A stretch of 64,000 nucleotides of DNA from an uncultured Sphingomonadaceae bacterium (GTDB lineage: Bacteria > Pseudomonadota > Alphaproteobacteria > Sphingomonadales > Sphingomonadaceae), in the NCBI GenBank assembly GCA_947501695.1, contig CANMWO010000001.1:682001-746000 (forward strand), read 5' to 3'. The notes beneath the pieces were generated by a model that saw only the letters and a list, made by a program, of their open reading frames with translations, was not told where the DNA came from and did no database searches. Position 1 is the first letter of the stretch. Each line of letters starts with the position of its first letter. This document shows positions 1 to 64,000 of this stretch, in pieces. Both the position numbers and the translations under genes were made by a program.

Positions 1-924
1 CTCCATCAGCGCCCGATCAGGATAGGCGCTTTTATGCCACGCGTAAGCGCGAGCATAGCGTGCAGGAATTGTTTGATCGCTTTCAGGAAATTTGCGCAGC
101 GTTGTTGCTGGCTCGTTCGTAAAACCAAGTAGCTTCGCCTTTACGCGCTGAAACCGCGCTTCAATCTCAGGATCAGGAGGCGTGTCCCAAGCCGAATCAC
201 CCTGATAAACATCGCGGAGAAGGCTCACACGTTCTCCGGATAATGGGTGGGTGCGGCCATAGCTATCCTCTTGAGGGATGCCCAAGCGGAATTCGTAGTT
301 TTGCAGTTTTTTGAAAAAATCAATTGAACCTTTGCCCGTAATCCCAGCGCCAGAGAGATATCGCGCACCGGCTGAATCAGCGCTGCGTTCCTGAATCCGG
401 CTAAAGGCAAGAAACTTTCCGGTCGCTGCTTGCTGGCCTGCAGCCAATATGCCTGCGCCTGCATCTCCTGCACCAGCTGCAATCGCTGCTGCGCCCAAAA
501 TCAAGCTGAGAATGGTAATCCCGGTAGCGGTTTTGATGCCTTCGTCGAAGCGGATGATATGACCGCCGGTAATATGGCCAAGCTCATGGGCCATGATTCC
601 CTGAATTTCGACAGCTGTATCTGCTGCAGCAATCGTCCCAGAATAGAAAAACATGCGCTGGCCGCCCGCGACAAACGCATTGATCTGACTGCTGTTAATC
701 AGAATAACCTCAACATCCTTGGCATCCAGTTCTGAAACCGCAACCAAGGGAGCAACCATATCGCTGAACAAAGCTTCGGTCTCTGCATCGCGGAGAATGG
801 ATTGGGCAGCAACCGGCTGAACTGTAATCGCGATCATGGCCAATAGGGCTGTGATTAGCTGTCCGATGCGGGCCAGTGAGGGGCGTGCGAAAAACTTGCG
901 TTTATTATCATTTGGCAATGACAT
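1..924 (-). CDS. M48 family metalloprotease, BepA/LoiP-like (5' part; 3' end outside window)
   Basis: Partial gene on the minus strand starting at 924 and open to the left edge (308 codons visible). Residues 1-40 form a signal peptide (basic start, hydrophobic core, cleavage near VAA-Q). The zinc site HELGH is at residues 113-117 in the context GIMAHELGHITGGHI, and the downstream ERSADSAGARYL supplies the ExxxD third-ligand region. A Gly/Ala-rich hydrophobic stretch lies between them. This is the layout of periplasmic M48 peptidases with C-terminal TPRs, which degrade or chaperone misassembled outer-membrane proteins. The visible part after residue 200 is consistent with the start of the helical/TPR region, but the TPRs themselves are beyond the edge. 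Family assignment is firm; the specific member is inferred. Confidence 0.9.
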   Translation of the reverse strand, partial: MSLPNDNKRKFFARPSLARIGQLITALLAMIAITVQPVAAQSILRDAETEALFSDMVAPLVAVSELDAKDVEVILINSSQINAFVAGGQRMFFYSGTIAAADTAVEIQGIMAHELGHITGGHIIRFDEGIKTATGITILSLILGAAAIAAGAGDAGAGILAAGQQAATGKFLAFSRIQERSADSAGARYLSGAGITGKGSIDFFKKLQNYEFRLGIPQEDSYGRTHPLSGERVSLLRDVYQGDSAWDTPPDPEIEARFQRVKAKLLGFTNEPATTLRKFPESDQTIPARYARAYAWHKSAYPDRALME

Positions 925-1117
925 GAATTTCCTTCGGATGAGGCTCTAGCGAATTGTAACTTCGCATAGCATCAAAAGGCTTAACCTGCGATGAAATCTG
1001 TCTGTTCCTGGGTAGGCAGCAATCTATCTATCGCTTGATCATGCCGTTTCCAGTGTAAAATGGGCCCCTGCTTGCGCAAGGGCCCAGATATTTTTCTCGT
1101 TAGCAGTTAGATTATTT
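925..1117. other. Intergenic region between rne 3' end and M48 protease start
   Basis: About 190 nt between two leftward genes. It must carry the promoter and ribosome site of the M48 protease gene. A purine-rich GGAAATT lies just upstream of the 924 start when read on the minus strand. No convincing T-tailed terminator was seen after rne. Confidence 0.4.
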
Positions 1118-3799
1118 TTAACCGAACGTACGCTGCCACCAGCCGCCACGGGGGGGGGCAGTTTTCTCGGTTGCGCTGGTCTTAGCTGTGTCATCATCCG
1201 CCTTTTTAGCGGCTGTTTTTTTAGCAGCTGGCTTTTTAGCGGCGGGTTTCGCGGTAGATTTTGCTGCTGGCTTCTCGGCCGCTTCAGCGCCATCTGCATC
1301 AGCTTTCTTCGCTCTCGACCGCGGAGTTTTTTTGGCTACCGGTTTTTCAGCTTTCGCATCATCAGTCGTTTCTGCGGACGCTTCCGAAACCACTTTAGCC
1401 TTGCGCGGAGCGCGACGGCGTTTTGGTTTTTCTTCGGCATCCTTTGCAACGCTATCATCCGCTTTGGGTGCGTCTTCCGATTCAGCAGCTGGCGCTTCGG
1501 CTTTCTTACGCGAACGGCTTGCTCTCTTCGGCTTTTCAGCAGGTTCAGCCGGTGCGTCAGCGCTGGCGTCTTCTGCCGGAGTTTCTGCACCTTCTGTCGC
1601 CGCTACCGCATCGCCCGCTGGTTTGCGATTGCGTCCACCGCGAGACCTGCGCGGTTTGGGTTTATCGCCTGCATCGCTGCCTTGCTCTGCTGTTTCCGTT
1701 TTCGCTTCACCATTGGGTTGATTTTGGGCATTGCGGTTATCGCCTTCGCCAGATTCATTATTGCCTTCGGCATTGCGATCGGTACCACGTCCGCGCCGTC
1801 CGCGCCGGCGCCGGCGCTTGCGAGGGCGCTCTTCTGCTTCCTCATCCTGCTCGGCTGCTTCGACAATATCGTCATCATCATCATCGTCGACAATGGGTTC
1901 AAATTTCGGAGCATTTTTCGGCGGTCCGCCGGAGCCTTTGACTTCCATGCGCGCGCCTTCAATTTCACCGTCAGGCGTGATTTCAATCGAAACGCCATAG
2001 CGTTTTTCGATGTCATCGATTTCATGACGCTTGCTGTTCAGCACATAGATGGTGGCTTCCTGGCTGGCAGTAAGCGTAATCTGGCTGGCTTTGCCCTTGG
2101 CCGCTTCTTCTTCGAGCAGTCGAAGCGCCGAGAGTGCAGAGGAAGAAGCCGTACGAACCAAGCCAGTGCCTTCACAATGCGGGCAAACTTTGGTCGATGC
2201 TTCGAGGACGCCGGTACGCAAACGCTGTCGGCTCATTTCGAGCAGGCCAAAGCTGGAAATACGGCCAACTTGAATACGGGCACGATCGTTTTTCAACGCA
2301 TCGCGCATCGCCCGTTCGACTTTGCGGATATTGCCGTGACGGTCCATGTCGATGAAATCGATGACTACCAGGCCGGCCATATCGCGTAGACGCAATTGAC
2401 GCGCAATTTCCGCTGCTGCTTCCATATTCGTCTTGACCGCTGTCGCTTCAATACCATGTTCACGGGTTGAGCGGCCTGAGTTGATATCGATGGATACCAG
2501 AGCCTCGGTTGGATTGATAACCAGATAGCCACCGGATTTCAGTTGTACTTCCGGTTGATACATTGCCGATAGCTGATCCTCAACGCCATAGCGCTGGAAC
2601 AGAGATACCGGATCGGCATAGCTTTTTACGCGCCGGCTATGGCTCGGCATCAGCAATTTCATGAAATTCTTGGCCGCGGCATAACCGTCTGCGCCTTCGA
2701 CCAATACTTCCTCAATCTCGCGATTATAAATATCGCGGATTGCCCGTTTAACCAGATCACTATCACTGTGAATTAATTTGGGGGCAACGGCACCTAAGGT
2801 GTTTTCGCGAACTTCATCCCATAACCGTGCGAGATAATCAAAGTCGCGTTTAATTTCCGGTTTGGTGCGGGATAGACCAGCTGTTCGGACGATGCAGCCC
2901 ATTGTGTTGGGTAATTTCAAATCGGCAATGATTGACTTCAATCGCTTACGGTCGCCGGCATTGCTAATTTTCCGGCTGATACCGCCGCCATGCGATGTAT
3001 TTGGCATAAGCACGCAATAGCGTCCGGCGAGGCTAAGGTAAGAGGTGAGGGCAGCGCCTTTGTTACCGCGCTCTTCTTTGACGACCTGTACCAGGACAAC
3101 CTGACGGCGCTGGATAACGTCCTGAATTTTGTAGCGCTTGCGCAGAGCCATCCGTTTCTGGCGCGCTTGGTCGCTGGCTTTGGCTACATTGCCTTTGCCG
3201 CCACGACCGCCGCGTCCACGATTACGACCTTTGCCACGTCCGCCACGACCCTTGGGCTTGGCATTCTCATCGGACGATTCTTCATCTGATGACTGGTCGT
3301 CATTACCGTCGTCATCGTCATTGGTGTCGTCTTCATTTGCATCTTCGCTAGGGATTTCGCCTTCGCTGACATCAATTGTGTCGACGCTTTCGTCTTTCTC
3401 AACATCTTCAACGCCGTCATCCAGCTCTTCTGTCGCTTCTGATGCTATAACATCTGCTGGACCTTCGCCTTCTTCCTCTTCCCGTTCGCGTAATTGTGCT
3501 TCTTCAGCAGCATGCTCGGCTTCTTCAGCGAGCAAGCGTTCGCGGTCTTCTTTTGGTATCTGGTAATAGTCGGGATGGATTTCACTGAAGGCCAGAAAAC
3601 CGTGACGATTTCCACCATAATCAACAAAAGCCGCCTGTAGCGAGGGTTCTACTCGCGTAACTTTTGCTAGATAAATATTGCCTTTTAGTTGTTTGTGTTC
3701 CGAAGATTCAAAATCGAACTCTTCAATTTTGTTCCCTTTTACGACCGCCACCCGGGTTTCTTCCTGGTGGCGCGCGTCGATTAACATGCGCGTTGTCAT
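1118..3799 (-). CDS. rne: Ribonuclease E/G
   Basis: Endoribonuclease that starts mRNA decay and processes rRNA/tRNA; scaffold of the degradosome. The start chosen is the ATG at 3799 (MTTRMLIDARHQEETRV), the usual N-terminus; an in-frame ATG six codons upstream (3817) is possible. The S1 domain begins near residue 36 and is split by a roughly 120-residue insertion, first Glu/Asp-rich then Arg/Gly-rich, before it resumes; such a split is typical of alphaproteobacterial RNase E. Catalytic Asp residues are seen in EALVSIDINSGR and VVIDFIDM, and the Zn-link in VCPHCEGTG. The last ~250 residues are low-complexity Lys/Ala/Glu/Arg, the degradosome-binding tail, ending in GGWWQRTFG. A run of nine C residues (1150-1158 on the plus strand as G) lies 13 codons before the stop. 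Function is certain. Confidence 0.97.
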   Translation of the reverse strand: MTTRMLIDARHQEETRVAVVKGNKIEEFDFESSEHKQLKGNIYLAKVTRVEPSLQAAFVDYGGNRHGFLAFSEIHPDYYQIPKEDRERLLAEEAEHAAEEAQLREREEEEGEGPADVIASEATEELDDGVEDVEKDESVDTIDVSEGEIPSEDANEDDTNDDDDGNDDQSSDEESSDENAKPKGRGGRGKGRNRGRGGRGGKGNVAKASDQARQKRMALRKRYKIQDVIQRRQVVLVQVVKEERGNKGAALTSYLSLAGRYCVLMPNTSHGGGISRKISNAGDRKRLKSIIADLKLPNTMGCIVRTAGLSRTKPEIKRDFDYLARLWDEVRENTLGAVAPKLIHSDSDLVKRAIRDIYNREIEEVLVEGADGYAAAKNFMKLLMPSHSRRVKSYADPVSLFQRYGVEDQLSAMYQPEVQLKSGGYLVINPTEALVSIDINSGRSTREHGIEATAVKTNMEAAAEIARQLRLRDMAGLVVIDFIDMDRHGNIRKVERAMRDALKNDRARIQVGRISSFGLLEMSRQRLRTGVLEASTKVCPHCEGTGLVRTASSSALSALRLLEEEAAKGKASQITLTASQEATIYVLNSKRHEIDDIEKRYGVSIEITPDGEIEGARMEVKGSGGPPKNAPKFEPIVDDDDDDDIVEAAEQDEEAEERPRKRRRRRGRRGRGTDRNAEGNNESGEGDNRNAQNQPNGEAKTETAEQGSDAGDKPKPRRSRGGRNRKPAGDAVAATEGAETPAEDASADAPAEPAEKPKRASRSRKKAEAPAAESEDAPKADDSVAKDAEEKPKRRRAPRKAKVVSEASAETTDDAKAEKPVAKKTPRSRAKKADADGAEAAEKPAAKSTAKPAAKKPAAKKTAAKKADDDTAKTSATEKTAPPRGGWWQRTFG

Positions 3800-4331
3800 T
3801 AAATATACTCCTGGCATGGTGCGGCGGAAATGCTCCCGGCGGGACCATGCAATATAAAAGGGATGACGTCTTCTTGCGCGCTGCCAAAATAGGGGGAGCG
3901 GACGGCGTCATCCGGTTAAGTTCAAATGTTTCTGAAAAAAATGTGTCTGCTACAAATGCATGGCCCGGGCCGTTAGCCAGGGTCTTTCCGTCCATAGAAA
4001 CACTTCCCTGTGGAAGAGTTTCGGAACCGGAGATGTCATGCCTCATGTCGCTTCAACCTGTATGTACTGGCTAAATATCCAGCTTAACTCGTGATGTCTT
4101 TAAATTATTTCTAACATCACAGAGGGGTGCTAGCACCGCAATAGCAAATCGGCAACACAAACTATCACCGGATCGGACCACTATCATCCCAGTGTCGCAC
4201 AGCGGCCTAAGTCTATCGGAAACATAGTAAAATTCCCGTTAACCATGTCATTTTACGGGTGCTTATTGGTCTATCCTTAATGGAGTTTTTACCGCGTTTT
4301 GCGGCGAGAAACCAAGGATGATGCTGCGAAT
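3800..4331. other. Divergent rne-amiC intergenic region with potential RNA structures
   Basis: About 530 nt separate the rne and amiC starts. No protein gene is credible here. It holds several inverted repeats: GGATGACG/CGTCATCC at 3861-3868 and 3906-3913; a CTTCC-CTGT-GGAAG hairpin near 4003-4016; GTGATGT/ACATCAC at 4091-4097 and 4114-4120; and a perfect 12-bp palindrome GGTGCTAGCACC at 4126-4137. Read on the minus strand these would lie in a long rne leader. RNase E autoregulation through its 5' UTR is known in enterobacteria; transferring that idea here is inference only. Confidence 0.45.
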
Positions 4332-5576
4332 ATGAATTTTAACTGGACCGATATAGCAGGCGCAATGCATAAGGCGGTCATGCCATTCGCAGCAATTTTA
4401 GCTTCCTCGCTAGTGACCTTAACCCCTGTAAACGCGGGCTCTGTTAGCCGTATCGATGCCAATGATGGCCAAATCACCGTCTCTTTTGATGGCTTGGTTG
4501 AGGGCGCATCGACATTTTCATTGCTTGGTCCGGATAGGATTGCCGTCGACATTAAAGGCGGTAAGGCGGGGCGTGGAGGCCGGGCTGTTGGCATGGTCAA
4601 ATCTGTGCGTCAGGGGCAGTATGATCCCAATACGGCGCGTATAGTGTTCGATTTGGACCGTCCGGCTGTCATCACCGATGGCGGTTTTTCTGCTGACGGT
4701 AAGAGTTTGAAACTAAGCCTACAATCTGTTGGTGGGCAAGCTGTTAGGAAGGGGCGTAAATCCTTTCTTCCGCCGGTTCAATTTCGCGCAGAACCGCCAA
4801 AAAATTCTTATAGTGTCAAAGTGCCGCTGGGTAAGCCGCGGGACGAAGTCGCACTTCCCAAAATTTCTGGGCCAAAAGACGAGAGCCGGCCTTTGGTTGT
4901 TATAGATGCCGGTCATGGTGGCCATGACCCGGGCGCTGTTTCACCTCATGGTAGCAAATATGAGAAAAATGTCGTGCTTGCCATCGCCAAAGCGCTTCGT
5001 GATCAATTGGTTGCCAGCGGACGGGTTCGCGTTGCGATGACGCGCGATACAGATAAATATTTAGTTCTCGAAGAGAGGTACGGCATCGCTCGGCGTCTCG
5101 ATGCGGATTTGTTTATATCCATACATGCTGATGCCGCAGGCAATCAGGCTGCCTCAGGTGCGACAGTCTATACGCTTTCTGAAGTAGCCTCTGACCGCGA
5201 AGCCGCCAAATTGGCGGCCCGTGAAAATCGGGCCAATATTATCAATGGTGTGAATTTGGGCGGGGCCAATCAGGATGTCTCTTCGATCCTCATCGATCTG
5301 ACTCAGCGCGAAACTATGAATGTATCTGCTGATTTTGCCAAATTGCTGATTCGCGAAGGGCGACGCATGATAAAATTCCGCGCCAATCCCCACCGCTTTG
5401 CTTCACTGGTCGTTCTGAAGGCGCCTGATACGCCGTCGGTTTTGTTCGAAACAGGTTATCTTACCAACAAGGAAGACGTGGAACTACTCAGCTCACGCTC
5501 TGGTCAGTCGAAAGTTGCTATTGGTATCGCCAACGCGATCGAGGCCCATTTCGCACGAAAACTGGCACAGCGTTGA
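4332..5576 (+). CDS. amiC: N-acetylmuramoyl-L-alanine amidase with AMIN domain
   Basis: Periplasmic zinc amidase that cleaves the stem peptide from MurNAc during septum splitting. The start taken is the ATG at 4332 (MNFNWTDIAG), giving a signal peptide that ends near VNA-GSVSR; an upstream in-frame start at 4299 adds eleven charged residues and is less likely. An AMIN domain (about residues 38-125 of this form) targets the septum. The Amidase_3 domain follows with VVIDAGHGG, the KYEKNVVL glutamate and the LFISIHADA histidine as zinc ligands, and the FETGYLTN glutamate as catalytic residue. It lies just upstream of mrcA in the same direction, a common pairing of wall hydrolase and wall synthase in alphaproteobacteria. 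Confidence 0.95.
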   Translation: MNFNWTDIAGAMHKAVMPFAAILASSLVTLTPVNAGSVSRIDANDGQITVSFDGLVEGASTFSLLGPDRIAVDIKGGKAGRGGRAVGMVKSVRQGQYDPNTARIVFDLDRPAVITDGGFSADGKSLKLSLQSVGGQAVRKGRKSFLPPVQFRAEPPKNSYSVKVPLGKPRDEVALPKISGPKDESRPLVVIDAGHGGHDPGAVSPHGSKYEKNVVLAIAKALRDQLVASGRVRVAMTRDTDKYLVLEERYGIARRLDADLFISIHADAAGNQAASGATVYTLSEVASDREAAKLAARENRANIINGVNLGGANQDVSSILIDLTQRETMNVSADFAKLLIREGRRMIKFRANPHRFASLVVLKAPDTPSVLFETGYLTNKEDVELLSSRSGQSKVAIGIANAIEAHFARKLAQR

Positions 5577-5718
5577 TCCCGCGCCGATAAGGCGACCGCA
5601 ATTTCTGCGCCAGGCCGAGCTTGCATAGCGCCATCGCAATTGTCCCGAGCTGGGCCGATAAAGATTTTCATCGATATTTTCTGGAAAATGCTTCCGATAG
5701 TGCTAGATAGCGCGAGAT

Positions 5719-8259
5719 ATGGTCGAAAACACACCCGAAAATGATGGCGCCGGAGCAGCAGAAAGTCTCGCGTATAAGCTAGAGCGCAACACCGGCGGTT
5801 TTTTAAGCTGGATGGAAAAGCTTTGGCAAAAGCGCCTATTCCGTCTGTTTCTGGCTCTTATTGTGCTATGTTTGCTGGGTTGGTTGTTGATCTGGGTTCT
5901 GTTCGCGCGGGATTTGCCGGATGCGAAAACGCTTCAACAATATGAACCACCGCTTCCGACAATGGTTCGCGCTTATGACGGAGAGCCAGTACACAGCTAT
6001 GCGCGTGAACGCCGGGTGCAACTGGAATATGCCGAATATCCTGCATTGCTTGTTCGCGCCTATCTGGCCGCAGAAGACCGGACCTTTTTTGAACATGGTG
6101 GCCTTGATTATCCTGGTATAGCGACGGCGATTGTCAGTAATATTTCCAGCAGCGGTAGGCCGATTGGTGCCTCGACAATTACTCAGCAAGTCGCCAAAAA
6201 TCTGCTGCTGACCAATGAGGTATCCTATCGCCGGAAAGTGCGCGAGGCATTGCTCGCCTATCGCATTGAAGAAGTGCTGACCAAGCAGGAAATCCTTGAA
6301 CTTTATCTCAACCAGATTTTCCTGGGCCGAAATGCCTATGGTGTGCAGGCTGCAGCACAAGCCTATTTTGGCAAGGATGTTGATGAGCTGGCTTTGCATC
6401 AGATGGCGTATCTAGCGATTCTGCCAAAAGGGCCATCCAATTATCGGCCCGAAAATAACGAGCAACGGGCAATCAACCGGCGCGACTGGGTGATAGGTCG
6501 GATGCTCGACAATGACTGGATTTCGCAGACACAGCATGATCAAGCGGTCGCTCAACCGCTCGGTGCCATTCGCTCGCGTGGAGCTCGCTTCCAGCGGGTT
6601 GGTGGCTATTTTATTGAGGAAGTCCGGCGCCAGCTGATCGAACAATTTGGTGAGAATGAAGAAGCTGGCCCATATAGCGTCTACTCAGGCGGACTATGGG
6701 TCCGGACATCGCTGAATCCACAATTGCAGGAATATACCAAAGATGCGCTGCGCACCGGCTTGCTGCGCTATAGCCGCGGCAAGGCATGGAGCGGGCCGAT
6801 CAACAAGATCGAAATGGATGATAAATGGTCGCAGCGTTTGGCATCGACTTTCATCAATACCGATCATGCCGACTGGCGGATTGCAGTCGCGTTGAGCCGT
6901 CAGGGCAATCGCGCCGAAATTGGCTTTAAGGACGGCACTACCGGGCGTTTGGGCAATGCACCAAGTAAGCTTGCCGCGGGTGATATTATTGCTGTCAGTC
7001 CAGCGGGTGGTAGCAGCTATGTGCTACGCAACGTGCCAAAGGTCTCTGGTGGCATGGTCGTGCAAAATCCGCGGAATGGCCGGGTTTGGGCGATGCAAGG
7101 CGGATTTGATGACCGTATGAGCTCCTTCAACCGCGCAACCCAAGCCGAACGACAACCGGGTTCGACGATCAAACCTTTTGTTTATGCGACGGCGCTTGAT
7201 CAGGGCATGACGCCCGCAACAATCATCGTCGACAGTCCTTTCTGCGTATACCAGTCAGCTGCTCTGGGTCGCAAATGCTTCCAGAATTTCGGAGGTTCAC
7301 GTGGGGCAGGGGCGCAAACCTTGCGCTGGGGTGTCGAGCAATCCCGTAACCTTATGACGGTGCGGGCGGCCAACGATGCGGGCATGGACAATGTTGTCAA
7401 GACTATCAAGACAATGGGGATTGGCGATTATAAACCTTATCTCGCCTTTGCGCTGGGTGCAGGGGACACCACGGTTGAAAAGCTGACCAATGCTTATTCG
7501 ATGCTGGTCAATCATGGTCGCGAGTTAGAGCCAACTGTGATTGATTTTGTTCAGGATCGTCAGGGTAAAGTCATTTACCGTGCGGACAAACGAATTTGCC
7601 AAGATTGTAATCAGGCCGATTGGAACGGCGAGCAGATGCCACGGCCAAGACCTGCAGGTAAGCAGTTGATGAATCCGATGACAGCCTATCAAATTGTCAA
7701 CATACTAGAGGGCGTTATTACCCGCGGCACCGCGCAAAATTTAAAAAGTCTCGACCGCCCGCTATTTGGTAAAACCGGAACAGCGAGTGGGCCAACCAAC
7801 GTATGGTTTGTAGGCGGATCACCGGATATGGTGGCTGGTGTCTATATGGGCTTCGACCAGCCTGCTAATATGGGGGGGTATGCCCAAGGTGGCACATTGG
7901 CCGCTCCGATTTTCAAAGATTTTGCGCAGAAAGCCATGGCTGGCATGCCAAAGACGCCTTTCGTGGCGCCGCGCGGTATTCGAATGGTTCGGGTGGACCG
8001 GAAAAGCGGTAAGCGGGTTTTTGGCGGTTGGCCGTCCGATGACCCCCGGTCGGCGGTAATCTGGGATGTATTCAAACCCGAAACAGAACCCAAGCGATCC
8101 ATTCGAAAAGAAGAATTGCTCGCGCGATTGGAAGCGAAAAAGGCCCAAATCAGAGCCGCGAAACTCGCAGCACGCAATCGGGCTAGGGATGGTGCGAATA
8201 GCAATAGACCAGCGCAGAACGACAACGACTTCCTCCAGGACGAAGGCGGTATCTACTAA
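5719..8259 (+). CDS. mrcA: Penicillin-binding protein 1A (bifunctional transglycosylase/transpeptidase)
   Basis: Class A PBP of 846 residues that polymerises and cross-links peptidoglycan. A single membrane anchor lies at about residues 42-66 (FRLFLALIVLCLLGWLL). The GT51 domain carries AAEDRTFFEHGG with catalytic Glu119, GASTITQQVAKNLLL and the ILELYLNQIFLGRNAYG motif. The transpeptidase domain carries the SxxK motif GSTIKPF with nucleophile Ser482, an SxN-type SRN, and KTGT starting at Lys685. The C-terminus is Lys/Arg/Asn-rich. The length fits the family. It follows amiC by 142 nt on the same strand and may be cotranscribed. Confidence 0.96.
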   Translation: MVENTPENDGAGAAESLAYKLERNTGGFLSWMEKLWQKRLFRLFLALIVLCLLGWLLIWVLFARDLPDAKTLQQYEPPLPTMVRAYDGEPVHSYARERRVQLEYAEYPALLVRAYLAAEDRTFFEHGGLDYPGIATAIVSNISSSGRPIGASTITQQVAKNLLLTNEVSYRRKVREALLAYRIEEVLTKQEILELYLNQIFLGRNAYGVQAAAQAYFGKDVDELALHQMAYLAILPKGPSNYRPENNEQRAINRRDWVIGRMLDNDWISQTQHDQAVAQPLGAIRSRGARFQRVGGYFIEEVRRQLIEQFGENEEAGPYSVYSGGLWVRTSLNPQLQEYTKDALRTGLLRYSRGKAWSGPINKIEMDDKWSQRLASTFINTDHADWRIAVALSRQGNRAEIGFKDGTTGRLGNAPSKLAAGDIIAVSPAGGSSYVLRNVPKVSGGMVVQNPRNGRVWAMQGGFDDRMSSFNRATQAERQPGSTIKPFVYATALDQGMTPATIIVDSPFCVYQSAALGRKCFQNFGGSRGAGAQTLRWGVEQSRNLMTVRAANDAGMDNVVKTIKTMGIGDYKPYLAFALGAGDTTVEKLTNAYSMLVNHGRELEPTVIDFVQDRQGKVIYRADKRICQDCNQADWNGEQMPRPRPAGKQLMNPMTAYQIVNILEGVITRGTAQNLKSLDRPLFGKTGTASGPTNVWFVGGSPDMVAGVYMGFDQPANMGGYAQGGTLAAPIFKDFAQKAMAGMPKTPFVAPRGIRMVRVDRKSGKRVFGGWPSDDPRSAVIWDVFKPETEPKRSIRKEELLARLEAKKAQIRAAKLAARNRARDGANSNRPAQNDNDFLQDEGGIY

Positions 8260-8449
8260 TAGTCGCGGCATTACGAGCATGTAAACCGACCGATGCGGCC
8301 TGGTCACAGTTGGACCGGCATGGCGACCAATTCGACTAAATCTGGCTATTTTTTGGGATGGACCGAGTTGTCATCTTATTGAAATAATTAGACGCATCAC
8401 CAACTCTTTTTGCAGCGGGGCAACATCGAACAGGGGTTTGGAGTTGAAT
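8260..8449. other. Intergenic region upstream of the outer-membrane protein gene
   Basis: 190 nt with no credible ORF. It should carry the promoter of the beta-barrel gene. A GGAG at 8440-8443 is a good ribosome site for the ATG at 8450 and decides that start over the TTG at 8438. Confidence 0.4.
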
Positions 8450-9235
8450 ATGCGTAGTTATTTTGGAATATTTGCTACCCTGGCCGCCGGATCCTTTTTT
8501 GCTTTGACAGGCGTCGCCTATGCCGGGGAACCCTATGTGGGTGCTTCGGCAGGCCTTAACCTGCCAAGTAATTCTAAAAATCGCGGAGAGTTTGATGAGG
8601 ATGTAGCCGCCACGGCTGACTTTGATGCCATTGCGTCCGGTACCGATCTCGATTGGACCACCGAAATGAACAATGGCCTCGACCTCAATTTACATGCTGG
8701 CTACCGTTTTGATAACGGTTTTCGGTTTGAATTGCAGGGCTTTTACAACAAATCGAATGTGGATCTGCACCGCGATCTAGCGGTCGGCGGTACCGTTATT
8801 GATGCCGTAGACTCTGCCGTTCTGACCCGCGGGGTTGCGGATCCAGCGAACCCAACGGTTGGCGCTGTTTTGAGTACCGATGACGGAAAGATCAAAAACT
8901 ATGGTCTGTTTGCCAATGCCCTTTATGATTTTCAGATCAGTGAAACGCTTGTTCCCTATGTCGGTGCCGGTGTTGGCTTTGCGCGTCAGGACGTCGAATA
9001 TGCGCCTTCGGGCATCGATGTGGTGGATGATAAGAAAACCCGGTTTGCTTATCAGGCCATGGCTGGTGTGACATATAAACTCAGCCCGTCATTCGAAGTT
9101 TTTGGCCAATATACGTACCGCAATATGAATCGCGGAGATTATGACGTTAATCTGCTTCCCGCGACATTGGGTGTGAAGAGCGAGCAATCCTTGTTTAACA
9201 TCGGTTTCCGTATTCCGCTTGGGGGAGGCGGTTAG
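8450..9235 (+). CDS. Outer-membrane beta-barrel protein (Omp25/OmpA-like barrel)
   Basis: Predicted 8-stranded outer-membrane barrel. The signal peptide MRSYFGIFATLAAGSFFAL ends near AYA-GEPY. The mature part opens with the barrel strand YVGASAGLNLP and alternates amphipathic strands such as LNLHAGYRF, FRFELQGFYN, LVPYVGAGVGFARQ and FEVFGQYTYRN, with long polar loops between. It finishes with SLFNIGFRIPLGGGG. There is no C-terminal peptidoglycan-binding OmpA domain, so it is a barrel-only protein. The terminal residue pattern is extended by Gly, not the classical terminal Phe. Role unknown; likely structural or adhesion-related. It is followed by a strong hairpin at 9268-9311, suggesting a monocistronic unit. 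Confidence 0.8.
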   Translation: MRSYFGIFATLAAGSFFALTGVAYAGEPYVGASAGLNLPSNSKNRGEFDEDVAATADFDAIASGTDLDWTTEMNNGLDLNLHAGYRFDNGFRFELQGFYNKSNVDLHRDLAVGGTVIDAVDSAVLTRGVADPANPTVGAVLSTDDGKIKNYGLFANALYDFQISETLVPYVGAGVGFARQDVEYAPSGIDVVDDKKTRFAYQAMAGVTYKLSPSFEVFGQYTYRNMNRGDYDVNLLPATLGVKSEQSLFNIGFRIPLGGGG

Positions 9236-9267
9236 TTTTCAGCTGATATAGCACCATCAATATGAAT

Positions 9268-9314
9268 AAATGCGCGCCGTCAGGACAGCTATCGTCTGGC
9301 AGCGCGCATTTTAC
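9268..9314 (+). terminator. Hairpin terminator after the outer-membrane protein gene
   Basis: Perfect 10-bp inverted repeat AAATGCGCGC (9268-9277) and GCGCGCATTT (9302-9311), followed by a short T/A tract. It sits between the barrel gene and lepA and most likely ends the barrel transcript. The 24-nt loop is long for a classical terminator. Confidence 0.6.
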
Positions 9315-9361
9315 GCGTTTCCCTGCTGACAGCGGTGAAAACCCCTGCTATCGGCCCGCAT

Positions 9362-11167
9362 ATGACTGAACGTTCTCATATCCGTAATTTCTCCATTATC
9401 GCACATATCGACCATGGCAAATCAACGCTGGCGGATCGCTTGATCCAGTATACCGGTGGTCTGACCGAGCGTGAGATGAGTGAGCAAGTGCTCGACAATA
9501 TGGATATTGAGCGCGAACGCGGTATTACGATCAAAGCCCAAACCGTCCGTTTGCATTATAAAGCGAAGAACGGTGAAGCCTATGAGCTCAGCTTGATGGA
9601 CACGCCGGGCCATGTTGATTTCGCCTATGAGGTTTCACGCAGCCTTGCCGCTTGTGAAGGTGCTCTATTGGTTGTCGATGCAGCGCAGGGGGTGGAAGCG
9701 CAAACATTAGCGAACGTGTATCAATCGATTGAACATGATCACGAGATTATTCCAGTTCTGAACAAGGTCGATTTGCCAGCTGCTGAACCAGAACGGGTTC
9801 GTAACGAGATTGAAGAAATTATTGGTCTGGATGCGTCCGAGGCGGTTATGGCTTCTGCGAAGTCCGGCATTGGCATCGAGGATATCCTCGAACAGATTGT
9901 CGAGAAGATACCAGCCCCCGGCGGAGATCGGGATGCCCCATTGAAAGCTATGTTGGTCGATAGCTGGTATGACCCTTATCTCGGGGTGGTTATTCTTGTT
10001 CGCGTTATCGATGGCGTGCTGACAAAGGGCCAGCGGATAAAGTTCATGGCGCAAGGCACCGAGCATTTGGTCGACCGTGTCGGTTGTATGACCCCAAAGA
10101 TTGAGCAGTTGCCGGAATTGGCGGCGGGTGAAATTGGTTTCATCACCGCGCAGATTAAGGAAGTGTCTCAGACTGCGGTCGGTGATACGATTACGACCGT
10201 TAAGGGCGGCGCGACCGAAGCATTGGATGGCTTTAAAGAAGTGCAATCCGTAGTTTTCTGTGGTCTTTTCCCGGTCGACGCGGCGGACTTTGAGAAGCTG
10301 CGTGAGAGCATCAGCAAATTGCGCCTCAATGATGCCAGTTTCAGCTTTGAAATGGAAACCAGTGCGGCCTTGGGGCAGGGGTTTCGTTGCGGTTTCTTGG
10401 GACTGTTGCACCTCGAGATTATTCAGGAACGTCTGACCCGTGAATATGACCTCGACCTGATCACAACCGCGCCGTCGGTGATTTACCGGATGGTGATGAA
10501 CGACGGTTCCGAACAGTTTCTCCATAACCCAGCCGATATGCCAGACGTGGTCAAGATTGCCGATATCGAGGAGCCATGGATTGAAGCGACAATCTATTGC
10601 CCAGATGAATATCTCGGCGGCATCCTTAAACTATGTCAGGACCGGCGCGGCGTTCAAAAAAATCTCACCTATGTCGGCGATCGCGCGCAGGTGGTTTACG
10701 AACTGCCGCTCAACGAGGTGGTTTTCGATTTCTACGATCGGCTAAAGAGTATCTCGCGCGGCTATGCGAGCTTTGACTATCATCAGGTTGGGCTTCGCTC
10801 TGGTAATCTGGTTAAGATGAACATCATGGTAAATGGTGACCCCGTTGATGCGCTGAGCATGATTGTCCACCGCGATGCTGCCGAATCCCGCGGTCGACAT
10901 ATGTGCGAGCGTCTGAAAGACCTGATCCCGCGCCATTTGTTCAAAATCCCTGTGCAGGCAGCCATCGGCGGCAAAGTGATTGCGCGGGAGACCATCGCGG
11001 CGATGCGCAAGGATGTGACCGCCAAATGTTATGGCGGCGATATCAGCCGTAAGAAGAAGCTGCTAGACAAGCAAAAGAAGGGCAAGGCCAAGATGCGTGA
11101 ATATGGCAATGTTAGCATCCCGCAGGAGGCGTTTATTGCTGCCCTGAAAATGGGTGATGAAGGTTAG
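9362..11167 (+). CDS. lepA: Elongation factor 4 (back-translocating GTPase LepA)
   Basis: Ribosome-associated GTPase of 601 residues that remodels stalled or mis-translocated ribosomes. G-domain motifs seen: AHIDHGKST (G1), DTPGHVDF (G3) and NKVDLPAA (G4). These are followed by EF-G-like domains and the LepA-specific C-terminal domain, with [26 protein letters not shown] near the end. The start at ATG 9362 ([15 protein letters not shown]) matches the family N-terminus; an in-frame GTG at 9335 would add nine residues. Assignment is firm. Confidence 0.97.
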
Positions 11168-11265
11168 GTAAAGTCTCGTAAAAACAACCTTAACAGATTT
11201 GTAGAATAGCCTGATTTCATATATATATAAATGCGAATGGGTCGCGCTCAGTCCTGGGGGTAGGA

Positions 11266-11454
11266 ATGTTATCATTGTTTGAAACAAGAGATCAGCGCGT
11301 AAAAGATGTTTTAGAGCTTAGGCGGTTACATACAAAATATGGCGACGAATTGGTTGCTGTTTTAAAGGGGCGTGTTTCCGATAAATCAATGCGAGACAGA
11401 GATCGCCGTCACTGGAAGCGCATCTTGCGCAAGGCCAGCATTCAACTGCCATAA
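11266..11454 (+). CDS. Small basic hypothetical protein (62 aa)
   Basis: Not a family I recognise. The product is 62 residues, strongly basic, with a dense Arg/Lys cluster DRDRRHWKRILRKASIQ at the C-terminus and a predicted helical N-terminus. The purine-rich GGGGGTAGGA lies a few bases before the ATG and looks like a real ribosome site. It stands alone, about 100 nt after lepA and convergent with the leftward methyltransferase gene. The charge suggests nucleic-acid or ribosome contact, but that is a guess. Small size leaves some doubt that it is expressed. Confidence 0.5.
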   Translation: MLSLFETRDQRVKDVLELRRLHTKYGDELVAVLKGRVSDKSMRDRDRRHWKRILRKASIQLP

Positions 11455-11525
11455 ACGCTGGTCTCCTAGGTTATTTTTACTGTAAAAACAGTCTGCTAGA
11501 CCCCACGGCTGTCAGCAAATGTCGT

Positions 11526-12302
11526 TTATTTTTCCATCTCGCAAGGTTTGATCTTACCCGGAAGCGGCGCTTTGCCGACAGGACGAAAGCGCGCAAAATA
11601 GCCGCCTAGTTCGGGGCGCTCCATATAGCCGATCAATTGGTAACCAACGGCCTCAAATTCGCAAAATAACTGCTTGGGGGGGATGCCATGCTGCACAAAT
11701 GGCCGATCTACATCGACCACTATTACCTCGCCGCCATCATAGCTGGCACCGTCCTGATCCCGGCGGATTGAAGGGCGTAACCGTGAGAGAAACGCATAAG
11801 GTTCGCGCACTTCATGATACATATGAACCAGGAAAATACGGTCAAAACTGTCCTTGGGTAGACGCGGATCATCGGGCGCGCCGAGCTTGATCGAGACATT
11901 GTCCAGTTCATCGCGTGCGACACGATCAGCCAACCGCTTGATCGCATCCTCATCAATATCCTGCGCCAGCACCCGGCCATCCTCGCCGACCCGTTCGGCC
12001 AACCGCACGGTATAATAGCCTTCGCCAGCACCAATATCGGCGACCGTCATGCCGTGAGCGAGCCCAGCGGCCTTCATGATTTCTTCTGCTTCTCCGCGCT
12101 TGTCACGCGCGGTTTCAGTGGACCATTCGTTCCCCGCCAGATCAGATACCGGCCGTGAAGCAGGCGGATAAGCGCGCGCGGTAGCCGGCCGGTTCGCATC
12201 ATCATCGGGTATCCGCTTGCACCCGGCTACTGGCACAGTGATCGTAAACGCTGCTAGCGTCATAAGGGGAAGAGCGAAACGGTGATGCTTTAACATTTTC
12301 AT
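11526..12302 (-). CDS. Class I SAM-dependent methyltransferase with lipoprotein signal
   Basis: The start ATG at 12302 (MKMLKHHRFALPLMTLAAF) gives a lipoprotein signal ending in the lipobox VAGC. An ORF extension upstream to 12383 is less likely because it buries the signal. After the lipobox comes a Pro/Ala linker, then a Rossmann methyltransferase with motif I VADIGAGEGYYT, an acidic post-I AQDIDEDAI, and the motif IV-like FDRIFLVHMYHEV. The closest known type is the small ubiE-like methyltransferases. Export of a SAM enzyme is odd because SAM is cytoplasmic. No clear Shine-Dalgarno precedes 12302. The substrate cannot be told. Confidence 0.75.
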   Translation of the reverse strand: MKMLKHHRFALPLMTLAAFTITVPVAGCKRIPDDDANRPATARAYPPASRPVSDLAGNEWSTETARDKRGEAEEIMKAAGLAHGMTVADIGAGEGYYTVRLAERVGEDGRVLAQDIDEDAIKRLADRVARDELDNVSIKLGAPDDPRLPKDSFDRIFLVHMYHEVREPYAFLSRLRPSIRRDQDGASYDGGEVIVVDVDRPFVQHGIPPKQLFCEFEAVGYQLIGYMERPELGGYFARFRPVGKAPLPGKIKPCEMEK

Positions 12303-12783
12303 GGAAAGGGATTTAGGCGAGGGGGACGATGGGGGCAATGATATTAATATTATCCCCAATGAAGGAGCGGTTTTGGGTGCCAATCAGGAGATTTAGCGTC
12401 GTGTCCCCTATGGGTGTAGAAGGAGACAATACAGGTAGGGTAGCCGCTGTTCCGCTAACGACCCAAATATAGTCATTCCCATTGCTGATCTTTAGTGACC
12501 GCTTTGCGCCCCAATATCGGACTTAGGACATGCGTTCGAGATTTCCCAAAAGCCGACCTCATTCAAATGATATAGGATATTTTGGGACTTTACGCTTACC
12601 CGCGAAGGAGCGTCGCCAAGGCACGCTAAGCGGCAATAACAAGAAGGGGCCGTTTATGGCTGTAGCGGAGGTGGTCATTTAGCCCATTCGGATTGTTTGG
12701 GTTTTCAGATGGGGTTGTAGGACTCCTTGCGAGTCAATTCGATACTTCTTGGCTCTCAGCGCTGGTTTCGGTATGTGTGGGGC
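12303..12783. other. Gene-poor stretch with a short gene remnant
   Basis: About 480 nt between two divergent genes. Apart from the remnant at 12313-12522 nothing coding was recognised. It probably contains the promoters of the flanking genes. Composition and the broken reading frame suggest decayed sequence. Confidence 0.4.
12313..12522 (-). pseudogene. Short open fragment without a start codon
   Basis: On the minus strand an open frame of 69 codons runs from an in-frame TAA at 12523-12525 to a TAA at 12313-12315. It has no ATG, GTG or TTG near its beginning. It reads YWGAKRSLKISN, then DYIWVVSGTAATLP, then NLLIGTQNRSFIGDNI. This is protein-like and resembles the WGGKGTLDIW...WAVSGRSAF segment of the fragment at 13212-13433. 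Both may be remnants of copies of the same unknown gene. It overlaps the 5' end of the methyltransferase region. Low confidence. Confidence 0.35.
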
Positions 12784-13215
12784 ATGGACCAAAAACTAGA
12801 CCCAGATGAAGTTCAGCTCGCCAAACTCATGTCGCTGCCGCCCGAAACGCCATTGGCAGTGCTCAACCTCTTTGAATTCAATGAGGTTGCGAATTATCAG
12901 CCAGGCGATCCTGAATATGGGACGAGCGCTGCCGAAATTTCCGGGCAAGAGGCCTTTCAACGCTACAGCGAAGTCGCAGGAAAGTTCCTTGAAGACCTTG
13001 GCGGCCGGGTGGCAATGAATGCGCCTTTTGAGCAGGTTCTAATTGGACCTGAACCGGCAAACTGGCATGTGGCTGCGATCATGTATTTCCCAACTCGAGG
13101 CGCGTTTCTGCAAATGCTTTCGGATGCCAGTTTTCAGCACGCGTCACGACATCGCAAGGCCGCGCTACAAAATCATCTGATGATCCATCTGAATGGCGAG
13201 ACATTCAAAAACTAG
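12784..13215 (+). CDS. DUF1330 domain-containing protein
   Basis: A 143-residue cytoplasmic protein starting MDQKLDPDEVQLAKLMSLP; a TTG at 12727 in the same frame would add 19 residues with no obvious ribosome site. The region LAVLNLFEFNEVANY, the later RYSEVAGKFLEDLGG and LIGPEPANWHVAAIMYFPTRGAFLQMLSDASFQHASRHRKAAL fit the DUF1330 ferredoxin-like fold (dimeric alpha/beta barrel superfamily). Members are of unknown function; some resemble small monooxygenases. It is flanked by two gene remnants and has no obvious operon partner. Confidence 0.7.
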   Translation: MDQKLDPDEVQLAKLMSLPPETPLAVLNLFEFNEVANYQPGDPEYGTSAAEISGQEAFQRYSEVAGKFLEDLGGRVAMNAPFEQVLIGPEPANWHVAAIMYFPTRGAFLQMLSDASFQHASRHRKAALQNHLMIHLNGETFKN

Positions 13216-13433
13216 CTAGCAATGCTGACCATCACTCCTTTTACGCAAACGTCCGCAAGTGGGTCATTAGCAGACAGGCTGCTCACAACTACCTGAGCCC
13301 CAAAAGCTGACCGTCCGCTGACGGCCCAACCGCTGCCGTTCAATCTCCATATATCCAATGTCCCCTTCCCACCCCAGTTCCGGTCATCCGACAAGGCCAA
13401 ATCTAACGCTCGCTTGCGGGATGTTGCGGGCAC
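13212..13433 (-). pseudogene. Short ORF, possible remnant related to the fragment at 12.3-12.5 kb
   Basis: A 73-codon frame with a GTG start at 13433 and stop at 13212, overlapping the stop of the DUF1330 gene. It reads NWGGKGTLDIWRLNGSGWAV, then SGRSAF, and ends CVKGVMVSIAS. The WG.K..L.I pattern followed by W.VSG is shared with the fragment on the other side of the DUF1330 gene. It might be a complete tiny gene or the 3' part of a decayed larger one. No function can be given. Confidence 0.35.
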
Positions 13434-13473
13434 TTGGGATTCTATTATTTATCGATTGCGGCTTCGGGTAGCG

Positions 13474-14277
13474 CTATTCTTCGCTATTCTCCCCGCTATC
13501 CATTTCCCCTTCTCGAGGCGGAAACCCCATCTCCTCACGCAATTCTTTGCCCTCGCTGGCCCCACCTCCGCTGACCTCGTCATAAATCAGCAGTTCCATC
13601 GGACTGGCCCCTTTGGGATTGAAGCGTTTGCGGGGCTCACCGGTTGCGGGGTCTTTTGCGACGTAATAGGCGATCATTTTTTGGCGCATATCGTTAATTT
13701 TAGCGTGGAATCGCTCGTCATGTTCTTTTTGGCGCTGGGCGGTTTCCTCGCGATGCTCATTGATCAGGCGCTTTCCGCGTGCTTCGCCTTCGGCCTGCCA
13801 TTCTTCGTACCACTGTTCTTTGAGCAGCTTCATGCGGTGGCGGGATAGGGCGCTGTCGGTCCCGCCATTGGCGCCGCCACTGAATTTCTCCGGCTGGTGA
13901 TGGCGGAGCAGCCACATCATCATGCGGTAATTATAGCGACGAAATTCGCCAACCTGCTCGCCGCCATACATGATCGGTTCGGCCGCGCCGTTAACGGCAT
14001 GGTCGACCAGCACGTCATGAATGCGGTTCGTTGCTTTGGCGATGGCCGCATCCCAGGCGGAGGAGAACTCCTCTGCGCCCGTTTCGTTGCGTAATGTATA
14101 GGCAGTGCCAAAGCTCATCCCAACATGGCGCGCTGCCTCGACTACGCTGCCACATTCCGCCAGTGCCTTGATAAAGCCATGCTGTCTTTCGGGCGTCCAG
14201 CCGTCATGGCGATAGTATTTTTTCGGGACGGGGGTGAAGTCGAGGAGGGGGTCAGTTTGCCGTTGTTGGTCTGTCAC
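13474..14277 (-). CDS. HTH-containing protein resembling phage terminase small subunits
   Basis: 267 residues. Near the N-terminus, TPERQHGFIKALAECGSVVEAARHVGMSFGTAYTLRN is a helix-turn-helix typical of small terminase or transposase-type DNA-binding proteins. A helical middle follows (LRHHQPEKF...) and a very charged Lys/Arg/Glu-rich C-terminal half with probable coiled coil near RLINEHREETAQRQKEHDE. No large terminase, portal or other phage gene is nearby, so a prophage call is not supported. It may be a domesticated chromosomal regulator. No clear partners; it is followed downstream by a remnant and DUF1330. Confidence 0.6.
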   Translation of the reverse strand: MTDQQRQTDPLLDFTPVPKKYYRHDGWTPERQHGFIKALAECGSVVEAARHVGMSFGTAYTLRNETGAEEFSSAWDAAIAKATNRIHDVLVDHAVNGAAEPIMYGGEQVGEFRRYNYRMMMWLLRHHQPEKFSGGANGGTDSALSRHRMKLLKEQWYEEWQAEGEARGKRLINEHREETAQRQKEHDERFHAKINDMRQKMIAYYVAKDPATGEPRKRFNPKGASPMELLIYDEVSGGGASEGKELREEMGFPPREGEMDSGENSEE

Positions 14278-14352
14278 GATGAGCCTTTCTTCAGTTAAGA
14301 CTCGAAGTTAACCTATTTGGTACATTGTAGGAAAGCGGTTTATATCATCATT

Positions 14353-14379
14353 ATCATCCCGAACTTGGTTAGGGATGAT
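14353..14379. repeat. Small hairpin downstream of prfB
   Basis: 8-bp stem ATCATCCC (14353-14360) / GGGATGAT (14372-14379) with an 11-nt loop. It lies between the prfB stop and the HTH gene start. It has no T-tract, so it is more likely a repeat relic or mRNA 3'-end hairpin than a classical terminator. Confidence 0.4.
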
Positions 14380-14422
14380 GCGAAGGGATTAGGTTTCGGT
14401 CAGCGCCAGGTCGATAAAGCGC

Positions 14423-15550
14423 CTAATCTACATCCTCGACATCGACCTTTTCGCCTGTCACGCGTTGGGACAGGGCGGCAGCGATGAACGGATCGAGCGC
14501 GCCGTCCAAAACGTCGGATGGCGCGCTGCTGGTAACGCCCGTGCGCAGGTCTTTGACCATCTGATAGGGTTGCAGAACATAAGAACGGATCTGATGGCCC
14601 CAGCCGATTTCGGTCTTGGCCTGATATTCGCCGCTGGCCTCGGCTTCCCGACGTTGCAATTCGGCTTCAAATAGGCGCGCTTTCAACATGCCCATCGCAG
14701 TGGCGCGGTTTTTGTGCTGGCTGCGATCATTTTGCGAGGCGACAACAATCCCGGTCGGCTGGTGGGTGATGCGCACGGCGCTGTCGGTCGTATTGACGTG
14801 CTGACCACCGGAACCGGACGCGCGGTAAGTGTCAATTTTCAGATCGCCATCATTAATTTCGATTTCGAAACTATCATCAATGACGGGATAAACCCAGACG
14901 CTGGAAAAGCTGGTATGTCGTTTGGCGGCGCTATCAAAGGGTGAAATCCGAACGAGGCGATGAACACCGCTTTCGGTTTTGGCAAAGCCATAGGCATTCT
15001 CGCCCTTGATCTCGAGCGTGGCGGATTTGATACCGGCTTGATCGCCTGCCTGATAATCGACCATGGAGACTTTATATCCGCGCGCCTCTGCCCAGCGCTG
15101 ATACATGCGCAGCAACATTTCAGCCCAATCCGAACTCTCCGTTCCGCCAGCGCCGGCATGGATTTCCAGATAAGCATCGAGATTATCCGCTTCTCCAGAC
15201 AATAGCGCTTGCACTTTGTCGCGATCAGCGCGGTCGGCAAGCTTGGCGAGGGTTTCAACGCCTTCGTCTGCGAGGCTGCTATCGCTTTCTTCTTCGGCCA
15301 TCTCGATAAACTCGAGGGCGTCGTCCATCTCTTGCTGGATTTCTTTGGCAGCGGTAATGGATTCGTCCAGCCGCCGCCGCTCGGTCATTACGGCTTGCGC
15401 TGCGCTTTGGTCATCCCATAGCGTTGGATCTTCGACCCGCGCATTCAGCTCGTCCAGCCGCCGCAGGGCGACATCCCAATTAAGGGAGGTTTTCAACAGG
15501 CCGAGCGCGGCGCTGATCCGGTCCACATGCGCCTGAGCTTCCGCACGCAT
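14423..15550 (-). CDS. prfB: Peptide chain release factor 2
   Basis: Class I release factor recognising UGA/UAA. 375 residues starting MRAEAQAHVDRISAALG. The codon-recognition tripeptide SPF is in VRISPFDSAAKRH and the catalytic GGQ in SGSGGQHVNTTDSAVR. The N-terminal helical domain and the C-terminal region are intact. The reading frame is continuous from the start, so the programmed +1 frameshift found in many bacterial prfB genes is absent. GGAGACTTATA before the ATG contains a ribosome site. Assignment is certain. Confidence 0.97.
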   Translation of the reverse strand: MRAEAQAHVDRISAALGLLKTSLNWDVALRRLDELNARVEDPTLWDDQSAAQAVMTERRRLDESITAAKEIQQEMDDALEFIEMAEEESDSSLADEGVETLAKLADRADRDKVQALLSGEADNLDAYLEIHAGAGGTESSDWAEMLLRMYQRWAEARGYKVSMVDYQAGDQAGIKSATLEIKGENAYGFAKTESGVHRLVRISPFDSAAKRHTSFSSVWVYPVIDDSFEIEINDGDLKIDTYRASGSGGQHVNTTDSAVRITHQPTGIVVASQNDRSQHKNRATAMGMLKARLFEAELQRREAEASGEYQAKTEIGWGHQIRSYVLQPYQMVKDLRTGVTSSAPSDVLDGALDPFIAAALSQRVTGEKVDVEDVD

Positions 15551-15932
15551 TATAAGTCTCCAATTGTCTCTTGGCGTTTCGATTAGACGATATGGCGGTG
15601 ATGTAAAGTAACGATGCGTTCCAGCGGCCTAACCACCTCAAATCATATAGATTTGGTCGACGCAATCCACGTAGAGGATAGTCATTCAACATTGATGAAA
15701 TCTATTAAAAAGGCAAATTAATTCATAGTTGATCTTTAAGGCTATCGCGTCGATATCTGGCTCGCGCGGGGTTTGACCATGTCGCGCGAAATTGGAGTGA
15801 AACATAAACCCTGACTTACCGGACTTTTTTTCACGGCGCAGGACATATATTTTAGCCCATCAATAAATGCGGTTTTTCCCTGAAATTCCTCATTATTTTT
15901 TGATCGGGCACAGAATAAACAAGGATATTATT
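15551..15932. other. Divergent intergenic region, prfB / lipoprotein gene
   Basis: 380 nt without a credible ORF. It must carry promoters in both directions. One 7-bp inverted repeat TCGCGCG/CGCGCGA lies at 15762-15768 and 15783-15789. Nothing resembling a tRNA or riboswitch was seen. Confidence 0.4.
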
Positions 15933-16505
15933 ATGAAGAAAATTGCTATTTTGCTTGCAGTCGCACCACTGGTTCTCACCGCCTGCACATCGGACGCGAC
16001 AGCTGATGGAGCAACAGAAGCCACGGAGGGCGCAGAAGCTGGCGCACCGATTACCGCTGAAGAAGTGACCGCTGCACAAACAGCATGGGGCGAAGGCATT
16101 GTTACAATCGGAAAAGCTTTTACTGAGGAAGGTGATTTCCGCGCTGCGGCAGACGCGCATATCAAGAAATTCTACGCTTATGGTGATGATGCGACCATAT
16201 TGTTCAAACCAACGCTAGCCGCAGAAGACCAGTTTCGCGGAGACTTTGAAGGAGCGATGAGCTATTTTGTCGGAACGGAAGGTTCCGAAGACAAAGGCTT
16301 TGCCATCAAGCCATGGACCGCAGTTCGCTGGGAAAATGAAGGCACTGTCGTTGATAGCGACAGCGCCATGGCCATGGGCAACTATTATTTCACCGATACC
16401 GAGGGCAATGACACCAAAGTCGAATATAGCTTTGGATATGTTCGCGGTGCCGACGGCGAGTTGAAGATCAACCTACACCACAGTTCGGTTCCCTTTGGAG
16501 GTTAA
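15933..16505 (+). CDS. Putative lipoprotein of the SnoaL/NTF2-like type
   Basis: 190 residues, start ATG 15933. The signal MKKIAILLAVAPLVL ends in the lipobox LTAC. An Ala/Thr/Glu-rich linker follows, then a compact domain: TAAQTAWGEGIVTIGKAFTEEG, FYAYGDDATILFKPTLAAEDQFRG, MSYFVG and NYYFTDTEGNDTKVEYSFGYV. The pattern of long helices followed by a curved sheet matches the SnoaL/NTF2 fold; similar proteins in databases are often labelled (without evidence) as phosphoribosyl-AMP cyclohydrolase. No catalytic role can be assigned. It is followed by a terminator hairpin, so it is probably transcribed alone. Confidence 0.65.
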   Translation: MKKIAILLAVAPLVLTACTSDATADGATEATEGAEAGAPITAEEVTAAQTAWGEGIVTIGKAFTEEGDFRAAADAHIKKFYAYGDDATILFKPTLAAEDQFRGDFEGAMSYFVGTEGSEDKGFAIKPWTAVRWENEGTVVDSDSAMAMGNYYFTDTEGNDTKVEYSFGYVRGADGELKINLHHSSVPFGG

Positions 16506-16514
16506 CCGATAAGG

Positions 16515-16546
16515 ACGAGGCGTCGATTAACTTCGGCGCCTCGTTT
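16515..16546 (+). terminator. Intrinsic terminator after the SnoaL-like lipoprotein gene
   Basis: Stem ACGAGGCG (16515-16522) with CGCCTCGT (16537-16544), extended inward by three more pairs, an 8-nt loop, and a short T run. It lies between convergent genes and could also serve the leftward desaturase operon. Confidence 0.75.
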
Positions 16547-16573
16547 CATCCGCAAGCCATTAATGGCTTCGCG

Positions 16574-17569
16574 CTAAAGACTATCTTTAGAGACGAAGGG
16601 CTTGGACAATTTGTCCTGGTCCTTCGCTGCTATGGAGAGGGCGCGCTCGCTAACTGGCGAGATACCCGGCCGCGGTGGCAGATTTGATGGTAGTTTTATA
16701 TCCCAGGCCAAGCCCATTTTTTCAAGCAGCAGGATGAATTGATAGCCCAGATCAATCTGGCCCGGATAAAGGCCATGACAGGCGGAACTAGGGAACGCAT
16801 GATGGTTGCAATGCCAGCTTTCCCCCATGGTCGGGATGGCGAGGGCAGGGACGTTATGCGCCTGCAGCGCCGCATCATCGAGATGCCAGTCCTGCGGTCC
16901 CCGGCTATGGGCGAAATAGGAAATGAACCAGTGCATCGTGGTACAGGCCGCTACGCGCACAACGACGCCCCATATCGCCCACGGTAATCCGCCGATGGAA
17001 AACAGTATCAGTGCGACCGGAATTTGATGGAGCATCCAGGTTTTTTGCAGGAACCGGTAAAAAGGATCATTTCCGATTTCTGGACCCGGATCGAAACCAG
17101 GCGGGTTTTTCAGCTTTAGTTTGAAATTGAGATAGTAGAAGCCCTCGGTCCACAAGGGTTTGCCATGGCGGAGGAACCAGTGGCATTTTTCTTCTCGCTG
17201 CGCCCAATCGCGGCTGTCGTGCAGTCCGATGGTCCAGATCGGTCCGCCCATGCCGACTAGCGTGCCAAAATAAACCAATGTCCGCTCCAGCCATTTCGGG
17301 CATTCGAAACTGCGATGGATGAGACGGCGGTGAAAGCCAACCGAGTGACCTGCGCACAGGGTGACTGCCGATAACGCCAGAAAGGCGGTGAACGCGCCCC
17401 ATGTAAAATAGAGCGGGCCAAGGATTATCGCGCCGAGCAGAAAGCCCGTATTCCAGATCGAACGACCGGCATCCCATTGGACTTCACCTTCGTCCGGGCT
17501 GGCTTGATCGAGATTGGTCAACGAATTGACTTTGAAAGCGGCACTACCGCTTTGCAGATCATGCCCCAT
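16574..17569 (-). CDS. Fatty acid (acyl-CoA/acyl-lipid) desaturase family protein
   Basis: 331-residue membrane di-iron enzyme of the delta-9 desaturase type. Histidine boxes: HSVGFHRRLIH (box 1, HxxxxH) and ESWHCNHHAFPSSA (box 3, HxxHH). Box 2 is IGLHDSRDWAQREEKCHW: it keeps one His and an Asp-rich RDW signature where classical desaturases have HRxHH. Hydrophobic spans at about residues 40-75, 90-115 and 180-215. The start overlaps the stop of the upstream SRPBCC gene by 11 nt and is preceded by GAGGTG, so the two are coupled. Together with the GMC oxidoreductase this suggests lipid modification; the substrate is unknown. Confidence 0.85.
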   Translation of the reverse strand: MGHDLQSGSAAFKVNSLTNLDQASPDEGEVQWDAGRSIWNTGFLLGAIILGPLYFTWGAFTAFLALSAVTLCAGHSVGFHRRLIHRSFECPKWLERTLVYFGTLVGMGGPIWTIGLHDSRDWAQREEKCHWFLRHGKPLWTEGFYYLNFKLKLKNPPGFDPGPEIGNDPFYRFLQKTWMLHQIPVALILFSIGGLPWAIWGVVVRVAACTTMHWFISYFAHSRGPQDWHLDDAALQAHNVPALAIPTMGESWHCNHHAFPSSACHGLYPGQIDLGYQFILLLEKMGLAWDIKLPSNLPPRPGISPVSERALSIAAKDQDKLSKPFVSKDSL

Positions 17570-18497
17570 GATGCACCTCGGTGACGGGATGGCGGAAAAT
17601 TATATCGCGCAGGAACTGTTTGGCGCTCTGTTTCGCAGCGAGATTTTGCATTGGACCGAAATACCAGGCGGGATCCAGCAGACGCTCGTAACGGACGGTA
17701 AGCGCCACGCGGGTGCCGCCATTTCCCAATGGCGTGAAGCGCACATCAGTGCCGTCAATTTCCATATAGCTATTGAGATAGCTGTCATTGCGAGTGATTT
17801 GGGTTTGGATATGCTCGGGCGTGACCTTGGCAATGGTCACATCCATTTGGCCTTTGTGGGTATTGGTCCATATCCAACGTTTGTAGGTGAAGTGCATATG
17901 ATGGACATCGCCTTCGTTTAGGCTCCCTGCTTGCACGCTGTCGGGTAGCGGGAATAGCCGCAGAAACCAGTGGCGATCGCTCGAAAAGCTTATTGGGGCA
18001 GCCATATTGGTCTGTAGCTCGGCGATGCTGAGAGGGCTCTCGGCCACAAAGGTTGCTGTGCTGGTGCGTTCGACCGTAGTCGCCGGAATCATACCTTCGC
18101 TGATCAAAAGCAGCACCAGAACCGGAAAGGCAGAGACTTTGAAAATATTGTCGAGCGAGTCTTCCGATTTATCGCGCGAAAGCCAGCGGAACAGGAAGGT
18201 CATTGAGGCGATCAGATAATAGATCGGCATGAACATCAACATGCAGATAAAGCCTTCAAACAAGATCACTGACGTAGCGAGGAATATAATAGTCACGCCG
18301 CGCATATGGTTGAGATATTGCTTCCAGACAGTTGTCCCCTCATTCACTTTGGTGAAAAAGGCTAAAGCGAGCGAGATCGCAAAGGGGATGGCAATATACA
18401 GCAATGTTCCTTTGCCGAAATCGGTATCCAACAAGGTGCGGATGGTCAGTGTTGATACGCCTATGATCAACAGCCAATATTTCCAAGATATACCCAT
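17559..18497 (-). CDS. Membrane protein with C-terminal SRPBCC (START-like) domain
   Basis: 312 residues. The N-terminal ~150 residues hold about five membrane helices (WKYWLLIIGVSTL, LLYIAIPFAISLALAFF, GVTIIFLATSVILFEGFICM, YYLIASMTFLF, VSAFPVLVLLLISEG). The C-terminal half is soluble and reads as an SRPBCC ligand-binding fold: FSSDRHWFLRLFPLPDSV, FTYKRWIWTNTHKG, NDSYLNSYMEIDGTDVRF and GGTRVALTVRYERLLDPAWYF. SRPBCC domains bind hydrophobic ligands. Its stop overlaps the desaturase start, implying cotranscription and perhaps delivery of a lipid substrate; that is inference. Confidence 0.7.
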   Translation of the reverse strand: MGISWKYWLLIIGVSTLTIRTLLDTDFGKGTLLYIAIPFAISLALAFFTKVNEGTTVWKQYLNHMRGVTIIFLATSVILFEGFICMLMFMPIYYLIASMTFLFRWLSRDKSEDSLDNIFKVSAFPVLVLLLISEGMIPATTVERTSTATFVAESPLSIAELQTNMAAPISFSSDRHWFLRLFPLPDSVQAGSLNEGDVHHMHFTYKRWIWTNTHKGQMDVTIAKVTPEHIQTQITRNDSYLNSYMEIDGTDVRFTPLGNGGTRVALTVRYERLLDPAWYFGPMQNLAAKQSAKQFLRDIIFRHPVTEVHHGA

Positions 18498-18557
18498 GCG
18501 CAGAAGTCTGCCGCAGGATCATTGTTATGGCAAGATAATCATCTAACCAAAGTCTTG

Positions 18558-20579
18558 TTATCCAAAGCGTTTCTTTCCAGCCATCGCCCGGTGAGCCATC
18601 GCCATGGTGGTCAGCTGCGCATTGACGCGGATGCAGCTGGGCATCACGCTCGCGTCGGTGACATAGACATTGGTGGTGCCATGAACGCGCTGATCTAGAT
18701 CGACGACACCTTTAGCTGGATCAGCGTTGATCGCATTGCCGCCATGGGGATGTGAGCTGGACAGGACGACATCATCCGGTTCGACAATGGCTTCCTCATA
18801 GAAAGCGTCAATTTCGGCATCGCTCATGCCCTTGCGCAGGGTTTGGCCTTTGAGCAGAGCAGGATAGACCTCGATCGCTCCATTCAGGAAATGCACTTTG
18901 GTCATCGTCGCTAATGCCCGACGGAGTAGAGCCAGTTCGGGTTCTCCGATTTTTAGCTTCAGTTTGCCATCCTCCATTTTGCCGAGGCGGTCAGCAGGGA
19001 ACAGAACGCCAGCTGAAACTAGACGGTTAAAATTGAGCATCCGTCGGAAATGTTCATCAAACCAGCCCGGAACGAGGGTCGCCATGCTCATCGGTGGCTG
19101 GAAATGACTTTCGATCAGATAGTCGCCGCGGTCGACATATGTAGCCATCTGGTCTTCGTTCCAGACGTTCATATCCAGCCCTTCGGGCATCAGGGCGACG
19201 ACCGGACAGGCGATATTAAGCGATATCTCGCCGCCGCTATTCTCGATACCGCTGTTGACCAGCAGACTGCTGGAGGCCAAGGCACCGGCTGCCACGACCA
19301 CGCCTTTGCGAGCGGTTAATCTGCGTTTGCGACCATCGCGTAATGTGATCTCGACGGCCTCGGCTATGCGATCGCCGCCGGTCCCATCTTTCCAAATGAT
19401 CTCGGTTGCTTCTGCACCATCCAATATGCGTGCTGGCTTGTCGCGATCCGAGCTTGTGGCATGGGTCAGAAAGCTTTCGGGCATGGCTTTTTTTCGGCCA
19501 TAGGGGCAACCGGTATTGCAATAACCGCAATAGACGCATTCGCTATCAGGCGTCTTTGGACCATAGTTTTTCTGGAACCAGGCAGAGATGGCTTGCTTGT
19601 CCATTGGATCGCTGGATTGGGCGGCATATTTATTCCAACCATTGATCAGATGTGGTCCGTTATTTCGGCCTGATATTGCTGATATTTCGGATACTTCGAG
19701 CGCAGTCTCCACGGCTTCGTAGCTGACTGTCAGTTCCGTTTCAGATATTGGTGCACCAAGACTGGCCCAGGTTTGGTAAACATCTTCTGCCTGTGGGTGT
19801 ACGAGGCCTGCATGCTTCATGCGCAAGCAGATTCCATTATTGATGACGGTCGAACCGCCAACGACGCGACCTTGGAAGATAATGACATCACGGTCTTTGG
19901 TGGTTTGCAGTGCGCCATCCTTGAATAGCCGTGCTGTCATCCGGGATTCTTGATGGGTGATACGGGAGGAAGGGTAGTTATGACCTGCTTCGAGGATCAA
20001 AACTTCATGGCTTTCATCGGCCACCGCAGCAGCGGCAACAGCTCCGCCAGCGCCGGAACCGATGACAATAACATCGACTTCAGCTGGTATGGCATCATGG
20101 CCGACAAAAACTTCTGCCTTCAGATCTCGTCGCGGTTCCCGCTTTATGGGAAGTTCACCTGACGCCGAACGGTCTCGCTGACCCGGTAGTTGATATTTCA
20201 ACCGCTGGTAAATCGGATTGTCGAAATTCATTTCTTCGTCGCCATGTTCCCAATGGCCATAGTAACCAGCCAGAATAACCCCTTTGGTACGGGCAATGTC
20301 CTGAAAAAGGTCTACACGGCTGTTCTGCAAGCGGCGACGGATAAGCGTCTGTCGCATTTTTGGCGGAGCCAGAAAGAAGAATGGACCGCCGAGGATAAAG
20401 AATAGGCCATAAAGCGCTAATCCGATTTCTTTTGGTTTATCACCATCGATGTTGGAGAAATGCTCCTGCAAATTCTCAACAACCTGCGAAGGCGAAATTG
20501 CCATCGGCATATCATGGAACAATGTCTGCGTTAGCGCTTTCAGCATGCGTGCTTGCAGTGGATTAAATGGTTTCTGCAT
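18558..20579 (-). CDS. GMC family FAD oxidoreductase, long-chain alcohol oxidase-like
   Basis: 673 residues, start ATG 20579 after GGAAGATAAT. The N-terminal ~165 residues are an extra helical part with a hydrophobic segment (LALYGLFFILGGPFFFLAP). FAD binding is at VDVIVIGSGAGGAVAAAAVA (residues ~168-187), followed by VVGGSTVINNGICLR. A Cys-rich motif ECVYCGYCNTGCPYGRKKAM lies mid-protein. The C-terminal GMC_oxred_C part has SSSHPHGGNAINADP and VYVTDASVMPSCIRVNAQLT. This architecture, including the N-terminal extension and Cys motif, resembles long-chain fatty alcohol oxidases. It is upstream of, and on the same strand as, the SRPBCC and desaturase genes. Confidence 0.85.
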   Translation of the reverse strand: MQKPFNPLQARMLKALTQTLFHDMPMAISPSQVVENLQEHFSNIDGDKPKEIGLALYGLFFILGGPFFFLAPPKMRQTLIRRRLQNSRVDLFQDIARTKGVILAGYYGHWEHGDEEMNFDNPIYQRLKYQLPGQRDRSASGELPIKREPRRDLKAEVFVGHDAIPAEVDVIVIGSGAGGAVAAAAVADESHEVLILEAGHNYPSSRITHQESRMTARLFKDGALQTTKDRDVIIFQGRVVGGSTVINNGICLRMKHAGLVHPQAEDVYQTWASLGAPISETELTVSYEAVETALEVSEISAISGRNNGPHLINGWNKYAAQSSDPMDKQAISAWFQKNYGPKTPDSECVYCGYCNTGCPYGRKKAMPESFLTHATSSDRDKPARILDGAEATEIIWKDGTGGDRIAEAVEITLRDGRKRRLTARKGVVVAAGALASSSLLVNSGIENSGGEISLNIACPVVALMPEGLDMNVWNEDQMATYVDRGDYLIESHFQPPMSMATLVPGWFDEHFRRMLNFNRLVSAGVLFPADRLGKMEDGKLKLKIGEPELALLRRALATMTKVHFLNGAIEVYPALLKGQTLRKGMSDAEIDAFYEEAIVEPDDVVLSSSHPHGGNAINADPAKGVVDLDQRVHGTTNVYVTDASVMPSCIRVNAQLTTMAMAHRAMAGKKRFG

Positions 20580-20627
20580 ATTATCTTCCTAAGTGCGACC
20601 TCGGAAAATTATCAGCGGGCTATTACC

Positions 20628-21656
20628 CTAATCGATTTGAGGTGTATCAATGGCTCTAGCTATACCTAGACCATCGCCATTGGTGCCTCCGGCCAGTCGA
20701 CCGATTAACTTGCCTTCTATCATGTCAATTTCAGCAATCCGGTTCAGTCCGGTTTCGGCAGCGTAAAGCCGCGTGCCATCGGGAGAGAAAAGAATGGTAA
20801 CCTGTCCAGCTTGCGCAGTGCCACTAATCTTGATCTCACCTTTGGGTTTGCGGGTTGCTACATCGAATAGCCCAAGTGCTCCATCCGCATAGTTAGATGT
20901 GACGGCCGTTTTTCCATCGGGGCTGATAGCTACACGGATCGGAAATTTGCCGGTTTTAAGCACCACCAGTTCCTCCAGCGTCTTGGTATCAAATATGCGT
21001 AGGCTATCGCCACGGCGATCCGCAACCCAAACGGTCTTTCCATCGGGCGTGATTGCAATGCCCTCTGGTTCGGTGCCAGCAGGCAGATCGGTAATTTTAG
21101 TATTTTTCATCAGATCAAGTACGCTAACCGTTCCGGACTGCATATTGCTAACAAATGCACGGCTTTTATCAGGTGTGACCACCACCATATGGCTACCTTT
21201 TTGTCCGGTCGAAATATGACTGACGGCGCGCGTTTGGCTCTCGCCAGAAGGCGGGGAGACAATCACAATGCTATCGCTGCCCTCGGTCGAGGCTATGATC
21301 CGGCCGTCATCGAGCCAAGCTATGCCATGGGGGCTTTTATTGGGGGTGAGGGCGATGGTTTCGATTTTCTCGCGGGCGGCTATGTCAAAAATATCTATAT
21401 GCTCTGCGCCGTAGGACACAATGGCGGCCAGTCGACCATCAGGTGAAATAGCGACTTCATGAGGGTTTTTGCCGGTATCGCGGCGGGCAACTTCGCGGCC
21501 TGTATTCAAGTCGATAAAGCTAAGCGTGTCCTCACCCTTATTACCCACCAGTAAAGTTCCGGTCGGGTGTTGCTTATAGGGTAGTGATTGCTCCGCTGAG
21601 GCGGTGCAAGAAGCAAATAAAGTTGCAGATATCAAAGCCAATGCAAGTTTATTCAT
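20628..21656 (-). CDS. YncE/YVTN-type beta-propeller lipoprotein
   Basis: 342 residues with signal MNKLALALISATLFASC: the lipobox Cys is residue 17. The remainder is seven repeats of the YVTN type, each with ISPDG or TPDG: PHEVAISPDGRLAAIVSYG, SHMVVVTPDKSRAFVSN, PEGIAITPDGKTVWVAD, PIRVAISPDGKTAVTSNY, VTILFSPDGTRLYAA. Such propellers bind ligands or DNA/peptides in the periplasm; the role of this one is unknown. GGAGGAGACAAGA is a strong ribosome site. It lies 48 nt before the GMC oxidoreductase and probably heads that operon. Confidence 0.8.
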   Translation of the reverse strand: MNKLALALISATLFASCTASAEQSLPYKQHPTGTLLVGNKGEDTLSFIDLNTGREVARRDTGKNPHEVAISPDGRLAAIVSYGAEHIDIFDIAAREKIETIALTPNKSPHGIAWLDDGRIIASTEGSDSIVIVSPPSGESQTRAVSHISTGQKGSHMVVVTPDKSRAFVSNMQSGTVSVLDLMKNTKITDLPAGTEPEGIAITPDGKTVWVADRRGDSLRIFDTKTLEELVVLKTGKFPIRVAISPDGKTAVTSNYADGALGLFDVATRKPKGEIKISGTAQAGQVTILFSPDGTRLYAAETGLNRIAEIDMIEGKLIGRLAGGTNGDGLGIARAIDTPQID

Positions 21657-21671
21657 TCTTGTCTCCTCCTT

Positions 21672-21709
21672 AAAAAATCCCCGACAAAGTAATGAACCGT
21701 GCCGGGGAT
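21672..21709 (-). terminator. Intrinsic terminator after the CsgG-like gene
   Basis: On the minus strand ATCCCCG...CGGGGAT (plus positions 21703-21709 and 21677-21683), followed by six T. It lies between the CsgG-like stop and the propeller start, so the two transcripts are separate. Confidence 0.75.
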
Positions 21710-21737
21710 GATCTATCTCAAATTATAACAATGGGTC

Positions 21738-22505
21738 CTATTCAGCTTCTGGTGCAGCGGCACTGGCATCTGCAGGAAGACCACCAAGCTGTGAAACCAT
21801 TTTGGTATAGGCGTCGAGATAGGCGAGGGCCATGACCCGGCCAATCTGTGTGTCGGTGTAACCACCGCCAGCAGCTCCAGCCAGTGCACCGCCAAAGAAA
21901 CCGCCACCGCCGCCGCGGAACTTAAGATCAGATTTGCGTGAATAGCCTTCGGTGATGCTTTCCATCTCGGTGGTACGGACGTTGACCAGCGAGAGCGTCA
22001 CATTGGCTTCTTTCTTATTGACCTTCACACCGCCAAATACCCCGCCAAATGCACGGCGACTAAGGCCGCCCAGAAGCGCACCGCCAACACCGCCACCGCC
22101 AGATTTGGCATTGGCAGAAATAATATCAGGTACGATGACATAATCAGCGGCCTTCACTTGACGTTTGCCAACATTGGAACCGCGTTGCAATTCTCCGGAA
22201 TCAGCCAGAGCGCGCTCGACGGCTCTGCTCGCCAAACCGCGGCCGCGATCGACCAGGCCAAAGCAGCCCGAGCGCGCAACAAAAGTTTTGATCAATGCTT
22301 CTGGCGAACCTAGTTTGTAGCTTACCCACCAGCGCTGCTCTGGCTCCACAATAGCAATGGTACCTAGCTTTCTATAGCAAACAGGGATTTCAGCAACACC
22401 GCGTTCTTGCGCTTTTTGTCCCTTGGATTTTCCAGCTGCCAAGGCGGTGCTGCCTGAAAGTGCAATGGATGATACAGCAATGGCTGTGATAATTTTCTTC
22501 AACAT
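21738..22505 (-). CDS. CsgG/HfaB-family curli-type secretion protein homolog
   Basis: 255 residues with a Sec signal ending near ALA-AGKSK. The body matches CsgG-type lipoprotein/assembly proteins: KLGTIAIVEPEQRWW, LIKTFVARSGCFGLVDRGRGLAS, then KAADYVIVPDIISANAKSGGGG, EANVTLSLVNVRTTEMESITEGYSRKSD and a Gly-rich segment (RGGGGGFFGGALAGAAGGGY). No lipobox Cys at the signal end was seen, unlike CsgG. No curli subunit, CsgF or HfaA gene is next to it. Strong ribosome site GGAGGGAATACC. Function uncertain: outer-membrane secretion or stress-related lipoprotein. Confidence 0.65.
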   Translation of the reverse strand: MLKKIITAIAVSSIALSGSTALAAGKSKGQKAQERGVAEIPVCYRKLGTIAIVEPEQRWWVSYKLGSPEALIKTFVARSGCFGLVDRGRGLASRAVERALADSGELQRGSNVGKRQVKAADYVIVPDIISANAKSGGGGVGGALLGGLSRRAFGGVFGGVKVNKKEANVTLSLVNVRTTEMESITEGYSRKSDLKFRGGGGGFFGGALAGAAGGGYTDTQIGRVMALAYLDAYTKMVSQLGGLPADASAAAPEAE

Positions 22506-22820
22506 GGTATTCCCTCCGGATATTAGGCCCTGCTTAGTTCAGTGGACGGAACCTTTTGGTTCCGTGCAAATTCGCGGGCGATTTTGCGACCCCAAAAATA
22601 CATGAAGATACAATGTCAGTCATGCAGCTTATGAGCTCTGATATCTGTAATAGCGCGAATAAGCTCCTGTGATTGTGATTTATAGCACGTTTTAGACATG
22701 GCCAATTTTCGTGTGTCTGCCAACAAAAAAAATAGGAGCGGACCGTAAGTCTTTCCTTTTATAATTATGCCGTTAGCATGGGCAAAACAACAATTGACCT
22801 TGAGTCTGGGAGGAACATGC
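22506..22820. other. Divergent intergenic region, CsgG-like / ferredoxin reductase
   Basis: 315 nt carrying the promoters of both flanking genes. It contains a perfect hairpin ACGGAACC-TTTT-GGTTCCGT at 22546-22565, in the CsgG-like gene's upstream region when read on the minus strand, which might be a regulatory hairpin or operator. No ORF. Confidence 0.45.
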
Positions 22821-24128
22821 ATGCGGCATATCGCGATCATCGGGTCGGGGCCAGCGGGCTACTATTCAGCTGAAGCGGCGCAGAAGAAATATGGCGATGA
22901 CGTAACCGTCGACATTATTGACCGGCTACCCGTTCCCTTTGGTTTGATCCGCACTGGCGTTGCTCCCGACCATCAATCGATCAAAGCCGTTTCGCGGCGT
23001 TATGAAAAAACGGCATTGGGCGACAATGTCCACTTTGCAGGGAATGTGACCGTCGGAGAGGATGTCAGTATCGAAGAACTGCAAGGTTTCTACGACGCTG
23101 TGATATTGGCAACCGGTGCGCCCAACGATCGGCCGTTGGAAATTGAAGGTAGTGATTTGCCTGGTGTGATTGGCAGCGCGGCCTTTGTTGGTTGGTATAA
23201 TGGGCATCCCGATTTTCGAGAATTAGATCCACCGCTGGATGGAAAATCCGTCGCGGTGATCGGCAATGGCAATGTGGCATTGGACGTCGCGCGGATATTG
23301 GCGAAGACAGAAGACGAGTTTTCCGGCAGCGATATTGTCGCGCATGCGCTTGACCAGTTGAAGGATAGCAACGTCGAAAAGATCACACTACTTGGCCGTC
23401 GTGGCCCGCATCAAATTGCGATGACTCCGAAGGAGCTGGGTGAGCTGGGCCATCTCGAACGGGCGCGACCTGTTATTGATACGCTGGACTTTCCTGATGA
23501 GGGCGCGGATGCGATGCTCGAACCCGGGATGCGCAAATCTGTGACTCATTTGCGGAACTTTTTTACCCGGGCAGGGGAACTGCGCGAGAAGCCGGTTAAA
23601 ATCGACTTCGACTTTTTTGCGATGCCTGTTTCGATCGAGGGGAAGGATAAAGTCGAAAAATTGGTCATCGAGAAAACCGAGCTGGATGCTGAACTTCGTT
23701 CCAAAGGAACTGGCGAGCATTATGAGCTGGATTGCTCCATGGTAATCAGCTGCATCGGTTATCGTACACCACCGATTGAAGGCGTGCCTTATGAACACGG
23801 TCGTGGACGCTTCGCTAATGTAGATGGCCGCATTTTACCGGGCCTTTATTGTGTCGGTTGGGCAAGGCGTGGACCAAGCGGGACGATTGGCACCAACAAG
23901 CCCGATGGCTTTGCAATTATCGAAGCTGTGGCGGAAGATATCGGGGCGGGGAATAATAAAGAAGGTCGCAAAGGTTTAGATCGATTGTTTGAACGTCGCG
24001 GGGTTGAGGCTGTGACATTTCGTGACTGGAAGAAGATTGAAGAAGCAGAGGTTGCAAATGCCCGCGAAGGGGCTCCGCGCGAGAAGTTTACCGATATTGC
24101 CGACATGATTGCAGCGCGGGAGAATTAG
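22821..24128 (+). CDS. fprA: Adrenodoxin-type ferredoxin--NADP(+) reductase
   Basis: 435 residues from ATG 22821, which has GGGAGGAAC just upstream; an in-frame start at 22767 is less likely. FAD-binding motif HIAIIGSGPAGYYSAEAA at the N-terminus, VPFGLIRTGVAPDHQSIKAV typical of adrenodoxin reductase/FprA, and the NADP Rossmann motif VAVIGNGNVALDVARILA. The C-terminal GWARRGPSGTIGTNKPDG is diagnostic of the family. It transfers electrons between NADP(H) and a ferredoxin for cytochromes P450 or biosynthesis. No ferredoxin or P450 gene is adjacent in this window. Its 3' end overlaps the convergent hydrolase by 4 nt. Confidence 0.92.
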   Translation: MRHIAIIGSGPAGYYSAEAAQKKYGDDVTVDIIDRLPVPFGLIRTGVAPDHQSIKAVSRRYEKTALGDNVHFAGNVTVGEDVSIEELQGFYDAVILATGAPNDRPLEIEGSDLPGVIGSAAFVGWYNGHPDFRELDPPLDGKSVAVIGNGNVALDVARILAKTEDEFSGSDIVAHALDQLKDSNVEKITLLGRRGPHQIAMTPKELGELGHLERARPVIDTLDFPDEGADAMLEPGMRKSVTHLRNFFTRAGELREKPVKIDFDFFAMPVSIEGKDKVEKLVIEKTELDAELRSKGTGEHYELDCSMVISCIGYRTPPIEGVPYEHGRGRFANVDGRILPGLYCVGWARRGPSGTIGTNKPDGFAIIEAVAEDIGAGNNKEGRKGLDRLFERRGVEAVTFRDWKKIEEAEVANAREGAPREKFTDIADMIAAREN

Positions 24129-25015
24129 GCCAGCCAGTCGCGCAAAATTGCGTTCACCCTCTCAGGTGCTTCTTGTTGTACCCAATGAGAAACGCCGGCC
24201 AGCCGATGGAGTTCGAAGTTTGGAACCCATTGCTCCGTTCCTTCGGTACACTTGATGTTAAGCGCGCTGTCTTCCTCTCCCCAGATCATTAGTGTGGGTG
24301 TGTCGAGCACTTTATCCTCAACATCAACGGTATCTCCATACCTCAACAAAGCGCGATAGTAGTTGATCATGGCCGTCAATGATCCGGGACGTATCGCAGC
24401 TCTTGCAAAAACTTCCAAAGCCTTGTCCGGAAAATTGCTTTGGTCGCAAGCCATATTGGAGAACGCGTCTTTTATCGCCTTGCCATTGCCGCGCGAGATC
24501 AGAAATTCCGGCAACCATGGAATTTGGAAAAAGAAGATGTACCAACTGCGCCGCAATTGACGCCAATGGCGTATCTCACGCCTGCCAACCATCGGATGTG
24601 GCACGTTCATGATCACAAGGCGTTTCAAGGGGCGGATTTTCTGAATTGCAAAAGCCCATGCGACAATCGCTCCCCAGTCATGCGCGATCAGTGTCACTTC
24701 TTCCGCGCCGCTCGCATCGATAAGGGACGCAACATCAGCACAGAGATGATCGAGCGCATATTCGCGTACGCTGCTCGGTTTGCTCGACCCACCATAACCG
24801 CGCATATTGGGGGCCCAGACGCGATAGCCTTGCTCGATCAACAATGGGATCTGGAAACGCCAACTGTAATGAAGTTCAGGAAAACCATGGAGGCACAGCG
24901 CAAGTTTTTTGCCTTCACCTGCTTGGGCTACTTCAAAGGTCTGGTCGTTAGCTTCAACGGATCGAATTGTAATTCCACTCTCGGGATCCGGATTCCAGGA
25001 TGGCGTTATCATCAT
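24125..25015 (-). CDS. Alpha/beta hydrolase, epoxide-hydrolase / haloalkane-dehalogenase-like
   Basis: 296 residues. Oxyanion motif LCLHGFPELHYSW (residues 41-53), nucleophile elbow IAHDWGAIVAW with Asp113 as nucleophile, an acid candidate in WGEEDSALN and His in GVSHWVQQEAPERV. The Asp nucleophile followed by Trp and the HGFPE motif place it with soluble epoxide hydrolases; haloalkane dehalogenases are the alternative. Start is the ATG at 25015 or the next one at 25012. Convergent with fprA, whose stop overlaps. The substrate cannot be read from sequence. Confidence 0.85.
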   Translation of the reverse strand: MMITPSWNPDPESGITIRSVEANDQTFEVAQAGEGKKLALCLHGFPELHYSWRFQIPLLIEQGYRVWAPNMRGYGGSSKPSSVREYALDHLCADVASLIDASGAEEVTLIAHDWGAIVAWAFAIQKIRPLKRLVIMNVPHPMVGRREIRHWRQLRRSWYIFFFQIPWLPEFLISRGNGKAIKDAFSNMACDQSNFPDKALEVFARAAIRPGSLTAMINYYRALLRYGDTVDVEDKVLDTPTLMIWGEEDSALNIKCTEGTEQWVPNFELHRLAGVSHWVQQEAPERVNAILRDWLA

Positions 25016-25095
25016 AGATAACGGGATAGCAGGACATAGCTTTAATCATCCAGTTAAATCTGTTATTCCCTTCGAAAATAATAAGGAGAGACTCG

Positions 25096-26838
25096 ATGCA
25101 TGATTTGGTAATTCGCGGCGGTACGGTGGTTGATGGCACAGGTGGCGCGCCTTTTTCAGCTGATATTGCGATTGATGGAGATCGTGTTTCTTTGGTCGGA
25201 GCTGTAACGGCAGAAGGTCGCGAGGAGATTGATGCGACCGGCAAGTTTGTTTCGCCCGGCTTTGTTGATGTGCATACACATTATGATGGTCAAGCCACCT
25301 GGGATGATGAAATGGCGCCCTCGAGCTGGCATGGCGTGACGACGGTTGTTATGGGCAATTGCGGTGTCGGTTTCGCGCCTGCCAAGCCTGACAAACACGA
25401 ATGGTTGATCGGTCTGATGGAGGGCGTTGAAGATATTCCGGGCACCGCACTGGCCGAAGGAATGAAATGGAATTGGGAAACCTTTCCTGAATATATGGAT
25501 GCGTTGGAGGAACTGCCGCGCACGATTGATGTCGCGACCCATGTCCCGCATGGCGCCATTCGTGCCTATGTATTAGGTGACCGGGAAAAGCCGGGCGCGG
25601 TTCCTACCGATGACGATATCGAGCAAATGTCCAAAATTGTTGAAGATGGATTAAAGTCCGGTGCTTTGGGTTTCTCAACATCACGGACCGTATTACATCG
25701 TTCAGTTGATGGCGAACTGGTTCCGGGCACAACGGCGACCAAGGAAGAGTTGATCGGTATTGGTCGCGCTATGGGCCGGGTTGGCTACGGTGTGTTTGAA
25801 ATGGCTTCTGATCTTAATCGTGAATGGGATGAATTTGGCTGGATGGGTGACCTGAGCCGTGAAACCGGCCTGCCGGTCACTTTCGCTGCGTTGCAATCTA
25901 TTGCCAAGGATCAGCCGCTCGAGGAGCAAATTTCCAACATGCGAGCGGAAAACGACAATGGCGCGAATATTGTTGCGCAAATTGCCTTGCGTGGAAATGG
26001 TATCATCATGGCTTGGCAAGGCACGGTCCATCCTTTTGTCCGTAAGCCAAGTTGGGAAGCAATCGCGGAGCTGTCGTGGGAAGAAAAATATGCCCGTCTC
26101 AGCGACCCCGAATTCAAGGCGAAGCTATTGTCCGAGGCTAGTCTTCCGGCGGAAAATGTCGACATGGCTCCGGTGCAGTTCATCGTCACTGATGGCTGGG
26201 CGATGCATTATCAGATGGATGATGGTTTCAACTATGAACCGACCTCCGAAGAAAGCATCAATGCGCGCGCTAATGCTGCAGGCATCACTCCGGCAGAATA
26301 TGCGTATGATTTGCTCATGTCTGATGAAGGTAAAGGCCTTATCTATCTACCAATTCTCAACTATATAGATGGAAATTTAGACTTTCTCCACCCGTTGCAA
26401 CATGCCGAGGATACGGTGAACAGCTTGTCAGATGGAGGCGCCCATTGCGGTACGATTTGTGATGCAGCCAGCCCTACATTCATGCTCGAGCACTGGGTAA
26501 AAAACCGCGAGCGCGGAACCATCACCATCGAAAATGCGATCAAACGTCAGTGTCTGGATACGGCACGTCTCTATGGTTTGAATGATCGCGGTATTTTGAA
26601 GCCGGGATATCTGGCGGATGTAAACATCATCGATATGGAGCGGATCAAACTCGGCAAACCATGGCTCGCATTTGATCTGCCAGCGGGCGGCAAGCGGCTA
26701 CTGCAAAAAGCTGATGGATATGATTACACGATCAAGTCTGGCCAGGTGACGTTCAAGGGTGGCACTGTGACTGACAAGCGTCCCGGCGGCTTGATCCGTG
26801 GTCCGCAGCATGTCGAGATGCTTGAAGCAGCGGAGTAG
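25096..26838 (+). CDS. D-aminoacylase/N-acyl-D-amino-acid deacylase-like amidohydrolase
   Basis: 580-residue amidohydrolase-superfamily enzyme. N-terminal LVIRGGTVVDGTGGAPF, metal ligands in VDVHTHYDGQATWDD (His60, His62, Asp64), the D-aminoacylase-type GNCGVGFAP loop with its Cys, and a late SDGGAHCGTICDAASPTFM region with ligand Asp and His. The C-terminus is the usual beta-sandwich return (GYLADVNIIDME). Ribosome site AAGGAGAG precedes the ATG. Two nucleotides after its stop starts a small membrane protein gene. Family is firm; the substrate is inferred. Confidence 0.85.
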   Translation: MHDLVIRGGTVVDGTGGAPFSADIAIDGDRVSLVGAVTAEGREEIDATGKFVSPGFVDVHTHYDGQATWDDEMAPSSWHGVTTVVMGNCGVGFAPAKPDKHEWLIGLMEGVEDIPGTALAEGMKWNWETFPEYMDALEELPRTIDVATHVPHGAIRAYVLGDREKPGAVPTDDDIEQMSKIVEDGLKSGALGFSTSRTVLHRSVDGELVPGTTATKEELIGIGRAMGRVGYGVFEMASDLNREWDEFGWMGDLSRETGLPVTFAALQSIAKDQPLEEQISNMRAENDNGANIVAQIALRGNGIIMAWQGTVHPFVRKPSWEAIAELSWEEKYARLSDPEFKAKLLSEASLPAENVDMAPVQFIVTDGWAMHYQMDDGFNYEPTSEESINARANAAGITPAEYAYDLLMSDEGKGLIYLPILNYIDGNLDFLHPLQHAEDTVNSLSDGGAHCGTICDAASPTFMLEHWVKNRERGTITIENAIKRQCLDTARLYGLNDRGILKPGYLADVNIIDMERIKLGKPWLAFDLPAGGKRLLQKADGYDYTIKSGQVTFKGGTVTDKRPGGLIRGPQHVEMLEAAE

Positions 26839-26840
26839 CC

Positions 26841-27233
26841 ATGCTTACAGACGCTGGCTTACTGAGGCTAGCCTATGTTGCCAATATCCTGATTCTGGTA
26901 CCGATTTGTTGGAATATGTTTTTTGGTAGCGGAGTATCTAATGCTTTTGAAGGCAAGGTAGAAGAATCGGCCGGCCTTCGATTGCTCGTCGGCAGCTTGT
27001 GGCTGGCAATATTGGTCGGATCGGTTGCTGGATTGTTTCTGCCGCGCTTCTTTGCGCCGATCATCCTCATTCAGATATTCTACAAAAGTCTTTGGCTGCT
27101 GGCCTTTGTGTTGCCATTGGTGATGGCAGGTAAATCGGATCAGGTGCCATGGGGGATTTCCACCACCTTTATCGCAATTGTAGTGAGCTATCCGTTTCTG
27201 TTCTGGTTCTCTGGCGTATGGCGGACGGCGTGA
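26841..27233 (+). CDS. Small four-helix membrane protein
   Basis: 130 residues, nearly all hydrophobic, with about four membrane helices (LAYVANILILVPICWNMFFG, LLVGSLWLAILVGSVAGLFL, FFAPIILIQIFYKSLWLLAFVLPLVMAG, STTFIAIVVSYPFLFWFSGVW). I do not recognise a named family. Its start lies 2 nt after the amidohydrolase stop and a terminator follows, so the two form a bicistronic unit. It might help transport or anchor that pathway. Confidence 0.6.
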   Translation: MLTDAGLLRLAYVANILILVPICWNMFFGSGVSNAFEGKVEESAGLRLLVGSLWLAILVGSVAGLFLPRFFAPIILIQIFYKSLWLLAFVLPLVMAGKSDQVPWGISTTFIAIVVSYPFLFWFSGVWRTA

Positions 27234-27248
27234 TTGCTTTTGAAGCTT

Positions 27249-27286
27249 GTGCTCCGCAATTGATGCGGAGCACAGTTTAGTTTTTT
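27249..27286 (+). terminator. Strong intrinsic terminator
   Basis: Perfect 10-bp stem GTGCTCCGCA (27249-27258) / TGCGGAGCAC (27264-27273) with a 5-nt loop, then AGTTTAGTTTTTT. It ends the amidohydrolase/membrane-protein transcript. Confidence 0.85.
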
Positions 27287-27292
27287 CGCCTC

Positions 27293-28375
27293 TTAAAACG
27301 CTTTTTGCCAACCAACAGTGAATATCCAGTCGCCGGTCATTTGCGGTCCGTTGAGATCCTGATAAACCGGCGCACCAAATTCAAACCCCAGACGGTGACC
27401 CGCCAGTGGACCGTGAGTCCCGACCAGATTAATGCCGCCAATCAAGTCGACACGCTCTCCACCCTGAAAGTCGGGATTCGCCGTCTGTACCGGCCCCATG
27501 ATCATTGGATCAATACCTTTGACCCGACTTGTTGTGCGGCCTTTGACGCGGCCAGACAGGCTGATCCATTGGGCTGGGCGATAGCTGATCCAGGTGGTGA
27601 GCTCATGAACATCACCAAAACGATAGCCTTGGTCATTGGTTCCTGTCCGAATGGTTCCGGCATATTGCGAACCTAGCCCAATCGCCCCGTGCCAGCTTTT
27701 AAAGGTCGCAGAGGGTTTAAGGTCCCATGTTCCTGATCCGATTTGCATCATATAAGGAACACGAACGGTTGGTTCTCCACCCATTGGGGTCAAGATAGTT
27801 GCCGTTTTGGTGGTGGAACCGGTTGGGATCGACACGGCCGTGCGAACATTGAATTCGCGCTGATTATCGCTCTTACGATCTGCGACGCCGAGTATCGGGA
27901 AAATACCACCAAGAGTAATATCGCCAAAGCCTTCGGGATTGGTCGTAAATGCGCCTCGCACATTAGTCCCGGCACCGCCCGCGAAAGTCGTATGCTCCAT
28001 TTCCTTTTGGACATAGCTGCCCATGGCGATCAGCGTGACCCAATCTGTCGGGGCATACATAGCGCCAATCATGGTCATGTCGGTGCGCATAGATGTTGGT
28101 ACAATCCGTAAGGCAGGTGGCTGTCCCGGTGCTCCGAAAAAGCGATTGGGAATAGAAGTGACTATCTCTTCAGCAGAAACGCTGTCGGTTCCGATCTGGT
28201 TGCCGCTCATTTCCATATGCATGTGGCGGATAGAGAACATGACTTCGCCTTTTTTATGTGCATGGTCGGCCATTACACCAATGGGTGCATGGTCGTCGGC
28301 CATCACATCATGGGCGAGGGTTGGGGTAGAGAAACAGGCGGCGATAAGCGCCCCTGCACGCAGTGAGATTTTCAT
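27293..28375 (-). CDS. Outer-membrane transporter-like protein (phenol MetA-pathway type)
   Basis: Start ATG 28375 (MKISLRAGALIAACFSTPT), giving a signal peptide ending near TLA-HDV; an in-frame ORF extends upstream into the DUF2946 gene but is not needed. About 360 residues. The mature start is His-rich (HDVMADDHAPIGVMADHAHKKG), then HMHMEMSG, then alternating strands such as GTWDLKPSATFKSWHGAIGLGSQYAG and VGWQKAF at the end. This matches the outer-membrane channel-like proteins annotated as 'transporter' or MetA-pathway proteins. The His/Met-rich segment suggests metal, possibly copper, binding. Confidence 0.65.
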   Translation of the reverse strand: MKISLRAGALIAACFSTPTLAHDVMADDHAPIGVMADHAHKKGEVMFSIRHMHMEMSGNQIGTDSVSAEEIVTSIPNRFFGAPGQPPALRIVPTSMRTDMTMIGAMYAPTDWVTLIAMGSYVQKEMEHTTFAGGAGTNVRGAFTTNPEGFGDITLGGIFPILGVADRKSDNQREFNVRTAVSIPTGSTTKTATILTPMGGEPTVRVPYMMQIGSGTWDLKPSATFKSWHGAIGLGSQYAGTIRTGTNDQGYRFGDVHELTTWISYRPAQWISLSGRVKGRTTSRVKGIDPMIMGPVQTANPDFQGGERVDLIGGINLVGTHGPLAGHRLGFEFGAPVYQDLNGPQMTGDWIFTVGWQKAF

Positions 28376-28439
28376 GGATTTTTCCTGTAATTGTCTGGTT
28401 TTTGGCCATGGGGTTCCCCGAAAAGGCCGATAGATGATG

Positions 28440-28874
28440 TCAGACGATGGCAGGTGGCCCGGTAGCTGGCGGAATATTGATCCGGTTGCGGATTGCAAAA
28501 TGTCGCTGCGCGTCCGGCTCATGCAGCGCAACGATGGTGCTGGCGAACGCAATGGTGGGAGCGGATGCTAGAAGACTGGTCCCGGAAGCCGCCGCATAGG
28601 CGCAGATGGAGCTATCAGTTTGTTGCTCTGGTGGGTGCTGTTGCTCGGGACCGCCGTAGACCATTGCTAGCAGAGCATAGTCGGGATGGTTTCGCGCTAT
28701 GGCTAGCGTTTTGTTGGTGTGACCAGAGCATAGCTCGATGGAAAAACCATCGGCGGTTTGGGTGGGCATGAAGCCTTGTGGCGCAAGGGCTGAAATCAAA
28801 AGTGCCAGCACAGTAAGGCTCAGAGCCACGAAATTGCTTTGCAACGGCCGTCGAGAAGAAAGGTCTGAACTCAT
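28440..28874 (-). CDS. DUF2946 family protein
   Basis: 144 residues. N-terminal membrane segment NFVALSLTVLALLISALAP, then GFMPTQTADGFSIELCSGHTNK, which contains the conserved Cys/Gly of DUF2946, and a second Cys near SSICAYAAASG. DUF2946 proteins often lie beside copper-responsive outer-membrane receptors. Here it lies just upstream of an outer-membrane protein with a His/Met-rich N-terminus on the same strand. A metal-homeostasis role is inference. No clear Shine-Dalgarno precedes the start. Confidence 0.65.
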   Translation of the reverse strand: MSSDLSSRRPLQSNFVALSLTVLALLISALAPQGFMPTQTADGFSIELCSGHTNKTLAIARNHPDYALLAMVYGGPEQQHPPEQQTDSSICAYAAASGTSLLASAPTIAFASTIVALHEPDAQRHFAIRNRINIPPATGPPAIV

Positions 28875-28929
28875 AAAATCGACGGATCTATAATCTTGCT
28901 AGAGCGTCTTGGCCAGTATGGAATACTGA

Positions 28930-29379
28930 TCAGGCCAATTTTATAGAACTATTAGCCGCGATGATTTTTGCAGTTTTATTTGCGATGATAAGGAAGCCGC
29001 TACGCGGCGTTCCGAAAGTGAGCCGATATCGCTTAAACTTGAAGATCGATGCATCCGAAACGATGATCTGGCCCCAGGGAACAAAAAACGGACGTTGGAA
29101 CGGACCGAAAATTTTCCATACCGAAATGCGCAATCCTGTTCGACAAATATCGAAACGCAAACAACCAGAGAAATTGGCTTTCGCTGCCGATATTCCGCCC
29201 ATGGCTCCGGATTGCGCACGCATGGTAACCAGACTCTCTTCAGGCCTATCGGGAAAGCGGTTTTGAAGCCTAGTCCATCCGGACAGCCGTCCAATCAAGG
29301 TAACGATGAGAAGCCATAAACCCACAAATATCAACGGGAATAGCGCAAATATAATCTTTTCGTCGATTGATAGTCCCAA
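28930..29379 (-). CDS. Hypothetical membrane-anchored protein
   Basis: 149 residues from a TTG start at 29379 (no ATG in frame upstream before dnaN). One membrane helix near the N-terminus (KIIFALFPLIFVGLWLLIVTLI). The rest is basic and hydrophobic, with GPFQRPFFVPWGQIIVSDASIFKFKRYRLTF. I do not recognise the family. It follows dnaN by 37 nt on the same strand and may be cotranscribed. The start codon is uncertain. Confidence 0.5.
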   Translation of the reverse strand: MGLSIDEKIIFALFPLIFVGLWLLIVTLIGRLSGWTRLQNRFPDRPEESLVTMRAQSGAMGGISAAKANFSGCLRFDICRTGLRISVWKIFGPFQRPFFVPWGQIIVSDASIFKFKRYRLTFGTPRSGFLIIANKTAKIIAANSSIKLA

Positions 29380-29416
29380 TAGAACAAATGGTTCGGCGAT
29401 AGATGAGAAAACTCTA

Positions 29417-30532
29417 TTAAACCCGCATCGGCATCAGCACGTAGAGCGCAGCACTTTTATCATTCTCGCGAATTAGTGTTGGAGCGCTCGCGTCAGCTAG
29501 GTGGAGTTCAACACTGTCGCCTTCAATTTCGCTCAATATATCGAGCAGATATCGCGAATTAAAACCGATCTCGAATTCGTCTTCCTTATAAGCGCCCGGG
29601 ACGTCTTCTGCCGCGGTGCCATTTTCAGGTGAAGTCACAGAAAGGGTGATCTTGTCATCGCCCAGCGCCATCTTGACCGCACGGGTTTTTTCTGTGGCGA
29701 TAGTCGATACGCGGTCGACGCCTTGCGAAAAGCTCTTCGGATCAATTTTCAATATCTTGTCATTTCCGGTCGGAATAACGCGAGTGTAATCCGGGAAAGT
29801 ACCGTCGATAAGCTTACTGGTCAGGATCGCCGTTCCAAGCGTGAAACGAATTTTACTGGCGGACAGATCAATCTGCACTGAAGCTTCGCTATTTTCATCA
29901 AGCAGCTTGCGCAGCTCGTTCACACATTTGCGAGGAACGATGACATCCGGCATGCCTTCTGCTCCCGCAGGACGAGGCAAAGTAACACGAGCCAGACGAT
30001 GGCCATCGGTCGCCGCGGCTTTCAATACCGGTGTCTCTTCATCTTGTACGTGCAAGAAAATGCCGTTGAGATAATAGCGCGTTTCCTCGGTCGAGATCGC
30101 GAATTTGGTTTTGTCGATAATCTGTACAAGCGAAGCGGCGGGTAGCTCGAAACTGGTCGGCAGGTCGCCTTCGGCAATAATGGGGAAATCATCACGGGGC
30201 AGGGTTTGCAGATTGAACCGCGCACGGCCGGCGTTGACTTTCATCTTGCCTTCGGCCGCATCCAGCTGAACCTGTGATCCGTCTGGCAATTTGCGAGCAA
30301 TATCGAACAGCGTATGGGCTGAAACGGTTATGGAACCGGCTGTTTCTACCTGCGCTTCAACGGTTTCAACGACTTGCAGATCAAGGTCGGTTGCCATCAA
30401 TTTGATGCCGCCGCCGGCGCTAGCTTCGATCAACACGTTGGACAGGATGGGAATAGTGTTGCGCCGCTCGACCACCGACTGGACGTGACCCAGACTTTTT
30501 AGCAGTGCTGCGCGTTCAATTGTCGCTTTCAT
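29417..30532 (-). CDS. dnaN: DNA polymerase III beta subunit (sliding clamp)
   Basis: 371-residue clamp that tethers Pol III to DNA. N-terminus MKATIERAALLKSLGHVQSVVERRNTIPILSNVLIEA is characteristic. Three similar domains follow and the C-terminus ends YVLMPMRV, the usual end near the peptide-binding pocket. No dnaA or recF is adjacent, so this is not a canonical dnaA-dnaN origin arrangement. Assignment is certain. Confidence 0.97.
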   Translation of the reverse strand: MKATIERAALLKSLGHVQSVVERRNTIPILSNVLIEASAGGGIKLMATDLDLQVVETVEAQVETAGSITVSAHTLFDIARKLPDGSQVQLDAAEGKMKVNAGRARFNLQTLPRDDFPIIAEGDLPTSFELPAASLVQIIDKTKFAISTEETRYYLNGIFLHVQDEETPVLKAAATDGHRLARVTLPRPAGAEGMPDVIVPRKCVNELRKLLDENSEASVQIDLSASKIRFTLGTAILTSKLIDGTFPDYTRVIPTGNDKILKIDPKSFSQGVDRVSTIATEKTRAVKMALGDDKITLSVTSPENGTAAEDVPGAYKEDEFEIGFNSRYLLDILSEIEGDSVELHLADASAPTLIRENDKSAALYVLMPMRV

Positions 30533-30784
30533 AAACCGTCCTTCATTTCCTGTCTTGAGGCGATGTTTTCTACCCCAATGGCTGTGTGAGGGGCGCAGTC
30601 AGAGACTCCACCAAATTCACAGTTAGTCATCGCTTCATTAACAATATCAACCAATAGGGCAAGCCCGATACAGAGTAGAAGAAGCTTATTCCGGTGAAAA
30701 TCTGTGGAAAAAACCAATAATGCCGTTAAACCCCCTAAAGATATTGGCCAGATGGGCCGTACAGGGATAAATTAGATCATAGAT
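30533..30784. other. Divergent dnaN / phosphatase intergenic region
   Basis: 250 nt holding the dnaN and phosphatase promoters. It contains one TTTTCCACA (complement at 30703-30711), one mismatch from the DnaA box TTATCCACA. A single box does not make an origin, but DnaA control of dnaN is possible. Confidence 0.3.
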
Positions 30785-31438
30785 ATGAACAGTTTAAGCA
30801 GCGATTTGAGCACAAGAGGAAAACGCCTGTTCATCGCGCGCCATGGCGAGACGATTTTCAATCTCGCGGGGCGTATTCAGGGCAATGATGCCCATACGCC
30901 GCTGACGCAACGCGGCTTTGCACAGGCCGATGAAATGGGCAGGGCACTGGCGTGCTATCTGGGCGGCTTCTCTGGACTTGACCTTGTTGCCTCTGACACG
31001 GGCCGGGCGCTGCAAACCCTGTCTGTAGTGTGCGAGCATATAGAAATGGACTGGCATCAGGTTACAGCTGATCCGCGCCTGAGGGAAATCAACATGGGTG
31101 ATTGGGAAGGCATTTATTATAATGACCTCAACGGCCAATTGCAGATTGATCATGATCAAGGCTTGTTCCTGACGCAAGCACCGGGCGGGGAAACCTATGG
31201 CGATATAGTAAGCCGGCTGAGAACATGGATTGTAGATCAGTCATTTGAGCGAGATATGTTGCTCATCAGCCATGGTATGACCAGCCGGGTCTTGCGCGGG
31301 TTGTTGACCGGACAGCCGCCGCTTGCGTTAATTGACGCGCCAATGGCGGATAGCTTGCCGCAAGGATCGATGGTGCAAATTGTCGATGGCGTGGAAACAA
31401 TCGTACATCTGGGTGTAGGAGAGGGCGAGAAAGCGTGA
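30785..31438 (+). CDS. Histidine phosphatase (phosphoglycerate mutase-like) family protein
   Basis: 217 residues. Phosphohistidine motif LFIARHGETIFN with His20, then LTQRGFAQADEMGRAL, SDTGRALQTL with the catalytic Arg region, a Glu-containing LREINMGDWEG and the second catalytic His in LLISHGMTSRVL. This is the cofactor-dependent phosphoglycerate mutase/phosphatase superfamily (HP branch 1). The substrate is unknown; alternatives include alpha-ribazole phosphatase or a broad-specificity phosphatase. Its stop overlaps the GTG start of the next gene. Confidence 0.88.
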   Translation: MNSLSSDLSTRGKRLFIARHGETIFNLAGRIQGNDAHTPLTQRGFAQADEMGRALACYLGGFSGLDLVASDTGRALQTLSVVCEHIEMDWHQVTADPRLREINMGDWEGIYYNDLNGQLQIDHDQGLFLTQAPGGETYGDIVSRLRTWIVDQSFERDMLLISHGMTSRVLRGLLTGQPPLALIDAPMADSLPQGSMVQIVDGVETIVHLGVGEGEKA

Positions 31439-31929
31439 GGGCTTCGGTGATCCTGATTGCATTGTGCTTTGCCACGTTATCCGAGCCGATTGCGGCAAAA
31501 GACTCGCTCGGAATTTTTAACAGCTGGGGGGCTTTTCGCGATCTAAACGTCCCACGCTGTTATGCCCTTGCCGAGTCAGAGGAAATCACCGGCAAAGCAG
31601 AACGCAAATCCTATGCCTCTGTCGGCTTCTGGCCCAAACGTAATATTCGTGCCCAATTCCACGTGAGGCTGAGCCGGGATCGATCCAGCAACAGCCGGGT
31701 CATGGTTGGAATTGGTGGCCGCCGGTTCCAGTTAACCGCCAACCGGTCGGATGGTTGGTCACAAGATAAGCGTATGGACGCTGCGATTATCGCGGCGCTC
31801 CGTTCTGCCAACAGCATGACGATTGAAAGCACAGGCCGTAACGGCAAACCTATTGTCGATGCCTATCTGCTCCGCGGAGCCGCTACCGCGATTGATGCCG
31901 CGTCATTGGGTTGCTCGCGCTTGAAATAA
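31435..31929 (+). CDS. Exported protein similar to invasion-associated locus B (IalB-like)
   Basis: 164 residues from GTG 31435, overlapping the phosphatase stop (GTGA), so the two are translationally coupled. Signal peptide ending near IAA-KDSLG. The mature part has GAFRDLNVPRCYALAE, a YASVGFWPKRNIRAQFHVRL segment, SRVMVGIGGRRFQL and two Cys that could pair (PRCYA and GCSRLK). The FNSWGAF...CYAL pattern resembles IalB-family periplasmic proteins. Function unknown. Confidence 0.6.
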   Translation: MRASVILIALCFATLSEPIAAKDSLGIFNSWGAFRDLNVPRCYALAESEEITGKAERKSYASVGFWPKRNIRAQFHVRLSRDRSSNSRVMVGIGGRRFQLTANRSDGWSQDKRMDAAIIAALRSANSMTIESTGRNGKPIVDAYLLRGAATAIDAASLGCSRLK

Positions 31930-32095
31930 CCGCTGATCGTCATGATCCCAACTAAGAGATATTCCGTTGCTAGCATAAGCTGAACGGCTGGAAAATTGCG
32001 ATAGATTGGGATAATCGGGGAAAATGTCCTATGCTTTTCGCTTCGTATCTGTGCGTATCCAGTATTTGGATAGCAATGGCTCTTGGGAGGGACTC

Positions 32096-33802
32096 ATGAA
32101 GAAATCGACGATATTATTAGGTGCAACTTTCTTGTCGTTAGGCGTTTCATTTGGCGGGATCGCGTCCGGTGGCTTCGGTAAAGCGCTTGCTGCCGAAGCC
32201 AGCGTTGATGCTGATCTCGTGAAGCAGGCTGGAGCGCCGCTATTTGAAGGTATGGGCGATTACAACCGTACCATCACGACATCTTCGGAAGGCGCTCAGC
32301 GCTATTTCAATCAAGGGATGGTGCTAGCCTTCGGGTTTAATCATGCTGAGAGTATTCGTTCATTCCGTGCCGCGCAGAAGCTCGACCCCACATGCGCTAT
32401 GTGCTTCTGGGGCGAGGCCTTGGCGACTGGGCCGAATATTAATGTGACCGCGAAAGGCAAAGCGGTCATGAGCAACGAAGATCGCCGTGCCGCGTTTAAG
32501 GCCATCAGCCGCGCGCTGGAATTGAAGACCACCGCGTCGCCATTGGAGCAAGCGCTTATCGAGGCGCAAGCCGGACGGTATAATGGCGATCCCTCAACCG
32601 GCCGGGAGGCCCTTGACCTCGCTTATGCTGAGGCCATGGGCCAAGTGGTGCAGACTTATCCAGAGGACGACGACGCGGTGGCGATTTATTCCGAGGCGCT
32701 GATGAACACCATGCCGTGGGATTATTGGTCAGCAGATGGCAACCCGAAGCCTGAGACCGAGAAAGTCATTTCTGCTCTGGAGCGCATCATCGCGCGCAGC
32801 CCAAAGCATCCGCTTGCGCTGCATCTCTATATCCATGCCGTTGAAGCTTCGAATGATCCTGGCAGGGCGGAAGAGGAAGCCGATGCGCTAGCAAATCTGG
32901 TTCCGGGTTCCGGGCATCTGGTGCATATGCCAGCCCATATTTACTGGCGGGTCGGACGCTATGATGATGCCGCGAAAGCGAATATCCGGGCGGCGGCGGT
33001 GGATGAGGAATATATCGCGGCCTGCAATGCTCAGGGATTTTATCCGGCGCTTTACTATCCACACAACATTCATTTCCTTTGGGCGGCAACCAGCATGGCT
33101 GGACAAAGCGAGATGGCGATTGGATCGGCGCGCAAATTAGCGGCCAATGTTCGCCTGGAGCAGATTGAACAATTTCCCACCGTAGAGTTTTTCAAGACAA
33201 TACCGATGTTGACGCTGACCCAATTTGGTAAGTGGTCCGAAATAATGGCAGAGCCAGCCCCGCCTGAAAATCTTGATTATTCCAATGCTATTTGGCGCTA
33301 TTCGAGGGGTATTGCTCTAGCGAATATGGGAGATAGCACCGGCGCAAAGGCGGCGCAGGCAAAGCTGGCAGCGGTCAAAGACACTGTGCAGATCCGCTTT
33401 CTAGATAATGCAGATTATCCGGCCAGCGTATTGCTCAACATCGCTGATGATTTGTTGCAAGGTGAAATTGCTTTGAAATCTGGCGAACCCTTGGTTGCTG
33501 CCGAGCATTTTCAGCGTGCCGTCGATAAGCAGGATGCACTACCCTATATGGAGCCGCCTTTCTGGTATTATCCCTCGCGACAGTCGCTAGGGCAGGCCTT
33601 TATCGATGCCGGTAAATTTGCCGAGGCCGAGGCGGTTTATCGCCGGGATCTAGAAGACTATCCTCGCAATGGCTGGTCCATGTCAGGGCTGGTGGCCGCG
33701 CTGGATGGTCAGGGAAAGGCCGATGAAGCGGCAAAAGCCCGGTCGGCGATGGACATTATTTGGGCGAAAGCTGATGTTTCACTCAAGGGTTCGCGTCTCT
33801 GA
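32096..33802 (+). CDS. Exported TPR-repeat protein
   Basis: 568 residues from ATG 32096, preceded by GGGAGGGAC; an in-frame start at 32024 lacks this. Signal peptide MKKSTILLGATFLSLGVSF ends near ALA-AEAS. A tetratricopeptide-rich body follows, with FNQGMVLAFGFNHAESIRSFRAAQKLDPTCAMCFWGEAL (a CxxC within the repeat), HPLALHLYIHAVEASNDPGRAEEEADALA and DAGKFAEAEAVYRRDLEDYP. HMPAHIYWRVGRYDDA is well conserved in similar bacterial proteins. A scaffold role in the periplasm is likely; no catalytic domain seen. Confidence 0.75.
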   Translation: MKKSTILLGATFLSLGVSFGGIASGGFGKALAAEASVDADLVKQAGAPLFEGMGDYNRTITTSSEGAQRYFNQGMVLAFGFNHAESIRSFRAAQKLDPTCAMCFWGEALATGPNINVTAKGKAVMSNEDRRAAFKAISRALELKTTASPLEQALIEAQAGRYNGDPSTGREALDLAYAEAMGQVVQTYPEDDDAVAIYSEALMNTMPWDYWSADGNPKPETEKVISALERIIARSPKHPLALHLYIHAVEASNDPGRAEEEADALANLVPGSGHLVHMPAHIYWRVGRYDDAAKANIRAAAVDEEYIAACNAQGFYPALYYPHNIHFLWAATSMAGQSEMAIGSARKLAANVRLEQIEQFPTVEFFKTIPMLTLTQFGKWSEIMAEPAPPENLDYSNAIWRYSRGIALANMGDSTGAKAAQAKLAAVKDTVQIRFLDNADYPASVLLNIADDLLQGEIALKSGEPLVAAEHFQRAVDKQDALPYMEPPFWYYPSRQSLGQAFIDAGKFAEAEAVYRRDLEDYPRNGWSMSGLVAALDGQGKADEAAKARSAMDIIWAKADVSLKGSRL

Positions 33803-34921
33803 ACGCGCTGGCAGAAGCTGCGTTTTCCCATCATAGCTGAAAATACCATTCCCAGCGACCTTATCCATTTTTGCAAGAGATTTTGCGCTGCATTTCATTG
33901 CTGAGAGTTTCGCTGCAATTTTGGGGTTTTTGTGGAGAGGAGCGACGACATAAGGAAAATACCGGTCAAAGTTGGGGCATTGCGAGTAAATGTCACCATA
34001 TTTGGCATTGCGCTCGTCGATCAGCGCTATCACTCTATCCACTTGACCGCGCCCCGCAAGCATATAGATTTTTAGGTCGATATGCTCAATTAAACCAAAT
34101 TGCATCCCTCTATCCATGTCCCGTGCGGCTTCCAGATATCTGTTAATGCTGCTCAATGCGAAATCATCATCTCCGTTGCTTAACGCGTGGGTTATGATGG
34201 TTTGACTATGGTTGGATATCGGCCAGCCATTCTTATAGCCGCTGCGCGTAAACAGCAGTGGAAAGGTCGCTTCAAAATTTTTTCGCGCTTCGTCGTGGCG
34301 GTCGAGTTTTAAAAGATATTTGGTTCGGTCATGCCGGGCGAAAGCAAGGTGAAATTCCATGTCATAAACCGGTATGTCGATGAGTAAGCCGATGCGCCGG
34401 TTTGCGGATTGAAGCGCTTGCTCATATTCGGCAAAGGCTGCGTGTAATTGCCCTCTGGCTTGATAGTTCTTCACCAGATAATAATGTTCAAGCGGGAACT
34501 TTGGTTCTCCGATCAATCCTTTGAGTTGTTTGGCATATTTCAATGCTTTTGCTTTATTGGATGCTACATTATCCTTATTTTTCCGGAGGCTCTCCTTTGC
34601 TTCATAAACCGCAAAATCAAGCTGGATGAAGAGCTGGGCGGCTTGCAATATCGGCCAGCAGGTTTTGACTACATCGTCCAGCTCATAGGTAGCATCAGCC
34701 TGGCAGGTTGACAGATCACCGCGTCGGTAGACGGGAATATCATAGTCTAAAATTTCAGGTCGCTGTTCTTCAATCAAAGGAAGATCGGGATCTTCTGGCT
34801 TCGGTTCAACATGAGTTCGTGCCAGTGCAACAGCAGGTGAGCTTTTGGATTGCGCGATGGCTGGATGCGACGCCGATATCATCGCCACAAGTAAGAGCTG
34901 TATCAGAAGACCAAAGCGCAT
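33779..34921 (-). CDS. Exported hypothetical protein with helical-repeat character
   Basis: 380 residues. Signal MRFGLLIQLLLVAMISAS ends near AIA-QSKSS. The rest is mostly helical with TPR-like spacing: EHYYLVKNYQARGQLHAAFAEYEQALQSANRR, YLLKLDRHDEARKNFEATFP and INRYLEAARDM. Two Cys lie in LSTCQADATYELDDVVKTCWP. No named family recognised. Its 3' end overlaps the convergent TPR gene by 24 nt, which is tight but plausible. Weak codon evidence for function. Confidence 0.6.
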   Translation of the reverse strand: MRFGLLIQLLLVAMISASHPAIAQSKSSPAVALARTHVEPKPEDPDLPLIEEQRPEILDYDIPVYRRGDLSTCQADATYELDDVVKTCWPILQAAQLFIQLDFAVYEAKESLRKNKDNVASNKAKALKYAKQLKGLIGEPKFPLEHYYLVKNYQARGQLHAAFAEYEQALQSANRRIGLLIDIPVYDMEFHLAFARHDRTKYLLKLDRHDEARKNFEATFPLLFTRSGYKNGWPISNHSQTIITHALSNGDDDFALSSINRYLEAARDMDRGMQFGLIEHIDLKIYMLAGRGQVDRVIALIDERNAKYGDIYSQCPNFDRYFPYVVAPLHKNPKIAAKLSAMKCSAKSLAKMDKVAGNGIFSYDGKTQLLPARSETRTLE

Positions 34922-35042
34922 GCCGTTTTCTTATGGGTGACAAGATGCGCTGTCCAGAGCGTTTCGCCGGCAATATCGGTTTTGAAATGTGCTGATCGAA
35001 GTGACCTAGCTTTTCATCCGATGTCTCCCTATATGCCCGGCT

Positions 35043-36290
35043 ATGCAGATTCCTGGCCATATCGATCCCGTTCCTCTTCCCGCCAAAGTCACGCCACGTG
35101 AAGATGGGCGCGTGGATCTTATTGGCCTTAGTGTCGCCGAAATTCGGGATGTGTTGATCAAAGCCGGGCTCGAAGAGAAACAGGGCAAGCTGCGTTCCAA
35201 GCAACTATTCCACTGGATGTATCATCGCGGAATTGATGATTTTTCGATCATGACCGACATGAGCAAGACCTTGCGCCCTTGGCTGGCGGAGCGCTTTGTA
35301 ATTGGACGGCCGGAAATCGTCGAGGCCCATTTGTCAGAAGACGGTACGCGCAAATGGCTGCTGCGATCCGCTGACAGTCAGGACTACGAAATGGTCTTCA
35401 TACCAGACGAAGACCGCGGAACGCTGTGTATTTCTTCACAAGTCGGCTGTACGCTCAATTGCCGTTTTTGCCACACAGGTACAATGCGGCTGGTGCGTAA
35501 CCTAAGCCCCGGCGAGATTGTCGGACAGGTCATGCTGGCACGGGATGCTCTGGGTGAGTGGCCCAAGGGCGTGATGGATTTTGCTGACGAAGAAGAGACG
35601 GAAAGCACCAAAGAATATAATCAGGCTTATAAGTCTGACGGACGCCTGCTGACCAATATAGTGCTTATGGGTATGGGTGAACCGCTCTATAATTTTGACA
35701 ATGTCCGTGACGCCATGAAGGTTGTGATGGATGGTTCCGGCCTAGCTCTGTCGCGTCGTCGGATTACCTTGTCGACCAGCGGCGTCGTGCCAATGATCGC
35801 GCGGGCTGGTGAAGAAATAAGTGTTAATCTTGCGATATCGCTCCACGCGGTAAACAAGGAAACGCGCGACGAGATTGTCCCGCTCAATCGCAAATATTCG
35901 ATTGAAGAGCTGCTGCAAGCCTGTGCTGATTATCCTGGCTCCAGTAATTCACGTCGGATTACTTTCGAATATGTCATGCTCAAAGACAAGAACGACAGCG
36001 ACGAAGATGCGCGGGAATTGGTCAATCTGCTGCGCCAATATGACCTGCCAGCGAAGGTTAACTTAATCCCGTTCAACCCATGGCCAGGGTCCGACTATGA
36101 ATGTTCTACGCCCGAGCGGATCAAGGCTTTTTCCAAGATCGTCTTTGATGCGGGAATTAGCGCGCCTGTGCGGACACCGCGTGGCCGTGATATTATGGCG
36201 GCTTGTGGTCAGCTGAAATCCGCCAGCGAGAAAAAATCACGCGCGGAATTGGATCGGTTGGCTGAAGAAAAGCAAGCGGCGTTGGGTTAA
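35043..36290 (+). CDS. rlmN: Dual-specificity 23S rRNA/tRNA methyltransferase RlmN
   Basis: 415-residue radical SAM enzyme that makes C2-methyladenosine at A2503 of 23S rRNA and A37 of some tRNAs. Cluster motif [13 protein letters not shown] has Cys136, Cys140 and Cys143 (CxxxCxxC). [12 protein letters not shown] and INLAISLHA-type motif ([14 protein letters not shown]) are typical. The methyl-carrying Cys is in the C-terminal [11 protein letters not shown]. Length is slightly long because of an insertion near [16 protein letters not shown]. Assignment is firm. Confidence 0.95.
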
Positions 36291-36300
36291 GCTAACTGCC

Positions 36301-36690
36301 CTAAACGGTAGCGATTACATCGATTTCGACCTTCAATCCAGGTATCGCTAGAGCCTTGACCTCGACTATCGTATCAGCCGGGTAGGGCGCAGAGAAATAA
36401 CGTTTACGGGCTTCGACAATCTGCGGAAAATAGCCCATGTCGGTCAGATAGATGGTGACTTTGACAATCTTGTCGCGGCTGCTGCCACCTGCCGCTAGCA
36501 CGCGGTCGATATTGACGAATACCTGTTCCATTTGCTGGTCGAAATCGTCGGCACCGATTATGTTACCAGCTTTATCAATGGCCGCTTGTCCTGAAAGAAA
36601 AAGCAAATCGCCGACACGCCAGCCGGGTGCTATCGCATAAGGGGCAAGGGGGTCCGGATCGATTGTAATAACTTTGGATTCCTTGGTCAT
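36301..36690 (-). CDS. RidA family protein (reactive enamine/imine deaminase)
   Basis: 129 residues from ATG 36690, which has GGAGGGAAT before it; ATG 36726 is less likely. Motifs: GWRVGDLLFLSGQAAIDKAG, QVFVNIDRVLAAGGSSRDKIVKVTIYLTDM, YPADTIVEVKALAIPGLKVEID. The Arg that binds carboxylate in RidA is not obvious in this alignment (PYPADTIVEV replaces PARTCVEV), so it may be a Rid subfamily with other activity. It is convergent with rlmN by 10 nt. Confidence 0.88.
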   Translation of the reverse strand: MTKESKVITIDPDPLAPYAIAPGWRVGDLLFLSGQAAIDKAGNIIGADDFDQQMEQVFVNIDRVLAAGGSSRDKIVKVTIYLTDMGYFPQIVEARKRYFSAPYPADTIVEVKALAIPGLKVEIDVIATV

Positions 36691-36785
36691 ATTCCCTCCA
36701 TGGCGAGCAAAGCCGGCAACGATCAAATAACTTTCTTTATCAGCATTGTAACGACTGGTTTTCTTTTGTCGAACAACTGATTAGA

Positions 36786-37610
36786 ATGATAATGAAAATG
36801 ACAGAAACGCCAAAAAGAAAGCCTTTGCGCCACCGGCTGACCACTCGCCTCTGGCATTGGATTAATGCATTATGTCTGCTTGTTTTGATCATGAGCGGGC
36901 TGACGATTTTCAACGCCCATCCCCGGCTATATTGGGGTGAATATGGCGCAAATGGTGACTATGCTTGGGCCGCAGTTGGATCATCGCAAACTCTTGGTTA
37001 CGTGCGCATTGGTGAGACCAAGATTGAAACCACCGGTTTCATCGGAAATTGGCGGGATAATGACGGCAAGATACAGACTTGGGCGTTTCCGGGATGGGCG
37101 ACGATACCGTCTTATTATAGTCTAGCCGAAGGGCGACGCTGGCATTTCTTCTTTGCCTGGATTTTTAGCGTTGGGCTCGGCTTTTTCATGATCCGCTCTC
37201 TGTTCAATCGACATGTGCAGCGCGACCTTCATATCACCCGCGCCGAGTGGCGACCGTCTCATATCTGGCGGGATATCAAAAACCATATGCGATTGCGGTT
37301 TCATGCGCCGGGGGCTGTCAGCATCTATAATATCCTTCAGAAATTGAGCTATATTGGTGTGATTTTTGTCCTGTTGCCGCTGATGATTTTTTCTGGACTT
37401 GCGATGTCACCGGCAATGGATGCGAATTGGCCATGGCTGACCGATCTCTTTGGTGGTCGGCAATCGGCGCGGTCGATCCACTTTATTGGTATGTTTCTTT
37501 TGGTTCTATTTTTCATTGTTCATATGCTGGCTCTTCTCTTCGCTGGGCCTATCAAGCAAACTTGGGAGATGATTATCGGCGGAGAAAGGGAAGGGGGTTC
37601 TAATGCGTAA
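36786..37610 (+). CDS. Cytochrome b membrane subunit (MsrQ/thiosulfate-reductase type)
   Basis: 274 residues with four to five membrane helices. Heme-ligand His residues appear in RLTTRLWHWINALCLLVLIMSGLTI, GRRWHFFFAWIFSVGLG, ARSIHFIGMFLLVLFFIVHMLAL. A periplasmic loop of ~70 residues lies between helix 1 and 2. Pfam-type Ni-hydrogenase/cytochrome b561. Its last 8 nt overlap the start of the molybdopterin oxidoreductase gene, so it likely delivers electrons to that enzyme. The pair parallels MsrQP but with a different cytochrome class. Confidence 0.8.
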   Translation: MIMKMTETPKRKPLRHRLTTRLWHWINALCLLVLIMSGLTIFNAHPRLYWGEYGANGDYAWAAVGSSQTLGYVRIGETKIETTGFIGNWRDNDGKIQTWAFPGWATIPSYYSLAEGRRWHFFFAWIFSVGLGFFMIRSLFNRHVQRDLHITRAEWRPSHIWRDIKNHMRLRFHAPGAVSIYNILQKLSYIGVIFVLLPLMIFSGLAMSPAMDANWPWLTDLFGGRQSARSIHFIGMFLLVLFFIVHMLALLFAGPIKQTWEMIIGGEREGGSNA

Positions 37611-38364
37611 ATTACTGACCCGACGATCGCTGATCACCAGTGCGGCTCTTGGTGCTGGGAGCTTGTTGAGTGGATGTGACGCGCTGAGCCGTAGCCCAGC
37701 TTTCCAAAATATATTGGGCAGCGCCGAGGACGCTAATTTCCTTGTTCAGCGAGCATTGGGCGACCGGATGGAGCTGGCAAGCGAATATACTATTGCCGAC
37801 CTGTCCCCAAAATTCCGCGCCAATGGCACCCGCGATCCGGGAACATCGGACTATACAGCCAGCGCCGCGCAGGGTTTTGCCGATTGGCAATTGCGCCTGA
37901 CCGGCCTGTTTGCCAGGCCACAAAATTTCTCGCTTTCGGCCTTGCAGTCCATGCCCCAGCGCACACAAATCACGCGCCATGATTGTGTCGAGGGATGGAG
38001 CGCGATTGGCCAGTGGACTGGCGCTCCGCTCAAATTGTTGCTCGATCTGGCGCAGTTACAAGACAAGGCGAAATTTCTGGTGTTCCATTGCGCCGACAAG
38101 CTTGGTGGACGGCCTTATTATGAGAGTATCGATCTGCTCGATGCTTTTCATCCGCAGACGATCATGGCACACCGGTTAAATGGCGAGGCTATTCCAATTG
38201 GAAATGGAGCGCCGTTGCGGCTCAGGGTTGAACGACAGCTTGGCTATAAGCATGCTAAATATGTGACCGGCATAGAGGCTGTTGCGACGTTGGATCATAT
38301 TGGTTCAGGCAAAGGTGGATATTGGGAAGATGTCGCCAATTATGAATGGTATGCAGGAATTTAA
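37603..38364 (+). CDS. Molybdopterin-dependent oxidoreductase, sulfite-oxidase fold (YedY/MsrP-like)
   Basis: 253 residues. The N-terminus MRKLLTRRSLITSAALGAGSLLSGC carries a twin-arginine motif and a lipobox (Cys25), so the protein would be exported folded and perhaps lipidated. The Mo-ligand Cys is Cys128 in TRHDCVEGWSAIGQWTG, and GGRPYYESI and GAPLRLRVERQLGYKHAKYV are typical of the sulfite oxidase fold. It is shorter than MsrP (about 330 residues). Coupled to the cytochrome b gene by an 8-nt overlap. Likely a periplasmic reductase; the substrate is unknown. Confidence 0.88.
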   Translation: MRKLLTRRSLITSAALGAGSLLSGCDALSRSPAFQNILGSAEDANFLVQRALGDRMELASEYTIADLSPKFRANGTRDPGTSDYTASAAQGFADWQLRLTGLFARPQNFSLSALQSMPQRTQITRHDCVEGWSAIGQWTGAPLKLLLDLAQLQDKAKFLVFHCADKLGGRPYYESIDLLDAFHPQTIMAHRLNGEAIPIGNGAPLRLRVERQLGYKHAKYVTGIEAVATLDHIGSGKGGYWEDVANYEWYAGI

Positions 38365-38405
38365 CGGGGTTTTGATGGGGGATATTATGTGCTGAGGAGC
38401 AGTGA

Positions 38406-39644
38406 ATGTCCATATTAGGTCGCTTTCTAGGAAGTGTGGTAAAAAAAGGGGCGATATCCGTCATTCACGCTGACGGAACGACAGAAAAATTCGGGCAAAC
38501 TACGGCTGGGTTTCCCGACGTGGTCGTGCGTCTTGCGGATAAGGGTGTGATGCGTCAAATATTGCTCGATCCAAGATTGGGCGCTGCCGAGACGTTTATG
38601 GACGGCAGGCTTGTAGTTGAGCAGGGCGATATCATGGAACTGGTCCAACTGTTACGCGCCAACCGGCGGTGGGACCGGGGCGGCCGCCTCAATGACCCGA
38701 GTGCTCTGAAGAAAGCGAAAAACTTGATCGCAAGCCGTTTGGATCGAATAAATGGACAGGCTCGGTCGAAAGCAAATGTTGCGCATCATTATGATTTGAG
38801 CCGCGACCTCTATGAGTTATTTCTCGATAAGGACATGCAATATAGCTGCGCATATTGGACGGATCCAACCAATACGCTGGAACAGGCGCAGATCGATAAG
38901 AAGGCTCATATCGCCGCAAAGCTTGACCTAAAGGCGGGGCAGAGAATCCTTGACATTGGTTGTGGCTGGGGCGGTATGGCGCTGTATCTCCATCAGAAAT
39001 TCGGTGTCGAAGTGCTCGGAATAACGTTGAGCGAGGAGCAACTGAAAGTAGCGCAAGAGCGCGCAGCAAAAGAAGGGGTGGCCGACAAAGTCAAATTTGA
39101 ACTCATCGACTATCGCGATCTTGCCGAGCGTGAAGCGGGGCAGTTTGATCGGATCGTCTCAGTAGGCATGTTTGAACATGTGGGCACGCCCAATTTCAAA
39201 ACTTTCTTTCGCTGCGTAGCCAATTTGATGACCGATGATGGCGTGATGTTGCTTCATACGATTGGTCGGATGGGTAAGCCGGGTAATACCGATGCCTTCA
39301 CGCGCAAATATATCTTTCCTGGCGGCTATATTCCGGCGCTTAGTGAGACGGTTGAGGCAAGTGAGCATTTCCGCCTGATGGCTACTGATGTTGAAACTTT
39401 GCGGCTGCACTATGCGCTTACCCTGCGCGAATGGTATAAACGGACGGTGGCGAACAAAGACAAGATTGTCGCGCTATATGATGAGCGGTTTTTCCGCCTG
39501 TGGACCTTTTATCTAGCTGGAGCGACGGCCGCATTCGAAAGCGGAAGTATGTGTAATTATCAGATTCAGTTTAGCCGAAACCGCAGCACACTGCCATTGA
39601 CGCGAGACTATATGGGGCTAGCCGAGCAGAGATTGCGCGATTGA
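38406..39644 (+). CDS. cfa: Cyclopropane-fatty-acyl-phospholipid synthase
   Basis: 412 residues. Converts unsaturated fatty acyl chains of phospholipids to cyclopropane forms using SAM. Class I methyltransferase motif LDIGCGWGGMALYLHQKFGVEVLGITLSEEQ, and AHHYDLSRDLYELFLDKDMQYSCAYW near the active site are family hallmarks. The C-terminal lipid-binding part has YNQIQFSR-like CNYQIQFSRNRS. Ribosome site TGAGGAG. It follows the Mo-oxidoreductase by 41 nt and may be cotranscribed. Assignment is firm. Confidence 0.95.
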   Translation: MSILGRFLGSVVKKGAISVIHADGTTEKFGQTTAGFPDVVVRLADKGVMRQILLDPRLGAAETFMDGRLVVEQGDIMELVQLLRANRRWDRGGRLNDPSALKKAKNLIASRLDRINGQARSKANVAHHYDLSRDLYELFLDKDMQYSCAYWTDPTNTLEQAQIDKKAHIAAKLDLKAGQRILDIGCGWGGMALYLHQKFGVEVLGITLSEEQLKVAQERAAKEGVADKVKFELIDYRDLAEREAGQFDRIVSVGMFEHVGTPNFKTFFRCVANLMTDDGVMLLHTIGRMGKPGNTDAFTRKYIFPGGYIPALSETVEASEHFRLMATDVETLRLHYALTLREWYKRTVANKDKIVALYDERFFRLWTFYLAGATAAFESGSMCNYQIQFSRNRSTLPLTRDYMGLAEQRLRD

Positions 39645-40088
39645 TTATCGAGGATATTTTTTGTCCATCGCCTCTATGTCGAATGCTATAAGTTCTGCCA
39701 ATACACCCCGATCAATTCGATCAAGCCGAGTGACGTAAAGACATGACGAACCGCGTTTGTGCGGCCCGAGTTTTTCTAGCAAGTGCCTTTGTTTCGCTTT
39801 GTTTTCCGATTCACTGGTGCAGCCCAAGACATAGAGACTGAGATTCTGCTTGCGCGGTGAGAATCCCGATCGGCACATATCGCCCTCGCGCCCGGAATCA
39901 TATTTATAATGATAACTGCCAAATCCGATAATGGTATCTCCCCACATTTTGGGCTCCTCGCCAGTTATGCTTTTAAACATATCGAGCAGTTCCAGCGCGT
40001 CATTTCGGCGGCCATCATGTTCCACAGAAGCAATAAACGCGGCTACATCCCCGTCATTCTCTCTCGTCTTATTTTCCGCTTTTGCCAT
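39645..40088 (-). CDS. DUF1801 domain-containing protein
   Basis: 147 residues, start preceded by GGGAGGAAAA. The motif MFKSITGEEPKMWGDTIIGFGSYHYKYDSGREGDMCRSGFSPRKQNLSLYVLGC and the following LGPHKRGSSCLYVTRLDRIDRGVLAELI define DUF1801 (YdhG-like fold). The function of the family is unknown; members have been linked to general stress and metal resistance without firm biochemistry. Convergent with cfa; the stop codons adjoin. Confidence 0.85.
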   Translation of the reverse strand: MAKAENKTRENDGDVAAFIASVEHDGRRNDALELLDMFKSITGEEPKMWGDTIIGFGSYHYKYDSGREGDMCRSGFSPRKQNLSLYVLGCTSESENKAKQRHLLEKLGPHKRGSSCLYVTRLDRIDRGVLAELIAFDIEAMDKKYPR

Positions 40089-40177
40089 TTTTTCCTCCCT
40101 TTAACTCAGCATATCATATTGCTTACAAATTTGGAGCCTGTTAGGCGCGCCGCAATTCCTTTTTTGAAAGTATAAGC

Positions 40178-41401
40178 ATGAGCGATTCCGTTAAGCGTGT
40201 GGTACTGGCCTTTTCTGGGGGGCTCGATACCAGTGTTATCCTGAAATGGTTGCAACAGGAATATCAGTGTGAGGTCGTGACTTTCACGGCTGATTTGGGG
40301 CAGGGCGAAGAGCTGGGCCCCGCGCGTAAAGTTGCTGAAACGCTGGGCGTGAAACCAGAGCATATCTTTATAGACGATCTACGCGAAGAATTTGTGCGTG
40401 ATTTTGTCTTTCCGATGATGCGTGCCAATGCCCTTTATGAAGGGTTGTATCTGTTGGGTACGTCAATTGCGCGCCCGCTTATTTCCAAACGCCAGATCGA
40501 GATTGCCAAGCAAACCGGCGCGGATGCTGTGTCTCATGGTGCCACGGGCAAAGGTAACGACCAAATCCGCTTTGAGCTTGGATATTATGGCTTGAACCCT
40601 GATGTGAAAGTAATTGCGCCATGGCGGGAATGGGATTTGACCAGCCGTACGAAATTGATCGAGTTTGCTGAAAAGCATCAGATTCCAGTCCCTAAAGATA
40701 AGCGCGGTGAAGCGCCTTTCTCGACCGATGCTAATATGCTTCACACCTCGTCCGAAGGAAAAATTCTTGAAGACCCTTGGGAAGAAGTGCCAGATTACGT
40801 CTATTCTCGGACCAACAATCCTGAAGATGCGCCAGATAAGCCGGAATATATCACGATCGACTTTGAACGGGGCGATGGCGTGGCAATTAACGGCGAGGGC
40901 ATGAGCCCCGCGACTTTGCTTGAAAAGCTCAACGACTATGGCCGAGAGCATGGCATTGGCCGGCTGGATCTGGTTGAGAACCGCTTTGTCGGTATGAAAT
41001 CACGTGGCATGTATGAAACACCGGGCGGCACTATCTATCACGCAGCACATCGCGGTATTGAACAGCTGACACTCGATAGTGGCGCGATGCATATGAAGGA
41101 TGAACTTGCTCCGCGTTATTCGGAACTGGTTTACAATGGCTTTTGGTTCGCTCCAGAGCGGGAGATGTTGCAGGCCGCGATTGACAAGAGCCAGGAGCGG
41201 GTGACCGGAACGGTTCGGCTGAAGCTCTACAAGGGTTCGGTCAATGTGGTTGGCCGTAAGGCGGACGTGAATTTCAATCTATATAGCGAAGATGTGGTGA
41301 CCTTTGAGGATGATGCCGGCGCTTATGATCAGAAAGATGCGGAAGGCTTTATCAAGCTCAATGCTTTGCGACTTCGGCTTCTTGGTAAGCGGGACGGTTG
41401 A
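40178..41401 (+). CDS. argG: Argininosuccinate synthase
   Basis: 407 residues; condenses citrulline and aspartate using ATP in arginine synthesis. N-terminal ATP motif [36 protein letters not shown] and [11 protein letters not shown] with [17 protein letters not shown] are family signatures. No other arg gene is adjacent. Only a weak ribosome site precedes the ATG. Assignment is certain. Confidence 0.97.
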
Positions 41402-41412
41402 TCTGATCTGAC

Positions 41413-42387
41413 ATGCTGATCGCACTCTTCACTTTGCTGGTTGGGTTTGTTGTCTTGGTTGTTGGCGGCGAATTGCTCGTGCGCGGCGCTGTTCGTGTGG
41501 CAGAACGGGCAGGGATGTCCGAGCTTCTTATCGGGCTAACGATTGTTGGCTTCGGCACGTCTGCACCTGAATTGGTCGCTAGCGTCGAAGCGGCGCGGGC
41601 TGGATCGCCCGGCATAGCTTGGGGTAATGTTGTCGGATCGAACCTCGCGAACAGCCTTTTGATTTTAGGCACCGCGTCCTTGATTCTCCCGATGGTCGTC
41701 CCTCGCGGGCCGTTGTGGCGAGATGGCGGCTTAGCGTTGGTTGCAACAATTGTCCTTTGGTTCGTTGCCACCACAACTGGGATTACGGTGGCTATTGGCG
41801 CCGGATTTCTGATGTTTCTGTGTGCCTATCTTGGTTATGCCTATTGGGCTGAAAAGACCCAACCGGTCGGGGCAAGCGCGTTGCATGAAAAAGCAGAGTC
41901 GCTGGAAGTTACCGACACCCATCTGCATGATGAAGAGCCACTCTGGCGCTCCATCCTTACTCTTGTTGGCGGCATTGTGCTGATCGTTTTGGGTGGGCGC
42001 TGGCTCGTCGAAGGCGCTGTGGATCTGGCGCGGTTGATTGGCATGAGCGAGGCGGTAATTGGATTGACGGTCATCGCTATCGGTACCTCACTGCCGGAAT
42101 TGGTGACTTCGGTCATCGCAGCTTATAAGGGTGCTAGCGCTGTTGCGCTGGGTAACGTGCTCGGTTCAAACATATTCAACTTGCTGCTGATCGGCGGTGT
42201 AACGGCGGTGATTGCGCCTGGGACCATTCCGGGCGAGATTGCTAACTATGGGCTTCCGCTGTTGATCGCTGTATCTGTGTTGCTGATGATTTTCGCGGCT
42301 ACGGGCCGCCGGATATCGCGGTTGGAAGGCGGTGTCTTGCTGGTCATCTATATGGTGCAGTTGGTTTATAACCTGGTGGCGGTCTAA
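41413..42387 (+). CDS. Calcium/sodium antiporter (YrbG-type, CaCA family)
   Basis: 324 residues with ten or so helices and the two internal alpha repeats. Repeat 1: GLTIVGFGTSAPELVASVEAARAG; repeat 2: GLTVIAIGTSLPELVTSVIAAYKG, each with the acidic ligand in PEL. GNVVGSNLANSLLILG and GNVLGSNIFNLLLIGG follow each repeat. The middle loop is acidic and His-rich (DTHLHDEEPLW). It follows argG by 11 nt, perhaps in one transcript, though without functional link. Confidence 0.93.
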   Translation: MLIALFTLLVGFVVLVVGGELLVRGAVRVAERAGMSELLIGLTIVGFGTSAPELVASVEAARAGSPGIAWGNVVGSNLANSLLILGTASLILPMVVPRGPLWRDGGLALVATIVLWFVATTTGITVAIGAGFLMFLCAYLGYAYWAEKTQPVGASALHEKAESLEVTDTHLHDEEPLWRSILTLVGGIVLIVLGGRWLVEGAVDLARLIGMSEAVIGLTVIAIGTSLPELVTSVIAAYKGASAVALGNVLGSNIFNLLLIGGVTAVIAPGTIPGEIANYGLPLLIAVSVLLMIFAATGRRISRLEGGVLLVIYMVQLVYNLVAV

Positions 42388-42429
42388 GCCCTTTCCTTAT
42401 TGCTGAAGTTTGCGAAAGTTCCGCGCAGC

Positions 42430-42467
42430 TTGACTTCCATCTTATATTTCGATAATACTGGAAATAT
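42430..42467 (+). promoter_or_regulatory. Candidate arsR promoter and ArsR operator overlapping the start codon
   Basis: A -35-like TTGACT (42430-42435), a -10-like GATAAT (42451-42456, 15-nt spacer) and a perfect inverted repeat ATATTTC (42444-42450) / GAAATAT (42461-42467) that includes the arsR ATG at 42466. The repeat is placed to let ArsR block RNA polymerase. The transcript would start near the ATG, so arsR may be leaderless. Confidence 0.5.
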
Positions 42468-42813
42468 GGAAACGATTCGAAATCACACCGCCGTTAATGC
42501 GCTTTCTGCTCTGGCGCAGGAGCATCGCTTGGCGATATTCCGCTTGTTGGTGCAGGCCGGGCGCAACGGGCTACCTGCCGGACAAATTGCCAAAAAGCTT
42601 GATATGCCGGCTAGCTCGCTATCCTTTCACCTGTCGCACCTCAAAAATGGCGGCGTGGTTAGCGATGAGAGGGACGGGCGCTCCATCATCTATCGCGCTG
42701 ATTTTCAGGCGATGAACCAGCTGATGGCGTTTCTTTTGGAAAATTGCTGCGCGGGCGATGACTGTCTGCCGGCCGACGCGGCCGAAACATGTATGGAAGG
42801 ACAAGGCGCATGA
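42466..42813 (+). CDS. arsR: ArsR family repressor of the arsenic operon
   Basis: 115 residues from ATG 42466; an upstream start at 42400 would run through the likely promoter. Winged-helix region: ALAQEHRLAIFRLLV, QIAKKLDMPASSLSFHLSHLKNGGVVS, then wing RDGRSIIYRA. Cys94 and Cys95 in LLENCCAGDDC, with Cys100, form a C-terminal thiolate cluster of the type that binds As(III) or methylarsenite. The classic CVC motif in the recognition helix is absent. The stop overlaps the arsI start (ATGA), so the operon is translationally coupled. Confidence 0.9.
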   Translation: METIRNHTAVNALSALAQEHRLAIFRLLVQAGRNGLPAGQIAKKLDMPASSLSFHLSHLKNGGVVSDERDGRSIIYRADFQAMNQLMAFLLENCCAGDDCLPADAAETCMEGQGA

Positions 42814-43247
42814 AAAGATTTCACCTCAACCTGAAAGTATCGGATCTCGAAAAGTCCCGCGCCTATTATGCCAACCTGTTCGGCGAGCAACCGGCCGTGG
42901 TGAAGCCCGATTATATCAAGTGGATGTTGGACGATCCGTTTATCAATTTCTCGATCGAGCCTGTCAGCGACGCCACTGGCGGCGAAACCGGCGTCGCCCA
43001 TGTCGGCCTGCAAGCAGAGAGCCCGGAGGAACTGCAATCGGTCTATGAACGCGTGCAGGAGGCCGCTGGACCCCGGTTTGAAGAAGGCGCGACCACCTGC
43101 TGCTATGCCTCATCAGAGAAAAACTGGACGCAGGACCCGGACGGCCTGATCTGGGAAGCCTTTTACACTGACGGACAAGTTACCGATTATGGGAAATTGC
43201 CGGACCTTGGCGGCGGTCAATCCGACGCTGCGTGCTGCTTGAACTAA
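42810..43247 (+). CDS. arsI: ArsI/CadI-type glyoxalase-fold protein, probable C-As lyase
   Basis: 145 residues of the vicinal oxygen chelate superfamily. Start ATG 42810 (MKRFHLNLKVSDLEKSRAYY). His5, His64 and Glu116 match the Fe(II) ligand pattern, and the vicinal Cys97-Cys98 in GATTCCYASSEK matches the cysteine pair that binds methylarsenite in ArsI. It would split the carbon-arsenic bond of trivalent organoarsenicals to release As(III). The C-terminus has a second vicinal pair, DAACCLN, which could help bind arsenic. CadI (cadmium-induced) is the alternative name. Follows arsR by a 4-nt overlap. Confidence 0.85.
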   Translation: MKRFHLNLKVSDLEKSRAYYANLFGEQPAVVKPDYIKWMLDDPFINFSIEPVSDATGGETGVAHVGLQAESPEELQSVYERVQEAAGPRFEEGATTCCYASSEKNWTQDPDGLIWEAFYTDGQVTDYGKLPDLGGGQSDAACCLN

Positions 43248-43257
43248 GGCGCAGTAA

Positions 43258-43950
43258 ATGGAGGATTTTTCAAGGGCACAAAAGCTCGGCGCCGAAGCGC
43301 TGGGATCGTTTTTCCTGTTTGTCACCGTGGTTGGCTCCGGGATCATGGCCGAAAATCTGGCAGGCGGGAATGTCGCTATCGCGCTGCTCGGCAATACGCT
43401 GGCAACCGGTGCAATATTATTCGTGCTGATCGCCATATTGGCGCCGATATCCGGTGCTCATTTCAATCCGGCTGTCACGTTTGTTATGCTGCTACGTAAA
43501 GAGATTTCGGTTGTCGACAGCGCGCTCTTTGTCGCGATGCAACTTGTTGGCGGCCTGATCGGTGTCTGGGCGGCCCATATCATGTTTGAGCTGCCGGTGT
43601 TCCAATTTAGTGAAAAGGCGCGAACCGGCGGCGGCCAATGGCTTGGCGAGCTGATCGCCACATTCGGGTTGCTGTTCACGATATTGGGCACCGTTCGGTT
43701 CCGGCCCGAATGGGTGGCACCAGCGGTAGGGCTCTATATCTCTGCCGGCTATTGGTTCACCAGCTCCACCAGCTTTGCCAATCCGGCGATTACGGTTGGG
43801 CGCGCCTTTTCGAATAGCTTCGCCGGAATTGCACCGGCGGATGTAACCGGATTTATCCTTGCTCAATTTGCTGGAGCGACATTAGCATGGGTAGCGACGC
43901 GCTGGCTTTTTGCACCTTCGCCCATGATCCAGAATCAGGGTCAAAATTAA
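43258..43950 (+). CDS. Aquaporin/glycerol-facilitator family channel of the ars operon
   Basis: 230 residues, six membrane helices. NPA motifs GAHFNPAVTF (first half) and SFANPAITVGRAF (second half) are intact. It lies 10 nt after arsI on the same strand. In Sinorhizobium and relatives an aquaglyceroporin (AqpS) in the ars operon lets As(III) leave the cell; this gene likely serves the same role here. No arsB/acr3 pump and no arsC is nearby. MIP family is certain; the arsenite role is inferred from context. Confidence 0.87.
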   Translation: MEDFSRAQKLGAEALGSFFLFVTVVGSGIMAENLAGGNVAIALLGNTLATGAILFVLIAILAPISGAHFNPAVTFVMLLRKEISVVDSALFVAMQLVGGLIGVWAAHIMFELPVFQFSEKARTGGGQWLGELIATFGLLFTILGTVRFRPEWVAPAVGLYISAGYWFTSSTSFANPAITVGRAFSNSFAGIAPADVTGFILAQFAGATLAWVATRWLFAPSPMIQNQGQN

Positions 43951-43970
43951 GACATTGCAAATTTGGGAAT

Positions 43971-44020
43971 CAGCCCCTAAATAGCAGTCATCCCAACATT
44001 GTGAGATTTTGAAGGGGCTG
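43971..44020 (+). promoter_or_regulatory. Hairpin in the rimP leader
   Basis: 8-bp stem CAGCCCCT (43971-43978) / AGGGGCTG (44013-44020) with a 34-nt loop, in the 120-nt region between the aquaporin and rimP. Without a T tail it is not a terminator; it may structure the 5' leader of the rimP-nusA operon. Confidence 0.35.
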
Positions 44021-44081
44021 GCGCCAAACGGGGCCGGCACGAAAGAGTTTTGCATTTTTACTGGAACCAAATTTGACGGAT

Positions 44082-44633
44082 ATGACTGCCATTGTGAACT
44101 TGATCAAACCGGAAGCGGAAGCTTTGGGTTTTGAGCTGGTGCGCGTGCAGTTTGTCTCTGGCGCGGATGAGCCGACGTTGCAGATCATGGCGGAGCGGCC
44201 GGAAACTGGCCAGCTTGGTATTGATGATTGCGCGGCCTTGTCGCGGCGGATTTCGGAAAAATTTGATGTGCTGGAAGAAGAGGGCCGTGATCCGATTGAG
44301 GATGCGTATCGGCTAGAAGTCAGTTCTCCCGGTATTGATCGCCCACTAACCCGCGCAAAAGATTATGCGAATTGGGCAGGGCATGAAGCACGGATCAATT
44401 TGATCGATGCGGTTTCTGGCAAGAAACAGTTGCGTGGCTTGATCGAAGGCATCGAAGGTGAGATAATAGCGATTGACGATCGTAAGGCAGGACGCCAAAC
44501 GACCGCCATAGAGAATGTGCATAGCGCAAAGCTGATTCTTACCGACGCTCTGATTGCTGCGACCATCCCGGTTTCTGCTGATGGCGCGGATGAAATTGAA
44601 GAAGAACCTCTAAACGAAGAACAGGAAGACTAA
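44082..44633 (+). CDS. rimP: Ribosome maturation factor RimP
   Basis: 183 residues from ATG 44082; a TTG at 44073 in frame is an alternative. Needed for 30S subunit maturation. LIKPEAEALGFELVRVQFVSGADEPTLQIMAE and DDCAALSRRISEKFDVLEEE and YRLEVSSPGIDRPLTRAKDY are family signatures (N-terminal domain), then the C-terminal SH3-like domain with RGLIEGIEGEIIAID. It opens the conserved rimP-nusA-ylxR-infB operon; its stop is 2 nt before nusA. Confidence 0.95.
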   Translation: MTAIVNLIKPEAEALGFELVRVQFVSGADEPTLQIMAERPETGQLGIDDCAALSRRISEKFDVLEEEGRDPIEDAYRLEVSSPGIDRPLTRAKDYANWAGHEARINLIDAVSGKKQLRGLIEGIEGEIIAIDDRKAGRQTTAIENVHSAKLILTDALIAATIPVSADGADEIEEEPLNEEQED

Positions 44634-44635
44634 TC

Positions 44636-46267
44636 ATGGCCAGTGCCATTTCTGCGAATAAGGCTGAATTGCTAGCAATTGCCAATGCGGTTGCATCAGA
44701 AAAGATGATCGACAAAACCATCGTGGTCGAAGCGATGGAAGAAGCGATCCAGAAAGCAGCCCGTGCCCGTTACGGTGCCGAGAATGATATTCGTGCCAAG
44801 CTCGATCTGCAAACCGGTGATCTGCGATTGTGGCGTGTGGTTGAGGTGGTTGAAGAAGTTGAAGATTATTTCAAACAGGTTGACCTGAAACAGGCTGAGA
44901 AGCTTGAAAAGGGCTCGAAGCTCGGCGATTTTATCGTTGATCCGCTACCGGCTGTTGATCTGGGCCGCATTGATGCGCAGTCCGCGAAACAGGTTATCTT
45001 CCAGAAAGTCCGTGACGCAGAGCGCGAGCGGCAGTTCGAAGAATTTAAAGACCGCGCGGGTGAGATCATCACCGGCGTTGTGAAATCGGTTGAATTCGGT
45101 CATGTGGTCGTTGATCTGGGCCGCGCCGAAGGCGTTATCCGCCGGGACCAGCAAATTCCGCGCGAAGCCGCTCGTGTTGGCGACCGTGTCCGTTCGCTGA
45201 TCATGAATGTCCGCCGCGAAAACCGCGGGCCACAGATTTTCCTGTCGCGCGCGCATCCCGATTTCATGAAGCTCTTGTTTGCGCAGGAAGTTCCTGAAAT
45301 TTATGACGGCATTATCGAGATTAAAGCCGCCGCCCGTGATCCCGGCAGCCGTGCCAAAATCGGTGTGATCAGCCAGGACAGCTCGATCGATCCGGTCGGC
45401 GCCTGTGTGGGTATGAAAGGTAGCCGCGTTCAGGCCGTCGTGCAGGAAATGCAGGGCGAGAAAATCGACATTATTCCATGGTCCGACGATATCGCGACCT
45501 TTGTTGTCAACGCATTGCAGCCTGCCACGGTAAGCCGCGTGCTGATCGACGAAGAAGAAGGCCGCATCGAAGTGGTTGTTCCCGATGATCAGCTGAGCTT
45601 AGCCATTGGTCGCCGCGGACAGAATGTTCGCCTGGCGTCGCAGCTGACGGGTTTGGCCATCGACATCATGACCGAAGCTGACAGCAGTGAGAAGCGTCAG
45701 GCCGAATTTGCTGTCCGCACCGCGATGTTCCAGGAAGATCTCGACGTGGATGAAACCTTGTCGCAGCTTCTGGTTGCGGAAGGCTTTAGCGAGATGGAAG
45801 AAGTCGCTTATGTCGCTCCGGAAGAGCTTTCGAATATCGAAGGCTTTGACGATGAACTGGCGGCCGAGCTGCAAAGCCGTGCGCTGGAAGCATTGGAGCG
45901 CCGTGAGGCGGCTGCCAAGGCAGAGCGTACCGAGCTTGGCGTAGAAGACGCGATTGCCGAACTGCCTTACATGACCGAAGCCATGTTGGTGACCTTGGGT
46001 AAAGCAGGCCTCAAGACTCTCGACGATGTTGCTGATCTGGCGACGGACGAGCTGGTCTTGAAGCGTAAAGCCGAACCACGCCGCCGTAATGACAATCGCA
46101 AGCCAGAGCCCGATGGCGTTCTTGCGACCTATGGTCTGACCGAAGAGCAGGGTAATGAGATCATCATGGCTGCTCGTGCGCACTGGTTTGAAGATGAGGA
46201 CGAGGTAGCGGCGCCCGCTGCTGAGGCAGAAAAAGGGGAGGACGCTAATGCGGAAGCTCCCCAATGA
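44636..46267 (+). CDS. nusA: Transcription termination/antitermination protein NusA
   Basis: 543 residues. Binds RNA polymerase and modulates pausing, termination and antitermination. NTD (AEKMIDKTIVVEAMEEA), S1 domain (EIITGVVKSVEFGHVVVDLGRAEGVIRRDQ), KH1 (RDPGSRAKIGVISQDSSIDPVGACVGMKGSRV), KH2 (VPDDQLSLAIGRRGQNVRLASQLTG) and two C-terminal helix-hairpin-helix repeats. An acidic tail ends the protein. ylxR starts inside its last 20 nt. Assignment is certain. Confidence 0.97.
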   Translation: MASAISANKAELLAIANAVASEKMIDKTIVVEAMEEAIQKAARARYGAENDIRAKLDLQTGDLRLWRVVEVVEEVEDYFKQVDLKQAEKLEKGSKLGDFIVDPLPAVDLGRIDAQSAKQVIFQKVRDAERERQFEEFKDRAGEIITGVVKSVEFGHVVVDLGRAEGVIRRDQQIPREAARVGDRVRSLIMNVRRENRGPQIFLSRAHPDFMKLLFAQEVPEIYDGIIEIKAAARDPGSRAKIGVISQDSSIDPVGACVGMKGSRVQAVVQEMQGEKIDIIPWSDDIATFVVNALQPATVSRVLIDEEEGRIEVVVPDDQLSLAIGRRGQNVRLASQLTGLAIDIMTEADSSEKRQAEFAVRTAMFQEDLDVDETLSQLLVAEGFSEMEEVAYVAPEELSNIEGFDDELAAELQSRALEALERREAAAKAERTELGVEDAIAELPYMTEAMLVTLGKAGLKTLDDVADLATDELVLKRKAEPRRRNDNRKPEPDGVLATYGLTEEQGNEIIMAARAHWFEDEDEVAAPAAEAEKGEDANAEAPQ

Positions 46268-46937
46268 GACGCCTTCTAAACCTTTAGATCGCGCACCACA
46301 CCGTAAATGCATATTAACTGGGGAAAGCCTTCCTCAGGAAGCATTAGTGCGTTTGGCGCTCAGCCCCGATGATGCAATCGCACCGGATGTCCGTGCCAAA
46401 GCGCCCGGTCGCGGGGCCTGGATCAGTGTCGATCGCCGCGCGTTGGAAGAAGCACAGGTTAAGGGTGCGCTGAAAGGCGCGCTCTCGCGTGCCCTGAAAA
46501 TCGGCAAGCTCGCTATTCCCGATGATCTGGCAGCGCAGGTTGAAAATGCGCTGGAACGCGCCACATTAGACAGGCTAGGGCTTGAATCGCGTAGCGGCAT
46601 GCTCTTGACCGGTTCTGAAAAGATTGAAACGGCAGCGCGGCAGGGCGATATGAATATGCTCCTGCATGCCGCTGATGCTGGCCGTGACGGGTCTGCGAAA
46701 CTGGATCAGGCTTGGCGCGTCGGCAGCGACCGCGAAGGTCAGGATATCCGCGGTCAGATATTGCCAGTGGACCGACAGGCCCTTTCTGTGGCATTGGGCC
46801 GTCAAAATGTCGTGCATATCGGAATAACCGACAAGCGCGCAGCGGGGCGGATATCGCACATGCTGGATAGATGGTGTCACTTTATCGGTTCTGATAATGT
46901 CGGTGGTGATGCTGCTGCGGAGAAGAAAGTTGCGTGA
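46248..46937 (+). CDS. ylxR: YlxR/DUF448 RNA-binding protein with L7Ae-like domain
   Basis: 229 residues overlapping nusA's end by 20 nt. N-terminal YlxR domain: RAPHRKCILTGESLPQEALVRLALSPDD, PGRGAWISVDRRALEEA. The C-terminal part (GSEKIETAARQGDMNMLLHAADAGRDGSAKL...) is an L7Ae/ribosomal-protein-like RNA-binding domain, a fusion common in alphaproteobacteria. Role in translation or termination is likely but not well defined. Position between nusA and infB is conserved. Confidence 0.92.
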   Translation: MRKLPNETPSKPLDRAPHRKCILTGESLPQEALVRLALSPDDAIAPDVRAKAPGRGAWISVDRRALEEAQVKGALKGALSRALKIGKLAIPDDLAAQVENALERATLDRLGLESRSGMLLTGSEKIETAARQGDMNMLLHAADAGRDGSAKLDQAWRVGSDREGQDIRGQILPVDRQALSVALGRQNVVHIGITDKRAAGRISHMLDRWCHFIGSDNVGGDAAAEKKVA

Positions 46938-47003
46938 ACTGGTTTGAAGTTGATCAGTTAAAATATTGAAGTAATGAATTTTTTTAAGGATTAAGTCTGT
47001 TCG

Positions 47004-49562
47004 ATGAGTGAAGATAACAAAGATACCGCAAAACCTGCACGCAAGCCTTTGGGACTGAAGCGTTCGGTTGAGCCCGGTGAAGTCAAACAGACGTTTAGCC
47101 ACGGTCGGACCAATAAGGTCGTCGTCGAGGTCAAGCGCCGTAAACTCGTGGGCAAGCCTGGAGCACAGGAAGCCGCCAAGGATATCGTGCCGGAAACTCC
47201 GGTACCTGCTCCTGCGCCCGCTCCGGTTGAAGCGAAAAAGCCTGCACCTGCACCTGCGCCCGCTGCAAAGCCGAAGCAAGAAGACGTAATGACGCGTCAG
47301 GAAAAACAGGCCCAGTTGCTCCGTCAGGCAGAAGAAGAACGCCTGAACGCCATGGAAGAAGCGCGCAAACGCGACACCAAGGCCAAGAAAGATCAAACCG
47401 CTGACGACAAGAAGCGGGCAGAAGAAAAACGCAAGGCCGAAGAAGAGGCCGCTGCAAAAGCGCAGGAAGAAATCAAGGCGGCGGAAGAAGCTGCCGCGGC
47501 ATCGGTTGCTGAGGCCGTTGAGGCGCCAGAGCCAGCGGAAGCGAAACCTGCTGCGACGACGGCCAAGCACCCACCTGCGCGTAAATTTACGCCAGTGGCA
47601 ACGCCAAAGCGCCCTGAACCAAAAGATAAACCAAAAACTGGACGCAGTGATCGAAATGATCGTCGCCAGTCCGGAAAATTGACCGTTAGCAGCGCGTTGC
47701 GCGGTGAAGATGGCGCGGCTCGTGCGCGTTCTCTGGCTGCACTTAAGCGTGCGCGTGAGAAAGAAAAACGTGCGCAAAGATCTGGTCAACCGCGCGAACC
47801 GCGTGAAAAGCAGATCCGTGATGTGATCGTTCCAGAAGCGATTACCGTACAGGAATTGTCCAAGCGTATGGGCGAAAAAGGCGCTGCCTTGGTCAAATCT
47901 CTATTCAACATGGGCTCCATGGTCACCGTCAATCAGACGATCGATCAGGACACGGCGGAATTGCTGGTTGAAGAATTTGGCCACAATATTCAGCGTGTGT
48001 CCGAAGCTGATGTTGAAATTGATGTCGAAAAAGATGTCGATCCCATCGAAACGCAGAAACCACGTCCACCGGTTGTAACGATCATGGGCCATGTTGATCA
48101 TGGTAAAACATCTTTGCTCGACGCTTTGCGCGGAACCGACGTGGTTGCCGGTGAAGCAGGTGGGATTACCCAGCATATTGGCGCTTATCAGGTCAAAATG
48201 AAATCTGGCGACAAGGTTACGTTCCTCGATACGCCAGGCCATGAAGCCTTTACCAGCATGCGCCTTCGCGGCGCCAATGCCACCGATATCGTGATTTTGG
48301 TGGTGGCTGCCGATGATGGCTTGATGCCGCAGACGATTGAAGCGATCAACCACACAAAAGCGGCTGGCGTGCCGATGATTGTGGCGATAAACAAGATCGA
48401 CAAGGATGGTGCTGATCCGACAACGGTTCGTACGCGTCTCTTGGAGCATGAAGTGATCGTGGAAGCCATGTCTGGTGATGTGCAGGATGTTGAGGTTTCT
48501 GCGCTCAAGAAGACTAATCTGGAAGAGTTGATCGAGAAAATCCACTTGCAGGCAGAATTGCTTGAACTCAAAGCCCGCCCGGACCGTCAGGCCGAAGGTA
48601 TTGTAATTGAAGCGAAGCTTGATAAGGGACGCGGACCGGTGGCAACCGTATTGGTGCAACGCGGTACCTTGAAACGCGGTGACATTTTTGTTGTTGGTTC
48701 GCAAACCGGTAAAGTCCGGGCGATGATCGATGACAAAGGTCAGCAAGCCAAAGAGGCTGGTCCATCTGTTCCGGTCGAAGTGCTTGGCCTGTCGGGCGTG
48801 CCGTCCGCCGGTGACAAGCTGACTGTGGTTGAAAATGAATCGCGTGCACGGGAAGTCGCAACTTACCGCGCGGAGCAAGAGAAATTGCAACGTACGACGC
48901 AAGCTCCGACTAGCCTTGAGAATATGTTCTCTGCGGCTGCCGATAGTGCCGTTGAATTCCCGCTGCTGGTTAAGGCAGATGTTCAGGGTAGTAGCGAAGC
49001 GATTGTGCAGGCGCTGAACAAGATATCCAATGACGATATCAAAGTTCGCATCCTGCACAGCGGCGTGGGCGCGATTACCGAGTCCGACGTGACTTTGGCC
49101 AGTGCCAGCAAGGCCCCGATTATCGGTTTTAACGTGCGCCCCAATGCGAAGGCGCGTGAAATTGCCAAGCGTGATGGTGTGCGGCTGAAATATTTCGACA
49201 TTATCTATGATTTGACCGATGAAATCCGCGCCGAAATGGCCGGTGAACTGGGTCCCGAGAAGATCGAGAATGTCATGGGCCGCGCCGAGGTCAAGGAAGT
49301 CTTCAAGTCCGGCAAAAAGGACAAAGCCGCTGGCTTGTTGGTTACCGAAGGCTCTCTACGCAAAGGCTTGTTCGCACGTCTTACTCGCGAAGACGTTATT
49401 GTCAGCGCAACGACCATTGCGTCGCTGCGCCGGTTCAAAGACGATGTTGAGGAAGTCCGTGCCGGCATGGAATGTGGCGCGGTGCTCGAAGATACCAACG
49501 ACATCAAACCGGGCGATATGCTGGAAGTCTTTGAGATCGAAGAGAAAGAACGCATTCTTTGA
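47004..49562 (+). CDS. infB: Translation initiation factor IF-2
   Basis: 852 residues. The N-terminal ~330 residues are charged/Ala-rich and repetitive (EAKKPAPAPAPAAK), as in other IF-2. GTPase motifs: GHVDHGKT from residue 362, DTPGHEAFTSMR, and NKIDKDGADPT. Domains III and IV follow (FNVRPNAKAREIAKRDGVRLKYFDIIYDL; ending DMLEVFEIEEKERIL). It positions fMet-tRNA on the 30S subunit. Its stop overlaps the next gene. Assignment is certain. Confidence 0.97.
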   Translation: MSEDNKDTAKPARKPLGLKRSVEPGEVKQTFSHGRTNKVVVEVKRRKLVGKPGAQEAAKDIVPETPVPAPAPAPVEAKKPAPAPAPAAKPKQEDVMTRQEKQAQLLRQAEEERLNAMEEARKRDTKAKKDQTADDKKRAEEKRKAEEEAAAKAQEEIKAAEEAAAASVAEAVEAPEPAEAKPAATTAKHPPARKFTPVATPKRPEPKDKPKTGRSDRNDRRQSGKLTVSSALRGEDGAARARSLAALKRAREKEKRAQRSGQPREPREKQIRDVIVPEAITVQELSKRMGEKGAALVKSLFNMGSMVTVNQTIDQDTAELLVEEFGHNIQRVSEADVEIDVEKDVDPIETQKPRPPVVTIMGHVDHGKTSLLDALRGTDVVAGEAGGITQHIGAYQVKMKSGDKVTFLDTPGHEAFTSMRLRGANATDIVILVVAADDGLMPQTIEAINHTKAAGVPMIVAINKIDKDGADPTTVRTRLLEHEVIVEAMSGDVQDVEVSALKKTNLEELIEKIHLQAELLELKARPDRQAEGIVIEAKLDKGRGPVATVLVQRGTLKRGDIFVVGSQTGKVRAMIDDKGQQAKEAGPSVPVEVLGLSGVPSAGDKLTVVENESRAREVATYRAEQEKLQRTTQAPTSLENMFSAAADSAVEFPLLVKADVQGSSEAIVQALNKISNDDIKVRILHSGVGAITESDVTLASASKAPIIGFNVRPNAKAREIAKRDGVRLKYFDIIYDLTDEIRAEMAGELGPEKIENVMGRAEVKEVFKSGKKDKAAGLLVTEGSLRKGLFARLTREDVIVSATTIASLRRFKDDVEEVRAGMECGAVLEDTNDIKPGDMLEVFEIEEKERIL

Positions 49563-50014
49563 CGGCGAAGCAGTCCTTCTGGGGAACGGAATTGGTTGAG
49601 GCTTTGAAGCAAGAGGACATCTTGGGTTTTAAACGCCCGCCTTGTTCTGAATCGGTCAACGCCGTGATCTTGGAAGCGGACAAGGAAACCGGCGCGGTTC
49701 GTATGAGCTTTGACGCTCCGCAGGCCTTTACCAGTCCGCGTGGCACTATACAGGGCGGCTTTGTAGCTGCTATGGTTGATGAAGTGATTGGCATTCCGGT
49801 GCTGGTAAAATCCGGTGGAGAAAATGCCCCGCTGACACTGGATTTAAGCGTGAGCTATTTGAAACCGGTTTTGCCCGGACGGGTTTTTGGCGAAGGTCAG
49901 ATTGTACGGATGGGACGCTCTATCGCTTTTCTCGAAGCACAGCTTTATAACGAAGCTGGCGAGCTTTTGGTAAAAGCTACATCGACGGCTAAGGTTGGAC
50001 CGGCGATAAAATAA
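49559..50014 (+). CDS. PaaI-family hotdog thioesterase
   Basis: 151 residues. The TTG start at 49559 overlaps the infB stop (TTGA). Typical hotdog motifs: RGTIQGGFVAAMVDEVIGIPV (catalytic region; the usual Asp/Asn HGG is replaced by IQGG), LTLDLSVSYLKPVLPGRVFGEGQIVRMGRSIAFLEAQLYNEAGELLVKATSTAKV. It hydrolyses acyl-CoA thioesters in most relatives. Its coupling to infB is unusual for a metabolic enzyme. The start codon is uncertain. Confidence 0.85.
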   Translation: MTAKQSFWGTELVEALKQEDILGFKRPPCSESVNAVILEADKETGAVRMSFDAPQAFTSPRGTIQGGFVAAMVDEVIGIPVLVKSGGENAPLTLDLSVSYLKPVLPGRVFGEGQIVRMGRSIAFLEAQLYNEAGELLVKATSTAKVGPAIK

Positions 50015-50355
50015 TGAAGGAAGTAAAGAGCCCAGAGAACGTGTTCTTGGCGAAGTTATTTGACATAGTTCTATCCCCAGATTTCTTCTTCAATGATGCT
50101 GAAATGGAAACAGTAGCAGGGTTGCATCGTCCGGAGTGGGAAGAACTTTATAGAAGAATATGCGAGGCAGAGAGTGCTTTCATATTCGGAAGATTAGATG
50201 ACTATGCTCTGCACTCTGCTATTACCAATATCGTAGGCTATCCCCATAGAATGGATGCAGAAGTTTTGAAGCGTGTTGGATTAGATGTATCTGAAGATGA
50301 CGCGTACGATATTTTGGAACAGAAATGTGCGAAACACCGAATCCACTTGGTTTAG
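50014..50355 (+). CDS. Orphan hypothetical protein between thioesterase and rbfA
   Basis: 113 residues. No recognised family. Acidic, helical-looking (EMETVAGLHRPEWEELYRRICEAESAFIFGRLDDYALHSAITNIVGYP). Its base composition looks AT-richer and its codon choice (AGA, ATA, GTA, TTA) less biased than its neighbours, which hints at recent arrival. Its ATG overlaps the thioesterase TAA (TAATG) and rbfA begins 11 nt after it, so it appears built into the operon. Confidence 0.65.
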   Translation: MKEVKSPENVFLAKLFDIVLSPDFFFNDAEMETVAGLHRPEWEELYRRICEAESAFIFGRLDDYALHSAITNIVGYPHRMDAEVLKRVGLDVSEDDAYDILEQKCAKHRIHLV

Positions 50356-50366
50356 GCAATTAAATA

Positions 50367-50768
50367 ATGGCAAAATATAACGACACATCTCCTGAAGGGC
50401 GCTCAGTGCGGCTCTTACGCGTGGGTGAGCAGGTTCGGCACATATTGTCGGAACTGTTGATGCGCGGTGAGGTACATGATGATGTGCTAACCAGTCACAG
50501 CGTCAGTGTGACCGAGGTGCGCATGTCACCGGATTTGCGCCATGCGACGGTATTTGTGAAGCCTTTGCTGGGCGCGAATGAAGCGGATGTGCTGAAGGCG
50601 CTGAAGACCAATACCGCCTATTTCCAGAAGGAAGTGGCGAGCCGAGTGAAGATGAAATATGCAGCGCGGCTCAAATTCCTCGCGGATGAGAGTTTTGATA
50701 CGGCGGAGCATATAGAAAATTTGCTCAGCAATCCGAAGGTTGCCCAAGACCTTAGCAAGGACGAGTAG
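50367..50768 (+). CDS. rbfA: Ribosome-binding factor A
   Basis: 133-residue cold-shock 30S assembly factor with KH-like fold. [82 protein letters not shown] are family signatures. Normally followed by truB; here a four-gene block intervenes. Confidence 0.96.
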
Positions 50769-50795
50769 TCCAAAAAAACGCAATTAATGGTTGAT

Positions 50796-50853
50796 CGTCA
50801 CCCTGAACTTGTTTCAGGGTCCCGGGAGATGCTGAAACAAGTTCAGCCTGACG
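50796..50853. repeat. REP-like inverted repeat after rbfA
   Basis: Two arms of 22 nt (50796-50817 and 50832-50853) that are inverted copies with two mismatches, beginning CGTCACCCTGAACTTG. Such CTGAACTTGTTTCAG elements are common between sphingomonad genes. It lies between rbfA and tdk. Confidence 0.8.
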
Positions 50854-50871
50854 AAAGACTGAGGCAATCCC

Positions 50872-51450
50872 ATGGCCAAACTCTATTTCTATTATAGCTC
50901 CATGAATGCAGGCAAATCGACCACGCTTTTGCAGGCGGATTTCAACTATCGCGAACGTGGAATGCAGACCATGCTGTGGACCGCTTTGCTGGACGATCGC
51001 GAGGATGCGGGGTGGATAAATTCGCGCATCGGTCTTAAAAAGAAAGCACATCTGTTTGATAATGCAACAGATATGCTGGTTGCGATTAGTAAGGAGCATG
51101 AAGAAGGAACGTTGGATTGTGTGCTGATTGATGAAGCGCAATTCATGACCAAGGATCAGGTTTTTCAGGTCGCTTTGGTTGCGGACCAGCTGCGGATACC
51201 GGTTCTGGCCTATGGTCTGCGTACCGATTTTCAGGCGGCTTTATTTCCCGGAAGCGCCCAATTGCTGGCCATTGCCGATGAGCTGGTCGAGATAAAAGCG
51301 GTGTGCGAGTGCGGTAGCAAGTCGACCATGAACATGCGTGTGGATGAAGAGGGCAATCCCGTACTGGCTGGCCAACAAACGGCAATTGGCGGTAACGAGC
51401 TTTACGTCGCATTATGCCGCAAACATTTCATGGAAAAGCTCAATGGATAA
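50872..51450 (+). CDS. tdk: Thymidine kinase
   Basis: 192 residues, type II TK that phosphorylates thymidine for salvage. P-loop YYSSMNAGKSTTLLQ, DEAQFM catalytic region, LAYGLRTDFQAALFPGS substrate lasso start. Zn-binding Cys in CECGSKSTMNMRVDEEG and LCRKHF match E. coli TK. Bounded on both sides by REP-like repeats. Assignment is firm. Confidence 0.95.
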   Translation: MAKLYFYYSSMNAGKSTTLLQADFNYRERGMQTMLWTALLDDREDAGWINSRIGLKKKAHLFDNATDMLVAISKEHEEGTLDCVLIDEAQFMTKDQVFQVALVADQLRIPVLAYGLRTDFQAALFPGSAQLLAIADELVEIKAVCECGSKSTMNMRVDEEGNPVLAGQQTAIGGNELYVALCRKHFMEKLNG

Positions 51451-51454
51451 AATT

Positions 51455-51532
51455 CGTCATCGCAGCGAAAGCTGGGGTTTCCTCGAATTAGCGCGCAATT
51501 TTAAGGAGATCCCAGCTTTCGCGGGGATGACG
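51455..51532. repeat. REP-like inverted repeat between tdk and the GNAT gene
   Basis: Arms beginning CGTCATCGCAGCGAAAGCTG (51455-) and ending AGCTTTCGCGGGGATGACG (-51532) form an imperfect long hairpin that fills nearly the whole 89-nt gap. The GTG start of the GNAT gene lies 8 nt after it. This CGTCATCCC...AGCTGGG sequence type is widespread in alphaproteobacterial genomes. Confidence 0.8.
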
Positions 51533-51539
51533 CGTTGAA

Positions 51540-52088
51540 GTGAAGTTTGAAAACCTGTCTCAAGTGCTGGAGCAAGCCCCGGTACGTCTTGAACCCTTGG
51601 CCGAGCATCATATCGAACCATTGCGCGCGGCCTGTGCGGAGGATCAGGAGGTTTGGGACATCTATCCGGTGTCGATGCTCGACGAACATTTCGACAGGGC
51701 AATGGAAGTTTTTCATCGCACTGGTAACTGGGTACGCTTCGCAGTGATCCATGCGGACACCGGAAAGCTGGTCGGCATGAGCAATTACATTAATCCTGAT
51801 CCAAATACGAAAGTGACGGAGATCGGTGGCACTTACATCGAGCCTTCCGTGCGCGGCAGCGGCTTTAACGATTTGATGAAAAAGCTGATGATTGATCATG
51901 CGTTTGCCTGCGGCTTTACCCGCATCGAATTTCGCGTCGATACCCGTAACAAACGCTCCATGGCGGCGGTGCTGAAGCTGGGTGCCAAGCATGAAGGGAC
52001 GCTGCGTAAAAACCGGATTACCTGGACTGGCTATATTCGCGACACGGCTGTATTCGGCTTGCTCCAAGAGGAGTGGGCGAACCGCTAA
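51540..52088 (+). CDS. GNAT family N-acetyltransferase
   Basis: 182 residues from GTG 51540. RimJ-like GNAT: VRLEPLAEHHIEPLRAAC, EIGGTYIEPSVRGSGFNDLMKKLMIDHAF (acetyl-CoA-binding R/QxxGxG/A equivalent: RGSGFN), RIEFRVDTRNKRSMAAVLKLGAKHEGTLRKNRI. Probably acetylates an amine (protein N-terminus or small molecule). Its stop overlaps the next gene's start (TAATG). Confidence 0.85.
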   Translation: MKFENLSQVLEQAPVRLEPLAEHHIEPLRAACAEDQEVWDIYPVSMLDEHFDRAMEVFHRTGNWVRFAVIHADTGKLVGMSNYINPDPNTKVTEIGGTYIEPSVRGSGFNDLMKKLMIDHAFACGFTRIEFRVDTRNKRSMAAVLKLGAKHEGTLRKNRITWTGYIRDTAVFGLLQEEWANR

Positions 52089-52798
52089 TGACAGATGAAG
52101 TGAATGGTTGGGTACAGTCGGCCGACGCGTGGATTGAATCCATCGGCGAACAAGGTGACTGGACGCGGCGGACCATTTTGGATGCCGCTATGATGGGCCG
52201 TGCGACCGCCATTGGCGGGCGGTTTCTCGATGTGGGCTGCGGGGAAGGGCGTTTTGTCCGCATGCTGCAAGATCGCGGCCTGTCAGGATCGGGTATTGAC
52301 CCAGTCCCTGGCCTGATTGAAACAGCGCAACAATGCGATCCACAGGGCGATTATGCTATCGGCTTTGGCGAAAAACTGGCCTTTGACGATGCGAGTTTCG
52401 ATCTGACCGTCGCCTATTTATCCCTGATTGATATTGAAGATTATCGTACGGCGATTGCAGAAATGGCTCGCGTGACAAAGCCGGGTGGTTCCTTGCTGAT
52501 CGCTAACCTGACGAGCTTTTTTACCGCTGGTAAATGGAATCGCAGTCTGACCGGCAGCGCGAAAAGCTTTGAGATGGATGATTATTCCCAGGAGCGCGCC
52601 ACCCGCGAAAAATGGGCTGGCATCGACATCCTCAACTGGCATCGTCCTTTAAGCGCCTATTTCGAAGCCTTTCTGGGCCACGGACTGCAGCTGACCCATT
52701 TTTCGGAACCGACGCCGCCGGATCAGAATGATCCGAAAAGTGACCGCTATACCCGCGTACCGGGTTTTCTGGTCATGGAATGGAAGAAGCCAATTTAG
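52088..52798 (+). CDS. Class I SAM-dependent methyltransferase (UbiE-like)
   Basis: 236 residues from ATG 52088 that overlaps the GNAT stop. Motif I GRFLDVGCGEGRFVRML, post-I GSGIDPVPGLIETA, IV AFDDASFDLTVAYLSLIDIEDY, then RVTKPGGSLLIANLTSF. A UbiE/BioC-type small-molecule methyltransferase; substrate unknown. Coupled translation suggests it works with the acetyltransferase. Confidence 0.83.
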   Translation: MTDEVNGWVQSADAWIESIGEQGDWTRRTILDAAMMGRATAIGGRFLDVGCGEGRFVRMLQDRGLSGSGIDPVPGLIETAQQCDPQGDYAIGFGEKLAFDDASFDLTVAYLSLIDIEDYRTAIAEMARVTKPGGSLLIANLTSFFTAGKWNRSLTGSAKSFEMDDYSQERATREKWAGIDILNWHRPLSAYFEAFLGHGLQLTHFSEPTPPDQNDPKSDRYTRVPGFLVMEWKKPI

Positions 52799-52815
52799 AC
52801 CCGGTGAAATTATTT

Positions 52816-52854
52816 TACCCGGGTATATTGACTCTAATATTATCGGGGTATAAA
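52816..52854 (+). promoter_or_regulatory. Candidate promoter/operator of the DUF2239 gene
   Basis: A perfect 10-bp palindrome TACCCGGGTA (52816-52825) is followed by TTGACT (52828-52833) and TATAAA (52849-52854). The palindrome overlaps the region just upstream of the -35 box, where an activator or repressor would bind. A second half-site-like CGGGGTATAA follows. Confidence 0.45.
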
Positions 52855-52876
52855 TGCGCGTCCGAAAGGATTGACT

Positions 52877-53389
52877 ATGACTACTTATACAGCATTTTCC
52901 GAAGCCAATTGGTTGGCAACTGGATCTCGCTCCGAGATTATTGACACCTTGCGCGCCTTACCTGCGGTTAAACGGAGCTCCGACATATTGGTCTTTAATG
53001 ACGAGACCGGTAGTCAGATTGATTTTGATTTGCGGGCGAATAGCGAACCAGAAGCACCTGTAAAGCGCGGGCGGCCAAAGCTGGGCGTTATTTCCAAGGA
53101 GGTCACGTTGCTTCCGCGGCATTGGGATTGGCTGGGAAAGCAATCCGGCGGAGCATCAGCGACATTGCGCCGATTGGTGGAACAGGCACGAAAAACCGGA
53201 GTGGATAAACGAAAAGGGCAAGATGCTGCCTATCATTTTCTGACCGTCATTGCGGGAGATTGGCCGCAATTTGAGGAAGCCATACGGGCGCTTTATGCGG
53301 ATGACCGGGAACGTTTTATATTGCTTTCCAAACAATGGTCAGCTTCGGTCCGCGATCATGCTATTGGGCTGGCATGGCCGAATAGGTGA
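52877..53389 (+). CDS. DUF2239 family protein
   Basis: 170 residues from ATG 52877 (a TTG two codons earlier is possible). The pattern TYTAFSEANWLATGSRSEI, VFNDETGSQIDFDLR and the RGRPKLGVISKEVTLLPRHWDWLGKQSGGASATLRRLVEQARK stretch identify DUF2239. The RGRPKLG segment is basic, AT-hook-like, and could bind DNA. Function unknown. It has its own promoter-like region. Confidence 0.85.
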   Translation: MTTYTAFSEANWLATGSRSEIIDTLRALPAVKRSSDILVFNDETGSQIDFDLRANSEPEAPVKRGRPKLGVISKEVTLLPRHWDWLGKQSGGASATLRRLVEQARKTGVDKRKGQDAAYHFLTVIAGDWPQFEEAIRALYADDRERFILLSKQWSASVRDHAIGLAWPNR

Positions 53390-53405
53390 TGCCATATTCT
53401 AGGAA

Positions 53406-54476
53406 ATGCATTTGAAACCGCACGGCTGGATCATACTTGATAAACCGCTGGAACTGGGGTCGACACAGGCTGTTGGCGCAGTGAAACGCAACTTGCGCGA
53501 GGCCGGACTGCTCGGAAAGGGCAAGGACAAGACCAAGGTTGGCCATGGCGGGACGCTGGACCCGCTGGCGACCGGGGCTTTGCCGATTGCCATTGGCGAA
53601 GCAACAAAGCTGTGCGGGAGGATGTTGGATGCGTCCAAAATCTATGAATTTACGATCGCATTTGGAAGCGAGACCGAGACGCTGGACGCTGAAGGTGCAG
53701 TTTCAGAGACTTCGGACCATTTGCCGACATTGGCAGAAGTGGAAGCGATATTGCCGCAATTTACCGGGCCGATTGAACAGATACCGCCAAAATATTCTGC
53801 CCTGAAAATTGATGGCAAGCGCGCTTATGATTTGGCACGTGCTGGTGAAGCGGTCGAGATGAAGATGCGGAATGTGACTATTTATTCCCTTGCTGTCTCC
53901 TCTCCCCTTGAGGGAGAGGAGAGGGATGCTTGTGAGCGGAGCGAACTAGCTAAGCTTGGTGAGGGGTTGAGAGAGAGCGCCCAGCCAGACCCCTCTCCAA
54001 CTCGACTAGGGCAGCAAGCTGCCAAGTCTCCGTTTCCTCTCCCTCAAGGGGAGAGGATTGATTCTGTGACCCTCACCGCCAACGTTTCCAAAGGCACTTA
54101 TATCCGTTCTCTCGCCCGCGATATTGCGCGTGCGCTCGGTACGGTCGGGCATGTCACTATGCTGCGCCGCACCAAGGCGGGCCCGTTCATGCTCAAACAT
54201 GCGATTTCGCTGGACAAACTCAATGAAATTGGTAAGGGCGCGGACATTAAAGATTATCTCTTGCCACTTGAGGCAGGGCTGGACGACATCCCGGCTTTTG
54301 ACCTCACTCCTGATCAGGCGAGACTGCTTCGGCAAGGCCAACGGCTGGACGAACAGGATTTGATCGGGAACCCCGCCATAAACGGGCTCTTTTTAGCAAC
54401 CGAGGATAATTCTCCGGTAGCGCTGGCAGAGCTGGTTGATGGGACCATCAAGGTCGTTCGCGGGTTTAATTTCTAA
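53406..54476 (+). CDS. truB: tRNA pseudouridine(55) synthase TruB carrying an in-frame palindromic insert
   Basis: Makes pseudouridine 55 in the tRNA T-loop. Catalytic Asp52 is in KVGHGGTLDPLATGALP; IPPKYSALKIDGKRAYDLAR and VSKGTYIRSLARDIARALGTVGHVTMLRR are conserved, so the core is intact. Length is 356 residues against about 300 in relatives. The excess is 53 residues, 165-217, encoded by 53898-54056. They are translated from a repeat with exact 23-bp terminal inverted repeats, starting SSPLEGEERDACERSELAKL and ending SPFPLPQGER. Removal restores a normal junction, ...YSLAV-IDSVTL. The insert lies between two conserved strands in the catalytic domain, where a surface loop could tolerate it. 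It lies 24 nt upstream of rpsO. Confidence 0.95.
   Translation: MHLKPHGWIILDKPLELGSTQAVGAVKRNLREAGLLGKGKDKTKVGHGGTLDPLATGALPIAIGEATKLCGRMLDASKIYEFTIAFGSETETLDAEGAVSETSDHLPTLAEVEAILPQFTGPIEQIPPKYSALKIDGKRAYDLARAGEAVEMKMRNVTIYSLAVSSPLEGEERDACERSELAKLGEGLRESAQPDPSPTRLGQQAAKSPFPLPQGERIDSVTLTANVSKGTYIRSLARDIARALGTVGHVTMLRRTKAGPFMLKHAISLDKLNEIGKGADIKDYLLPLEAGLDDIPAFDLTPDQARLLRQGQRLDEQDLIGNPAINGLFLATEDNSPVALAELVDGTIKVVRGFNF
53898..54057. repeat. Palindromic element inserted in frame in truB
   Basis: Terminal inverted repeats of 23 bp, exact: 53898-53920 and 54035-54057. Each arm is itself a hairpin, CCTCTCCC with GGGAGAGG around CTTGA (loop) in the left copy. The core holds a weaker inverted pair (GGTGAGGGGTT near 53960 against GACCCCTCTCC near 53990). 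The sequence type CTCTCCCCTTGAGGGAGAGG is a common intergenic repeat in sphingomonads; here it is inside a gene. The inserted length, 159 nt, keeps the frame. Confidence 0.9.
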
Positions 54477-54500
54477 AGATGTTCGAAGGAAAATAAGAAT

Positions 54501-54770
54501 ATGACGATTACCGCAGAAAAAAAACAGGAACTGATTGAAAAATTCGGCCAGACAAAGGGCGATACCGGTTCCCCAGAAGTACAGGTTGCAGTCCTCACCG
54601 AGCGTATTGTAAACCTGACCGAGCATTTCAAAGGCCACCACAAAGATAACCACTCCCGTCGTGGTTTGCTGATGATGGTCAATAAGCGTCGTAGCTTGCT
54701 GGACTATCTCCGCAAGAAAGACGCGGCCCGCTATTCCAAGTTGATTAAAGACCTTGGTCTTCGGAAATAA
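54501..54770 (+). CDS. rpsO: 30S ribosomal protein S15
   Basis: 89 residues. [69 protein letters not shown] and [12 protein letters not shown] are canonical. Ribosome site GAAGG upstream. Binds 16S rRNA and bridges to the 50S subunit. Followed by an intrinsic terminator. Confidence 0.98.
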
Positions 54771-54782
54771 AAGTTTTGGAAG

Positions 54783-54806
54783 CGGCCTCCCGATGGAGGC
54801 CGTTTT
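54783..54806 (+). terminator. Intrinsic terminator after rpsO
   Basis: 8-bp stem CGGCCTCC (54783-54790) / GGAGGCCG (54795-54802) with CGAT loop and TTTT. It lies 12 nt after the rpsO stop. Confidence 0.85.
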
Positions 54807-54815
54807 CGCATTGTG

Positions 54816-54899
54816 CACCTGTGAAGACAGGTGCCCATCTCCCGCGGTTTCGATTAGATGATAACTTAGGAGGTGGCCCCCTGCCTTCGCAGGGGTACG
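54816..54899. repeat. Composite REP-like element between rpsO and pnp
   Basis: Two small perfect hairpins with 4-nt loops, CACCTGT-GAAG-ACAGGTG (54816-54833) and CCCCTGC-CTTC-GCAGGGG (54878-54895), flank a pair of complementary stretches (CCATCTCC and GGAGGTGG). This is a third repeat class in this 4-kb region. Confidence 0.75.
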
Positions 54900-55041
54900 A
54901 AAAGGCCAAATTTCACAATAAGGTGAAATGAGGCAAGTAAACGGGGCAAAAATGACCCCGAACCGCTGTTCAGCCGGATTGCTGGACAAAAATGAAAGCC
55001 CCCGCACTGCATAGGGCAGGCGGGACAAAGGAAAACAAAGA
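54900..55041 (+). promoter_or_regulatory. pnp leader region
   Basis: 140 nt before pnp, containing GGGGCAAAAATGACCCC (54944-54960) and the GCCCCCGCACTGCATAGGGC/GGCGGG region near 54999-55025, each able to form a stem. PNPase autoregulation through its structured leader is known in E. coli; similar control is inferred. A purine-rich stretch precedes the ATG. Confidence 0.4.
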
Positions 55042-57330
55042 ATGTTTGATGTAAAGAAAGTTGAAATGGAGTGGGGCGGACAGACCCTCACCCTCGAAAC
55101 GGGCCGTATTGCCCGTCAGGCTGATGGCGCGGTACTCGCGACCCTCGGCGAAACGGTTGTACTGTGCGCAGTGACAGCCGCTAAATCGGTACGTGAAGGA
55201 CAGGATTTCTTCCCGCTCACCGTCCACTATCAGGAAAAATTCTCAGCCGCTGGTCGTATTCCAGGCGGCTTTTTCAAGCGCGAAGGTCGTGCGACGGAAA
55301 AAGAAACGCTGACTTGCCGGTTGATTGACCGTCCTTGCCGTCCGCTTTTCCCAGAAGGTTTCTACAACGAAATCAACGTAATTTGTCAGGTGATGAGCTA
55401 TGATGGCGTCAACGAGCCTGACATTCTTGCCATGGTTGCCGCTTCCGCTGCGCTGACCATCTCCGGCGTACCTTTCATGGGCCCCATTGGTGCGGCTCGT
55501 GTGGGTTACAAAGAAGGCGAATATCAGTTGAACCCAAGCATGGACGAAGTTGCTGAAGGTGATCTCGATCTGGTTGTTGCTGGTACGCAAGGCGCAGTGA
55601 TGATGGTGGAATCGGAAGCGAAAGAGCTTTCCGAAGAAGTCATGCTCGGCGCGGTAGATTATGCGCATAACGCTTGTAAGGATGTTGCTGGCCTGATCAT
55701 CGATCTGGCTGAACAGGCTGCTAAAGAACCTTGGGAGCTTGCTCCAACCGAAGATAATAGCGGTATCAAAGAAGACCTGCGCAAGCTGGTCGGCAAAGAT
55801 ATTGCTGCGGCTTACAAGAAAACCGACAAATCAGAGCGCTCAGACGCATTGAACGCGGTTCGTGACAAAGCCAAAGAGAAATATGCCGAAGAAGACGGCC
55901 AGACCCAGATGACTGCCGGTAAGATGGTCAAGAAACTGGAAGCTGAAATCGTTCGCGGCGCGATCATCAAAGACGGTACCCGTATTGATGGCCGTAAGCT
56001 TGATCAGGTTCGCCCGATCGAAGCCATGGTTGGCTTGTTGCCACGGACCCACGGTTCGTCCTTGTTCACCCGCGGTGAAACACAGGCAATCGTAACCACC
56101 ACGCTTGGCACCAAAGACGCTGAGCAGATGATCGATGGTTTGGATGGTCTAAGCTACACAAACTTCATGCTGCACTATAACTTCCCGCCATATTCGGTTG
56201 GCGAAGTGGGCCGCTTTGGTTTCACCAGCCGCCGCGAAACCGGTCATGGTAAGCTCGCTTTCCGCGCGCTTCGTCCGGTATTGCCGACGGTTGAGGATTT
56301 CCCATACACCATCCGTGTATTGTCCGACATTACCGAGTCCAACGGTTCCTCTTCGATGGCGACCGTTTGCGGTGGTTCATTGGCGATGATGGATGCAGGT
56401 GTGCCCTTGGCGCGTCCGGTTTCCGGTATTGCGATGGGCCTGATCCTTGAAGGCGAAGAATTTGCGGTCCTTTCCGACATTCTCGGCGACGAAGATCATC
56501 TCGGCGACATGGACTTCAAGGTTGCTGGTTCCGAAAAAGGTATCACCTCCTTGCAGATGGACATCAAGGTTGCAGGCATTACGCAGGAAATCATGAAGTC
56601 TGCTCTGGAACAAGCCAGCGGTGGCCGTGCGCACATCCTGGGCGAAATGGCTAAGGCACTGAGCGGTACACGTACCGAAATGTCTGAGCATGCTCCACGT
56701 ATCGAAACGCTGCAGATCAACAAAGAGAAGATCCGCGACGTTATCGGCACCGGCGGCAAGGTCATCCGCGAAATCGTTGCCGAAACCGGTGCGAAGGTCG
56801 ACATTGATGATGAAGGCCTGATCAAGGTTTCTTCTTCTGACAAATCACAGATTGACGCGGCTCTGGCATGGATTGCCGGCATTGTAGAAGAAGCCGAAGT
56901 TGGCAAAATCTATGATGGTAAAGTTGTAAACCTCGTCGACTTTGGCGCATTTGTGAACTTCATGGGCGGCAAAGACGGTCTCGTCCACGTCTCTGAAATC
57001 AAGAATGAGCGTGTCGAGAAGGTTGCTGACGAACTGTCCGAAGGTCAGGAAGTCAAGGTCAAGGTCCTCGAAATCGATCAGCGCGGCAAGGTTCGCCTGT
57101 CGATGCGGGTTGTTGATCAGGAAACTGGTGAAGAGCTGGAAGACACCCGTCCTCCACGCGAAAGCAAACCGCGTGGTCCGCGTCGTGACGGCGGAGGCGG
57201 CGGTGGCCGTGGTCGCGGTCGTGATGGCGGCGGCGGTGGACGCGGTCGTGGTCGTAACAACGACAATGACGGTGGAAACAAAGATGGCGGCGGCGATATT
57301 CCATTGCCAAGCTCAATCACCGAAGACTAG
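55042..57330 (+). CDS. pnp: Polyribonucleotide nucleotidyltransferase (PNPase)
   Basis: 762 residues. Phosphorolytic 3'-5' exoribonuclease of the degradosome. Two RNase PH domains, KH domain ([19 protein letters not shown] near residue 564), S1 domain ([33 protein letters not shown] near 621). The C-terminus beyond ~690 is Arg/Gly-rich ([20 protein letters not shown]) and long, an RGG-like RNA-binding tail. Followed by a strong terminator. Assignment is certain. Confidence 0.98.
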
Positions 57331-57350
57331 GTCTTCTAAGAGATTAACGA

Positions 57351-57382
57351 AAAAGGGCTCCGTGAAAGCGGAGCCCTTTTTT
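57351..57382 (+). terminator. Strong intrinsic terminator after pnp
   Basis: AAAAGGGCTCCG (57351-57362), a short loop, and CGGAGCCCTTTTTT ending at 57382. It closes the nusA-pnp operon region. Confidence 0.9.
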
Positions 57383-57392
57383 ATGGCGCAGG

Positions 57393-58835
57393 CTATTTTT
57401 GCGGCGCTGTTTTCAGGCGAATTAAAAGCCACGCCGCAACCGCACTGATCAATGCCAATATCGCGCCAACCCATGCGGCATTTGCGAAGCCCGTTACCAG
57501 CGCGCAATTGTCGCTATCACTGCCAACCAATACAAATCCCAGCAACGCCGTCGCAATCAACCCGGCAGACCGCGAAATCGCATTGTTGATGCCAGAGGCG
57601 ATTCCGCCATGCGCATCACTGACGCTGGCCATGACCGCCGTGGTTAGCGGCGCAACGCTGGCCGTCATGCCAAAGGCGATGATCATCAGGGCGGGGAATA
57701 TATCTTGCCAGTAATTAATCTGAACGCTGTCGAGAAGGCTGAAATAGAAAAAGCCTGCCGCAACAATCGCTGGACCAATGGTCAAGATCGCCCTTACGCC
57801 AAAGCGATCACTCAGACCGCCTGCGTAGCGAGACAAGAGTGCCATAGTGAGAGGGAAGGGCAAAATTGCAAAACCGGTTTCCGTCGCCGAATAACCGCCT
57901 GCATTGATCAGGAGAAAGGGCAATAAAACCAACAACCCGCCAAGCGCGGCATATAAAAACAGCGTCAACAGCGAGATCCCGGCAAAACTGGAGGTATTGA
58001 AGAGATAGAGCGGTACCATCGCCTGGTCCCGCTTTCGTTTTTCGATGACCAGGAACAATCCGGTGACCGCGATTGCAGCACTACCGACGAGCCATTTGGC
58101 TCCGCTGGCTACATCTGTTTGCGGCAGGGCGGTCAGCGTCCAAACCAAAGCGGCTAATCCAACGGTGATCAGAAATGCACCCATCCAATCGAGAGGAGAG
58201 CGATCCGCTTCGTCATTCTGGTCGGTGGCAATCGCCCGCTGGCCTATCATCAGTGCCAATATTGCCAGCGGAATGATGAGCGCAAAAGCCCAGCGCCAGT
58301 TTGCCAGATCCACCGCCCAACCACCTAGTACCGGCGCTATTGCCCCGGCAAAGGCGCCCATACCGGCCCATGTCCCGATGGCTTTCCCGCGCTCGGCTTC
58401 GGTAAAACTGGTCGAGATAATCGCCAGACTATTGGGGGCAAGCAGTGCGGCTCCCAGTCCCTGAATAGCCCGCATGGCCAATAATGAGCCGAGATTGGGC
58501 GCCAGAGCACAGGCGATCGTACCTAGTGTGAATATGACGAGCCCGGCTTGGAAAATTCGCTTGCGGCCATAATGATCGCCAAGCGCACCGCCCAACAGTA
58601 TTAGCGCACCTACGGGCAGCAAATAACTGTTGATGATCCACTGGGCACCCTGCGCATCGGCAGCAAAATCTGCCTGCATGGATGGCAGCGCGACATTAAC
58701 GATCGAGCCCATGACAAAGGCTAGGCTTGAACCCAATATTGTCGCTGTAAGTACACCGGTTTTGTTCGTGCAATCCTTCTCCGCCGGCGGAAAGCGAAGG
58801 CTTTCATCGCACGGAGTGGGAAGGGCTGTTGTCAC
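57393..58835 (-). CDS. MFS drug-resistance transporter (EmrB/QacA-like, DHA2)
   Basis: 480 residues with about 14 membrane helices. MFS signatures GSSLAFVMGSIVNVALPSMQADF (motif around helix 1), GALGDHYGRKRIFQAGLVIFTLG (motif A) and FLLINAGGYSATETGFAILPFPLTM. Typical of the 14-TM H+-driven multidrug exporters. The GTG start at 58835 overlaps the upstream gene's stop (GTGA), so it is translated with the FAD enzyme. Substrate unknown; may export a product or toxic compound of that enzyme. Confidence 0.88.
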   Translation of the reverse strand: MTTALPTPCDESLRFPPAEKDCTNKTGVLTATILGSSLAFVMGSIVNVALPSMQADFAADAQGAQWIINSYLLPVGALILLGGALGDHYGRKRIFQAGLVIFTLGTIACALAPNLGSLLAMRAIQGLGAALLAPNSLAIISTSFTEAERGKAIGTWAGMGAFAGAIAPVLGGWAVDLANWRWAFALIIPLAILALMIGQRAIATDQNDEADRSPLDWMGAFLITVGLAALVWTLTALPQTDVASGAKWLVGSAAIAVTGLFLVIEKRKRDQAMVPLYLFNTSSFAGISLLTLFLYAALGGLLVLLPFLLINAGGYSATETGFAILPFPLTMALLSRYAGGLSDRFGVRAILTIGPAIVAAGFFYFSLLDSVQINYWQDIFPALMIIAFGMTASVAPLTTAVMASVSDAHGGIASGINNAISRSAGLIATALLGFVLVGSDSDNCALVTGFANAAWVGAILALISAVAAWLLIRLKTAPQK

Positions 58836-60592
58836 GCCATTTCAGTTTGGGTTTCGGCCCGCTTAGCCTCGGCCTCTTTTTGGTCGGATAGATATTTGTG
58901 TACGGCTTGAATAACAACAGAACCTTCCCCAACGCCCGATGCAACGCGCTTCACCGAACCCGAACGCACGTCACCCACAGCAACAATGCCGGGACGGCTC
59001 GTCATATAGGGGCTGTCGGTTGGCTCACCCTGGCAATCGCTGCCGGTGCGGATGAAGCCACAGCCATCGAGTTGCAGGCAGTCACCAATCCAGTCAGTAT
59101 TGGGGACCGCGCCGATCATGGCAAACACATTGCGGATATCTCTGTCCTCATGGCCATCTGGTCCCTTCCAGCGTAGTGATTCCAGATAATCCTCTCCGAT
59201 CAATTCGGTAATCGCGGTTTCATATCGTATTGTAACTTTGGGAGAGGCTTCGAGACGATCTATCAAATAGCTCGACATGCTTGCCGCGAGCGTTTTGCTG
59301 CGGATCAGCAGATGGACATGTTTCGCAGTCTGGGAAAGGAACATCGCTGCTTGCCCGGCGCTATTGCCGCCGCCGACGACAGCGATTTCTTCATCATGAC
59401 ATAATTTTGATTCCATCGGCGTTGCCGCATAATGGATCCCTTGTCCTTCAAATTTCTCGTCATTTTCCAGATTGAGCTTCCGGTAGCTGGCACCGGATGC
59501 GATAACCAGCGCCCGCGCGCATATCGCTTCATCACCCTCAAGCATGAGCTTGTTGTAGTCGCCGTTACAATCCAATCCCACGGCATTGCGTGAAATTGCC
59601 AGCCTTGCGCCAAATTTCTGGGCCTGTATCTGAGCCCGTCCGGCAAGCGCCTGACCCGATATTCCGGTTGGAAAACCAAGATAATTTTCGATTTTTGAAC
59701 TGGTTCCGGCCTGACCCCCGGGGGCAAGCTTTTCTATGATGATAGTTTCCAGCCCTTCAGACGCGCCGTAAACAGCGGCTGCCAAACCGGATGGCCCAGC
59801 ACCGATGACGGCGAGGTCATAGAGATGGTCGGGATGCAATTCTTCAGTTAGGCCTAACCCATCTGCCAATTGTTTGTCGGTCGGACCTTTCAGCATGCCT
59901 CCGGTTGGCAGGATGACCACCGGCAGATCGCTGCGTTGGATGTTAAATCCCTCCATTGCGGCTGCGCTGTCTTCGTCGGCATCGATATCGATCATCTTGT
60001 GAGGATAGCCGTTACGCGTCAGAAAACGATCAATCTGGAGAGTCGCACTATCTTGTTTGCGACCGAAAACGGTAACGCCGCCTTGACCATGTTGGATCAG
60101 CCCAACTCGCCTCAGGATGAAGGCGCGCATAATGATTTCGCCAATATCCGGTTCGGTGACAACCATGCGTCGAAAATCGGGACGTTTGAATCGCAAAACC
60201 TCGGTCACACCTGAAGCGCGCCCGCTTACCAGAATTTCGCGATCATTGAACAGATCAAGTTCGCCGGTAAACTGGTTTTCCCTGTGCACAGTGAAGACAT
60301 TGGCGTTGCCCTCATTGTCCGTATCGAAAATTTCGATAGCACCGGATAAGATGATAAAAAAATCGACGCTGCGTTGCCCGCGCTCGAACAGCAGCGCGCC
60401 GTCCTTTTGCGTTTCTTTTTTGCAAAAAGACAATATCCGGCTGAGATGGCTTTCCTTCAGTGTTGGAAATATCTGCTCCTCTCGCTGATAGGGATCAGCG
60501 CCATCAACGGTGGGAACACCGCTGTTATTTTGAGGAATGTTATTTTGCGGACGCTCTGGGGGATTCGTCATTGCTTTATAGTGACTGTTCAT
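58832..60592 (-). CDS. cNMP-binding / thioredoxin-reductase-like FAD oxidoreductase fusion
   Basis: 586 residues in three parts. Residues ~45-160 form a cyclic-nucleotide-binding domain (LLFERGQRSVDFFIILSGAIEIFD, NQFTGELDLF). Residues ~172-240 have a thioredoxin/glutaredoxin-like fold without Cys (VTVFGRKQDSATLQIDRFL). From ~258 the protein is a TrxR-like FAD/NAD enzyme: LAVIGAGPSGLAAAVYG, GGQAGTSSKIENYLGFPTGI and IAVVGGGNSAGQAAMFLSQ. The TrxR active CxxC is replaced (IHYAATPMESKLCH), so it is not a thioredoxin reductase. A start at 60571 is possible. Coupled to the MFS gene. Confidence 0.87.
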   Translation of the reverse strand: MNSHYKAMTNPPERPQNNIPQNNSGVPTVDGADPYQREEQIFPTLKESHLSRILSFCKKETQKDGALLFERGQRSVDFFIILSGAIEIFDTDNEGNANVFTVHRENQFTGELDLFNDREILVSGRASGVTEVLRFKRPDFRRMVVTEPDIGEIIMRAFILRRVGLIQHGQGGVTVFGRKQDSATLQIDRFLTRNGYPHKMIDIDADEDSAAAMEGFNIQRSDLPVVILPTGGMLKGPTDKQLADGLGLTEELHPDHLYDLAVIGAGPSGLAAAVYGASEGLETIIIEKLAPGGQAGTSSKIENYLGFPTGISGQALAGRAQIQAQKFGARLAISRNAVGLDCNGDYNKLMLEGDEAICARALVIASGASYRKLNLENDEKFEGQGIHYAATPMESKLCHDEEIAVVGGGNSAGQAAMFLSQTAKHVHLLIRSKTLAASMSSYLIDRLEASPKVTIRYETAITELIGEDYLESLRWKGPDGHEDRDIRNVFAMIGAVPNTDWIGDCLQLDGCGFIRTGSDCQGEPTDSPYMTSRPGIVAVGDVRSGSVKRVASGVGEGSVVIQAVHKYLSDQKEAEAKRAETQTEMA

Positions 60593-60699
60593 CTTGTAGA
60601 TATCAAGAGCCGGTTATGTCGATTGCTTATAGAAAACAGCGAACGGTGCCGACAATTAGGCTATTGGCGGACACGGGATTAGTGGTTAAGGGAAGAGTT

Positions 60700-61482
60700 A
60701 TGAAAAACATGATCATCAAAGCGGCTCTTCTAGGGCTTTCGGTTACCACACTTTCGGCCTGTGCAGCGCTCGGCGGCGGCGGCAATTCAGGCGCCGATAC
60801 GCGCTATGTCGCCCGCGATGTGAACACGCTCTACAATGCCGCAAAAGATCGACTTGATCGCGGTCAGTATAAGGTTGCTGCGGCCCTGTTTGACGAGGTG
60901 GAGCGTCAGCATCCCTATTCTCCGTGGGCCCGTCGTGCGCAGCAAATGAGCGCGTTCAGCTATTATGTCGCTGGTGATTACAACAAGGCGATCGAATCTT
61001 CGCGGCGGTTCCTTTCTATCCACCCGGGTAACAAGGATGCACCTTATGCTTTTTATCTGATCGCACTGAGCTATTATGAGCAAATTAGTGACGTGACGCG
61101 AGACCAAAAGATTACTGAGCAGGCTCTGGTAACATTGGGTGAAGTGGCGCGCCGTTATCCCAATACGCGCTATGCCGCCGACGCGACATTGAAAATGGAT
61201 CTGGTCAACGACCATCTGGCTGGCAAGGAAATGGAAATTGGTCGCTTTTATCAGCGTAGAGGCAATTGGTTGGCCGCAACTATCCGTTTTCGCACCGTCA
61301 TCGATAAATATGAAACCACGACCCACTCGGCGGAAGCGTTGATGCGGTTGACAGAATCTTATCTGGCACTGGGAATTCCATCAGAAGCAAAGAAAACAGC
61401 CGCAGTTCTGGGCGCTAACTACCCTGGTTCCAAATGGTACGAGCGTGCCTTTGATCTCGTCAACAAACATGGCGCGACCTGA
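60700..61482 (+). CDS. bamD: Outer-membrane assembly lipoprotein BamD
   Basis: 260 residues from ATG 60700; in-frame upstream codons reach 60460 but lack a ribosome site. Lipobox LSAC with Cys21. TPR motifs with DVNTLYNAAKDRLDRGQYKVAAALFDEVERQHPYSPWARRAQQMSAFSYYVAGDYNKAIESSRRFLSIHPGN, then DQKITEQALVTLGEVARRYPNTRYAADA, EMEIGRFYQRRGNWLAATIRF. Essential subunit of the Bam complex that inserts beta-barrels. recN follows 71 nt downstream. Confidence 0.95.
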   Translation: MKNMIIKAALLGLSVTTLSACAALGGGGNSGADTRYVARDVNTLYNAAKDRLDRGQYKVAAALFDEVERQHPYSPWARRAQQMSAFSYYVAGDYNKAIESSRRFLSIHPGNKDAPYAFYLIALSYYEQISDVTRDQKITEQALVTLGEVARRYPNTRYAADATLKMDLVNDHLAGKEMEIGRFYQRRGNWLAATIRFRTVIDKYETTTHSAEALMRLTESYLALGIPSEAKKTAAVLGANYPGSKWYERAFDLVNKHGAT

Positions 61483-61553
61483 TTTTATGTAAATTGCCAC
61501 GATCCATGTCCATGGACGTTGCAGCTAAGATAAACGTGATTTAAGAGAGGGCT

Positions 61554-63218
61554 GTGCTGCAGTCTCTTTCCATTCGTGACATTGTTCTAATCGAAGCGCT
61601 CGATCTTGAATTCGGGTCTGGCCTTTCGGTGCTGACGGGCGAGACCGGTGCGGGTAAATCGATCTTATTGGATTCTCTGGGACTTGCGCTTGGTAATCGC
61701 GCTGATAGCGGACTGGTGCGCCAAGGCACCCAAAAAGCCCAAGTAACAGCCAGTTTCGATTCGCCGTCGCCAACCAGCAAATTGGCGCTGTATCTCCAGG
61801 ACAATGATATTGATGTGGAATCGGGCGAACCGCTGATCATCAAGCGCTCGGTCAAGGCCGACGGCGGCAGCCGCGCGTTCGTTAATGATCAGCCATGTTC
61901 TGCGACTTTGCTTCGCGAACTCGGCAGTAAGCTGATCGAAATTCACGGACAGCATGATGATCGCGGTCTGATTAATCCCAAGGGGCATAGGACTTTGCTC
62001 GACGCTTACGCGGGTGCCGATGGTACGAAAGTCAGGAAAGCCTTTGAAGGCTGGCAGTCTGCAAAAGCCGCCTTGGAACAGGCCTTGGAGGATCAGGAAG
62101 CAGCCGAATTGGACCGCGAATATCTCGAACATAGTGTAGCGGAACTCTCTAAATTCGCGCCGCAGCCGGGCGAAGAGCAAGAGCTTGCCCTCGAACGCGC
62201 GACGATGATGAAGGGCGAGAAGCTGACTGGCGACCTAGAGGCGATCAGGGCGGCCTTTGATGGATCAAATGGCGGTCTTGCGTCCTTGCGAGCGGCGGCG
62301 CGACGGCTTGACCGGATCGCCGAAGATCATCCTTTGCTGACGGAGGCGTTACAAGCGCTGGACCGCGCGGTGATCGAGGCTAGTGAGGCAGAAGAAAAGC
62401 TGAATGACGCGGCGCATGCGCTGACTTTTGATCCACAGCGGCTCGACGATATGGAGACGCGTCTCTTTGATCTGCGCGCCTTGGCTCGCAAGCACAGGGT
62501 TGAGGGCGATGCGCTGCCGCAATTGCTGATTGATCTCGAAACGCGCCTATTGGCGATTAGCGATGGTGGGAAATCCTTGGGAGCGTTGGAGGCGAATGTG
62601 AAAGCCGCCCAGCAAACCTATGTGGACATCGCCGAAGCGTTGCGGCTCAAGCGGACCAAGGCGGCTAAGGCATTGGACAAGGCGGTGGCTGGGGAACTGG
62701 TGCCACTGAAACTGGATGCCGCGCGTTTTGAGACTTTGCTGGAACCATTGGAGGAAGACCGCTGGGGCCCCAACGGCATGGACAGGATCGAATTTCTGAT
62801 CTCGACCAACCCCGGCGCGCCTCTCGCACCGCTCGGCAAAATTGCTTCGGGCGGCGAATTGTCGCGCTTCATATTGGCGCTGAAAGTCGCCTTGGCGGAA
62901 GAAGGCGGGGCAAAGACAATCATCTTTGACGAAGTCGATAGCGGTGTTGGCGGAGCAGTGGCTTCGGCCATTGGCGATCGCCTCTCGCGGCTGTCGGACA
63001 GCGCGCAATTGCTGGTGGTAACCCATAGCCCGCAAGTGGCATCCAAAGGCAATGCGCATATGCTGATCAACAAAAGTTCTAACGGCACTGTGTCACGGAC
63101 GGATGTGAATGCGTTGGATAGTGAAGGCCGGCGACAAGAGATTGCGCGGATGTTGTCTGGCGCCGATGTGACGGATGAGGCGAGGGCGCAGGCGGATCGA
63201 TTGTTGGAGGGGGTTTGA
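61554..63218 (+). CDS. recN: DNA repair protein RecN
   Basis: 554 residues from GTG 61554, preceded by AGAGAGG. SMC-like ATPase for double-strand break repair. Walker A TGETGAGKSILLDSL near the N-terminus, coiled-coil middle (EQALEDQEAAELDREYLEHSVAEL), ABC signature LAPLGKIASGGELSRFILALK and Walker B KTIIFDEVDSGVGG near the end. The bamD-recN-ligA order is common in alphaproteobacteria. Confidence 0.96.
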   Translation: MLQSLSIRDIVLIEALDLEFGSGLSVLTGETGAGKSILLDSLGLALGNRADSGLVRQGTQKAQVTASFDSPSPTSKLALYLQDNDIDVESGEPLIIKRSVKADGGSRAFVNDQPCSATLLRELGSKLIEIHGQHDDRGLINPKGHRTLLDAYAGADGTKVRKAFEGWQSAKAALEQALEDQEAAELDREYLEHSVAELSKFAPQPGEEQELALERATMMKGEKLTGDLEAIRAAFDGSNGGLASLRAAARRLDRIAEDHPLLTEALQALDRAVIEASEAEEKLNDAAHALTFDPQRLDDMETRLFDLRALARKHRVEGDALPQLLIDLETRLLAISDGGKSLGALEANVKAAQQTYVDIAEALRLKRTKAAKALDKAVAGELVPLKLDAARFETLLEPLEEDRWGPNGMDRIEFLISTNPGAPLAPLGKIASGGELSRFILALKVALAEEGGAKTIIFDEVDSGVGGAVASAIGDRLSRLSDSAQLLVVTHSPQVASKGNAHMLINKSSNGTVSRTDVNALDSEGRRQEIARMLSGADVTDEARAQADRLLEGV

Positions 63219-63550
63219 TGCAGCGATATACCTTCGATATCACTAACCCATTGATATTTCTTGCTTTAATGGCAAGTGCTCTGCTCTTTGTTTTACTGTC
63301 TGTGGTAGCATTTTTCCTTCTCGGTTTCTTAGCCCTATTATTTTTTGCAGAACTGGATCCTACCAACCCATATCAAGTCGGTGCAATTTTCATCGTCTTC
63401 GGAATGGCATGCATCGCCGTATGGAATATTGTGGATTCAATAAAACTCATGGATGAGATGAACGCTCGGCGTCTAGGTTTTGTTGTTATTAGGTCGCTGA
63501 TTGCACTTATTCCGGTTGGTTTGATTGCATTGATGTCACTCTTCTCATGA
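63218..63550 (+). CDS. Small two- to three-helix membrane protein
   Basis: 110 residues from the ATG at 63218 (another in-frame ATG lies at 63215, inside the recN stop region). Hydrophobic spans: NPLIFLALMASALLFVLLSVVAFFLLGFLALLFF, YQVGAIFIVFGMACIAVWNIV and LIALIPVGLIALMSLFS. No recognised family. Sits between recN and ligA, overlapping both (recN stop and, by 4 nt, the ligA start), so it is probably part of this transcript. Less biased codon use than neighbours. Confidence 0.65.
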   Translation: MQRYTFDITNPLIFLALMASALLFVLLSVVAFFLLGFLALLFFAELDPTNPYQVGAIFIVFGMACIAVWNIVDSIKLMDEMNARRLGFVVIRSLIALIPVGLIALMSLFS

Positions 63551-64000
63551 TAGATAGGATACTCTCAGAAGCGGACGCCGCCAATGAATTGATGCGTCTG
63601 GCGAAGACCATCGCGAAGCATAACAAACTTTATCACGCCGATGACATGCCGGAAATTGCGGATGCAGAATATGATGCGTTGGTGCGGCGGAATAATGAGT
63701 TGGAAGAGGCGTTTCCGCATTTGGTGCGGGATGATAGTCCGAACAAGCTTGTTGGCGCAGCGGTTGCCAGTTCGCCGTTGTCGAAAGTGGCGCATGAACA
63801 GCGGATGATGAGCCTCGATAATGGCTTTTCGGATGAGGATATCGCCGAATGGCTGGCGCGGGTGCGGCGGTTTTTGAATTTGCCAGAGGGCGAACCGGTT
63901 GCTGTGACGGCAGAGGACAAGATTGACGGTCTGTCCTGCTCGCTGCGCTACGAAAGGGGCGCGCTGGTGCTCGCCGCGACGCGCGGTGATGGCCAGATTG
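63547..64000 (+). CDS. ligA: NAD-dependent DNA ligase (5' part, cut by window edge)
   Basis: Partial: 151 codons from ATG 63547, which overlaps the previous stop (ATGA), to the right edge. LAKTIAKHNKLYHADDMPEIADAEYDALVRRNNELEEAFP is the NAD-binding Ia domain, SPLSKVAHEQRMMSLDNGFSDEDI follows, and the adenylation Lys is in VTAEDKIDGLSCSLRYE. Joins Okazaki fragments. Assignment is firm. Confidence 0.95.
   Translation, partial: MIDRILSEADAANELMRLAKTIAKHNKLYHADDMPEIADAEYDALVRRNNELEEAFPHLVRDDSPNKLVGAAVASSPLSKVAHEQRMMSLDNGFSDEDIAEWLARVRRFLNLPEGEPVAVTAEDKIDGLSCSLRYERGALVLAATRGDGQI

What the first reader, a model, noticed from the sequence alone, without database searches (positions are those of the whole stretch)
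53898..54057. In-frame palindromic repeat inserted into truB and apparently translated
Seen: 53 extra codons (159 nt, 53898-54056) with exact 23-bp terminal inverted repeats inside the truB frame. Removing them gives a normal TruB junction. Known: the same kind of repeat, CTCTCCCCTTGAGGGAGAGG, is common between genes in sphingomonads, and Rickettsia has palindromic elements (RPEs) that enter coding genes in frame and yield peptide inserts. Inference: here a sphingomonad intergenic repeat has done the same in an essential-type RNA-modification gene. It could show how intergenic repeats become protein segments.
Basis: partly seen in the sequence, partly recalled or inferred. Interest (0 to 1): 0.8.

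Follow-up and report, generated by a model that had tools for sequence, protein, structure and literature searches.

The report
Palindromic repeats invading one TruB loop
A mobile-looking palindromic DNA repeat sits in frame inside the tRNA-modifying gene truB of a sphingomonad, and the same loop of this protein has been entered repeatedly in related bacteria by other palindromic repeats, some of which look like shortened copies of elements that carry a small DNA-cutting-enzyme-like gene.

Summary
Window 53898-54057 is a palindromic element (perfect 23-bp ends, RNA fold z -8.3) read in frame as about 53 extra residues of TruB. It is not unique to this strain: nine sister species carry it at the same place. 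In the genome holding the window it has no other copy; dispersed copies exist in sister genomes.

The larger finding is the site. In 92 of 243 distinct TruB proteins (78 of these with fold z below -4) the same turn holds a palindromic repeat from one of six sequence families or a singleton; 91 are complete in one frame. Long insertions (15+ residues) fall at this turn, with one exception. A model shows a disordered loop between two strands.

Three families (A, the window's; E; F) match the ends of elements that encode a DUF559 endonuclease-like protein: 22 of 30 DUF559 loci in the genus are bracketed by inverted repeats, against 0 of 450 random places and 0 of 20 Y1-transposase loci. The window's insert aligns to both ends of such an element and lacks nearly all of the gene: a MITE-like derivative.

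In-frame palindromes, and REPs in TruB of two sphingomonads, were known. Same-loop recurrence and the DUF559 link I did not find in print.

The parts
53406..54476 (+). truB, tRNA pseudouridine-55 synthase, 356 aa, with the insert in frame
53898..54057 (+). palindromic element of family A, translated within truB as about residues 165-217
53898..53920 (+). left terminal inverted repeat, 23 bp
54035..54057 (+). right terminal inverted repeat, 23 bp, perfect complement of the left one
53898..53975 (+). left part of the insert, aligning to the left end of a DUF559-bearing element (L316 1499-1575, 74% over 78 nt)
53989..54056 (+). right part of the insert, aligning to the right end of the same element (L316 1926-1994, 79% over 70 nt), which holds the last codons of the DUF559 ORF
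54501..54770 (+). next gene downstream, 89 aa, rpsO by its sequence and its place before pnp (name recalled)

Best explanation
The insert is a fixed, non-autonomous palindromic element of a family (A) whose longer relatives carry a DUF559 endonuclease-like gene between the same inverted palindromic ends. Shown: the insert aligns to both ends of such an element and lacks nearly all of the gene, as a MITE-like internal-deletion derivative would. Shown: ten species of the genus share it at the same place, and their truB copies group together apart from dispersed copies, so one insertion in an ancestor followed by inheritance, with recombination between truB alleles, is the simplest history. Shown: the same turn of TruB, between strands 155-164 and 220-227 of the model, holds other palindromic families in many other sphingomonad lineages, in frame. 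Inferred: elements land in many places; copies inside genes are lost by selection unless length, frame and place allow a working protein, and this turn tolerates from 10 to 113 residues, so it acts as a safe harbour. Inferred: the peptide is a disordered passenger without a protein-level role, as it evolves with little codon bias. Inferred and less sure: the DUF559 nuclease moves families A, E and F, much as RAYT transposases are thought to move GTAG REPs.
For: Same insert in L006-L015. Insertions of 15+ residues in 243 distinct TruB lie at this turn, one exception after residue 264. 92 of 243 carry a classed element there (78 with z below -4, 14 by motif alone), 91 with both halves in one frame; 27 of 29 in the genus. 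At least 61 state changes on a loop-free TruB tree. Bracketing of DUF559 loci: 22 of 30 at E<1e-4 against 0 of 150 and 0 of 300 random places and 0 of 20 Y1_Tnp loci. truB inserts that match DUF559 flanks at E<1e-4: A 12 of 13, E 32 of 34, F 9 of 9. A copies follow A-flanked DUF559 over 32 genomes, medians 9 and 1, p 6e-5. Insert residues 170-172 and 175-211 have pLDDT below 50, most of the core above 90. dN/dS of the insert 0.48 against 0.085 for the rest in the A clade; 1.3 and 0.5 by ratio of means in the E and B clades.
Against: The genome with the window has no DUF559 match and no other A copy, so no mobility can be seen in it. Families B, C and D show no DUF559 link (0 of 28). At the looser cut-off E<0.02 random places also pass in 22 of 450. 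The insert diverges less than flanking synonymous sites (dS 0.18 against 0.49-0.63 in the A clade, 0.11 against 0.84-1.0 in the E clade), which plain neutrality does not predict; but dS is as low further downstream in truB (0.14-0.24). Recombination in truB may inflate the count of events. The A-copy test is not corrected for kinship. Translation is read from the frame only; transposition was not observed.
Confidence: 0.75

Rival explanations
1. The hairpin itself is kept by selection, as an RNA or DNA structure: for instance it slows ribosomes in the middle of truB or shapes processing of the truB-rpsO-pnp message, and the peptide is a by-product.
For: Very stable hairpins in several families; the insert diverges less than neighbouring synonymous sites in three clades.
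Against: 151 of 243 TruB rows have no such element, 94 of them with a loop of 20 residues or fewer, so it is not required. In the A clade 12 of 55 predicted pairs are broken in at least one of ten sequences and only 2 have changes on both sides; covariation term 0.18, none in favour.
Confidence: 0.15
2. The site is a DNA-level landing site: the elements, or one palindrome already in place, attract others, and the permissive loop is secondary.
For: Different families enter within a few codons of one another; composite loops with pieces of families B and D exist (L082, L158).
Against: The flanks share no evident target beyond the conserved coding sequence (by eye only). Families with and without a DUF559 link use the same turn, which suits a permissive place better than one enzyme's target. 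Dispersed A copies lie in varied flanks (by eye).
Confidence: 0.2
3. RAYT or other Y1 transposases, not DUF559, spread family A.
For: Such enzymes are linked to GTAG REPs (PMC3733652, section 16); Y1_Tnp matches occur in 13 of 32 genomes of the genus, the own genome included.
Against: No Y1_Tnp match in G006, G027, G031, G026 and G023, the five genomes with most A hits; 0 of 20 Y1_Tnp loci tested are bracketed by inverted repeats or have A arms.
Confidence: 0.05
4. The insert is not in the mature protein: it is bypassed, or cut from the message or the protein.
For: Hairpin in the reading frame; low protein-level constraint.
Against: The frame is open through the insert in 91 of 92 carriers, the other one starting at a contig end; bypassing would not need that.
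Confidence: 0.03

Closest known systems
Rickettsia palindromic elements (RPE-1 and others)
   Same: Palindromic elements in frame inside protein genes; R. conorii TruB is reported to carry RPE-1 (PMC3733652, section 15 read). The MITE review PMC10969869 (passages) gives RPEs of about 150 bp with in-frame fusions.
   Different: No sequence relation was tested. Here one loop of one protein is entered by several families, three of which link to DUF559. Whether the Rickettsia insert lies in the same turn was not tested.
CGTC-tagged REPs (Di Nocera et al. 2013, PMC3733652)
   Same: Families B and C begin with CGTC and resemble these REPs; that paper lists truB of Erythrobacter litoralis, Sphingopyxis alaskensis and Stenotrophomonas maltophilia as REP-bearing.
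   Different: Family A, and E and F, do not carry a CGTC or GTAG tag that I could see. The sections read do not place the TruB inserts at one site, and do not mention DUF559; they say CGTC repeats lack a transposase.
REPtrons (RAYT gene with flanking REPs)
   Same: A small gene bracketed by inverted palindromes, with dispersed gene-less copies.
   Different: The gene here is DUF559, Vsr-like by PMC12907096, not a Y1 transposase.
MITEs
   Same: Terminal inverted repeats and a gene-less body that matches the ends of a longer element.
   Different: No transposase of a known IS and no target duplication shown.
Enterobacterial RU elements in genes (PMC2759123)
   Same: Small repeat units whose reading frames are fused to other genes (passages).
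   Different: Its passages say none was found inside conserved domain sequences; no same-site recurrence seen in the passages.
DUF559 protein VsrA of Caulobacter (PMC12907096)
   Same: DUF559 protein of an alphaproteobacterium, held responsible there for an SOS response in cells lacking a cytosine methyltransferase (passages).
   Different: The words for transposition and inverted repeats do not occur in its main text.

Membership tests
Rickettsia palindromic elements | Palindromic repeat in frame inside a protein gene | tested here: met
Rickettsia palindromic elements | Sequence of an RPE family | not tested
   RPE sequences were not at hand; membership is not claimed
CGTC REP | CGTC end and 8-9 bp stem | tested here: not met
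   Family A ends in TCCTCTCCCC with 23-bp perfect terminal inverted repeats. Families B and C do start with CGTC
GTAG REP / REPtron | Y1 (RAYT) transposase gene bracketed by the repeat | tested here: not met
   No Y1_Tnp match in G006, G027, G031; 0 of 20 Y1_Tnp loci tested bracketed
MITE | Gene-less element with the ends of a longer, gene-bearing element | tested here: met
   Insert matches L316 1499-1575 and 1926-1994; DUF559 ORF 1583-1954 is absent but for its last codons
MITE | Target-site duplication | tested here: inconclusive
   Flanks of 22 A copies printed; none seen by eye, no statistics
MITE | Mobilised by a partner enzyme | not testable with these tools
   needs an experiment
DUF559 (PF04480) | Pfam cut-off 20.6 bits | tested here: met
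   139.3 and 137.4 bits for two A-flanked ORFs; one PDB match, 3hrl 'Endonuclease-Like Protein'
TruB | TruB_N and TruB_C_2 domains and TruB fold | tested here: met

The most novel reading that the evidence does not exclude
DUF559 endonuclease-like genes and their bracketing palindromes form a widespread, undescribed kind of small mobile element: a Vsr-like nuclease spreads its own palindromic ends and sheds gene-less copies, and in sphingomonads such copies, with other palindromes, have used one loop of TruB as a recurrent safe harbour, adding new protein segments dozens of times.
Probability: 0.45. Interest if true: 0.88.

Novelty: new variant of a known kind. Interest (0 to 1): 0.72.

Why it matters
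Rickettsia showed that palindromes can become protein segments, but scattered cases could not tell whether the place or the element decides. Here is a natural series: one protein turn, many apparent arrivals of different repeat families, with decayed and composite stages, in bacteria of a family with cultured members. It makes the question how repeats become protein parts directly testable. The DUF559 link gives three families of GC-rich palindromes a candidate mover; for the CGTC-type families (B, C) none was found here either.

Tried and rejected
Event of this strain alone: rejected, ten species share the insert.

Repeated replacement of the A insert within the genus: the insert tree differs from the rest of truB, which looked like repeated arrival; but trees of upstream, 5' part, 3' part and downstream also differ from one another, and the ten truB copies of the genus group together apart from dispersed ones (support values not printed). 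Recombination between truB alleles is enough. The A inserts of three other genera (L046, L080, L081) fall elsewhere in that tree.

Selection on the hairpin: covariation and rates; inconclusive, leaning against. The rate tests used 10 A rows, 4 E rows (L018-L021 of 5 E rows in the genus) and 4 B rows (L038, L039, L040, L044 of 9).

First gene-cluster control was poor: it took antisense frames, and its rare-column rule misses TruB itself. It was replaced by the inverted-repeat survey. Of 45 strong inverted repeats outside the truB loop 24 have no spanning frame of 150 aa. Of the other 21, at least one spanning frame went to Pfam for 17; four (third of L113, first of L121, L148, L153) were not scanned. 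One lies inside a class I tRNA synthetase with domain matches on both sides (L136); three lie before the first domain of their frame (L111, L121, L132); the rest had no Pfam match.

Local hopping from a DUF559 gene near truB: of 12 such genes four were fetched (L345, L347, L348, L349); their flanks are F-like or unclassed, while truB of those genomes holds B, A, B and E. Dropped.

Classes rest on motifs with mismatches or z below -4 with 40 mononucleotide shuffles, and 17 labels were set by hand; 14 of the 92 carriers are classed by motif alone. 17 identical proteins were dropped before counting.

Rickettsia and Stenotrophomonas TruB: not compared; the 2002 RPE paper is not held.

Full report
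1. The feature is real. In the window truB (53406-54476, +) encodes 356 residues in one open frame. Between the TruB_N match, which ends at residue 165, and TruB_C_2, which starts at 234, lies a 160-nt element with perfect 23-bp terminal inverted repeats at 53898-53920 and 54035-54057 (ungapped arms to 40 nt at 85%). It folds at -100.5 kcal/mol, z -8.3 against dinucleotide shuffles. In the 64-kb window three inverted repeats reach score 14, this one at 23 and two at 17, against 0 in each of five shuffles.

2. It is not alone at this place. TruB was found in 94 of 98 relatives and 137 of 139 family genomes; with the best 80 of 590 named loci and the stretches fetched this gave 243 distinct proteins after dropping 17 identical ones. 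Insertions of 15 or more residues sit at this one turn; the only other is one sequence after residue 264. Ninety-two of 243 carry a classed palindromic element there, 78 with z below -4 and 14 by motif alone; 91 have both halves complete in one frame, the other starting at a contig end. In the genus 27 of 29 rows are carriers; of the 16 same-order rows from outside the family, L060-L075, none. Classes after hand correction: A 13, B 17, C 6, D 8, E 35, F 8, and five singletons. B and C look like CGTC REPs; A, E and F are GC-rich palindromes. Carriers with names include Sphingobium psychrophilum (L080, A), Novosphingobium sp. Chol11 (L081, A), Erythrobacter colymbi (L151, B), Erythrobacter ramosus (L126, C), Sphingomonas sanguinis (L118, E) and Sphingobium quisquiliarum (L121, a singleton). 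Of the 151 rows without an element 94 have a loop of 20 residues or fewer and 57 a longer one, among them a conserved non-palindromic type.

3. Wider class. In a class-wide draw 124 of 133 genomes have TruB_N. Of 38 loci given to the turn can be read in 35 (no sequence for L421, cut short in L411 and L414): short in most, long and partly of low complexity in L415, L417 and L419, while L416 and L418 have an insertion earlier, before the strand. None of these was folded. The eight fetched by place (L415-L422) were chosen for odd length or small genome, so this is not an even sample.

4. Events. On a TruB tree with the loop columns left out, the states need at least 61 changes (A 5, B 14, C 6, D 8, E 23, F 8; element or none 41) (FastTree, unrooted). 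Recombination within truB may raise this number; it cannot make the different families one. Within the genus the ten A copies of truB group together, apart from 21 gene-less A copies from other places, which speaks for one old insertion. Of those 21 copies only 9 have any stop-free frame, so an in-frame copy is not what a random copy would give.

5. Is truB special? In 1,435,170 bases around truB of 80 genomes 61 strong inverted repeats were found, and 0 after shuffling; 16 lie in the truB loop (13 tagged; L077, L083 and L102 recognised by position). Of the 45 others one is clearly inside a gene with domain matches on both sides, a class I tRNA synthetase (L136); four with a spanning frame were not scanned. 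This compares truB with its neighbours only, not with the whole genome.

6. Protein side. The model (mean pLDDT 86.6, pTM 0.81) has strands 155-164 and 220-227 joined by the insert, whose residues 170-172 and 175-211 are below 50; a short helix drawn at 173-183 is of low confidence. The best PDB match is E. coli TruB with RNA, 1k8w, TM 0.74/0.86. In E. coli the turn has about seven residues. In the A clade the insert has dS 0.163 and dN 0.078, the rest 0.477 and 0.041; variable sites by codon position are 12, 11, 17 over 53 codons in the insert and 53, 23, 166 over 288 in the rest. The E and B clades have insert dN 0.142 and 0.125 with dS 0.110 and 0.247. The peptide is thus hardly conserved as protein. 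That the insert also diverges less than nearby synonymous sites is unexplained; equally low dS further downstream in truB and recombination weaken it as a sign of selection on the hairpin, and covariation gives none (2 of 55 pairs changed on both sides, 12 broken in some sequence).

7. Where the element comes from. Hits to the A arm reach 35 in G006, 25 in G027 and 21 in G031, and in the own genome are only the two truB arms. Pairs of arms about 475 nt apart bracket an ORF that is DUF559 at 137-139 bits. The window's insert aligns to the left (78 nt, 74%) and right (70 nt, 79%) ends of such an element, L316, and lacks its middle; the right end includes the last codons of the DUF559 ORF. DUF559 occurs in 29 of 32 genomes of the genus, not in the own one. 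Of 30 DUF559 loci fetched 22 are bracketed by inverted repeats at E<1e-4 and 27 at E<0.02; random windows give 0 of 150 and 0 of 300, and 2 and 20 at E<0.02; Y1_Tnp loci give 0 of 20 tested of 22. Different DUF559 genes have different palindromes. In a phylum-wide draw 19 of 60 genomes have DUF559, and 10 of 22 strong loci are bracketed at E<1e-4, 14 at E<0.02 (flanks of 300 instead of 260 nt; 8 of the 30 loci, mostly weak matches, left out). truB inserts match the genus flanks for A 12 of 13, E 32 of 34, F 9 of 9, other 3 of 10, and B, C, D 0 of 28 (labels before hand correction, one short loop among the E). Genomes with an A-flanked DUF559 have more other A hits (medians 9 and 1 in 11 and 21 genomes, p 6e-5; not corrected for kinship, flank type known only for fetched loci, two of the 11 with the A motif on one side only).

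8. Literature. Di Nocera 2013 (PMC3733652: abstract, sections 6, 15 and 16, and passages) already lists truB of two sphingomonads and of S. maltophilia with REPs, and R. conorii TruB with RPE-1. Other papers were seen by passages: PMC10969869, PMC2759123, PMC6649704, PMC12907096. Fourteen papers of the library mention DUF559 (listing); one of them was opened, by passages. Searches for DUF559 or endonuclease genes with palindromes, inverted repeats or mobile elements and for TruB or pseudouridine synthase with palindromes showed in their listings no account of the DUF559 link or of same-loop recurrence; most subscription papers are not held.

9. Verdict. A new variant of a known kind: in-frame palindromic elements, here with one recurrent landing loop and a new candidate partner gene. 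The recurrence at one loop and the bracketing of DUF559 are well supported; that DUF559 moves the repeats is inference.

Noticed in passing
L325-L354 (genus), L355-L367 and L374-L382 (phylum): DUF559 genes are often bracketed by inverted palindromes whose sequence differs between DUF559 loci; looks like a family of small nuclease-bearing mobile elements.
   Followed up: partly
window 50795-50854 and 51455-51532: Two further palindromes with CGTC-type ends in this window; the second lies just before an ORF at 51540.
   Followed up: no
truB regions of G001, G005, G007, G010, G011, G012, G018, G019, G020, G022, G024, G030: By the coordinates a DUF559 gene lies about 6-12 kb downstream of truB in the same orientation in these 12 genomes.
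   Followed up: partly
L233 (G185): After an F-type insert the usual TLxAxVSKGTY strand reads as an unrelated peptide and then returns to frame: two compensating shifts around an out-of-frame insertion, or a sequence error.
   Followed up: no
L082 and L158: Loops of 113 and 94 residues that hold pieces of families B and D together: composite or nested insertions.
   Followed up: no
L136 18536-20875: A class I tRNA synthetase of Sphingobium sp. DEHP117 has a strong palindrome between domain matches in an open frame.
   Followed up: no
truB alleles L006-L015: Upstream, 5' part, 3' part and downstream of truB give different trees: recombination between species at this locus.
   Followed up: partly
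TruB of L028, L029, L034, L129, L143 and others: A conserved non-palindromic loop of about 37 residues (GRPDPYDPxAPLELADSV) sits at the same turn; it may be an old domesticated insert.
   Followed up: no
truB 3' part in three clades: dS drops to 0.14-0.24 in the last part of truB against 0.49-1.0 elsewhere outside the insert; cause unknown.
   Followed up: no
L155: A record titled Bacillus sp. 2B10 carries a sphingomonad-type truB: probably a mislabelled or mixed assembly.
   Followed up: no
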